Shown here in pieces: positions 1-43,499 of a stretch of DNA of 43,499 nucleotides. The stretch's first letter is position 1. Each line of letters begins with the position of its first letter. The position numbers were made by a program, and so were the translations under genes. The notes below the pieces were generated by a model. That model was not told the origin of the DNA. It searched no databases and saw only the letters and a program-made list of their open reading frames with translations. Origin of the DNA: Candidatus Saccharimonadota bacterium (GTDB lineage: Bacteria > Patescibacteriota > Saccharimonadia > Saccharimonadales > UBA10212); the NCBI GenBank assembly GCA_016234585.1, contig JACRBB010000029.1:1-43499 (forward strand), read 5' to 3'.

Positions 1-2
1 CG

Positions 3-128
3 GTTTGGTATGCCCATAAACTTCGTAACCGGTTGGTGCACGAGCCGGGCACCAAGCTCAAAAAACGTGAGGCCCAAAACGCTTTGGCTGGATTCAGACG
101 GGGCTTAAAGGATCTGGGGGCCTTATAA
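3..128 (+). CDS. C-terminal fragment of an upstream conserved hypothetical protein (…YAHKLRNRLVHEPGTKLKKREAQNALAGFRRGLKDLGAL*)
   Basis: Open frame from the window start to TAA at 126-128, directly abutting gatB. Confidence 0.5.
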   Translation, partial: VWYAHKLRNRLVHEPGTKLKKREAQNALAGFRRGLKDLGAL

Positions 129-129
129 G

Positions 130-1560
130 ATGGCGCTTGATACAAAGGCAAAAGAAAAATATATTCCGACCATCGGAATTGAAACCCATGTGCAACTTAA
201 GACCAAAACCAAGTTGTTCGCCGCGGTTGGCAATGATGCCCGAGAGGCTGCGCCAAATACTCTTATCAGTCATATTTGTGTGGGTATGCCCGGAGCCTTA
301 CCGTATCTTAATCAAGCGGCCGTTGAACTGGCAGTCAGGGCAGCTTTTGCCCTCAATACTAAGCCTCAGACTCATAGTTACTTTGAGCGCAAGCACTACT
401 TTTACCCTGATTCACCACTGGGGTACCAGATTAGCCAAATGCACCATCCGATTATCGTCGGTGGCTCGGTATCAATCATGACCAACGGTGAGCCCAAAAC
501 TATACGGATCAATCGGGCTCAACTGGAGGCTGATGCCGGTAAAAACATCCACCCAGCTGGTACGGACTACTCGTTGGTGGATCTTAACCGAGCCGGAACC
601 CCCTTGCTGGAAATCGTCAGCGAACCTGATATCCATAGCGCCGCGGAGGCCAAAGCTTATGCCCGCGAGCTCTATTTGCTGATGAAGTATTCCGGGGTTA
701 GCGATGTGGATCTGTACCATGGCAACCTACGTTTTGACGTTAATGTCAGTGTTAGCCCGGATGCTTCAAAGCTGGGCGTCCGTTCGGAGGTAAAGAATTT
801 AAATAGCTTTAGGAGCGTGGAAAACGCCGTTAAATTTGAAATAAACCGCCAGATCGAGCTGCTAGAAAAAGGCCAAACCATTGTTCAGGAAACCCGAGGC
901 TGGGACGAAGCCAAGCAAAAAACCACCAGCCAGCGCGGTAAAGAGGAGGCTCATGACTATCGCTATATGCCAGAGCCCGATATCCCGCCAATCGAACTTA
1001 GCGAGGCCGATATTTCCCGTTTCAAAAAGGACTTGCCTGAACTGCCTAAATCTATTCGTCAAAAGTTAGATAAAGTAGGTCTGGACGCTAAAGTAATCGA
1101 GGATATTTTAGATATGCCAGAAACTAGTATCGAGTATATTCTGAAGGCTATAAACACCCGAGTCCCTAATGAAAATATCCGCAGGCTAGCTTTCAATTTA
1201 CTTGAAATATCTGGAGTATCGAAAGTAAGTTTTGAAGATATTATTGCGGTTACAGAAATGGTGCGAATGGGGAAACTTAGTACCACCGCTTCCAGGCAGA
1301 TTCTTCATGAAAGTGGAAGAACAGGCGATAATCTAGAAATTATTATTGAAAGATTAAATCTAACTCAGGTCTCTGACGAAGGTGAGATTGAAAAAATCGT
1401 GGCGGAGGTTCTGGAAGAAAACAAAAAAGCAACCGCTGACATCAAGAAAGGCGAGTTGAAAGCCATTGGCTTTTTAGTGGGACAAGTAATGGCCAAAAGC
1501 CAGGGTAAGGCTAACCCAGGAGTCGCCCAAAAAATTATCAAAAAACAGCTGGGCATATAA
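130..1560 (+). CDS. gatB: Aspartyl/glutamyl-tRNA(Asn/Gln) amidotransferase subunit B
   Basis: 476-aa ORF; GIETHVQLKTKTKLF, YPDSPLGYQISQ, RSEVKNLNSFRSVENA; GatB/YqeY C-terminal domain. Confidence 0.97.
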   Translation: MALDTKAKEKYIPTIGIETHVQLKTKTKLFAAVGNDAREAAPNTLISHICVGMPGALPYLNQAAVELAVRAAFALNTKPQTHSYFERKHYFYPDSPLGYQISQMHHPIIVGGSVSIMTNGEPKTIRINRAQLEADAGKNIHPAGTDYSLVDLNRAGTPLLEIVSEPDIHSAAEAKAYARELYLLMKYSGVSDVDLYHGNLRFDVNVSVSPDASKLGVRSEVKNLNSFRSVENAVKFEINRQIELLEKGQTIVQETRGWDEAKQKTTSQRGKEEAHDYRYMPEPDIPPIELSEADISRFKKDLPELPKSIRQKLDKVGLDAKVIEDILDMPETSIEYILKAINTRVPNENIRRLAFNLLEISGVSKVSFEDIIAVTEMVRMGKLSTTASRQILHESGRTGDNLEIIIERLNLTQVSDEGEIEKIVAEVLEENKKATADIKKGELKAIGFLVGQVMAKSQGKANPGVAQKIIKKQLGI

Positions 1561-1607
1561 GCGGTTTAATTGCTTAGTCACTAGTTTATTAGCTATACTA
1601 TGCCCAT

Positions 1608-1865
1608 ATGGATTCGGCAGCTGAAGCTTTACTGATAATCGTTAGCGCGACTTTAAGTGTATTTTTGATATTACTTATCGTTGTAGTGGTATATGTAATA
1701 TCTTTGCTCAAACAAATCCGTCGGATTGCCGAGCATGCCGAGAACGTCGCTGACTCGGTAGAATCGGCTGCCTCGGCGTTTGAAAAAACCGCTTCACCGT
1801 TGGCAGTACTAAAAATCGTGGGTAGTATCGTAGAAAATGCCGCCAAATTCAGGCGTAAAAAATGA
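1608..1865 (+). CDS. Small single-TM protein, DUF948-like
   Basis: 85 aa, N-terminal TM helix then amphipathic helix; paired with a YtxH-like gene. Confidence 0.6.
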   Translation: MDSAAEALLIIVSATLSVFLILLIVVVVYVISLLKQIRRIAEHAENVADSVESAASAFEKTASPLAVLKIVGSIVENAAKFRRKK

Positions 1866-1877
1866 AGGGAAAATATA

Positions 1878-2288
1878 ATGGCTAAAGACGAACAGGCAGG
1901 AAAAAAAATGGCAATCGGAGCCGCAATCGCAGGAGTGGCGGGGTATCTGGCTGGTATTTTAACAGCTCCAAAGAGTGGTAAGCAAACCCGTACCGACATT
2001 GCCAACAAAGCTGAGGATATAAAAGAAGGCGCGGCCGAGCAACTAGAACAGCTACACCAGGAACTTAACTCGCTTTTGGATAAGGCCAAGACCCAAACAA
2101 TAGCGCTTAGCGCCCAGGCTCGCGAAGAGTTTAATGAAGCCGTCATACGAGCCAAAGATGCTCAAAACAAGACGACCCATGTTCTTAAGGCCGTTAAAAA
2201 AGGCGAGGCCGACGACCCGCAGCTAAACAAGGCCGTCAAGCAAGCCAAACAAGCCCAAAAAAATCTCTCCAAATACCTAAAAAGCTAA
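1878..2288 (+). CDS. YtxH-like general stress / gas-vesicle-type membrane-associated protein
   Basis: N-terminal GAAIAGVAGYLAGILTAPKSGKQTR typical of the YtxH family; long charged helix. Confidence 0.75.
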   Translation: MAKDEQAGKKMAIGAAIAGVAGYLAGILTAPKSGKQTRTDIANKAEDIKEGAAEQLEQLHQELNSLLDKAKTQTIALSAQAREEFNEAVIRAKDAQNKTTHVLKAVKKGEADDPQLNKAVKQAKQAQKNLSKYLKS

Positions 2289-2349
2289 GCGCGCTGCGCT
2301 CAATAAAAAGCTTGAACCATGCCAGGTTTTAATCTGTATAATATAGGTA

Positions 2350-5300
2350 ATGAGCCAGACAGGGGAGACTAAAATTAAAAAAAAAGCGGCTGCACCAACA
2401 ACTTTGCAGCCGTCTGACTATGTGCACCTGCATAACCACACCCAGTATAGCCTACTGGATGGTTTGACCAAAGTTCCTGAACTTACCTCGTTTATAAAAA
2501 AGATGGGTATGGATGCTGTGGCCGTGACAGACCACGGTACTATGAGCGGCGCCATAGAATTTTATAAAGCCGCCAATGATGCTGGAATAAAACCGATAAT
2601 TGGCATGGAGGCCTACATAGCTGCCCGTCGGCACACCGACAAAGATTCAGCTTCAGACAGGCAATACTATCACCTGACTATGCTGGCCATGAATAACCAG
2701 GGCTATCAGAATCTCATGCGTCTATCAACGATCGCCAACTTGGACGGATTCTATTACAAACCGCGAATCGACCGCGACCTGCTGGAAAAGCATGCTCAAG
2801 GCATTATTGTGCTAAGCGGCTGCATGGGCGGTGAAGTCAGCGACGCACTGCGTCAGGGCCAATACCAACAGGCTAAGGAAATCGCGGTTTGGTATAAAAA
2901 GGTTTTTGGTGACAGATACTACATAGAACTTCTGGATAGTGGCCACCCTAGCCATCCGAAAGCTTGGTCGGAACAAATTTCGGTTAACGAACAACTGCTG
3001 AAAGTAGCCGATGAACTAGAAATTCCGGCGGTTGTAACTTGTGACGCCCACTATTTGAAACACGAGGACCAAGAAGCTCACGAGATTCTGCTGTGCGTCC
3101 AAACTGGCTCTTTTTTAGCTGACGAACAGCGAATGAGTTTAAAAGATTTTGAACTACACGTCGCTGACCCACGTGAGGTTATTAGACGCTGGGGCAAAGA
3201 TAACCCGGAGCTTATCACTAACTCCAAGAAGATCGCTGACCGCTGTAAAATAAATATCGAACTTGGCAAAATTCTGATTCCCAAATTTCCGGTCCCGTCT
3301 GGCGAAACGGAAGAGACAGTCCTACACAAACAGGTTTGGTGTGGTTTGGCTTGGAGATATGGCGGGAAAACCAGGAACCAAGCGGAAAAATTATCAATTT
3401 CCGAGGCTAAGAAATGTTTACCGAAACAAGTTATCGAAAGGGCCGAATATGAGCTTGGCTCCATTAGTAAGATGGGCTTTAATGGCTACTTTTTAATTGT
3501 CGCGGATTTTATCAACTGGGGTAAAGACCAGGGCATTGTGTTCGGGCCGGGTCGTGGCAGCGCCGCCGGTTCCATCGTAGCTTACGCTACTCGGATTACC
3601 GAACTGGACCCGCTGGCCTATGATCTGTTATTTGAACGGTTTTTAAATCCCGATCGCATAAGTATGCCGGATATCGATATAGACATTCAGGATTCGCGGC
3701 GCGATGAGGTAATCAATTACTGCGTGAATAAGTATGGTACTGACCGAGTTGCTAATATCGTAACATTCGGCCGGATGGCTGCCCGCAACTCGGTACGGGA
3801 TGTCGCCAGAGTCTTGCAAGTGCCATATTCTGAGGCCGACCGGCTATCAAAGATGATTCCGCCACCGGTCCAGGGTCGTCATACGCCACTGGCTACCCAC
3901 TTGAAGGAGGTGGCTGAGCTCAAGGCCGAGAATGCTAACAACCCACAGTCGGCCCGGGTCTTCGAACTGGCTACCAGGCTGGAAGGCACTATTCGCAGCC
4001 ATGGCGTTCATGCCGCCGGAGTGGTTATTGCCCATGACGATATCGTAAAATTCGTGCCCTTGGAAATGGCTCAAAAAGGTGTGGTAGCCACTCAATATTC
4101 TATGGGTCCGATCGAGGATCTGGGACTGCTTAAGATGGATTTTTTGGGTTTATCTAACCTAACCACTATCAAGAACGCTCTGCGTATTATAAAAAAAGTC
4201 TACGAAAAAAACATTAATATCGATCAGGTCCCGCTTGATGATGCTAAAACATTTGAGCTTCTGAAACGTGGCGAAACTACCGGTGTTTTCCAGCTGGAAT
4301 CGGCAGGTATGCGACGATATTTAAAGCAGCTTAAACCCAATCAGTTCGAAGATATCATCGCCATGGTTTCTTTATACCGTCCCGGCCCGATTGCCGAGAT
4401 ACCCCAGTTCATAGTCGGTAAGAATCAACCAAAGCGGATTACTTACCCGCATAGCTCGCTGGAACCGATCCTAAAAAGCACTTATGGGGTGATGGTTTAT
4501 CAGGAGCAGATTATCGGCATGTTGCAGATGATTGCCGGCTACAGTCCGGGCCAAGCCGACTTGGTTCGTAAAGCCATCGGCAAAAAGAAGCGCGATATCA
4601 TGACAGCTGAAATGCCCCGGTTCATTGAGGGTTGTCTTAAACAGGGTCTCACTAAAACCGAGTCTCAAAAATTGTGGGCGCTCATTCAACCGTTCGCCGA
4701 CTACTCGTTTAACAAGAGTCATGCTGCCTGTTACGCCATGATAGCCTACCAAACGGCTTATCTTAAGGCCCATTATCCCGACGCTTTCATGGCGGCTGTG
4801 ATGACCAGCGATTACGATAATACCGACCGACTGGCCATAGAAATCAAAGAGTGTAAGCAACTTGGCATCGAGGTGCTATCGCCTGATGTTAACGAGTCGT
4901 TTCATGAATTCGCAATCGTTGGCGGCCAAAAACAAATCAGATTTGGCCTGGACGCTATAAAAAATGTCGGCCATGGCGCTGCCGAAGAAATTATCAGAGC
5001 CAGAGAAGCCAGTGGCGGCCGATTCAATAAGATTGAGGATTTTTGCAAATCGGTCAGCCCCCAGACAGTTAACCGCAAGTCCATGGAAAGCCTGATCAAA
5101 GCCGGAGCTTTGGATCGTTTCGGTGAGCGCAGTCTGTTGCTGCATAACATCGAAAATATCCTGGCCTTGTCCGGCCGCCTGCAAAAAGACGAAGCCAGCG
5201 GCCAAGTGGGGCTTTTTGGCACCGCCAGCGACAACCCCGACGAATCAATCCTTAAATTAGCCTGGAATAACGCCAATCCGGTTCATTCAGCAGCCGAACA

Positions 5301-5997
5301 GCTGGCTTGGGAGCGGGAACTGCTTGGTCTGTACCTTAGTAGCCATCCATTGGAGGCCTATGAGGCGATACTAGCGTCACAGACCGTACCGTTGAACACC
5401 GTGATAGCCGGTATGGAAGGCAAAGAGATAACTGTCGGGGGCACAATAACCGAAATGCGTGAAATAACTACCAAAAAAGGTGCCAAGATGGCCTTTGCCA
5501 AGCTTGCCGATATGGAAGGGGAGATAGAATTAATCGTATTCCCCAAGCTTTATGCGGTGGATCCCACCGTCTGGCAGCGCGACCAAATAATAATCGGACG
5601 GGGCAAGCTAGGAGGTGGCAGGGGCAACAACGCCGGCGAAGAACTGAAGTTGCTGGTCGATGAGGCCAAACTAATTAACTCCGATGACCCCGCCGGCAAC
5701 ACATTTAAAAAAACCGCTCCAGCTTCCATCCCTAAAACTACTAAAAAAGCCGAAATCTCGGTACCCAAGGTACCCCAGCGTCTATATATCCGCCTGGAAG
5801 ATAGTTCGGACAAACCAGTACTGCTGGCTCTAAAAGAAAAACTGGATATCTACAGAGGTCAAACCGAAGTAGTTTTAGTTACGGGCGTCGAAACTGGCAA
5901 ACAGGCCATAAAATTGCCTCAAGCTATCGATATTAACGAAGAAAGCCTGCGGGACTTAGCCTCAGTATTCGGCGCCACTAACGTGGTTTTACGATAA
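2350..5997 (+). CDS. dnaE: DNA polymerase III subunit alpha
   Basis: 1215 aa; PHP motif (HLHNHTQYSLLDG), FGPGRGSAAGS, PDIDIDIQDSRRDEVI, YSFNKSHAACYA; OB-fold C-terminus. Confidence 0.98.
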   Translation: MSQTGETKIKKKAAAPTTLQPSDYVHLHNHTQYSLLDGLTKVPELTSFIKKMGMDAVAVTDHGTMSGAIEFYKAANDAGIKPIIGMEAYIAARRHTDKDSASDRQYYHLTMLAMNNQGYQNLMRLSTIANLDGFYYKPRIDRDLLEKHAQGIIVLSGCMGGEVSDALRQGQYQQAKEIAVWYKKVFGDRYYIELLDSGHPSHPKAWSEQISVNEQLLKVADELEIPAVVTCDAHYLKHEDQEAHEILLCVQTGSFLADEQRMSLKDFELHVADPREVIRRWGKDNPELITNSKKIADRCKINIELGKILIPKFPVPSGETEETVLHKQVWCGLAWRYGGKTRNQAEKLSISEAKKCLPKQVIERAEYELGSISKMGFNGYFLIVADFINWGKDQGIVFGPGRGSAAGSIVAYATRITELDPLAYDLLFERFLNPDRISMPDIDIDIQDSRRDEVINYCVNKYGTDRVANIVTFGRMAARNSVRDVARVLQVPYSEADRLSKMIPPPVQGRHTPLATHLKEVAELKAENANNPQSARVFELATRLEGTIRSHGVHAAGVVIAHDDIVKFVPLEMAQKGVVATQYSMGPIEDLGLLKMDFLGLSNLTTIKNALRIIKKVYEKNINIDQVPLDDAKTFELLKRGETTGVFQLESAGMRRYLKQLKPNQFEDIIAMVSLYRPGPIAEIPQFIVGKNQPKRITYPHSSLEPILKSTYGVMVYQEQIIGMLQMIAGYSPGQADLVRKAIGKKKRDIMTAEMPRFIEGCLKQGLTKTESQKLWALIQPFADYSFNKSHAACYAMIAYQTAYLKAHYPDAFMAAVMTSDYDNTDRLAIEIKECKQLGIEVLSPDVNESFHEFAIVGGQKQIRFGLDAIKNVGHGAAEEIIRAREASGGRFNKIEDFCKSVSPQTVNRKSMESLIKAGALDRFGERSLLLHNIENILALSGRLQKDEASGQVGLFGTASDNPDESILKLAWNNANPVHSAAEQLAWERELLGLYLSSHPLEAYEAILASQTVPLNTVIAGMEGKEITVGGTITEMREITTKKGAKMAFAKLADMEGEIELIVFPKLYAVDPTVWQRDQIIIGRGKLGGGRGNNAGEELKLLVDEAKLINSDDPAGNTFKKTAPASIPKTTKKAEISVPKVPQRLYIRLEDSSDKPVLLALKEKLDIYRGQTEVVLVTGVETGKQAIKLPQAIDINEESLRDLASVFGATNVVLR

Positions 5998-6001
5998 AAA
6001 G

Positions 6002-7096
6002 CTACTGAATTAGTCCAGCTGTCTGAGTCAACAGGTAGGCGCAGGCAGCTATCGTAATCAGACCAATATCGACTAACGGGTGCCTGATAGCGAAAGCCTC
6101 GCTCTTGCTGAAGGCTCGGCGAGCCGCCAGGGCATGTTTGCTTACCCATAGTCCTAATGCCGCTACGGCTATAAAACCAGCCATTCCAGTTGCCAGACTG
6201 GCTGCCGGAAGGTGAGCAAAGGCTACCTGGGCTTTGGAGGTTCGCAAAGATAGGGTCACACCAGAAGTCGGTGTTTCAGTCGTGGTCGGTTTGGCTTTTG
6301 TTTTGGCTTTAGGCGTCAATTTTTTTGTGTCCGCCGGTTTGGCTACATCTGAAGTTGGTTGCTCCGACGTCGGGCTGGCTGCTGGCGCTGGAGCGGGCGC
6401 TGGGATGGTCTGGGTAGATGTAGGTTTGGCCGCTGCGGCTGGAGGTGGGGCAGCTACTGCCGGTGGTGGCGCCGGCGCGCTAGCCGGCTTACCATAAAAC
6501 GCTACGACGATAGTCATCGGGCCGCCGCCAGCCGAGGTATAGTTTTCATTATTGGCGAAGCCAAAACCGACATCTGAAAAGGCTGGGTCCAATAGGTTTT
6601 CGCGGTGGGGCGCGCTGGCCATCCAACCGGCTATCGTTGATTGTTCATCACTAAAGCCGGCGGCCAAGTTTTCGCCCAATTTTTGGTAGGCATAGCCTTG
6701 GGCGTTAACGAATACCCACGGTGTATTTCCTTCGGGCGTGTTATGACTCCAATAGTTGCGGGTCGCCATGTCATTGGCTTTGGCTTGGGCGGCAGCGTTG
6801 AGTTTTCCGTTCAGCGATAACGCGCTGACACCGTTACTGGTTCTTTGGGTGTTGCTATTGCTTAAAAGTCCGCTGACACTCATGCTGGTGGCGTATGCCA
6901 GCACTTTGCTGCCAGGGTGGCGCACGGCGGCTTGCAGCACTCCAGTTTGGCCGCCTAGACTCAGAAAGAAACCGGCCAACAGTAGCACCGGTAGGTATGG
7001 CCAATGGACTCTTTCAAAAGCCTTAGAACTCACGCCCTTGGGCTTGTGTTTGTGTTGTCCGGTGGAACGGACGTAGTTTTTTATTTTGGCGCTCAT
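6002..7096 (-). CDS. CAP/SCP-domain (YkwD-like) extracellular protein with Pro/Ala-rich linker and C-terminal TM segments
   Basis: NAAAQAKANDMATRNYWSHNTPEGNTPWVF … GENLAAGFSDEQSTIAGWMASAPHRENLLDPAFSDVGFGF. Confidence 0.85.
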   Translation of the reverse strand: MSAKIKNYVRSTGQHKHKPKGVSSKAFERVHWPYLPVLLLAGFFLSLGGQTGVLQAAVRHPGSKVLAYATSMSVSGLLSNSNTQRTSNGVSALSLNGKLNAAAQAKANDMATRNYWSHNTPEGNTPWVFVNAQGYAYQKLGENLAAGFSDEQSTIAGWMASAPHRENLLDPAFSDVGFGFANNENYTSAGGGPMTIVVAFYGKPASAPAPPPAVAAPPPAAAAKPTSTQTIPAPAPAPAASPTSEQPTSDVAKPADTKKLTPKAKTKAKPTTTETPTSGVTLSLRTSKAQVAFAHLPAASLATGMAGFIAVAALGLWVSKHALAARRAFSKSEAFAIRHPLVDIGLITIAACAYLLTQTAGLIQ

Positions 7097-7121
7097 TTTA
7101 CTATAAACATTATCATATTAT

Positions 7122-7646
7122 TTAACGAGCTTGTCCAGGCCAAAGCTCAGCAAATCGTAAATGATACAGACCGATAGCTGCCGCTACAGTTACGTTAAAT
7201 GACTCCTTAGAACCAGACATCGGTATCTGGAGATGGATGTCACAGCTATCTAAAACAGGTTGATTCAGACCATCGATTTCATTGCCGGCCAAAAGAGCGA
7301 TTTTGTTCGGCGGATCATAGTTGCCTAGATCTATGGAGTCAGGCGTCTGTTCCAGCGCGGCTATAGTATAGCCGTCGGATTTCAGAAAAGTGATCAGTGA
7401 CTTTATATTTGCCTCATGGCTCCACTCCAGAGTGTTTTCAGCACCCAGGGCGGTTTTGTGGATTTGCCGGGTTAACTTTGCCCTCAAATGCGGTAGTCTT
7501 TTGTCTTTTGGTACTTCGGGGTAGGGGCTATATCCGCTCAGGTATAGATGGTCGACTCCAAAACCTTCGGCGGTTCTCATCAGGCTGCCGATATTGTGGC
7601 AGGATCTTACGTCATGGGCTATTAAGACAATCCGGCGTGCTTTCAT
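7122..7646 (-). CDS. TrmH/SpoU-family RNA 2'-O-methyltransferase
   Basis: HDVRSCHNIGSLMRTAEGFG, LLAGNEIDGL, IPMSGSKESFNVTVAAAI; the internal Met is preferred over the longer ORF start at 7715. Confidence 0.85.
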   Translation of the reverse strand: MKARRIVLIAHDVRSCHNIGSLMRTAEGFGVDHLYLSGYSPYPEVPKDKRLPHLRAKLTRQIHKTALGAENTLEWSHEANIKSLITFLKSDGYTIAALEQTPDSIDLGNYDPPNKIALLAGNEIDGLNQPVLDSCDIHLQIPMSGSKESFNVTVAAAIGLYHLRFAELWPGQAR

Positions 7647-7694
7647 AGCACTAATATAACAGCCTGGCCGACACTTCTCGCAAGGATAAAGGTA

Positions 7695-9320
7695 ATGCTT
7701 TATACTGTAAAACATATGTCTCAGGATGCTCGCAGGGACGAAGAAGTAACAACTCAGCGCCGGGCCGGTGTGCTGGGCATGAGCTATGTTGATACCAGCA
7801 AATTACAAAAACAACTCTTCAAAGACGTCCTGCCCATGCCGGAGCTATACAGTCTAAGAGTTGTTCCACTGGCAGCTGATAGCCACTACATCCAATTTGG
7901 GGTCACCACCCGTACCTCACAGCAGACAATTAACAATCTTAGAGCTCGATTTTCAGACCAAAGGCTTGACTTTTCGATAATTTCGGATACCGGCTACGGC
8001 GAGTATATGAAGCTTTATGATCCGCCTAAGCAAGTAAGCTATCAAGACATTGGTCTAGTTGTTGGCGGTGATGAAGGTCAAAAGATGGTAGAGTCTGTTA
8101 GCGCCACACTGAATCAGGTTCGGGCCGACGACATGCTAGCCTATCTGGTCCAGCAAGCCTATAAACTGAAAGCCAGTGACATCCATATGGAATGCCAGCG
8201 TGACAACGTGCGTATCCGGTTCCGTGTAGACGGCGTCTTGCATCCGGTAGCTTTCATGAGTCAAGACAAATATCACCACCTGGTAGCTGCCGTAGCCAGC
8301 TCCGCCAATGTTTCCACCAGCGCCAACGACGCCCAGACCGGCCATATCAGCCGCAGTTACAAACTGGCTACTGGCGAGGATGTGGTACTGAACCTGCGCA
8401 TCGAAACCGTGCCGACCGTTTATGGCATGGACGTCGTCATGCGGCTTTTCAACCTAAGACTTGAGCTTTTCAAGTTGGAAAACCTTGGCCTATCCGCTCA
8501 GGAGCTAGAAGTGGTCGGTGATGTCATAAAGCACCCTACTGGCATGGTCTTGATTGTTGGCCCAACCGGTTCAGGCAAGACAACCACCCTTTATTCGCTG
8601 ATTAACACCTTAAATACCCCGGAACGAAAAATCATCACCCTGGAAGATCCAGTAGAGTACAACATGCCCGGTGTCGTTCAAATCCCGGTTGCTGGCGATC
8701 TGAAAACCCAGAACTTCGCCGAAAGGTTACGGGCCGTCTTACGTCTGGATCCCGATGTGGTGATGGTCGGGGAAATCCGCGACCAAGATACCGCCAAGAC
8801 CGCCTTACAGGGAGCGCTAACCGGCCATTTGGTGCTTAGTACTTTCCACGCCAGCAATGCCGCCGCGGCCTTAACGCGCATGCTTGATTTGGTCGGCATC
8901 AACCCTCTGTTCGCCAGCGCTATGCACTTGATTATGGCCCAGCGGCTGGTGCGCCGCCTAGACGATACCACCAAACAACCTTATAAACCGGATGATGCGC
9001 TTAAGCAGCAGCTTCAGTCTGTCATCGACAGCATGCCGCCGTCCATCCAAAAACCTGACATTAACCAGATTACTTTATATAAACCGGGCAGCTCCGACAA
9101 AAACCCCTTCGGATACACCGGCCAGCTGGCTCTTCGTGAGCAGTTAATTATGACTCCGGGCGTTCAACAGCTACTTAGGTTACCGCCTAACCAGATTACA
9201 ACCGAGATTTTGCAAGCCAAAGCCGTGCAAGAAGGCATGCGGACCATGCTACAAGACGGCATATTGAAGGCCTTCCAGGGGCTGACGACTCTGGAAGAAG
9301 TCTACAGGGTTGTAGGCTAA
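7695..9320 (+). CDS. Type IV pilus / type II secretion assembly ATPase (PilB/GspE family)
   Basis: Walker A GPTGSGKTTTLYSLI, LEDPVEY, Walker B DPDVVMVGEIRD, STFHASNA. Confidence 0.92.
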   Translation: MLYTVKHMSQDARRDEEVTTQRRAGVLGMSYVDTSKLQKQLFKDVLPMPELYSLRVVPLAADSHYIQFGVTTRTSQQTINNLRARFSDQRLDFSIISDTGYGEYMKLYDPPKQVSYQDIGLVVGGDEGQKMVESVSATLNQVRADDMLAYLVQQAYKLKASDIHMECQRDNVRIRFRVDGVLHPVAFMSQDKYHHLVAAVASSANVSTSANDAQTGHISRSYKLATGEDVVLNLRIETVPTVYGMDVVMRLFNLRLELFKLENLGLSAQELEVVGDVIKHPTGMVLIVGPTGSGKTTTLYSLINTLNTPERKIITLEDPVEYNMPGVVQIPVAGDLKTQNFAERLRAVLRLDPDVVMVGEIRDQDTAKTALQGALTGHLVLSTFHASNAAAALTRMLDLVGINPLFASAMHLIMAQRLVRRLDDTTKQPYKPDDALKQQLQSVIDSMPPSIQKPDINQITLYKPGSSDKNPFGYTGQLALREQLIMTPGVQQLLRLPPNQITTEILQAKAVQEGMRTMLQDGILKAFQGLTTLEEVYRVVG

Positions 9321-9377
9321 CACTTGAGGGTTGTATTGCGTCACAGGGGTTTTTAGTGTAATATTTACTGGATTCTT

Positions 9378-9917
9378 ATGGAAAGTGTTATTAGAAAAAT
9401 TGAGAACAAGTATAAAAAAAGCGCCGTCGTTGATGTAAGAAGCGGCGATAATGTTCGAGTGCACCAAAAAATTGTCGAAGGGGGCAAAGAGCGAGTCCAG
9501 ATTTTTGAGGGTTTAGTTATCCGTGTCAATCGTAAAAACAGCTTAAGCAGTAGCTTTACGGTCCGTCGGATCGCCAGCGGTGTAGGCGTCGAAAAAACCT
9601 ATCTTATACACTCTCCAAACATCCTTAAAATAGAAGTTACTAAGCGTAGTCGTGTACGCCGTAACTACTTAAGTTACATGCGCGAACGTACCGGTAAGCG
9701 GGCTCGTTTGACTGGTGTGGATTTTGATAAAAACGCCGTGAATGAAGTCCGCGATGAAGTTGCCGAAGCCGAAGAGGCTAAGATCCAGGAAAAACAAGCC
9801 GAGGAACACGAAGCTGCCGAAGCAAAAAAAGAGGCTAAGCAGGCAAAACAAGAAGCCAAGGCCGAGGCCGCCATTGCCGAACACGAAGCTAAAGCCGAAC
9901 CCCAAAAAGCCGAATAA
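9378..9917 (+). CDS. rplS: 50S ribosomal protein L19 with long Ala/Glu/Lys-rich C-terminal extension
   Basis: VRSGDNVRVHQKIVEGGKERVQIFEGLVIRV, GVEKTYLIHSPNILKIEV, RVRRNYLSYMRERTGKRAR. Confidence 0.95.
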   Translation: MESVIRKIENKYKKSAVVDVRSGDNVRVHQKIVEGGKERVQIFEGLVIRVNRKNSLSSSFTVRRIASGVGVEKTYLIHSPNILKIEVTKRSRVRRNYLSYMRERTGKRARLTGVDFDKNAVNEVRDEVAEAEEAKIQEKQAEEHEAAEAKKEAKQAKQEAKAEAAIAEHEAKAEPQKAE

Positions 9918-9957
9918 ATCACTAGACCCCGACGCTTAAAACCTATACCCTGTTTTT

Positions 9958-10527
9958 ATGATAGGGGTTGACGAAGTCGGGCGCGGTGCCTGGGCGGGTC
10001 CACTGCTGGTAGTTGCTGTCCGGCAAATAGGCAAGCTTCCAGATGGCCTGACCGATTCTAAGTTATTATCTAAAGCCCAAAGAGAACGGTTACAAGCTAA
10101 ACTCCTAAAGTGTTGTGATGTTGGTGAAGGCTGGGTAAGCGCCGAAGAAATCGATTTATTAAAACTATCCCAAGCGCTAAGATTAGGCATCAGCCGAGCA
10201 CTTAAAGCCCTAAACGCTTTACCGGTCGAAGAAATTATTCTGGATGGCTCTGCCAATTACGTCGACGATAAATATGTTAACGCCAGTTGCCAGGTAAAAG
10301 CCGACAGGCTGGTTCCGATAGTCTCGGCGGCCAGTATCCACGCCAAAGTTGCCAGGGATAAGTTTATGAGTAATCTTGCCAAACACTATCCGAGTTATGG
10401 TTTTGAAACGCATGTTGGGTACGGCACCAAAGCCCACACTGAGGCGTTGGCTCAAAACGGCGTAGTGTCCGGTGTCCACAGACTGAGCTTTAAACCAGTG
10501 GGCATATTAGCCGGAGTCGCCGCGTGA
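9958..10527 (+). CDS. rnhB: Ribonuclease HII
   Basis: GVDEVGRGAWAGPL, LTDSKLLS, SAASIHAKVARD, GYGTKAH. Confidence 0.95.
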   Translation: MIGVDEVGRGAWAGPLLVVAVRQIGKLPDGLTDSKLLSKAQRERLQAKLLKCCDVGEGWVSAEEIDLLKLSQALRLGISRALKALNALPVEEIILDGSANYVDDKYVNASCQVKADRLVPIVSAASIHAKVARDKFMSNLAKHYPSYGFETHVGYGTKAHTEALAQNGVVSGVHRLSFKPVGILAGVAA

Positions 10528-10871
10528 AAACCACGGTTCGCGGCAACCAGGCAGAGACGGCCGTGGCCCAGCAGTTGATTCGTAAGGGGTACGAGATAAC
10601 CGCTCAGAACTGGAAAACCAGCAGGTGCGAAATAGACATAGTGGCCAAAAAACGGGGCATCATTTACTTCATAGAGGTTAAATATAGAAGTACGATGGCC
10701 CAAGGCGCAGGGTTGGAATACATAACACCAAGCAAGCTCCGGCGGCTACACTTTTCGGCCAAAGTTTGGACCCAGTATCATGGCTGGGAGGGTGATTGGC
10801 GGCTTCTGGCTGCAGCGGTCACAACCGACGGCCAGGGCTACGTAGTCCAAGAAATTATCGAGCTAGAGTAG
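10524..10871 (+). CDS. yraN: YraN/UPF0102-family endonuclease-like protein
   Basis: GNQAETAVAQQLIRKGYEITAQNWKTSRCEIDIVAKKRGIIYFIEVKYR; overlaps rnhB by 4 nt. Confidence 0.9.
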   Translation: MKTTVRGNQAETAVAQQLIRKGYEITAQNWKTSRCEIDIVAKKRGIIYFIEVKYRSTMAQGAGLEYITPSKLRRLHFSAKVWTQYHGWEGDWRLLAAAVTTDGQGYVVQEIIELE

Positions 10872-12557
10872 GATTTTCTGGGCGTGCTGGGCAAGCTTAA
10901 CTATCAGTTTTTCTTCGAATGGCGAACGTAATCCGGCGCTATCAAGCGCCTTCAAAAAGCTTTTGGTGCCGCCTATCTTACATAGTTTCAGGTATTTACT
11001 GACAGCTTTTACATGGGATTCATCGGCTAACATGCCCAGTTGCATAGCCCCGGTTTCAGCCAGAGCGTAGTCGATGTAATAAAACGGCGCGCTAAAAATG
11101 TGGCTTTGGGCATACCAACGGCTCTTCTTATATTTTTCAAAGCCCTTATAGTCAACCCCCGGTGTGTACTTGTCGGATAGCTCACACCACTTTTTGTCGC
11201 GCTCCCCGGCCGAGGCATTCACGTTATCGTATACCCAGTGCTGGTACTCATCGACCACACAGACGTAACAGATTATTTTAATCGCTCCACTCCAACGTGA
11301 GACCCGGAATTTTTTTGCGTCTTCACTGCTAAAAAATTCGTCGATGTATTCAAGACTCAAAAATTCCATACCCATCGAGTAAACCTCGGCTAAATCAGCG
11401 GTTCCCGACTGCAAATCAACCGTCTCGATAGTTTGGCTTTCTAATGACTGAAAAGCGTGCCCCATCTCGTGGGTCAAGATCCTTATGTCTTCGGCGTCGC
11501 CGACACTGTTGCACAGTACGGCCGCCTTGTCTTCGTCGCTGAATGATATACAAAAAGCCCCGGTTCGCTTGTGTAGCCGGTTCTCCAGGTCGACCAGACC
11601 GTCACGCCTCATCTGCCTAAAGTGCTCGCCCAGTATTGATGAAAGCCGGGTGAATATCCGTTGGGCGTTATCCAATTGTTTATCTACCGGCGCCACACCC
11701 AGCGGTAGGCTGGTCGATGGGTCGTATGAGGCGTCCCACGGTTTTAGGGTCTTTGTACCGAGAGCTTTAGACTGGGCTTTAGTCAATGTGGCGTAGAGAG
11801 GGACAATATACTTGTAGACATTATCGCGGAAGGTTTTTGCCAGTTTAGGATCGTAATCGGTCCGGCCCATATTTTTGTATGCCAAAGATGTATAGGAAGA
11901 GTAGCCGACGTTTTTAGCCATTTTGTGGCGCAACTTAACCAACTGGTCGTAAATGTCGGCAAGCTGATCGTGATTTTTTAAGAACCAGTTGCGACCGGCT
12001 AAGTACGCGGCCTGACGAAGCTTTCCGTCATCTGACTCTAAAAGCGAGCGCGCCTTAGACAATGTGATTTTTTCGCCTTGCACATGTACCGTGGCGCCGG
12101 CCACCTTTTTCTCATAACGCTTAGTTAACTGTCCGGCTTTGATTCCTAGCTGCGTGTTAACGGGGTCCAGTGGTTTTAAGGCAGTCTCGTAGTCTTGCAC
12201 CAACTGTTCGCCGTAGCGCTTGGCTAAGGCCGCCCTATGACGGCTAGCCAAAAAGGCTTTTGTTAAACTGAACTCGGGCTTATCGCATACCGGCGCTATT
12301 TTTTCGCGTAAGTACTTTTCGGTTGCCTCGGCCGATTTATTGTTCATGTTCTGGCTAAAGCGCCAGTATATCCGCGCGCCTTCACTGCTAACGTACGATT
12401 TTAAGGCATTCCAATCAGCGTATAAGGCTAGCCAGGCGTCCGGTGAGTTTGAGTTTTCAGCGTTAGGTAAGGCAGCCAACAGTTTGTCGTATTCTTTTTT
12501 AACGAACGCGGCCGTCAGTTTTTTGGGGCGGTTAGGATAGTGGATATATTTAGTCAT
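10863..12557 (-). CDS. M3-family oligoendopeptidase (PepF-like)
   Basis: Zn motif ILTHEMGHAFQ; M3B-like length and sequence. Confidence 0.9.
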   Translation of the reverse strand: MTKYIHYPNRPKKLTAAFVKKEYDKLLAALPNAENSNSPDAWLALYADWNALKSYVSSEGARIYWRFSQNMNNKSAEATEKYLREKIAPVCDKPEFSLTKAFLASRHRAALAKRYGEQLVQDYETALKPLDPVNTQLGIKAGQLTKRYEKKVAGATVHVQGEKITLSKARSLLESDDGKLRQAAYLAGRNWFLKNHDQLADIYDQLVKLRHKMAKNVGYSSYTSLAYKNMGRTDYDPKLAKTFRDNVYKYIVPLYATLTKAQSKALGTKTLKPWDASYDPSTSLPLGVAPVDKQLDNAQRIFTRLSSILGEHFRQMRRDGLVDLENRLHKRTGAFCISFSDEDKAAVLCNSVGDAEDIRILTHEMGHAFQSLESQTIETVDLQSGTADLAEVYSMGMEFLSLEYIDEFFSSEDAKKFRVSRWSGAIKIICYVCVVDEYQHWVYDNVNASAGERDKKWCELSDKYTPGVDYKGFEKYKKSRWYAQSHIFSAPFYYIDYALAETGAMQLGMLADESHVKAVSKYLKLCKIGGTKSFLKALDSAGLRSPFEEKLIVKLAQHAQKILL

Positions 12558-12563
12558 AGTTAT

Positions 12564-12980
12564 CTAGATTACATCAAAATCAGTCAAAACGTCAGGCTCA
12601 TCAATGGAAGGGAATAGTTGCCGCAGCGGAATGTCTTTGCTTTTTTTCGGTGGCCGGGCTAGGTGCGTAAAATCAATCACTAGCTCGTATTCACCCCCGT
12701 ACATCGGACTGGCCGTATGTATGCGGACTTCTTCGAAGCCTCGGTGGTGGTTGATTCTGGCCGGCTCATACTCAATCTGACCTTTTTTGTTCTTGTACAG
12801 AATTTTAGCGGCTGTAACTTTAAGTCCTTTTTGGTGGAAGACCAAACGCTTGCTTGGCGGACCGGTTTTCTTGCCGATAATTTTAATTTGGCCAGTGGTT
12901 TTACCGTCAACTTCTACGGTTTTTAGTTCATAGCTCTCAACAATAAACTTGGACGATAATTTCCGAGCCTTTTTAGTCAT
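12564..12980 (-). CDS. Small protein resembling an isolated N-terminal domain of M1 aminopeptidases
   Basis: KRLVFHQKGLKVTAAKIL … GEYELVIDFT … LRQLFPSIDEPDVLTDFDVI*, compare M1 'R..FPCFDEP..KA.FD'. Confidence 0.55.
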   Translation of the reverse strand: MTKKARKLSSKFIVESYELKTVEVDGKTTGQIKIIGKKTGPPSKRLVFHQKGLKVTAAKILYKNKKGQIEYEPARINHHRGFEEVRIHTASPMYGGEYELVIDFTHLARPPKKSKDIPLRQLFPSIDEPDVLTDFDVI

Positions 12981-13022
12981 ATCCTATAAAGTTTAACAGT
13001 CTTTACCGTCTTCTGATGTAGC

Positions 13023-13703
13023 TTACTGCATATCCAGTACTTGGTCATACAGCTCTTGCATACTCATATGCAGCCTCTCATCAACGTCTTTAGCCGCTGC
13101 TTTTACCTGCCAAATAGTGTCACCCTCCGGTGCGGGGTCTATTGGTTTGCCGTAAATTACGCTCAGTTTTCGTCCAGGCCATAAATGTTCCGTGCTCATA
13201 GCTACCGGCACAACGGGGCAATCTATCCCTCTGGCTGCTGCTCTGGCCGCCATACGACCGACACCAATCCTTGTCTCACCAATCTCTCGGCCCCTATTCT
13301 TTAAGTTACCTTCGGGGGCTATGCCTAAAAGCAGGCCTTTATCTAGTAGAGAGTGGGCCTTGTCGTTTGACCCCCTTTTTGATGTACCTTCATCCCGGTT
13401 TACAAAAAATAAACCGCGATTGGCGAAGTATTTAGAACCAAGTCCGAGATAGTACCAGTTTAGTAGTTCAATTTTACCCATTCCCCTAGTAGCACGGGGA
13501 GTAGCAGCTGCCAATATCCAGGGGTCCATATGCGAGCGATGCACAAATGCAAGAATACCCGCACCCTGCATGGGTACATTTTCTTGCCCAATGACGTCCA
13601 ATCTCCACATAATCCGGGCAATTCTTCTGGCGCGATTTACAGTTCGCTCATATAGTTCTGGTTGTGGTGCTTCAGAAAAATCTGGTGTAATCTCGGACGA
13701 CAT
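13023..13703 (-). CDS. 1-acyl-sn-glycerol-3-phosphate acyltransferase family protein (PlsC-like)
   Basis: AFVHRSHMDPWIL (HX4D), APEGNLKNRG. Confidence 0.88.
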   Translation of the reverse strand: MSSEITPDFSEAPQPELYERTVNRARRIARIMWRLDVIGQENVPMQGAGILAFVHRSHMDPWILAAATPRATRGMGKIELLNWYYLGLGSKYFANRGLFFVNRDEGTSKRGSNDKAHSLLDKGLLLGIAPEGNLKNRGREIGETRIGVGRMAARAAARGIDCPVVPVAMSTEHLWPGRKLSVIYGKPIDPAPEGDTIWQVKAAAKDVDERLHMSMQELYDQVLDMQ

Positions 13704-13747
13704 GTCGAGTTAATTAAAATATATGTACCTAAAACAAGCAAATAAAG

Positions 13748-13776
13748 TTGCTTTAGTTAAGGAGATTATGTATAAT
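13748..13776 (+). promoter_or_regulatory. Putative sigma70 promoter of nusA
   Basis: TTGCTT (13748-13753), 17-nt spacer, TATAAT (13771-13776). Confidence 0.7.
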
Positions 13777-13787
13777 TACTCTCAGTT

Positions 13788-13813
13788 ATCCGGCCGACGT
13801 GGTCGGATTTTTT
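13788..13813 (+). terminator. Rho-independent terminator/attenuator in the nusA leader
   Basis: ATCCGGCC-GACGT-GGTCGGAT (one G-U pair) followed by TTTTTT. Confidence 0.75.
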
Positions 13814-13850
13814 CATTCTTATAGCAATTTAAAATAAGGAAATCAAAAAA

Positions 13851-15053
13851 ATGGAAATGGATTTTAAACAACTGGCGGCTGCCATAAGGGTAATCGCCGA
13901 AGAAAAAAACTTACCGGAAGAGCAAGTACAGGAAATCGTCGAGCAGGCTCTAGCCGCAGCTTGGCGCCGTGATTTTGGTGAACGTGAGCAAGACGTCCGG
14001 GTCATCATGAATCTAAACACCGGTGAAGTGACGGCTTTTGTTACCAAAGACATCGTAGAAGAGGTGGAAGACCCGCGCTCCCAGATCAGTCTTAAGGATG
14101 CCAGCGTGATGCGCAAAAACGCCAAAGTCGGTGAAACCGAAGAGGTAGTTCAGAAGGTAGAAGATTTTGGCCGCGTGGCTGCCCAGACTGCCAAGCAGGT
14201 CATTTTGCAGCGCTTGCGTGAAGCCGAGCGCGAAATAGTGCTAGCCGAATACGAAGATAAGATCGGCGGACTGGTTAACGGTGTAGTTAGCCGCGTAGAG
14301 GGCCGTGTGGTACGGGTAGAGCTTGGTAAAGCCCAAGGCCTGATGCCTATCAGCGAGCAAATCCAGGGCGAGCGTTACTACCCCGGCCAACGCCTAAAGT
14401 TCTTCTTAAAAGATGTCGAAAAAAGTTTCCGCGGGCCCCAGTTAATCGTCAGCCGCGGCTGCAAAGAGTTCATCGAACAGCTATTTCACGGTGAGGTTCC
14501 CGAGATGGAAAACAACGCCGTAGAAATCAAAGCCATCGCCCGTGAGGCAGGCATCAGGTCCAAAATAGCGGTCAGCAGCAACGTCCAGGGCGTCGACCCG
14601 GTGGGTACGTTCGTGGGCGGCCATGGTACCCGGATTAATGCTGTCAGAGATGAAATTGGCAACCAGGAAATGATAGATATAGTTGTTTGGGACGACGACC
14701 CGGCGGTCTTTATCGCTAACGCCATGAAGCCAGCCAACGTCACCAAGGTTAAGCTCGATAAAGACGGCGAAAAAGCTGTGGTGGTTGTGCCGGAAGATCA
14801 ACTTAGTATTGCTATTGGTAAATCCGGACAGAATGTTCGTTTGGCTGGTAAGCTGACTGGCCGCGAACTGGATATAGAATCAGATAACGCCTCCCAAGAC
14901 AAAGAGCCTGAAGAGTCAGATAAGCCAGTTGCTGAAGAAAAAGAGGCATCTCCTGCCAAGACGGTAGAGTCTAAGCCGGTGGTCCAAAAGCTCAAGAAAA
15001 AAAGCGACCTGGAAAACTCTCTGCTAGAAGCCATCGAAGAGCACGGCCAGTAA
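13851..15053 (+). CDS. nusA: Transcription termination/antitermination factor NusA
   Basis: NusA N-domain, S1, KH (PVGTFVGGHGTRINAVRDEI; DQLSIAIGKSGQNVRLAGKLTG); RBS aaggaa. Confidence 0.96.
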   Translation: MEMDFKQLAAAIRVIAEEKNLPEEQVQEIVEQALAAAWRRDFGEREQDVRVIMNLNTGEVTAFVTKDIVEEVEDPRSQISLKDASVMRKNAKVGETEEVVQKVEDFGRVAAQTAKQVILQRLREAEREIVLAEYEDKIGGLVNGVVSRVEGRVVRVELGKAQGLMPISEQIQGERYYPGQRLKFFLKDVEKSFRGPQLIVSRGCKEFIEQLFHGEVPEMENNAVEIKAIAREAGIRSKIAVSSNVQGVDPVGTFVGGHGTRINAVRDEIGNQEMIDIVVWDDDPAVFIANAMKPANVTKVKLDKDGEKAVVVVPEDQLSIAIGKSGQNVRLAGKLTGRELDIESDNASQDKEPEESDKPVAEEKEASPAKTVESKPVVQKLKKKSDLENSLLEAIEEHGQ

Positions 15054-15103
15054 ATCTTTTAAACTGACCACCCAAGAAGTGCTTAAGCGGTACAATGTTT
15101 AGT

Positions 15104-15823
15104 ATGCCGATAAATCTTAGCAGGCACCCCAAAGAGCCTCACGCCAAGAGCAGTAGCTCAAAACTTAATTGGCTAAGAGCTTCGGTGCTTGGTGCTAACG
15201 ATGGTATCGTATCTATATCAGGCTTGGTTGTCGGTGTGGCTGGCGCTACTAATACTAAAAGCGCAATTCTGACGGCCGGTATTGCTGGTGTAATCGCCGG
15301 GTCATTATCGATGGCGGCTGGTGAATACATTTCTGTCAGCACCCAACGCGATACCGAACGGGCTCTGCTCAAAAAAGAGCGGGCCGAACTTAGGGAGCTT
15401 CCGGAACAGGAACTGGCTGAGTTGACCGGACTCTACAGAGCTAAAGGCTTGTCAGCTAAAACGGCGGCGGTCGTGGCTAAAGAACTGACCACCCACGATG
15501 CTTTTGCCGCGCATGTCGACGCCGAACTGGGCATTGACCCTAATAATTTAACCAATCCTTGGCACGCGGCCATCGCTTCGGCAGCGTCGTTTGTTGCCGG
15601 TTCGGTAATCCCGATGTTAGCTATCATGATACCGCCTCAGTCGTCACGCATTCCGGTAACCTTTGTATCAGTCATTGTCGCATTGGTCGCTACGGGGGCG
15701 CTCAGCGCCAAAGCCGGTGACGCGCCTATTTCTAGGGCCATTGTCAGAGTCGTGACCGGTGGTGTATTGGCTATGTCTATCGCTTTCGTAGTCGGCCGTC
15801 TGTTTAACGTAGCCGGTATCTAA
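15104..15823 (+). CDS. VIT1/CCC1-family (DUF125) membrane transporter
   Basis: LRASVLGANDGIVSISGLVVGVAGA, GSLSMAAGEYISVSTQRD; the ATG at 15104 is preferred because TACAAT (15091-15096) overlaps the longer start. Confidence 0.9.
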   Translation: MPINLSRHPKEPHAKSSSSKLNWLRASVLGANDGIVSISGLVVGVAGATNTKSAILTAGIAGVIAGSLSMAAGEYISVSTQRDTERALLKKERAELRELPEQELAELTGLYRAKGLSAKTAAVVAKELTTHDAFAAHVDAELGIDPNNLTNPWHAAIASAASFVAGSVIPMLAIMIPPQSSRIPVTFVSVIVALVATGALSAKAGDAPISRAIVRVVTGGVLAMSIAFVVGRLFNVAGI

Positions 15824-16392
15824 TTCCTAGATTTATCAATAAGCGGCACAAAAATAAACCCCGGGTGCGTATCTGTTTGCAGCTGGCCGTCTGCCGTTTT
15901 TTCTATTACTAAGATGTCGTTTCTTACCGGTATCACCAGTTTGCCGCCAGCTTTAAGCTGGTTGACTAAACTTTGTGGTACTTCCTCCGCGGCAGCACTT
16001 ACTAAAATCCGGTCATACGGGGCATGGCGGGGCAGGCCGTATTCGGACCCGGCTTCATAAAACCTGGCATTTTTAATGCCCAGTCGCTGGCAGTTATCCC
16101 TGCCGAAATCTACCAATTCAGGTATCAGTTCTACGGCGTACACCATGCCCTTTGACCCCACAATATTGGCCAGCAGCGCTGTTGTCCAACCAGAGCCGGA
16201 GCCAACATCCAATATCTTATTGCCGGGCTCTGGCTCCAGCCATTCCAGCATGTACCTTACGGTCGTTGGTTGGCTGATGGTTTGCCCAAAACCGATAGGC
16301 AGGGCGATATCTAAGTCCGCCACGCCGGGATGGTCTGGGAGCACAAAGCCAGCACGCTTTACTTTGGCAAAGGCCTTGCTTATATAATCCAT
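15820..16392 (-). CDS. pcm: Protein-L-isoaspartate O-methyltransferase family
   Basis: IGFGQTISQPTTVRYMLEWLEPEPGNKILDVGSGSGWTTALLA. Confidence 0.9.
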   Translation of the reverse strand: MDYISKAFAKVKRAGFVLPDHPGVADLDIALPIGFGQTISQPTTVRYMLEWLEPEPGNKILDVGSGSGWTTALLANIVGSKGMVYAVELIPELVDFGRDNCQRLGIKNARFYEAGSEYGLPRHAPYDRILVSAAAEEVPQSLVNQLKAGGKLVIPVRNDILVIEKTADGQLQTDTHPGFIFVPLIDKSRN

Positions 16393-16465
16393 CTATTTTT
16401 AGCATAGCACCGGTCTTGATACGTGGGCAGTATAATCACAGCCACTAAACCGGTACAATATAAAT

Positions 16466-18319
16466 ATGAAGAGATTCGGGCGGCTTAACAGGCCCTTGCT
16501 GTATCTGTTAATCATTGGTCTGGTGTTTTTAGGGGGCTTGCGGTTCGCTAAAGCCGATGTAAACGACTTCACTATTTCAAACTTCAGCGCCGACTACTAT
16601 CTAAGCCGGGATACGGCCAAAACCAGCACCATGGACGTCGTAGAAAAAATTGATGTAGAGTTTCCGAACTATGATCAAAACCACGGTATACTGCGGGCCA
16701 TACCCAAAAGCTACCAGGGCCACACAGTCAGCTTAAAAGTTAATAGCATAAAGGATGGCAGCGGCGGTTCGCTGAACTACACTACCTACGGTCAGAATGA
16801 CAACCTGGTTTTAAAAATCGGTAATCCGGACCAATACGTTCGTGGTCTGCAAACCTACGTGATCAGTTATTCCATGCGTAACGTGGCCAGCATATTAGCC
16901 GATCACGAAGAGCTTTACTGGGATGTCAATGGGGATCAGTGGGCTCAGCCCACGGGTACGGTCACTGCCAAGATACATGTTCCCAGCGGTTTGCTGGGCC
17001 AGCTCCAGGATCGCCAAACCTGTTATGCCGGATCTTATGGCTTCAACAGCTCAGGCGCCTGCTCAATCAACCGGGATACCACCTCAACCGAGACTGTCAT
17101 ATCCGCCACGGCCAGCAACTTGCAACCAAATCAAACTCTGACTTTCGTGCTCGGGTTTAATAGGGGCACTTTCGTGCTTGGTCCGGAAATCGCTCACGAA
17201 AAGCTGGTCCGTAAAGTCAAAACCATCGCGGCGGTTACGGTCATAGTTTTGCTGCCGCTGGTTGCTTTTATGTTCATGTTCAACCGGTGGCGGCGTTTTG
17301 GCAATGACCCTAAAGGCAGGGGTGTTATCGTACCAGAGTATGCTCCACCAAAAGGTTTTAATGTATTAAGTGCAGACTTTATGCTCAATGAAAAAATGAG
17401 CCAAAAAACGTTTTCGGCGGCCATTATAGAGTTAGCAGTTAACCGATATGTAAATATCTACGAAACAAAACATAAGAAAGCTTTGCGCCGGGATACGACA
17501 GATTACGAGCTAGAACTAATCAAAGACCCCGCCGACCTGTCGTCAGAACTTAAACAGGTTATTGATATGGTGTTTTCAACCGGCCAGACCGGTGAAAGGG
17601 TAAAACTTGCCGACATAAAAAAATCAACCACCCGCTCAGTGGAGTTGTATGAGCAGATGCGCAAGCTCGAGGATTCGTTGGCAAGCAGTTTGCATGAACT
17701 CGGTTACTTTGTTAAAAATCCTAAAAAAGTACGCAACGGTTATCGGATGTGGGCTATAGCAATTTTCTTTCTAGCATTTGCTTCAATTTTCGCCGCCATC
17801 TCTATTTCGGCGTGGCTTGGAGCGTTAAGCGCCGGTCTTATATTAGCCTCGCTGATCGTGTTTGGTTTTTCCTTTGTTATGCCAGCCAGAACGGAGACAG
17901 GAGTTCAGGTGCATGATGACTTGCTGGGGTTAAAAGATTATATAAAACTGGCCGAAGCCGATCGTCTTAAATTTCTGCAGAGCCCCCAGGGGGCAGAGCG
18001 GGTGAGCGACCCGGCAGCGTTCAGCCCCAAGACACCGTCCGAAAAGATTAAACTGTTTGAAAAACTTTTACCATATGCTATGTTATTCGGCCTGGAAAAA
18101 GATTGGGCCAAGCAGTTTAAAGATTTGTATACTCAGCCGCCCGATTGGTACAACGGCAATTGGACAACCTTTAACACGGTTTATCTGGCCTCATCTCTTA
18201 GCGGTTTCGGCAGTTATAGCAGTACTGTCTTTAGCTCGCCGTCTTCCAGCTCCGGCAATGGGTTTTCCGGGGGCGGAGCAGGCGGTGGCGGTGGAGGAGG
18301 CGGCGGTGGGGGTTGGTAG
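16466..18319 (+). CDS. DUF2207-type membrane protein with Gly-rich C-terminus
   Basis: Signal/TM, extracellular domain with YVISYSMRN, C-terminal GGGAGGGGGGGGGGGW. Confidence 0.85.
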   Translation: MKRFGRLNRPLLYLLIIGLVFLGGLRFAKADVNDFTISNFSADYYLSRDTAKTSTMDVVEKIDVEFPNYDQNHGILRAIPKSYQGHTVSLKVNSIKDGSGGSLNYTTYGQNDNLVLKIGNPDQYVRGLQTYVISYSMRNVASILADHEELYWDVNGDQWAQPTGTVTAKIHVPSGLLGQLQDRQTCYAGSYGFNSSGACSINRDTTSTETVISATASNLQPNQTLTFVLGFNRGTFVLGPEIAHEKLVRKVKTIAAVTVIVLLPLVAFMFMFNRWRRFGNDPKGRGVIVPEYAPPKGFNVLSADFMLNEKMSQKTFSAAIIELAVNRYVNIYETKHKKALRRDTTDYELELIKDPADLSSELKQVIDMVFSTGQTGERVKLADIKKSTTRSVELYEQMRKLEDSLASSLHELGYFVKNPKKVRNGYRMWAIAIFFLAFASIFAAISISAWLGALSAGLILASLIVFGFSFVMPARTETGVQVHDDLLGLKDYIKLAEADRLKFLQSPQGAERVSDPAAFSPKTPSEKIKLFEKLLPYAMLFGLEKDWAKQFKDLYTQPPDWYNGNWTTFNTVYLASSLSGFGSYSSTVFSSPSSSSGNGFSGGGAGGGGGGGGGGGW

Positions 18320-19323
18320 GCCTCATGAGAACATCTAAACCAAGCCCCAGAACATACGAAAGTTTACCCAGAAGCACTGCTTCTAAAGAACGCCGGGGCT
18401 GGAAACGATCCCGGTCACTAAAGTGGCTTTTAGCTGCTGCGGGAATTACATTCGGCGCGGCAAGCATGGGCCTTAGCTTCAATCACGGTAAACTAGAGCA
18501 TTATCCGGCCCATGGCATGCTTGAAGACCCAGATTATCGCTCCCAAACAATAGTAACTGCTAATCTAGCCGGTATCTCTGACCTGGATAAACAGCTCACT
18601 TACGTAGGCAAAGAAATAAAACCCGCCGCTATTTGCTTAGAGGAAGTTAAGCGCTCAGATGTGGGTAGGTATATGAATGATTTAGAAGGCTATAGTGGTG
18701 AATATGCCGAGGCGGATTCCAGTGTGGACTTCCCGGATGGTTTTGGTAATTTGGTGCTAGTTAGATATCCTCAGACCAAACCAGCAGACATGCAGCAACT
18801 AGATGGTGATTTTGGCTGGCAAAATTTTACCACTCATATTTTCAGCAGATCATTGGGCCAAAATATTCGTGATTCGTATAGTGAAAATCGGGCCGCGGTA
18901 GCTGTGCATTTTAATATGCCCATGAAAGATGGCGCCCAGCTACCCGTAGATCTTATTGCGTCGCATATTGCGGCGGACTCTAACAATGGAGTGGGTAGAC
19001 GCCAAATTATTTCTTTAAAACGTTTTGTAGATGAAGAATTGGACAGTGACCAGGATTCTTTAGCCGTTGTTTGCGGAGATTTAAATCGAATACCCAACCA
19101 AGCGCGAAAAATCTTTAGTTTCCCCACCTGGGAAGTTCCTTTGATTGGCCCGACTTCGGTTAATTCCGGGAAACAGATAGACCAAATTATACTAAGACCT
19201 GAAATAAAAGGCGGCAATCGCGATATTGCCAGATATGTCATTGCCAAGACTGGTTTAGTCCATGGATTAATAACTGATCACCGCGGCGCCTATGCAACCT
19301 TCACCGAAGTACCCCTGAAATAA
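18313..19323 (+). CDS. Endonuclease/exonuclease/phosphatase-superfamily protein, membrane anchored
   Basis: TVVCGDLNRIPN-like (AVVCGDLNRIP), AICLEEVKRSD, ITDHRGAYATF. Confidence 0.75.
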   Translation: MVGLMRTSKPSPRTYESLPRSTASKERRGWKRSRSLKWLLAAAGITFGAASMGLSFNHGKLEHYPAHGMLEDPDYRSQTIVTANLAGISDLDKQLTYVGKEIKPAAICLEEVKRSDVGRYMNDLEGYSGEYAEADSSVDFPDGFGNLVLVRYPQTKPADMQQLDGDFGWQNFTTHIFSRSLGQNIRDSYSENRAAVAVHFNMPMKDGAQLPVDLIASHIAADSNNGVGRRQIISLKRFVDEELDSDQDSLAVVCGDLNRIPNQARKIFSFPTWEVPLIGPTSVNSGKQIDQIILRPEIKGGNRDIARYVIAKTGLVHGLITDHRGAYATFTEVPLK

Positions 19324-19394
19324 ATAACCAAACAGCACATAAGTGACCTCATACTACAAGCGAGTATAATTAATAGGTCTAAGTGGAGAGTAAA

Positions 19395-20126
19395 ATGGCT
19401 AAGGCTAAGACACAACAGCAAAAATGGGATTTTTCGGAGCTAAATGCTTTATTTATAAACTGCACGCTGAAAAAATCACCGGAGGTTAGTAATACTGAGG
19501 GTTTAATGAATGTCAGCAAAAAAATTATGGATAAAAACGGTGTAAGAACTGAAGTGATTCGGGCAGTGGACCATGATATTGCCGTTGGTGTTTATCCGGA
19601 TATGACTGAGCATGGTAGCAAAACAGATGAGTGGCCTAAGCTTTATAAAAAGGTAATGGCTGCCGATATTTTAGTGCTTTGCGGACCAATATGGCTTGGT
19701 GACAACAGCTCCGTAATGAAACATATTATTGAGCGGCTTTATGGTAATTCCAGCCTGCTTAATAAAAACGGACAGTATGCCTACTATGGCAAAGTTGGCG
19801 GCTGTATTATTACCGGTAATGAAGATGGTGTTAAGCACTGTGCCATGAATATTCTTTACAGCCTTCAGCATCTGGGTTATGTAGTGCCGCCGCAGGCGGA
19901 CAGCGGCTGGATAGGCGAAGCAGGTCCGGGCCCCAGTTATTTAGATAAAGACTCTGGCGGGCCAGATAACGACTTCACAAACCGTAATACCACATTCATG
20001 AGCTGGAATTTAATGCATCTAGCTAAAATGTTAAAGGAGGCTGGCGGTATACCGGCCTATGGTAACCAGCGTTCAGAGTGGGACGCCGGCTGCAAATTTG
20101 ATTTTGAGAATCCAGAGTATCGCTAA
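19395..20126 (+). CDS. Flavodoxin-like NAD(P)H-dependent oxidoreductase (FMN reductase family)
   Basis: ALFINCTLKKSPEVSNTEGLM, DILVLCGPIWLGDNSSVMKHIIER; RBS upstream of the ATG at 19395. Confidence 0.85.
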   Translation: MAKAKTQQQKWDFSELNALFINCTLKKSPEVSNTEGLMNVSKKIMDKNGVRTEVIRAVDHDIAVGVYPDMTEHGSKTDEWPKLYKKVMAADILVLCGPIWLGDNSSVMKHIIERLYGNSSLLNKNGQYAYYGKVGGCIITGNEDGVKHCAMNILYSLQHLGYVVPPQADSGWIGEAGPGPSYLDKDSGGPDNDFTNRNTTFMSWNLMHLAKMLKEAGGIPAYGNQRSEWDAGCKFDFENPEYR

Positions 20127-20178
20127 TTTTTAATATTTCTGGTGGGAGTATAATTATGGGTGTAAGGGAGCGACGAAT

Positions 20179-20349
20179 ATGCCCGAAAAAGCCCAACCAA
20201 AAATAGACAAACTAGAGCAAAAGAAACGGCTGCGCCAATTTTATAACCACCCTATACTGGTCAAATCCAGGACCAAAGGCCGGCAGTTACTCGTATCCCT
20301 GGGCCCCAATAGGGGCGCCAGAAGTTCACTCCGGTCTCGCCACCGCTAA
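20179..20349 (+). CDS. Small basic ORF (56 aa) MPEKAQPKIDKLEQKKRLRQFYNHPILVKSRTKGRQLLVSLGPNRGARSSLRSRHR
   Basis: ATG…TAA with gggag upstream; not in the supplied ORF track. Confidence 0.4.
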   Translation: MPEKAQPKIDKLEQKKRLRQFYNHPILVKSRTKGRQLLVSLGPNRGARSSLRSRHR

Positions 20350-20435
20350 GCTACCTGTCCCTGGATGTCTCATCCGGTCTAATCTAATAACTAACGCTTA
20401 CTTATGGCAAAAGTCCACATTTTTTTGCTACAGTA

Positions 20436-20651
20436 GTGCTGATGAGTAAGTTAAGTTGGCCGCGCAGAGCTAGTACTAAATGGTTACTGTTCTTTTGGTC
20501 GTTATCTTTGATATCCGTCGTATGCATATATTTTAATGTCGGGTCAGATAAACAGGGCGCCGAGAATGGCGGTATAGTATGGCTACTGCCGGCTTTAGTG
20601 TTCGCAATTACCGCACTGGCAATATCTATTGTGCGGTCGTTTCGGCGTTAA
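20436..20651 (+). CDS. Small two-TM membrane protein
   Basis: 71 aa with two hydrophobic segments. Confidence 0.5.
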   Translation: MLMSKLSWPRRASTKWLLFFWSLSLISVVCIYFNVGSDKQGAENGGIVWLLPALVFAITALAISIVRSFRR

Positions 20652-20720
20652 GCGGTTATCGCTTGTAGTATAATATTATTAGCTGTTTTGCAAGAAGAGC
20701 ACCAGACTTGAGAGGTGAAA

Positions 20721-21242
20721 ATGAGAAAGGTATTGTGTGCTGTCACAATGACAGGGGCAGCACTGGCTCTTCCGTTAGGCGGAGGAGCAGCTCAAGCATC
20801 CGTGACCGATACGCTTCGAGCCTGCCTGAGGTACGAAGGGCGCGCCTACGAGGTGTGTACCGCATATGTCGGCAACTCCTCGCTACTGGCACTGGTTCCC
20901 TACTATAAGTGGGCCAACTCATCCAATCCAGCTCGTGCTGTGGCCGTCACCAACCGCCTGCGCTCTCGCTACTACGGAGCGGCTCGACGCTTGATTGCCG
21001 GGCGGGTCAACGGCTGGCCGGCTGGCGAGAACAAGGTCTCCATACCGCTTTTCACGATCCTGAGCGTCAGCTCCGATCTCGAGCACAATCGCGCGATCCT
21101 GAGGACGCGGGAAACATGGAGAGTTCGAACCAAGAGCAATGGTCGGACCATCTACCGCGAGATCGGTCGTCCTCACCGCATTACCATGAAGAGAGTCCAA
21201 GGACTCGTTCTTCACAAGTGGGTGGTCTCCGCGATCAGGTAG
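20721..21242 (+). CDS. Secreted hypothetical protein
   Basis: RBS agagg + ATG; signal peptide MRKVLCAVTMTGAALALPLGGGAAQA; followed by a strong terminator. Confidence 0.65.
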   Translation: MRKVLCAVTMTGAALALPLGGGAAQASVTDTLRACLRYEGRAYEVCTAYVGNSSLLALVPYYKWANSSNPARAVAVTNRLRSRYYGAARRLIAGRVNGWPAGENKVSIPLFTILSVSSDLEHNRAILRTRETWRVRTKSNGRTIYREIGRPHRITMKRVQGLVLHKWVVSAIR

Positions 21243-21262
21243 CTCGCGCAGCAAGACAGCAT

Positions 21263-21289
21263 GGGCCGGCCCCACAAGGCCGGCCTTTT
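21263..21289 (+). terminator. Rho-independent terminator
   Basis: GGCCGGCC-CCACAA-GGCCGGCC followed by TTTTG. Confidence 0.85.
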
Positions 21290-21347
21290 GTTATTTATAC
21301 TAAAAATATTCAATCTACTTTGGGTTGCCAAAGTAGCAAAGCAACCA

Positions 21348-21430
21348 GGCTGCGTTTTTTCTTGATGTAATCTCACTCATGGAAAGCTGATGCCTGTCCA
21401 GCACTTATGTATAAGTGCTGTGGCCCGGAC
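21348..21430 (+). repeat. Left arm of a perfect 83-bp inverted repeat
   Basis: ggctgcgttttttcttgatgtaatctcactcatgg…gtggcccggac is the exact reverse complement of 28387-28469. Confidence 0.97.
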
Positions 21431-21446
21431 CCAAGAAAGTAAAACA

Positions 21447-21475
21447 TTGCAAAGTGTAACCAAGTATTGTTTAAT
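21447..21475 (+). promoter_or_regulatory. Putative promoter at the left end of the element
   Basis: TTGCAA-N17-TTTAAT, 8 nt before ATG 21484. Confidence 0.5.
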
Positions 21476-21483
21476 ATATAAAT

Positions 21484-21894
21484 ATGTATAAGCCAAGTAT
21501 TAGGTTTAATGGTGAGCAGTACCAGGGGCTCGAGGATCATCTTGGAGATCTTGCCGAAAAGCTTGTTGGTATTGTGAATGCTACGGCATTCAACAGACTA
21601 AAGGAAAATGCCCTACGCGATCCGACAGATATTGAGGTGACACCAGTCATGTTAGAAAGGCCCTCATTTATTGTACGGTCTTGGCATGAGACAGAGTCTC
21701 CAGGGGGGTCGGTAGGCATATTACAGCCACAGGATCTAACCCTAGAAGTTAAGATGGACAAGGAAGACATGTACCTAACTACCGAAGAGGATTCAAGCTA
21801 CAGGTTAACAACAAGGGAAGCGTTCTTGATGGTCACCATAGGTGGTACGGCTATGCTTATGGGTGCCTTATCCAACCCAACAATTGGTGAATAA
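21484..21894 (+). CDS. Hypothetical protein (136 aa) with C-terminal hydrophobic helix
   Basis: Complete ORF with promoter-like upstream sequence; no family recognised. Confidence 0.6.
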   Translation: MYKPSIRFNGEQYQGLEDHLGDLAEKLVGIVNATAFNRLKENALRDPTDIEVTPVMLERPSFIVRSWHETESPGGSVGILQPQDLTLEVKMDKEDMYLTTEEDSSYRLTTREAFLMVTIGGTAMLMGALSNPTIGE

Positions 21895-21950
21895 ACAAGC
21901 TGTACAACTCCTTATAACAGGGGTATAATGCGGGTTAATTGGAGTTTTGA

Positions 21951-22385
21951 ATGTCTAACAAAAAAATGACTGAGGACTTTGTTAAAAACTCAGTCATCAA
22001 ATGGCTATCCAGAAATGGTTGGGGGCATTTTGAATTTGATGAACTACACACCCACGGTGTTGATATAAGGGCGCGGAACGTTAGATACAGTCGCTATTTT
22101 TTTATTGAGGCAAAAGGCGAAAGCATTAACCGCTCTGGTCTAGAAGTAGCTTTTATATATTCGCTTGGACAGATTATCACGCGGATGAAAGATAGTGGCT
22201 TAACAAGAAATTATTACGGCTTAGCCCTGCCTGCGAACAGTGCAAAAATTGCACTGAGACGAATTTCATGGCAAGTCGCTAAAAAACTTTTACTCTATAT
22301 ATTCTCCGTTAGTGCAGACGGAAAAGTTATTCAGTATAGCTGGAGAGAAATAAAGGATCGACAAACGATCTCAGCAGGATCATAA
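21951..22385 (+). CDS. PD-(D/E)XK nuclease-like protein
   Basis: SD ggag; GVDIRARNVRYSRYFFIEAKGE fits D…ExK; first gene of the defence operon. Confidence 0.6.
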   Translation: MSNKKMTEDFVKNSVIKWLSRNGWGHFEFDELHTHGVDIRARNVRYSRYFFIEAKGESINRSGLEVAFIYSLGQIITRMKDSGLTRNYYGLALPANSAKIALRRISWQVAKKLLLYIFSVSADGKVIQYSWREIKDRQTISAGS

Positions 22386-22413
22386 TGGTTGCTGTAGATG
22401 ATTAAATGTAAAA

Positions 22414-23253
22414 ATGGCTAAGCCATTCCTCAAGTGGGTTGGTGGTAAAACTCAGCTGCTAGGCCAGTTTGCCGACATACTGCCGCCTCAGACAAAAATA
22501 AAAAAATATTATGAACCATTCGTGGGTGGAGGGGCTGTATTCTTCTACTTAGAACCGGCTGAGGCAGTTATCAATGATCTAAATTCACACCTCATTTATT
22601 TGTATCGTCACGTAAAGAGCAGTCTTCAAGAACTTATAGATGAACTAGAAATAATACAGAGTCAATATCTTCCTTTAAATCATGAAGAACGAAAAAACTA
22701 TTACTATGAGGCGAGGATCAAGTATAACAAGATAAAAACAGATGACTCAGTTACAAAGTCAGCGCTATTAATCTTTCTTAATAAAACCTGCTTTAACGGA
22801 ATGTATAGAGAAAATCCTAAAGGTGAATATAATATTCCATTTGGTCGCAACAATACGGTAGCTATTTTTGATCCAGCAATTCTGGAAAATGCCTCTAGGG
22901 TACTTCAGCAAACAAAAATTATGTATGGGTCTTACAAAAATTCTCTACGGTCGGCAGGAAACGGCGACTTTGTATATTTAGATCCGCCCTATGTTCCCTT
23001 GAATAACACCACCGCAAACTTTACACAGTACGTCAGTGAGGATTTTAATACGCGGCAACACGACAAGCTGAAAATAATTTTTGATGAGTTGGAGAAAAGA
23101 GGATGCAAAGTCATGCTCAGCAACTCGGATACAAAACTGGTAAGGAGTAAGTATAAAGAGTACAATATAACTCCAGTTTACGCAAACCGATTCGTAAATT
23201 GCAAACCAGGTGGTAGGGGTAAAATTAGCGAACTAGTCATAACTAACTATTAA
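22414..23253 (+). CDS. DNA adenine methylase (D12 class, Dam/M.DpnII-like)
   Basis: FLKWVGGKTQLL, YYEPFVGGGAVFFYL, FVYLDPPYVPL, NRFVNCKPGGRGKISELVITNY. Confidence 0.95.
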   Translation: MAKPFLKWVGGKTQLLGQFADILPPQTKIKKYYEPFVGGGAVFFYLEPAEAVINDLNSHLIYLYRHVKSSLQELIDELEIIQSQYLPLNHEERKNYYYEARIKYNKIKTDDSVTKSALLIFLNKTCFNGMYRENPKGEYNIPFGRNNTVAIFDPAILENASRVLQQTKIMYGSYKNSLRSAGNGDFVYLDPPYVPLNNTTANFTQYVSEDFNTRQHDKLKIIFDELEKRGCKVMLSNSDTKLVRSKYKEYNITPVYANRFVNCKPGGRGKISELVITNY

Positions 23254-23256
23254 CAG

Positions 23257-25290
23257 ATGTTAAAAGAACTTAAATTAAAACAGGTTTACAGCTCAGAAGC
23301 AGATAACTTGATACGGGACTTCTATGTACCTGTATTATCCACAGCCAAAAAATATCAAAGAATTACTGGGTATTTTTCGTCCAGAGCCATATTAGCAGCG
23401 AGTCAAGGAATGGCTAACTTCTTCATGAACGGCGGACAATATCAACTCATCATGGGGGCACAGCTTACACCAGAAGATTATAAAACTATAAAAAACACAG
23501 ACCTAACCTTAGAAAAAGTACTATTAGAAAAGTTATATTTCGATCCAGCTCATTTTATAACTGAAATAGAAGTAGATTACTTACGAGTATTCAGTCAGCT
23601 TTTATTATCTGGTTCGTTAGAGATCAAAATAGCAATAGTGGATAAAGACAACGAGGGAATATTCCACGAAAAAGTGGGTATTTTAGAAGACAAAGCTGGA
23701 GATAAGATAAGTTTTAGTGGATCTATCAATGAGACAGCCGCAGGTTGGGGGGCCAATATTGAGGAGTTCAAGGTCTTTAGAAGTTGGCTACCTGAAGAAA
23801 AGCCTTACCAAGAGAGAGACATAGAAAGATTCAATGCATACTGGAATAATGAATCGCACCTCAAGGCTCTACCTTTGCCGGAAGCACTCAAGGATAAGAT
23901 ACTAAAATGTTCTTCTGCACATGAAGATGTGAAGCATTCCTTAAAAAAGATTCAGCATTACGAAGAAGATCTAAGGCCTGCACCAAAAACACTGTATCGT
24001 TATCAGGAAGACGCGGTTGCTAGCTGGGTGAAGAACAACTACAGAGGTATCTTTGAGATGGCGACAGGCACCGGGAAGACCCTCACAGCCTTGGGGGCTA
24101 TCCAAAAAATATATGATTTCAATAAAAGGTACTTCTGTGTCGTAGGTGTCCCCCAGAAACATCTCGTCAGACAATGGAGAACCGATATAGAAATTCAGCT
24201 ACCCAAAGCTCATATTTTGGAGGCACACAGCTCGGCTGGGGAATGGAGAGAAAAAATACGAGATCTAGTTAGTGACTATGAAGATAATATTGTTAACGAA
24301 GTAGTCATAATCGCTACCCATGCAACTATGTCCTCTAAAGATTTCATAGATATCGTTGATAAGTCCGATCTTAGTTTGATCGCTGATGAAATGCATAATA
24401 TGGGTGCAGCGCAGACTAGAAAAGGCTTAACGAATTACTACACCTATCGGATCGGACTAAGTGCTACGCCACTTAGGGCGTACGATGAGGAAGGAACGGA
24501 TTTCCTAGAGCAATACTTCAGTGGAGCTATATTTAAGTATCCTCTGGACCAAGCGATTAAGGATGGATGGTTAACGCCATACAAATACTATCCTATCTAT
24601 GTCGAACTAGATTCTGATGAGACACAGGAGTATGTTCAACTGTCTAAAAAAATCACCCAGGCATCCTTTATTGAAGGAGGAGGTGAATATCTAGAAAGAT
24701 TGCTGCTAATTCGAAGTAGAATTATCAAAAAGTGTCGTAATAAGACAATTGCTTTTGAGCATTTGCTAGAAAGGCTGGTGAGCGAGGATGGAGAAATAAA
24801 TCATCTGCTTGTTTATTGCGACCAAGGACAGCAGCTAGAGGATGCCCAGGTAATAGTGAATAAAAAAGGTATTATTAATCATAGGTTTACTCAATCTGAG
24901 AGCATCAGTGATAGAAAAAAAATTCTCGATCTTTTTGATGATGGATCCTACCAGTGTCTCTTGGCTATAAAGTGCTTAGATGAGGGAGTAAATGTCCCTT
25001 CAACCAAACAAGCAATTATACTTGCGAGTACTACCAACCCTCGAGAGTATATCCAAAGGAGAGGACGAGTCTTGCGTAAATATCCAGGCAAGGAGTTTGC
25101 AATAATTTACGACTTTGTGGTGGTACCCGACAGCTCAACGCTCGATGCTGAAACATTTAAATTCGAGAGAAAAATAATAGCAGGCGAGCTAAGACGTATA
25201 AAGGATTTTATAGAAAGCTCTGATAATAAAGCGGAGGGCCTAAACAGTATTTATAGAATAACTGACAAATATCAGGTATATTTTGAGTAA
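23257..25290 (+). CDS. PLD-like phosphodiesterase domain fused to SF2 DExH helicase
   Basis: HEKVGILED…ISFSGSINETAAGW (HKD-type); MATGTGKTLTALGAI, DEMH, LSATPLR, QRRGRVLRKYPGK. Confidence 0.92.
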   Translation: MLKELKLKQVYSSEADNLIRDFYVPVLSTAKKYQRITGYFSSRAILAASQGMANFFMNGGQYQLIMGAQLTPEDYKTIKNTDLTLEKVLLEKLYFDPAHFITEIEVDYLRVFSQLLLSGSLEIKIAIVDKDNEGIFHEKVGILEDKAGDKISFSGSINETAAGWGANIEEFKVFRSWLPEEKPYQERDIERFNAYWNNESHLKALPLPEALKDKILKCSSAHEDVKHSLKKIQHYEEDLRPAPKTLYRYQEDAVASWVKNNYRGIFEMATGTGKTLTALGAIQKIYDFNKRYFCVVGVPQKHLVRQWRTDIEIQLPKAHILEAHSSAGEWREKIRDLVSDYEDNIVNEVVIIATHATMSSKDFIDIVDKSDLSLIADEMHNMGAAQTRKGLTNYYTYRIGLSATPLRAYDEEGTDFLEQYFSGAIFKYPLDQAIKDGWLTPYKYYPIYVELDSDETQEYVQLSKKITQASFIEGGGEYLERLLLIRSRIIKKCRNKTIAFEHLLERLVSEDGEINHLLVYCDQGQQLEDAQVIVNKKGIINHRFTQSESISDRKKILDLFDDGSYQCLLAIKCLDEGVNVPSTKQAIILASTTNPREYIQRRGRVLRKYPGKEFAIIYDFVVVPDSSTLDAETFKFERKIIAGELRRIKDFIESSDNKAEGLNSIYRITDKYQVYFE

Positions 25291-25298
25291 GGCAAATT

Positions 25299-25496
25299 AT
25301 GAGAATACTAAACCCTGAGATAGAGGCCCACATTAACGCACTACCCGATACATACAGAAGAGAGAAGAAACTTCTGAAGGATCTTCTCGTGTTTGAGCAC
25401 GAGCACTCAGACAAAGCAAACTACGCATTCAAACAAGAAATTCTACAAATGGTAGAAGAAGTGCTGAGAGATTTTCCAGATGATACAAATAAATAA
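25299..25496 (+). CDS. Small protein (65 aa) linking helicase and ATPase genes
   Basis: ATG 9 nt after the helicase stop; overlaps the next ORF by 17 nt. Confidence 0.65.
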   Translation: MRILNPEIEAHINALPDTYRREKKLLKDLLVFEHEHSDKANYAFKQEILQMVEEVLRDFPDDTNK

Positions 25497-27420
25497 AATA
25501 CGGATTAAAAATTTCCGCCAATACAGGTCTCTGGAACTGGCCTTTCCAGACGACAAAGGCATCTACTTATTTATTGGGAAAAATGGGATGGGAAAATCCA
25601 ACTTCCTGAACGCTATTTGCTGGTGTTTATACGAAGATATGCCTTTCCGCGCTCATGATAACACCGACAACAAATTAAATATTTATAATGAGGAATCTCT
25701 AAACGCCTCGGATAGCAAGGTAATCTTAGCTGAGGTGGAGCTAGAGGTAACAATTGATAAAACTCAGTATAAATTCCAACGTAAACTTCACAATCTGCCA
25801 GTGGGGAATACCAATACAGACTTTAAAGCTTTCAGATTAGATAATGGCGACTGGCAGTTAATACCTAATGCAACGCACTACATTGATAATTTTCTGCCTA
25901 GGTCTTTACGACAATTCTTCTTGTTTGACGGCGAAGGTGTACGAGGTCTATTCAAGGGGGACTACTCGACTAATCTAAAAATGAGTATCTGGAAGGTCTC
26001 TCATATTGACCTGCTTAATACCACGATCAATCACCTGGATACGGTTGCTAGTGAGTTGAGAAAAACTCTTGCGCTTGAAATGCCCGAATTAGAATCCACC
26101 ATACAAGCAATATCTGAGCACGAAACGCTGATTCAAAGAAAAAAGAGTGATCTTTTCGAAAATTCAAAGCAAAAAAAGGAGCTCGAATTAAATCTCCATA
26201 AAATCTCACAGAGATATAAAGAACATGCCAAATATAGGGAACTACAGATTAAACGTGAGTCTTTAGAAAACGAGAAGCATCGTTTGCTTAGTCAGCTTGA
26301 GGATATACGACGTGACGTAACGGCATTATATGTATCGTTGGGTCCCTTCGTATTCGTGGCAGATGAACTTTCAAAATATACTTCACAGATTGGTTTGCAA
26401 AGAGATAAAGGAACTATACCTGCGTCTATAAAACCCACCTTAATCAACGACTTACTTGAGACCAAGATGTGCATTTGCGGACGACATATCAGCCCCGCGG
26501 AAGAGTCTCATTTGCACCAACTACTTAACCAGAACCAGGAGGCGGACAAGAAAGAGTTCCTGGTCGATGATGGCTACATACTCGGCAATTTAAATCATAC
26601 GATATCTAGCAGCTACGAGAGTTTGCTATCCAAAAGAAAAACGATTAGAGAGTTAGAGCAACAAAATGAAAACATTGAGCGTGAACTTAAGGAGATAAGT
26701 GATAATCTGGTTAGTGCCCCAGAGGCCGAAATCGGTAATATAGAAACTCAGATCAGGATTATGCACGAAGAAGGAGGCAACTTGGCCGTGGAAGCCTCTA
26801 AACTTGTGCAAGAGATACAAGACTACGAACAAAAGCTAAAAGAATCTAAAGACGAAGTCCAAAAAATGGCTGAGACACAAGAGAAATTAAAAAAAGATAC
26901 TCAAAAACTTAGTTTGCTGGAATCAACTGTTGAGAAAGCTAAAAAAGTACGAGACAAGGTAATCGACCAGGTTCGAAAAAACGTGTCATTCCACACCAAT
27001 CAATATTTCCACGATCTAATGTGGAAAAGTGACTTTACTAAACTTGAATTCACTGACGGCTATAAGATAATAATTCAGAAGGAAGGAGTTGTAGAGCCAA
27101 TCGATCATACTAGATTGAGCAATGGTGAAACCAAAGTTTTAGGATTTGCCACTATAAAGGCCTTGACTGAACTATCCGGTTTCGAGAACTTCCCTGCTTT
27201 TATAGATGCACCTGTAGAGCAATTAGATCAGCAGGTAGAAAAAAATCTATTAGATTTATTACCAAACTTTATGCCCGAAAAACAAGTATTTGTCTTTTCA
27301 CTGGACGGTGAGAATATAGTTGAATTCGGGAAAGAAAAGATACCGAATGATAGACTATTTAAACTAGTGAGAGAACCAAATTCGTTAAGTAGCAAGATCG
27401 TGAATTACTATGGCAACTGA
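25480..27420 (+). CDS. DndD/SMC-like AAA ATPase with coiled coil
   Basis: IRIKNFRQYRSLELAF…IGKNGMGKSNFLNAICWCLY; CICGRHI hook-like motif; LSNGETKVLGFATIKALTE; PAFIDAPVEQLD. Confidence 0.9.
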   Translation: MIQINKIRIKNFRQYRSLELAFPDDKGIYLFIGKNGMGKSNFLNAICWCLYEDMPFRAHDNTDNKLNIYNEESLNASDSKVILAEVELEVTIDKTQYKFQRKLHNLPVGNTNTDFKAFRLDNGDWQLIPNATHYIDNFLPRSLRQFFLFDGEGVRGLFKGDYSTNLKMSIWKVSHIDLLNTTINHLDTVASELRKTLALEMPELESTIQAISEHETLIQRKKSDLFENSKQKKELELNLHKISQRYKEHAKYRELQIKRESLENEKHRLLSQLEDIRRDVTALYVSLGPFVFVADELSKYTSQIGLQRDKGTIPASIKPTLINDLLETKMCICGRHISPAEESHLHQLLNQNQEADKKEFLVDDGYILGNLNHTISSSYESLLSKRKTIRELEQQNENIERELKEISDNLVSAPEAEIGNIETQIRIMHEEGGNLAVEASKLVQEIQDYEQKLKESKDEVQKMAETQEKLKKDTQKLSLLESTVEKAKKVRDKVIDQVRKNVSFHTNQYFHDLMWKSDFTKLEFTDGYKIIIQKEGVVEPIDHTRLSNGETKVLGFATIKALTELSGFENFPAFIDAPVEQLDQQVEKNLLDLLPNFMPEKQVFVFSLDGENIVEFGKEKIPNDRLFKLVREPNSLSSKIVNYYGN

Positions 27421-27844
27421 ATCAGTTAAATACCCACAGTTTATTAATATGGATGCTGAGATAAAGGCTAAATATCTAGATCCGCTAGTATCAGATCCTA
27501 ATACGATATTCTTCAAACAAGACCTAGGGGAAGCATATCTAATGGCTGGTGTCTATGGCTTTATGTTTGATCTAAAAAAAACGACCAAAAAGATAGCCAA
27601 TATTAGAGTGTTCGATAGGTGGCAGGATCAATACAAAGTCTTATTTAGAGTTATTGCAGCTGCAGATAAGAAGTATGATTTCGAAGTTCTATTAGATGGT
27701 GCAAAGACTTTAAAAATTGTTGAAGAGTACGCTAATGGCGGAGCTCAAAGACTATATGAAGATGCCACCTTATTAAACTCCTCAGAAACGCTTGAGAAAA
27801 AAATATGGGGAAAAATAAAAGCAATTAGCTCCAAGACTGAGTAG
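27410..27844 (+). CDS. Hypothetical defence-associated small protein (144 aa)
   Basis: Overlaps the ATPase gene by 11 nt; last gene of the operon; no confident family. Confidence 0.7.
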   Translation: MATESVKYPQFINMDAEIKAKYLDPLVSDPNTIFFKQDLGEAYLMAGVYGFMFDLKKTTKKIANIRVFDRWQDQYKVLFRVIAAADKKYDFEVLLDGAKTLKIVEEYANGGAQRLYEDATLLNSSETLEKKIWGKIKAISSKTE

Positions 27845-28124
27845 CCCAGCCCTATAGCCTGAACAATGTCGGTGTGGAGTATATTTTGTCACACAATAGT
27901 TTGCTGCATCCTTAGATGTTATTGATCAGGCTACCAGAGTCATTATTAACGGCAAAAGTAGTTCATTATTATGATAAAAACCCTGAAGAAATTCCTCTCA
28001 TCGAATCTCAAAAATGATGGGTAGACACTTGACTTGTTAAGTATTCTTTAGTTTTTAAGATTCGGATTCGAGCCATTCGATAGGCTCAGGCTAAAGAAAA
28101 CAGAGAGGGATAATTAGTTTCGTG

Positions 28125-28334
28125 AAAAGAAGAACCGGGACTGGCCGGGGAGGATTACTTTCGCACCTCCCCGGCCAGTCACCGATGCTAGCTCGGTTTT
28201 GGTATTGCGAGCACCAGCTAGCACAACCACGATGTGCGAGGTGTTGGACGAATCGCTTTCGAGAAAAGACCAGTGTTTCGGCTGGACTAGTCAGGATTGC
28301 GACGGGGCCATATCCTCGCTCGAACGTGGTTGGT
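28125..28334 (-). ncRNA. Candidate structured RNA (three tandem stem-loops, terminator-like last hairpin)
   Basis: H1 28224-28231/28325-28332 plus 28236-28241/28314-28319; H2 28186-28193/28216-28223; H3 15-bp perfect 28139-28153/28166-28180 followed by U-rich tract; promoter TTGCTA-N17-TATGAT. Confidence 0.5.
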
Positions 28335-28340
28335 AAAAAA

Positions 28341-28369
28341 ATCATAATGTCTTTTTCCATGTTTAGCAA
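28341..28369 (-). promoter_or_regulatory. Putative sigma70-type promoter for the candidate ncRNA
   Basis: Minus strand TTGCTA (28369-28364), 17-nt spacer, TATGAT (28346-28341). Confidence 0.5.
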
Positions 28370-28386
28370 ATGGTTGCCCGAGTTGA

Positions 28387-28469
28387 GTCCGGGCCACAGC
28401 ACTTATACATAAGTGCTGGACAGGCATCAGCTTTCCATGAGTGAGATTACATCAAGAAAAAACGCAGCC
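28387..28469 (-). repeat. Right arm of the perfect 83-bp inverted repeat
   Basis: Exact reverse complement of 21348-21430. Confidence 0.97.
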
Positions 28470-28608
28470 CGGCGTTTGGCCACACCTTTACGCTAAAGGT
28501 GTGAAAAATGTTTGCCGACTTTACAAAGTAGCCCAAGCCTCTTATAAATCCGTAAGAATAAATATTTCTTGCATATCGGCGTATAATTATAGGTAAGTAG
28601 GAGGGTCT

Positions 28609-29754
28609 ATGAAAAGGGGAGTCTGGTTGCCACTATTCGTTTTTGGGGCAGCCTTTTTATTATTGGTTTTTGGGGCCAAAGCCCAAGCTTGGACGGAATT
28701 TAGATCTGGCGATTCGGCAACGGTGTCTTCTGGTGAAACGGTAGATAGCAGCCTTTGGGTCGGCGCCAAGAACGTTGACATTGCTGGCACGGTGAACGGC
28801 GATGTTTTCTGTGGCGCCCAGACAGTTAACATCAGCGGAACTGTTAAGGGTGACGTGATTTGCGGTGCGCAGACTATTAATGTTAGCGGTAACGTGGAAG
28901 GCAGCGTCCGCCTAGGCGCTCAAACCGTTAACCTGACCGGCTCGGTTGGGCGTAATGCCACGGTTGGTGCTCAGACAATCACTACGGATTCCAAAAGCCG
29001 TGTGGGCGGCGATGCCAGTTTTGGCGCCAGCAACACGCATCTGAACGGGCAAGTCGGCCGCGACCTGGCTGTAGGCGGCTCTATGGTTGACTTGAACGGA
29101 GTGGTTGGGCGTGATGTAAAGGGTGGCGCCGATAAGATAACGCTTGCAGGGAGCGCCAAAGTTGGCGGTGGCGTAGAATACACCAGCAAAAATAAGATTG
29201 CCATTGCTGATGGCGCATCCGTGGCCGGCAAGGTTATCCAGCACGCACCCAAGCAGAAGTCTGGCACTTTTGCCTCTTTGTTAATTTTCCACGGGGTGGT
29301 GGCGCTGGTAGCCGCCTTATTCCTTCTGGTAACGGCTCTGATAGTTACAGCGCTGCTGCCGCAGTTTGTCCATAAGGTAAGCAACCAGGCCATGAACCGA
29401 GTATGGTGGGTGCTGTTGACCGGTTTTGTGGCCAGCATCATGGTGCCTATACTTTTTGTCCTGCTACTAATGACGGTCATAGGCATTCCACTGGCCATCC
29501 TGATGATATTCAGCTGGCTGTTAATTGCCTTTAGCAGCGGCCTATTTACGGCTTACTACGTTGGACGGAAGGTATGGCGCACACAAACCAATCCTTTGCT
29601 AAGGGTGCTGGCCGGCGGACCGATTTTACTGATACTGTTTCTGATCCCATACCTCGGCTTCTTTGTAATGCTGGTAGCCTTCTGGCTAGGCGCCGGTATG
29701 GTGCTGCTGGAACTTAAAGATCGCTACCACCGCCCCAAGTACCAGCTAAAGTAA
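28609..29754 (+). CDS. Secreted/membrane protein with bactofilin-like (polymer-forming) repeats and C-terminal TM helices
   Basis: Signal peptide; repeated GTVNGDVFCGAQTVNISGTVKGDVICGAQTINVSGNVEG; four or more TM segments. Confidence 0.75.
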   Translation: MKRGVWLPLFVFGAAFLLLVFGAKAQAWTEFRSGDSATVSSGETVDSSLWVGAKNVDIAGTVNGDVFCGAQTVNISGTVKGDVICGAQTINVSGNVEGSVRLGAQTVNLTGSVGRNATVGAQTITTDSKSRVGGDASFGASNTHLNGQVGRDLAVGGSMVDLNGVVGRDVKGGADKITLAGSAKVGGGVEYTSKNKIAIADGASVAGKVIQHAPKQKSGTFASLLIFHGVVALVAALFLLVTALIVTALLPQFVHKVSNQAMNRVWWVLLTGFVASIMVPILFVLLLMTVIGIPLAILMIFSWLLIAFSSGLFTAYYVGRKVWRTQTNPLLRVLAGGPILLILFLIPYLGFFVMLVAFWLGAGMVLLELKDRYHRPKYQLK

Positions 29755-29898
29755 TCCCCAGATTTCAACCATCAAACACCACAAGCAACCGTTGTATAAT
29801 TTAGCATAAAGTGGTATTATATATTTGTTTTAGGATAAGCCCCATGGCTTTGTCCTAGGCGTATCCCGTACTCTATGTCTCTTGAGAGGGGACTTGAA

Positions 29899-30105
29899 AT
29901 GAAGAGTTGGCAATGGTGGCTTGAGAAGCCGCAGAGGATTGTGATGGGCGTGATACTGCTCATCATCCTGCTGTTCGCAGCCCTCATCATCGTCAAGTAC
30001 CTTCTGTTGCCACTGTTGGCCGGGGCACTCGTGATCATCGTCCTGGTGGCGATTATCCGTTACGCCCTGACGGGTCGCATCGGTGGTCGCGGGAGTGGTA
30101 GCTGA
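29899..30105 (+). CDS. Small membrane protein
   Basis: MKSWQWWLEKPQRIVMGVILLIILLFAALIIVKYLLLPLLAGALVIIVLVAIIRY…. Confidence 0.5.
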   Translation: MKSWQWWLEKPQRIVMGVILLIILLFAALIIVKYLLLPLLAGALVIIVLVAIIRYALTGRIGGRGSGS

Positions 30106-30126
30106 GGTAAAGACGACAAGGGATAG

Positions 30127-30224
30127 GCCTGGGTAGGGGACAGTTTGCCATCTGGCGGACATACTCTACCCAGGCGCGGCCTGGAATTACACTTTGATAA
30201 AAAATCAATTTCTTCCAGGCCGCC
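30127..30224. repeat. Two adjacent inverted repeats with mutually exclusive pairings
   Basis: GCCTGGGTAG 30127-30136 / CTACCCAGGC 30166-30175; GCGGCCTGGAA 30176-30186 / TTCCAGGCCGC 30213-30223; CCAGGC-GCG-GCCTGG 30070+ i.e. 30170-30184. Confidence 0.8.
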
Positions 30225-30257
30225 TTACATTTGATATCAATAGGAGAGGGATAAAAG

Positions 30258-30623
30258 TTATTTATTTTGGCGGCCGCGTTTGTATATTCCACCAAGAATT
30301 GCTAGGACCGCGGCAACGGTAAACGTACCCGCCGCAATAACTGTTCCAGTCCTATGCCTATCCACTGTTTCATGGATTCTGGCATATAGGGTACCTTCTT
30401 CATCGCCAGGAGCGAGTTCTATGTCGCCAAGCTCTACAATTTTATCGGTATCCCCATGCTTGACGCGTGTTGACCAAGGGCTCCCGACCTCGTCGGCGGT
30501 TCTTACAAGCCGTCTATGCCTATAAACCAAGGGCCTTCTTAGGTCGACGGGAGGGTATTCACCTTGTGGGTTCTCAAACTGTTCAAATTCAGGATTAAGA
30601 TCATTACTTTCTGGGGTGGACAT
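30258..30623 (-). CDS. Hypothetical protein with C-terminal TM anchor
   Basis: MSTPESNDLNPEFEQFENPQGEYPPVDLRRPLVYRHRRLVR…; TM near the C-terminus; internal start preferred. Confidence 0.55.
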   Translation of the reverse strand: MSTPESNDLNPEFEQFENPQGEYPPVDLRRPLVYRHRRLVRTADEVGSPWSTRVKHGDTDKIVELGDIELAPGDEEGTLYARIHETVDRHRTGTVIAAGTFTVAAVLAILGGIYKRGRQNK

Positions 30624-30727
30624 GCTAACTCCTATAGCTAAATGGCAGTATATCACGGGCCAAAAAACTATGGACACCAGGCAAAATTAAGCTTATGCTT
30701 AGCCCATTATTAATGGGAGCATGGGTC

Positions 30728-30946
30728 ATGGAAATGAACGCTTTAGATAAACTCGCTTACACGTTGGTTGTAATCGGGGGTCTTAACTGGGGCTTAATAG
30801 GGTTTTTTAACCGTGAGTTAGTTGAAGACATACTGAACTTATCATCCGGTGTATCCCGAACGGTTTACGCCATCATCGGTCTGGCAGCCGTATATATGCT
30901 GGCCAAGATGTTCATGATGATGAGCGAAAAGAAGCCTTCTAAGTAG
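30728..30946 (+). CDS. DUF378 family membrane protein
   Basis: MEMNALDKLAYTLVVIGGLNWGLIGFFNRELVEDIL…SRTVYAIIGLAAVYML. Confidence 0.88.
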   Translation: MEMNALDKLAYTLVVIGGLNWGLIGFFNRELVEDILNLSSGVSRTVYAIIGLAAVYMLAKMFMMMSEKKPSK

Positions 30947-30958
30947 TCTTCTTCACTC

Positions 30959-31903
30959 CTACAAAAAAGCCTTGGTTGTCGCCGAGGTAATGCCGGCGAA
31001 TGCCTGTTTGCCGGCCACCGTGTCGTAAACACCGCTGTTGGTCTTGCTTAAAATTACCAGTACATAGGGGTGTTTGCCATTGTCTATAATCGCTCCGTCG
31101 TGGACGCGGTCTTCTAGCCAGCCGGCCTTGTGGTAAACTTTTACACCTGAAGGAATTGACGCTGGTATGTAGTCGGTCTCGTTGGCGTTTTGCATATAGG
31201 AAAGTAAAAGAGCGGTGTCGGAGTTATTGAGGAGCTGCTTATTATAAAGCTTGCCAAAAAGTATAGCGATGGTATCGGCAGTCAGCGTATTCTGGTCGGG
31301 ATCGTAACTGTTGAGTCCAATCTGTTTGGCATAGTCGCCAAGCTCTTGATGTCCAAGTAGCGAGTTAAACTCAGTCCACGCAGTGTTATCGCTTTGCTCA
31401 ATCAGTTGTTGCAGTTGATATTTGGCAGTTGAACCCCCCACCATGTCGGTTAGGCTGGCCTTGCCGTTCTCTACCTGATGTAAAAAGAGTACGGCCGTAA
31501 GGACTTTGGAAATACTAGCTGCTATAAACGGCTGATTTTCCCCGTATTGGTAGATTTTACCGCTGTTTAGGTCTTGGACGGCGACACCGATGTCAAGTTC
31601 GGGGTGGGCTGCGATAACCGCGTTAATCTTAGCGGCCATGGCGTCTGAGCTGGTTTGACTTAAACCAGGAGGCATAATATTCGCGGCTGTTACTTTCTTG
31701 CTGCCAGTATAATTTGAATGACGGGGTGACCACGGCAAACCGACAAAATGATACAAAAGGCCCAGTGCCACGACTAAAAACAAGACCGGCAAAAACTTAC
31801 GCTTACGCCGGCTCCTAACGGGCTGTGCCTGGGGAGTTGGCCTGTAGTAGTAGTTAGAGCTTGGAGCTGTACTCCTGGGAGTCTGCATATGATGTGTCCA
31901 CAC
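30959..31903 (-). CDS. Class A beta-lactamase-like serine hydrolase, membrane anchored
   Basis: ASISKVLTAVLFL (SxxK), IEQSDNTAWTEF (SDN), YHKAGWLEDRVHDGAII. Confidence 0.85.
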   Translation of the reverse strand: MWTHHMQTPRSTAPSSNYYYRPTPQAQPVRSRRKRKFLPVLFLVVALGLLYHFVGLPWSPRHSNYTGSKKVTAANIMPPGLSQTSSDAMAAKINAVIAAHPELDIGVAVQDLNSGKIYQYGENQPFIAASISKVLTAVLFLHQVENGKASLTDMVGGSTAKYQLQQLIEQSDNTAWTEFNSLLGHQELGDYAKQIGLNSYDPDQNTLTADTIAILFGKLYNKQLLNNSDTALLLSYMQNANETDYIPASIPSGVKVYHKAGWLEDRVHDGAIIDNGKHPYVLVILSKTNSGVYDTVAGKQAFAGITSATTKAFL

Positions 31904-32115
31904 AAAAATTGGCTTTTAGCCTTTAAATGTTAGATCGTAAGACTGAAATTAACCTTAAGTGGATGGCGAATTATTGAACTTTTTTGTTTTTACTTGGCAC
32001 TTATAGAATATACATGGCCAGCAAAAGTTGCACAATAAGCACATGCATAAACAACAACATAGCTGTTATTTTGCAAGCGTTAGCCCATGCTATACTGGAT
32101 GTGTTTTAAAAATTA

Positions 32116-32288
32116 ATTATCAAGAGTGCGGTTCCCTCCGTCGTCAAGACTATGGAGGGTCCTCCGAAGCTTTTTGCGAAGGAGGAAGGGTTCTGGCCCG
32201 ATGACCCGCCGGCAACCCAGTCAAGCAGAGGTTTACCCTGAGCTTGTCGAAGGGTGCCACATCCAGCCCGGATTCCGGGATAGATAAG
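32116..32288 (+). promoter_or_regulatory. SAM-I riboswitch (S-box) upstream of metK, with expanded L3
   Basis: TTATCAAGAGTG … GGTTCTGGCCCGATGACCCGCCGGCAACC … GGTGCCACATCCAGCCCG … AGATAAG. Confidence 0.93.
32236..32254 (-). repeat. REP-like palindromic insertion in SAM-I riboswitch loop L3
   Basis: + strand CCCTGAGCTTGTCGAAGGG, reverse complement CCCTTCGACAAGCTCAGGG. Confidence 0.75.
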
Positions 32289-32295
32289 CTTACTG

Positions 32296-32337
32296 CCCTT
32301 CTATCCCAAAATAACGGTAAAAAGAAGGGATTTTTTT
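32296..32337 (+). terminator. Riboswitch expression-platform terminator/RBS-sequestering hairpin
   Basis: CCCTTCT (32296-32302) / AGAAGGG (32323-32329), then A and T7 ending at the metK ATG; competing GGGATAG/CTATCCC (32277-32283/32301-32307). Confidence 0.75.
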
Positions 32338-33300
32338 ATGTCAACCTACAAAACGGCCGAGAGTGTATCGCCAAAACACCCGGATAAACTGTGCGATCAG
32401 ATATCCGATGCCATACTGGACGCTTATCTTAAAAAAGACCCAAAGGCTCGAGTGGCAGTTGAGGCGGTAGGCGGTCACGGCGAGGTTTTTGTAGTTGGCG
32501 AAGTGACGGCGCATGCCAAAATTGACGTTGAGCCGATAGTCAGGCGACTGGCAGGCGATAAGGTTAAAATACGACACAAAATCGTGCATCAAAGCCCGGA
32601 AATCGCCGTTAAGGTAGACAGTGGCGGAGCCGGTGACCAGGGTATTATGGTAGGTTACGCGACATCGGAAACAAATGAGCTATTGCCGCTGGAAGTGGTC
32701 TTATCCCGGCAGCTTAACCAATACATATTTAAGCGCTGGCCGTATGACGGTAAAACGCAGGTGACCTTAAAGGATGGTAAGATTACCGCTGTTGTAGCCA
32801 GCTTTCAGCATGCTAAACAAGTTGAGCTAGATGAAGCCGTTAAGAAATGGCTTAAAGATAAGCCTAAACTTGACGATGTCCAAATTTACGCAAACCCGTT
32901 TGGGGATTGGAATCAAGGCGGCTTTGACGCCGACAGCGGACTGACCGGCCGTAAACTTGTTGTTGATAATTACGGACCTCAAGTACCGGTGGGCGGCGGG
33001 GCATTTTCTGGCAAGGATGCTACCAAAGTGGACCGCTCCGGCGCCTATATGGCCCGGCGGATTGCCGTGGATTACATTAAAAAACATAAAGCCAAAGAAG
33101 TATTTTGTTACTTGGCCTATGCCATCGGTGTGGCCGAGCCGTTGGAAGCCACGGTAGTCTTGGACGGTAAGTCGCAACTTGTGAAAGGCTATGACTTAAC
33201 GCCAAAAGGTATTATTGAGTACCTGGATTTACGTAAACCCCAGTACGAACAAACTGCCCGTTATGGCCACTTTGGACACCACTTCCGCTGGGACTCGTAA
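32338..33300 (+). CDS. metK: S-adenosylmethionine synthetase (compact, 320 aa)
   Basis: ESVSPKHPDKLCDQISDAILD, GAGDQGIMVGYA, GGGAFSGKDATKVDRSGAYMAR, YGHFG. Confidence 0.96.
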   Translation: MSTYKTAESVSPKHPDKLCDQISDAILDAYLKKDPKARVAVEAVGGHGEVFVVGEVTAHAKIDVEPIVRRLAGDKVKIRHKIVHQSPEIAVKVDSGGAGDQGIMVGYATSETNELLPLEVVLSRQLNQYIFKRWPYDGKTQVTLKDGKITAVVASFQHAKQVELDEAVKKWLKDKPKLDDVQIYANPFGDWNQGGFDADSGLTGRKLVVDNYGPQVPVGGGAFSGKDATKVDRSGAYMARRIAVDYIKKHKAKEVFCYLAYAIGVAEPLEATVVLDGKSQLVKGYDLTPKGIIEYLDLRKPQYEQTARYGHFGHHFRWDS

Positions 33301-33316
33301 GGTGTTAGTAACTAAG

Positions 33317-33402
33317 TTATCCACAGATTTTAAGCATTGGCATTTTATAATATAAACACAAGCAATTGACAAGTTTTTAGAGCGGGAATAGACTGTGGAT
33401 AG
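33317..33402. promoter_or_regulatory. Pair of inverted DnaA-box-like sites
   Basis: TTATCCACA at 33317-33325 (+) and TGTGGATAG at 33394-33402 (CTATCCACA on -), AT-rich between. Confidence 0.45.
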
Positions 33403-33454
33403 TTCATCGTGAGGTGAATCAGTAACCAAAGTCAGCAATGGCGGAAGTTACGGC

Positions 33455-33484
33455 AAAAAAGAGCCCCTCAAAAGGCTCTTTTTT
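33455..33484. terminator. Bidirectional Rho-independent terminator
   Basis: AAAAAAGAGCC-CCTCAAAA-GGCTCTTTTTT. Confidence 0.88.
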
Positions 33485-33521
33485 GTATATTTTGGAACCT
33501 CTCGTGCTAGCATAAGACGAA

Positions 33522-34538
33522 ATGAGTGCAACTGCCCACCCAGGACTTCTGCGGCGATACGGCCTTGTGACGGGTGTGTCGCTTCTGGTAGTGATTGCCG
33601 CGATAATGTTTGGCGGACCGAGCGTTTTACTGCCAATTATCGCCCTGGCAGCCATAGAAATAACTTTTAGCTTCGATAATGCCGTTTTAAATAGCCAGGT
33701 GCTAGCTAAAATGAGCAAAATCTGGAGGACCCTATTTTTAACGGTCGGGATTGCCATAGCTGTTTTTGGCGTTCGGGCCATACTGCCCTTGGTTTTGGTG
33801 TCTTGGGCATCTGATAACGGCTTGTCACAGGTACTAGACCAGGCTTTGCACCACCCTGACGTCTACGCCGAAGAGTTAAAATCTGGCTATCCGATAATCG
33901 CGGCCTTCGGCGGGGTCTTTTTACTTATGGTCAGCCTAATGTTTTTTGGTGAACGCAAGAAGGTTAATTGGCTTAAAAGTATCGAAAAGCCTCTGGGCAA
34001 CTTCAACCGGCCATGGCTGGTGTCTGTTACTGGAGCTACCATAGCCATACTGCTTGTTTATCTGGTCTTATCTCCGGGTAGTAACAGGATAGCCCTTGCC
34101 GGGCTATTGGGAGCGTTGATATTCCTGGCTGTCAAAGGTGTAAGCGGCTTTTTGCTGAGCCGCAGCAAAAACTCAGCCCATCATGGACTTATCCAGTTTG
34201 TATACCTGGAGTTGCTGGATGCGTCGTTTAGTTTTGACGGAGTGGTAGCCGCCTTTGCTATCACCAAGGAAGTGTTTTTAATAGTTGCCGGGCTAGGCAT
34301 TGGTGCGCTATATCTGAGGTCTATGACGTTGCATCTTTTAGAGAAAGGCACATTGACCAACTACCGCTATCTGATACACGGTGCCCATTATGCTATTTTG
34401 GCATTATCGATCCTGCTGCTGGCCGGTATCCGGTTTGAAGTACCCGAAGCCGTAACTGGCATAATAGGACTGGCTATCATATTGGTGGCCTTTGAAGGCT
34501 CGCGCCGCCATAACAAAGTTACCCTGACAACAGTCTGA
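33522..34538 (+). CDS. DUF475 / TerC-like integral membrane protein
   Basis: ITFSFDNAVLNSQVL, ELLDASFSFDGVVAAFAIT, multiple TMs. Confidence 0.85.
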   Translation: MSATAHPGLLRRYGLVTGVSLLVVIAAIMFGGPSVLLPIIALAAIEITFSFDNAVLNSQVLAKMSKIWRTLFLTVGIAIAVFGVRAILPLVLVSWASDNGLSQVLDQALHHPDVYAEELKSGYPIIAAFGGVFLLMVSLMFFGERKKVNWLKSIEKPLGNFNRPWLVSVTGATIAILLVYLVLSPGSNRIALAGLLGALIFLAVKGVSGFLLSRSKNSAHHGLIQFVYLELLDASFSFDGVVAAFAITKEVFLIVAGLGIGALYLRSMTLHLLEKGTLTNYRYLIHGAHYAILALSILLLAGIRFEVPEAVTGIIGLAIILVAFEGSRRHNKVTLTTV

Positions 34539-34997
34539 CTATCGCATCATGCCGCCATGCGGGCCGGCAGGTGGCGTGGGTAAAACATCATCCAGGTTAG
34601 TGATGCCGTTATCTTTGGCCCAGGCTTCCAGCTCGTCGTGGAGTTTTTGATGATTGGCCATGCGATCTTGGTGATTTTCGGTTTTAAATTCTGATTTTAA
34701 TGAGTCAAGCTTGGCGAGTAGCTTTGTTTTTTGATCTTCGGTCAGCTTGCCGTTCTTAACGGCAGCCGTGAGTTTATCTTCCAGTTTCTGTTGGCGATCT
34801 TTATCATGGGTGGCCTGTTCGTCCTTAAAGACTTGCTGGACGTCCGTTGGATTCAGGTGGAATTTGTCAGCAAGCTTTTGAACAATAGGCGGGTAGTCAC
34901 TGCTAGAAGTGGCGGCCATTGCCGTTGTTGAAATGCCGGCTATACCTATGGCTCCGGTTACGGCTGACGCGACTATTAATGTTTTGCTGTATTTCAT
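34539..34997 (-). CDS. Secreted hypothetical helical protein
   Basis: Signal peptide MKYSKTLIVASAVTGAIGIAGISTTAMAA; start at 34997 preferred over 35213. Confidence 0.7.
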   Translation of the reverse strand: MKYSKTLIVASAVTGAIGIAGISTTAMAATSSSDYPPIVQKLADKFHLNPTDVQQVFKDEQATHDKDRQQKLEDKLTAAVKNGKLTEDQKTKLLAKLDSLKSEFKTENHQDRMANHQKLHDELEAWAKDNGITNLDDVLPTPPAGPHGGMMR

Positions 34998-35084
34998 ATC
35001 GTGCTTTGCTCCTTTGATTAGTTTAAGCCTTGATAGAATACTTGCTAAAACTGAAGGAAAACTTAAGTGCCTACAGTCTAATTC

Positions 35085-35109
35085 TGGCACTCTTGACATG
35101 AGAGTGCCA
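35085..35109. promoter_or_regulatory. CIRCE-type operator (HrcA site)
   Basis: TGGCACTC-N9-GAGTGCCA, overlapping TTGACA (35093-35098); TATAAT at 35118-35123; upstream of clpC. Confidence 0.85.
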
Positions 35110-35197
35110 AGTTCTGCTATAATGGTTTGTATAGCGGCAATCCAAAAATAACCGCCGCCAAAAAATTTTAAATTACAGAGGGAAAGAGTATCACCAA

Positions 35198-37675
35198 ATG
35201 ATGCCAAACTCACCTGATTTTCAGGATTTTTTATCTCACTTAACCAATAACGCGTTGCAGAGTTTGAAGCACGCCGACGCGATTGCTAGAGCCAGCGGTA
35301 GCGCTTACATTGGCACGGAGCACCTATTGCTGGGTGTGCTGGCCCAAGATGGCTCCCTGGGCGCCAAAATATTAGAAGGCGCCGGTGTAACCCTGGACCG
35401 GGCTCGCTTGGCGCTTAATTTGACGCCTAAGACCTTAGTTATAAATATGGGTGGCAAGGGTCTGTCCGAGACTGCCAAGTTGACCTTGAAAATGGCCTGG
35501 GAAATCGCCCAGGAATTCAACCAGGACCACTGCGGCACAGAGCATATTTTGTATAGCATCCTTAGTCAAAAAAATGCTCGGGCAACGACTTTAATGCGGG
35601 ACATGAGCGTCGATACTGACCGCCTGAGCAACGAAGTCGAACAGTTTCTGAGCCGCCAGCAGTATGAGGATGGCGAAAGGGCCGCCGGGGGCCAACGTCG
35701 CCGTGGCGGTGGTAAAAAGACCGCCCTGGAATTTTTTGGCACCGATATGACCGAGCTGGCCAGAAAGGGCAATCTGGACCCGGTAGTCGGGCGCGAGCCG
35801 CAAATCCGCCGGGTAATCACTATTTTAAATCGTCGCACCAAAAATAACCCGGTGCTTATAGGTGAACCGGGTGTTGGCAAAACGGCCATCGTAGAAGGTA
35901 TCGCCCAGCGTATCGTTAATGAAGAAGTGCCCGATAGCTTGCTGAACAAGCGGATTATTACCCTGGACTTAGCCGGTATGATAGCCGGTACCAAGTACCG
36001 TGGTGAGTTCGAAGATCGCCTTAAAAAAGTAATTGCCGAACTGGAGCAAGACAAAAGCGTGATTGTGTTTATTGACGAGTTGCACCTGATTGTTGGGGCC
36101 GGCTCAGCCGAAGGCAGCATGGACGCTGGAAATATCTTAAAACCTAGCTTAGCCCGCGGTAAAATCCGTATGATAGGCGCCACGACCACCGACGAGTACA
36201 CCCGCCACGTAGAAAAAGATGCGGCTTTGGAACGCCGCTTCCAACCGATTCAGGTACCCGAGACCACGCTCCCGGAAACGGTATCCATATTAAAGGGTCT
36301 AAGGGGCCATTATGAGGAGTTCCACGGTGTGAAAGTCAGCGACGAGGTATTGGCCGATACGGCCCAGTTTGCCCGCCGCTATATTAAAGATCGCTTTATG
36401 CCCGACAAGGCGATTGACCTACTAGACGAAACGTCGGCCTATTTAAGAGTTAACAAGGGCAAGACTCCGCCTCAACTGCGTACAATGCAAAAAGAGCTGA
36501 AACTTGCTAACACCCGGATAGATGACGCTGTGGAGGCCGAGGATTACGAAAAAGCCGCTCGTCAAAAACAAAAGGCCAGCCAGATCAGCGAAGAAATAAA
36601 GAAGCTGGAAACCAAGCATAAAACCGGCAAACCTATTACCATTACCAGCGATGACGTTGCTGAAACCGTGGCCAGAATAACCGGCGTGCCGGTGACCAAG
36701 GTTATTCGCTCCGAAGCTAAATACCTGGTAAATCTTGAAAAAAACCTCAGTAAATACATCGTCGGCCAGAGTGAAGCCGTCGAGACCGTATCTCGGGCAG
36801 TCCGCCGCAGCCGCTCTGGGATATCCAGCGAAAAGCGACCAATAGGCTCGTTTGTTTTCTTAGGCCCAACCGGCGTTGGCAAGACCGAACTAGCCCGCGT
36901 CCTGGCCAGAGAGTTCTTTGGCTCAGATGAAGCCTTGATTAAGATAGACATGAGTGAGTTTGGTGAGCACCACACGGTGGCCCGCCTGGTGGGCGCGCCG
37001 GCCGGTTACGTCGGTTACGAGGATGGCGGACAATTGACCGATAAAATCCGACGCCAGCCTTATAGCGTGGTGCTGTTTGACGAAATCGAGAAAGCCCACC
37101 CGGATGTGTTCAACATGCTGCTGCAGATTCTGGAAGATGGTGCCCTAAGCGACGCCAAAGGCCGTAAGATTGACTTTACCAACACTATCGTAATAATGAC
37201 CAGTAACCTAGGTGCTGAAAAACTCCAAAAAGAAGCCAGTTTTGGTTTTGGCGCCGCCACGCGTGGTGATCTGGATAATCTTGACGAGCTGCACGCCGCT
37301 AACAAAGACAAAGTTCACGAAGAACTTAAGAAAATGATGCGGCCGGAACTACTGAACAGGATAGACAAGATAATCGTCTTTAGGGCCTTAACCAAAGCCG
37401 ACGCCTTGAAGATACTAGACCTACAACTAGAAGATTTACGCGAACGCCTGGTTAAAAAGGGCATTGGTCTGGAAGTCAGCAAAGCTGCCAAAGCCCGTCT
37501 GTTAAAAGAAGGCTACGATGCCCTTAACGGCGCCCGGCCGATGCGGCGCTTACTGCAAGAAACCTTGGAAGACGCGATTGCCGGCGGGTTGCTGGACGAT
37601 ACCTATCATAAAGGTGACATTGTCAGCGTCGGCGCTAAAAAATCCGAGCTGACATACGCCGCTCTCCCCGAATAA
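35198..37675 (+). CDS. clpC: ATP-dependent Clp protease ATP-binding subunit (ClpC-like, UVR motif)
   Basis: Clp_N repeats, [38 protein letters not shown] (UVR), [17 protein letters not shown]. Confidence 0.93.
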
Positions 37676-37708
37676 TAAGCCAGGCTGCTATACTTTTCCT
37701 AGCAGTAT

Positions 37709-38686
37709 ATGAAGGCCGTTAAACGACTATCGACATTTACTTTGAGCCTGCTAATTTTAGCAGTGCCGATTGCGATCTACGCCCAGCGTCAGGCTATATT
37801 TGACTGGGCTAGGTTACGTAACTACAATCCCCCGGCTGCTATCGCGCAACTGGCTAGCGATGACACTATGACCAGCAAGGCCCGGCACATGTTTTACGTA
37901 AATCACACGTCGCTGGTCGCCAAAGCCGCCGATTTTAGAAAAAGTTGTCCTGTAAGCGAGCAGACAATCGTACTGGGCTGTTACCAACCGATCCAAAACG
38001 GAATCTACATATACGATGTGGCCGACACCCGTTTAAACGGCGTGCACGAGGTAACAGCGGCTCACGAAATGTTGCATGCCGCCTATGACCGGCTTAGCTC
38101 CAAGGACAAAAACTACGTGAACGGTCTACTGCAAAGCTACTATGATACCCAGACGGACCAACGTATCACGGATACTGTCAATGCCTATAAAAAGTCTGAA
38201 CCTAACGACGTTGTCAACGAAATGCACTCTGTTTTTGGCACTGAAATCGCTGACTTGCCGGCTCCGCTAGAAAATTACTACAATCAGTACTTTAGCAATC
38301 GGGCTGCCGTGGTGTCATTTTCGGCCAGTTACGAAGGAGAATTTACTAACCGTCTAGCCAAGATTACTAGCTATGACCAGCAACTGGCTGCCATGAAACA
38401 GAGTATCGATAGCCAAGAGGCTGATTTAAAGAACCTACTTAATCAAATAGAAAGCGACCGGGCCCGGTTGGACAGGTTAAAGAGCTCGGGTGACTTTGCG
38501 GCCTATAATGCCGCGGTTCCGGGGTTCAACACCGAAATTACCGCTTATAATAGCGGCGTGACCAGATTAAAAAACGACATTGATTCGTTTAACGAGCTGG
38601 TGCAGACGCGTAACAGCCTGGCTGCCGAACTTAGGAGTTTAGACAGCGCCATAGACACCCGGTTAACACCTCAAGCCGCGCAATAG
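37709..38686 (+). CDS. Membrane-anchored protein with HExxH motif and C-terminal coiled coil
   Basis: N-terminal TM; GVHEVTAAHEMLHAAYDRLS; C-terminal heptad-rich region. Confidence 0.7.
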   Translation: MKAVKRLSTFTLSLLILAVPIAIYAQRQAIFDWARLRNYNPPAAIAQLASDDTMTSKARHMFYVNHTSLVAKAADFRKSCPVSEQTIVLGCYQPIQNGIYIYDVADTRLNGVHEVTAAHEMLHAAYDRLSSKDKNYVNGLLQSYYDTQTDQRITDTVNAYKKSEPNDVVNEMHSVFGTEIADLPAPLENYYNQYFSNRAAVVSFSASYEGEFTNRLAKITSYDQQLAAMKQSIDSQEADLKNLLNQIESDRARLDRLKSSGDFAAYNAAVPGFNTEITAYNSGVTRLKNDIDSFNELVQTRNSLAAELRSLDSAIDTRLTPQAAQ

Positions 38687-38703
38687 TCTGTTAAAATAGG
38701 CGT

Positions 38704-40074
38704 ATGGCAAAGAGTTTAGGGACACGCTATGTATGTAGTAATTGTGGGGCATCGTCGTTAAGTTATACCGGGCGCTGCGCCCAGTGTGGCGAGTGGAACA
38801 CCCTGGAGCAGCAGGTTGAGATTACAACCGCGACTGCCGGGGCCAGTGGCCACAGCCTAAAAGTAGAATCGGTTATTAAGGCCGCGTCTACAAAAACCTC
38901 CCGGATTCTGACCAATATTTCCGAAGTCGATGAGGTTTTGGGCGGAGGCTTGGTGGCCGGGAGCGTTAACCTATTGGCTGGTCAGCCAGGTATTGGCAAA
39001 AGCACGCTGCTGCTTCAAGTAGCTTATAACATTGCCAAGGGACACAAGGTTTTATACGTCAGTGGCGAGGAATCTGCCCGCCAGGTTGGCTTGCGAGCCG
39101 AGCGGCTGGGTGCCTCCCATAAAGATTTGCAACTGGCTGTTTCAACCGTTGCCAACGACATTGCGGCTACGATTGCCGACGGTAAGTACGACGTGGTGGT
39201 GATGGACTCGGTACAGTCTGTATCCGTTAACGAAATAGCCTCGGCTGCCGGCACGGTAAGCCAAATTACCAACAGCACGCAGCTTCTAACGGCCGCCGCT
39301 AAGGCCACAGGCACGGCGCTTTTATTAGTTGGCCATGTTACTAAAGAGGGGTCTATCGCCGGCCCTAAGGTGTTGGAGCACATCGTCGACGTTGTTTTGC
39401 AGCTAGAAGGCGACCGCTATGGTGGTTTTAAAATTTTACGGGCCGTAAAGAATCGCTACGGTTCGACCAACGAGACTGGTATCTTTGAGATGGGCGAACA
39501 TGGCCTGCAGCCGGTTGAAAACCCATCAGAAGCTCTGCTAGCCGAGCGGCAAGCCAGTGATGGCTCAATTGTCCACGCTACTATGGAGGGTAGCCGCCCA
39601 TTGCTAGTAGAAGTTCAGGCTTTGGTTAATACCACCAGCTACGGATACCCGAAGCGCACCGCTAGCGGCATAGACCTTACCCGTGTAAACCTATTGATTG
39701 CTATGCTGGAAAAACGCACCAAGCTAAAGCTGGCAGACAAAGATATTTACGTTAACATTGTGGGCGGTATACGCCTTAGCGAGCCGGCTGCGGACCTAGC
39801 TATTTGTATGGCGATTGCCAGCGCCGCGAAGGGTATGCAGCTTAAGAAAAACGCCGTGGTATTTGGTGAGGTTGGGCTGTCCGGGGAGGTCAGGCATGTG
39901 CCTTATCTAGAAAAACGACTGGCAGAAGCTAAAAAGCTCGGCTTTGAAGTGGCCATCGGGCCGCGGGTACGCTCTGGTAACCCTTCGACTTCGCTCAGGG
40001 CAGGAAAACCATCAATTTTAATGCCGGTTGCCGATATCAGAACCGCCCTTAATACATTCTTAGAAAAAGACTAA
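38704..40074 (+). CDS. radA: DNA repair protein RadA
   Basis: CSNCGASSLSYTGRCAQCGEWNT zinc finger, GQPGIGKSTLLLQ, KNRYGSTNETGIFEM, Lon-like C-domain. Confidence 0.95.
   Translation: MAKSLGTRYVCSNCGASSLSYTGRCAQCGEWNTLEQQVEITTATAGASGHSLKVESVIKAASTKTSRILTNISEVDEVLGGGLVAGSVNLLAGQPGIGKSTLLLQVAYNIAKGHKVLYVSGEESARQVGLRAERLGASHKDLQLAVSTVANDIAATIADGKYDVVVMDSVQSVSVNEIASAAGTVSQITNSTQLLTAAAKATGTALLLVGHVTKEGSIAGPKVLEHIVDVVLQLEGDRYGGFKILRAVKNRYGSTNETGIFEMGEHGLQPVENPSEALLAERQASDGSIVHATMEGSRPLLVEVQALVNTTSYGYPKRTASGIDLTRVNLLIAMLEKRTKLKLADKDIYVNIVGGIRLSEPAADLAICMAIASAAKGMQLKKNAVVFGEVGLSGEVRHVPYLEKRLAEAKKLGFEVAIGPRVRSGNPSTSLRAGKPSILMPVADIRTALNTFLEKD
39981..40000 (+). repeat. REP-like palindromic insertion within radA
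   Basis: CCCTTCGACTTCGCTCAGGG, translated as part of NPSTSLRAGKPS. Confidence 0.75.
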
Positions 40075-43000
40075 TTTGTAACAGTGGTCGTGGCGGTATT
40101 ATTGTTACTATCGGTAACGGTAACAGTGCTGCCAACCGGTGCCGAAACTTGCGAGACCGTACAACCACTGGCTGAGCAGGCAATCGGGTTACCATTGTCT
40201 TTGACCGTGAATGGTCCGGAGCCATTATCCCAGGTAATTTTGGTATTCGCACCAGTACGCGTGGCCTGAAGATTGCTTGGCCCTGATGCGGCTGCAGCAA
40301 AGTTTACCGTAGCATTGCCTGAAGTAACATCGTACAGTACGCTGTCTATCACCTGAACGGCAATTGTTACGCTACCCGAACCAGAATAGCTAAAAGTCTT
40401 TGTATCTGACGGGTCGGAAACTGCTTGTGACTGAGCCACTTGACCATTGACCAGCAGGTTGACGGTGCCCGGGAATTGGGGGTGAGCCGGGTCGTTAAAC
40501 GGGTGGGTCCCAGCCGAAACCGTCGCTGTAACGTTACAGCTGCTGGAACAGTTGGCAGTCCCGCCGCTGCTGACATCCGTACCATCTATAAATACACTGA
40601 TATTCGGTTTGGTGTCGCTACAGCTGTGGACGTCGTCGTTAGCGGTGGTGTTGTTGGGGTTGGTGGCTGCCCCGTTGCCGTAAAAGATGTCAATCGAGAA
40701 GTGATCGGCCGTGCTGTTGCCGCCCTGGGTCTGCTTGGCAAGGCCGGGAGTACAGTCGGTAGCGACTTTGCCAGATACTTTATCAATCGTGGCGTTTTGG
40801 GTCGAAGCGGCCTTGGGCTTATACCAAGCCGGGTAAATTTCGGTGCTGGGCGTAGGTTCAACCGATCCGATTCCAACGTGGCTGGTAACTACATAGGCCG
40901 GTAAATGTTGGATGTCGCTTGGCTCGGTCCAGTTGGACGGCGTAAGGCCGTCATGAGCGCCGTTCATCCAACCCTGCCAAATTGGCTGGGTCATATTTTC
41001 CATGGTTCCAGACAGAGTTTTTTGCCTGGTGTGATATCCGACCCATACCCCGGCCGCGTACTTGGTAGAAAAGCCCATCATCCAACCATCCTTACCCTCA
41101 GCCGTCGTACCGGTCTTCATGGCGAAGTTCCAGCCCTTGTAGCGATGCGGTTTGCGTCCAGCCGGGAAGTAGCTGGCGTTAGGATCTGAAACCATATTGG
41201 CAACGATATAGGCAGCGTCCTGGCGGACAACTTGAGTGCCTTTGGGCTGTTTCCACTCATAGAATGGCTTGGTACTACTTTTAGAGTCGTAAATCTTCAT
41301 GATATAGGTCTGCGGGACGTAGCTGCCCAATCTTGAAATAGTTGAGTAGCCATTAACGTGCTCATCAAGATGCAAAAATGCTCCGTCACCTATGCCGGAA
41401 GCCCCGTAACACTGAGTGGTCTGGGTCAGTTTTTGATCGGAGTAACATTTGTAGCCTGTTTTTAGGCCCATGGCTTCGGCAGTCTTAATGGTCTTGTCTA
41501 CTCCGGCGATAAGCATAGCTTTAACTGCCGGAACGTTACGTGAACCGCCAAGCGCGTAACGCAGAGTCAGGGGCCCAGGATAACGGAAGTCATAATCTTC
41601 CAAACAGTTACCACCATTTTTCGGCAAAGCCTTATTGGTGCACGGATAACCGGGAATAGCTTGCTGGACGTCATATAATACCGAGCCGGCTCCGGCGCTG
41701 TTACTGTTCTCTATTAAAGTCGTGTAGTCGTATGGCTTAAAGCTGGAGCCCGGCGGCAATGGTGTCTGAGCGTAATTTATCTGGCCATAGTCAGCATTGG
41801 TAAAGTCTACACCGCCGACTAGCGCGACCATCTGGCCGGTCTTGACGTCTTCTGCAGCAAAAGCCGCCTCGTCACCACCTTGGCGCTTAACCTGGGTAAT
41901 GCCTTTTTGAACCTGCTGTTCGGCAAGATCCTGCAGCTTGGTGTCCAGTGTGGTAATAACTTTCCAACCGCCAGCCTTAGATGAACCACTGCCATTTTCA
42001 CCGCTTAGAAAGGTGTTGGTTAGTTCATTTTTGGCAGCAAGGACGAAGTATGGCGACTTTATGCCGGCGTATTTGGTCTGTTGCGGCTGGACGGTGGCGA
42101 CAACATCAAATTTTTTGGCTGTTTCCGCATCGGACTTCTTAATCTTTCCGGTTTGGACCATAGAATCCAATACATAGTCATAACGAGCCGTGAAGGCCGA
42201 CTTTTCAAAGTAGGGACTGTATGGTGAATAGTAGCCCGGTGCCTTTGGTATGGCAGCCAACATGGCGGCTTCCGGCAATGTCAGATCTTTGGCCGACTTA
42301 TGGAAGTAGTCACTGGCAGCCGCCTGGACACCGTGGTCCACTCCACCATACGGCGCGGCGTTAAGATACCCGGTCAAAATCTCGTCTTTAGAGTAGCTGC
42401 GCTCCAATTCAACGGCTAAGATTAACTCTTTAACCTTTCTAGTTATGCTGCGTTGTTGAGTCCATTCCTGGGTGATTTTTACTAGTTGTTGGGTGATGGT
42501 TGACCCGCCTTGGGTCCCACCGGTGTGGAAGATGTCGTTAATAGCAGCTCGAACAATTGCCTTAACGTCAAAGCCCTTCTCGTTATAAAAGTTTCGGTCT
42601 TCAGTGGCGATGGTAGCGTCTTTAACGTATTTTGATATGTCGCCGCTGTTAACTGGTACGCGTTTAATGGCGTTATAGTCTTGCCATAGCAGGGTTTGGC
42701 CGGTACGGTCGTAGTAACTAATGCTGCCGCCCAGATTGCCGCCGGATATATCGGTAATGGATGGCAGATCCTTACGGAAGTAAGCAAAGACTGCCAGTGT
42801 CGTAATGAATAAGACCAAAATGCCTATACCGGCAACCTTTAGCGCCATTATCGCGCCGTCGCGGCTGAACCAATAGGCGGCTAAGCGTTTTGGCTGTAAG
42901 CGCCACAACGCCCTTTTAAACCTTGATTTGGGCAAGCCTTGCATACGCTGTACTTTGCGTCTAGCTTTGAGTTCTTTGCGGGCTACCCATTTCTCACCCA

Positions 43001-43112
43001 AAGAGCGGTGTATCTTTAACTGGTTACCACTACGGGTGGTAACGGTATTATTGCTAGATCGTCGCTGTCGATTACTGCCTCTACCCAATCGGCTACTCAT
43101 AGATAAGCCCAA
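40071..43112 (-). CDS. Class A penicillin-binding protein (GT51 transglycosylase + transpeptidase) with Fn3-like C-terminal tail
   Basis: ATIATEDRNFYNEKGFDVKAIVRA, GGSTITQQLVK, PGSSFKPYDY, MKTGTTAEGKDGWMMG. Confidence 0.95.
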   Translation of the reverse strand: MGLSMSSRLGRGSNRQRRSSNNTVTTRSGNQLKIHRSLGEKWVARKELKARRKVQRMQGLPKSRFKRALWRLQPKRLAAYWFSRDGAIMALKVAGIGILVLFITTLAVFAYFRKDLPSITDISGGNLGGSISYYDRTGQTLLWQDYNAIKRVPVNSGDISKYVKDATIATEDRNFYNEKGFDVKAIVRAAINDIFHTGGTQGGSTITQQLVKITQEWTQQRSITRKVKELILAVELERSYSKDEILTGYLNAAPYGGVDHGVQAAASDYFHKSAKDLTLPEAAMLAAIPKAPGYYSPYSPYFEKSAFTARYDYVLDSMVQTGKIKKSDAETAKKFDVVATVQPQQTKYAGIKSPYFVLAAKNELTNTFLSGENGSGSSKAGGWKVITTLDTKLQDLAEQQVQKGITQVKRQGGDEAAFAAEDVKTGQMVALVGGVDFTNADYGQINYAQTPLPPGSSFKPYDYTTLIENSNSAGAGSVLYDVQQAIPGYPCTNKALPKNGGNCLEDYDFRYPGPLTLRYALGGSRNVPAVKAMLIAGVDKTIKTAEAMGLKTGYKCYSDQKLTQTTQCYGASGIGDGAFLHLDEHVNGYSTISRLGSYVPQTYIMKIYDSKSSTKPFYEWKQPKGTQVVRQDAAYIVANMVSDPNASYFPAGRKPHRYKGWNFAMKTGTTAEGKDGWMMGFSTKYAAGVWVGYHTRQKTLSGTMENMTQPIWQGWMNGAHDGLTPSNWTEPSDIQHLPAYVVTSHVGIGSVEPTPSTEIYPAWYKPKAASTQNATIDKVSGKVATDCTPGLAKQTQGGNSTADHFSIDIFYGNGAATNPNNTTANDDVHSCSDTKPNISVFIDGTDVSSGGTANCSSSCNVTATVSAGTHPFNDPAHPQFPGTVNLLVNGQVAQSQAVSDPSDTKTFSYSGSGSVTIAVQVIDSVLYDVTSGNATVNFAAAASGPSNLQATRTGANTKITWDNGSGPFTVKDNGNPIACSASGCTVSQVSAPVGSTVTVTDSNNNTATTTVTN

Positions 43113-43243
43113 CGATCCTTTCTCAGAAGTATTATATCAAACCCCAAGCTTCTATAAATGTACCATAAAACGTAAGCTCTAATCATCACCTAAGTCTTTG
43201 GGTTATACTATCAATATAGTAAGTAAAAAGTAGGTTTCTGAGA

Positions 43244-43399
43244 ATGAGCTTAATTTATGTCGCCGCTCTGTTAAGCAAGAGTAATGTGAACGTCGCCAAA
43301 ACTAGGGTCAGGCGAGGAAACATACTCGTAGAGTACGTTGACAAGCGGTATTCTAGTTGCAGGCAGTTCACATTACTCGAGGCTGGAGAGGAGGCATAA
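43244..43399 (+). CDS. Possible 51-aa ORF or structured leader upstream of tyrS
   Basis: ATG…TAA (MSLIYVAALLSKSNVNVAKTRVRRGNILVEYVDKRYSSCRQFTLLEAGEEA); weak RBS; contains a 13-bp inverted repeat. Confidence 0.35.
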   Translation: MSLIYVAALLSKSNVNVAKTRVRRGNILVEYVDKRYSSCRQFTLLEAGEEA

Positions 43400-43400
43400 A

Positions 43401-43499
43401 TTGAGCTCAACAAGCCTAAGCGAAGATTTAACCTGGCGCGGACTAATAAAAGACAAAACCTTTGCCGATAATAAATGGTTAGATAGCCCCAAGGTTTTC
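43401..43499 (+). CDS. tyrS: Tyrosyl-tRNA synthetase, N-terminal fragment (runs off window)
   Basis: TTG start after GGAGAGGAGG; LSSTSLSEDLTWRGLIKDKTFADNKWLDSPKVF. Confidence 0.65.
   Translation, partial: MSSTSLSEDLTWRGLIKDKTFADNKWLDSPKVF

Follow-up and report, generated by a model that had tools for sequence, protein, structure and literature searches.

Pbe-type genes often have a methylase nearby in place of Dnd genes (PMC6459918), and CxC-ATPase-DndE systems have been described with an HKD-helicase and a methylase (PMC10853773). Non-coding RNA is not mentioned in either of these two papers. The window, the whole 43.5-kb stretch of DNA analysed here, contains a defence island of this type at 21435-28382, with a unit of three hairpins just inside its right end. 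Like the PbeABCD and CxC-ATPase-DndE systems (PMC6459918, PMC10853773), the island operon has PbeA, PbeC, a small last gene, and a methylase. The PbeA-like island protein is a PLD nuclease and helicase, and the last gene (144 aa) is at the PbeD/DndE position. Four other genomes (L066-L069) carry homologous operons that share the ATPase and the small last gene, and the island gene order is the same as in these operons. The gene arrangement of the island is already known. The island and its boundaries comprise:

21484-27844, plus strand: island genes, namely ORF1, a 144-aa ORF, a D12 N6-adenine methylase, a PbeA-like gene, a PbeC/DndD-like ATPase, and the 144-aa last gene
21345-21434, plus strand: left boundary repeat, an inverted copy 98% identical to the right one
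28383-28472, minus strand: right boundary repeat, a 90-bp inverted copy and truncated member of a dispersed structured (Y) repeat

ORF1 (window 21484-21894; L011 4275-4691) encodes 136-138 aa and is common to one Pbe-type island and one type IIG restriction island; neither copy has a Pfam match, and the window copy is also without a PADLOC or PHROGs match. A promoter-like sequence, CTGTACAACTCCTTATAACAGGGGTATAAT, is common to window 21899-21943, L012 603-648, and L011 3670-3700 and precedes cassette-like genes. Just outside the left repeat, a GC-rich 175-aa ORF (window 20715-21242) with a signal-peptide-like start and atypical codon use has no family match and looks foreign.

An apparently shared locus and its boundary repeats

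The two boundary repeats are truncated members of a dispersed repeat that recurs within the genus and the family. Contig C34 of the sister genome G001 carries a different island, which consists of a zeta toxin, a type IIG restriction-modification protein, and an RHH antitoxin and is likewise bounded by inverted repeat copies (111-nt and 88-nt blocks, 85-87%). At the nucleotide level, the two islands match over an extended stretch only in the ORF1 homologue (about 65% identity). On the right, the window and C34 have the same neighbours, namely a beta-lactamase-fold gene and metK, the latter with a SAM riboswitch; the left-hand neighbours are found on contig C39 of G001, as judged from reading ORFs. 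With C39 joined to C34, as we infer, the locus resembles a single hotspot whose cargo can be exchanged. Comparison of window 21345-28472 with L011 1665-10340 revealed two defence islands from two species of one genus between inverted copies of the same repeat, and two different defence islands apparently occupy a common locus. Such an apparently shared locus with inverted structured repeats offers a concrete handle on defence-gene swapping in small genomes. The SAM riboswitch (window 32168-32290, plus strand) lies directly 5' of the S-adenosylmethionine synthetase gene, and the same arrangement is present in L011.

The dispersed repeat is ~170-230 nt long and has the conserved core GAACTC-(stem-loop)-YCAAACANC. 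Its copies are:

L011 1665-1877, 8857-9020, and 10126-10340
L012 76-312 and 690-887
L013 8280-8741 and 17202-17417
L076-L096

By pattern search the core was present in 10 of 16 related genomes, with at most 10 copies per genome; the reversed-pattern control also gave 0-2 matches per genome, so some of the single matches in more distant genomes are probably due to chance. Within the window the core pattern is absent. Most copies lie downstream of a same-strand ORF. An alignment of 14 copies had pair-keeping changes on both sides in 18 of 21 predicted pairs, and one of 19 copies that included the boundary type had compensatory changes in 11 of 15 pairs, both counts being inflated by the relatedness of the copies. 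For pairs seen in three or four different forms, it is difficult to find an explanation other than a structure that has probably been kept. No Rfam family was assigned to the dispersed repeat at the gathering threshold in L011-L014, which include several of its copies, and it has a stronger claim to be a new structured element than the three-hairpin unit has. Viewed by eye, the loop of the hairpin that starts the repeat (window 21318-21350, L012, L011) is often complementary to nearby downstream bases (e.g. GGTTGC / GCAACC), which suggests a pseudoknot.

The three hairpins and their signal-like sequences

The hairpin region contains the following features:

28224-28332, minus strand: H1, a long imperfect hairpin with an 8-bp foot, CAACCACG (28224-28231) / CGTGGTTG (28325-28332)
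28186-28223, minus strand: H2, with arms TGCTAGCT (28186-28193) / AGCTAGCA (28216-28223)
28139-28180, minus strand: H3, with arms at 28139-28153 and 28166-28180, 15 bp, GC-rich, 100% complementary, 12-nt loop
28341-28369, minus strand: sigma-70-like promoter TTGCTA-N17-TATGAT, 9/12 matches, by consensus match only
28124-28138, minus strand: tail CCGGTTCTTCTTTTC after H3, T-rich and C-interrupted by direct reading
28122-28412, plus strand, and 28091-28402, minus strand: overlapping ORFs, each strand being open for ~100 codons

All three hairpins described by the sequence-only reading are present at these coordinates, and the three-hairpin structure is real as a property of the sequence. Inside the foot of H1, the 109-nt fold continues with a GCGAGG/CCTCGC pairing and then with short stems that have small internal loops between them. 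H3 is the longest perfect hairpin of the window (15 bp; the runner-up has 12 bp), and perfect hairpins of at least 15 bp are expected by chance about 0.001 times. The folding check that had been suggested gave an MFE of -101.6 kcal/mol and a z of -8.0 for the 228-nt stretch on the minus strand (0/200 shuffles as good), and -107.1 kcal/mol and -7.8 on the plus strand (no shuffle as good). Folded singly on the minus strand, H1, H2, and H3 reached z values of -5.4, -3.6, and -7.8, respectively, and each hairpin alone beating its shuffles counts toward a reading as an sRNA unit. Because both strands fold well, the fold leaves the strand undecided, and the equal folding of the plus strand counts against the sRNA-unit reading; the strand is indicated only by the promoter-like match and the T-rich tail.

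The proposed TTGCTA-N17-TATGAT sequence was found at 28369-28341 of the minus strand and predicts a start near 28334, at the foot of H1. A rival promoter-like match with the same score (9/12) lies on the plus strand at 27946-27975, and chance alone would give about 1.6 promoter-like sites in the 900-bp region; both count against the sRNA-unit reading. At the opposite end of the unit, on the same strand as the promoter-like match, the sequence CCGGTTCTTCTTTTC does follow H3 as had been noted, and the 15-bp stem of H3 with its tail UUCUUCUUUUC is a possible intrinsic terminator with an interrupted U tract. H3, with its 12-nt loop, was not in the list of a terminator scan that considered only loops of up to 8 nt, which, like the interrupted tract, counts against the sRNA-unit reading. 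No U tract is present past H3 on the plus strand.

The hairpins might alternatively act as a barrier to transcription where the island ends: H3 and H2 would block plus-strand read-through from the Pbe genes and minus-strand transcripts from outside, and no discrete RNA would be made. Their location 295 bp past the end of the convergent operon, the strong fold on both strands, and a plus-strand terminator-like site at 28181-28197 inside the unit are consistent with such a role. One hairpin would be enough for it, however; the elaborate 109-nt fold of H1 is unneeded by a terminator, and the U tract is missing after H3 on the plus strand. We consider a pure barrier possible but somewhat unlikely.

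It is barely credible that one of the overlapping ORFs is a real gene in which the hairpins are incidental: although each strand is open for ~100 codons, the codon scores of both ORFs are -0.13, the level of shadow ORFs, compared with 0.01 to 0.26 for the real genes of the window, and neither has a family match in PADLOC or PHROGs. The hairpin region thus looks non-coding, and both ORFs look spurious, in agreement with the sequence-only reading. The comparison with Rfam that it had also proposed was negative, as no Rfam 15 covariance model identified a family for the hairpin region at gathering or relaxed thresholds (best score Pyrobac-1, 22.4 bits vs a threshold of 40, E 0.16).

Relatives and possible insertion of the hairpin segment

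The source genome (546 kb, 35 contigs, 78% complete) has one copy of the hairpin segment. Its size, together with a 16S signature seen in a member of the family, points to Saccharibacteria (Patescibacteria) as the probable group. BLAST of the segment yielded no relative in 148 related genomes, in which only the boundary repeat matched, recovered only its own copy among 393 class genomes and 381 phylum genomes, and found no homologue in plasmids and phages. Covariance models built from the single sequences of H1 and of H2+H3 retrieved only the query itself from 61 relatives. In searches with exact patterns taken from each of the three hairpins, one 19-mer had 0 matches in genome contigs, and in viral contigs the H3 arm had 45 chance matches and an H1 17-mer had 3, with no extended similarity. 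A protein-led search among named genomes confirmed no occurrence of the same island, and literature searches on this small-genome group turned up no paper about structured RNAs. Judged by these searches, the hairpin unit is an orphan. The absence of homologues, and with it of covariation or conservation, counts against the sRNA-unit reading.

The same models bear on the earlier suggestion that the unit could be an RNA of the defence system. A role as a conserved RNA component within the Pbe-type system is favoured by adjacency to the operon only, and we regard it as highly improbable: the four homologous operons (L066-L069), which have the same last gene, are without a match to either hairpin model, and directly behind the operons of L068 and L069 there is no space for such an RNA, as the next listed ORF begins 123-140 bp past the last gene. 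In the PbeABCD and CxC-ATPase-DndE papers (PMC6459918, PMC10853773), moreover, the text is silent on an RNA, so that the window differs from the described systems and from the four homologous loci in this respect. Since four related Pbe islands are without the hairpins, a hairpin RNA would not be a conserved part of the defence system.

Two stretches define the surroundings of the hairpins:

28103-28372: putative inserted segment, ~270 bp with approximate edges; the flanking repeat parts are ~20 bp apart in L011 and L012
28053-28101: inner repeat segment, located directly before the Y element in L011 (10069-10113) and L012 (66-116), with alignment scores of 43 and 38, respectively

The maximum score of 200 shuffles was 21. 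From the inner repeat segment to the Y element the gap is about 20 bp in L011 and L012 and about 275 bp, with the hairpins, in the window. Because the flanks are nearly contiguous in L011 and L012, a ~270-bp insertion (28103-28372) is the simplest reading, which suggests that the hairpin segment was inserted between the right boundary repeat and the inner repeat segment; alternatively, the segment may be ancestral and deleted in L011 and L012. No target-site duplication or terminal repeats were seen at the segment edges. When 28036-28112 was compared by BLAST with 15 relatives, all matches were short and weak, and the inner repeat segment itself has therefore diverged. The impression of a GC-rich region within an AT-rich island holds for the hairpins (56% G+C, against 39% for the island measured to 28100), whereas the putative inserted segment as a whole (50%) is host-like, the flanking genome having 49-50%.

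In L011, L012, and at the left end of the window, a gene that has a promoter-like sequence of its own comes after the Y element, and the hairpin unit, on the minus strand, fills the position taken elsewhere by this promoter and gene. The island could then be a mobile cassette platform between inverted, uncatalogued structured RNA/DNA elements, with the hairpin unit as a non-coding RNA cassette in the promoter-gene slot and the boundary elements as signals for recombination or RNA processing, which would belong to a new kind of system for gene exchange in this lineage of small genomes; we consider this proposal quite improbable.

The segment could also act as DNA, being a recombination or replication site by the boundary repeat, either as an attC-like folded single strand or as the remnant end of a small mobile element. 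Its imperfect palindromes beside the inverted boundary repeats of the 7-kb island and its insertion-like edges would fit such a site, as would the one-strand H1 model, which scores on both strands. On the other hand, the attC R boxes (RYYYAAC / GTTRRRY) are missing at the H1 feet on either strand, the genomic copy is single, terminal inverted repeats and target duplications were not seen, and the only PF00589 recombinase of the genome is encoded on another contig. We therefore judge a DNA site improbable.

A putative orphan RNA and its comparison with known systems

We regard it as evenly balanced whether the hairpins constitute an orphan, transcribed sRNA-like unit at the island boundary. RNA polymerase would start near 28334 on the minus strand from TTGCTA-N17-TATGAT, transcribe H1 and then H2, and stop after the GC-rich H3 and the U-rich tail near 28125, which would yield a structured RNA of ~210 nt. 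In favour of this reading are the small-RNA-gene order on the minus strand (promoter-like sequence, H1, H2, H3, T-rich tail), the shadow-ORF codon scores, the nearly contiguous flanks in L011 and L012, and the position after a Y element. The unit is single-copy, would be either recently acquired or fast-evolving, and would have been placed by insertion between the right boundary repeat of the island and the inner repeat segment; we infer transcription, strand, and insertion alike from the sequence. If transcribed, it most likely acts, as a guess, as a regulatory or antisense RNA that is specific to the strain and belongs to the element, not to the Pbe machinery. From the original proposal of a structured RNA gene we retain a compact, non-coding, structured unit with promoter- and terminator-like sequences on the minus strand and drop the role in the defence system. 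Neither the 90-bp inverted repeats nor the signs of an insertion figured in that proposal. A transcribed unit would mean that a defence island in a reduced genome encodes an orphan structured RNA.

The unit shares with retron msr-msd RNA that it is structured and has a long hairpin adjoining defence genes; it differs in that no reverse transcriptase (PF00078) match was found in the source assembly (78% complete), and a retron is disfavoured. Integron attC sites are likewise imperfect palindromes, and that of the unit is about 110 nt long and close to cassette-like repeats. However, the unit deviates from the R-box consensus, is single-copy, and has no adjacent integrase, a search of the genome for PF00589 having returned one protein on another contig. 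In place of R'' RYYYAAC and R' GTTRRRY, the H1 foot reads TACCAAC / GTTGTGC on the minus strand and GCACAAC / GTTGGTA on the plus strand, and an attC site is disfavoured as well. From a typical bacterial sRNA gene the unit differs in having no family match or relatives, in its interrupted U tract, and in being known from sequence alone, and it resembles such a gene in its own promoter-like sequence, two stem-loops, GC-rich terminator-like hairpin, length of ~210 nt, and apparently non-coding nature.
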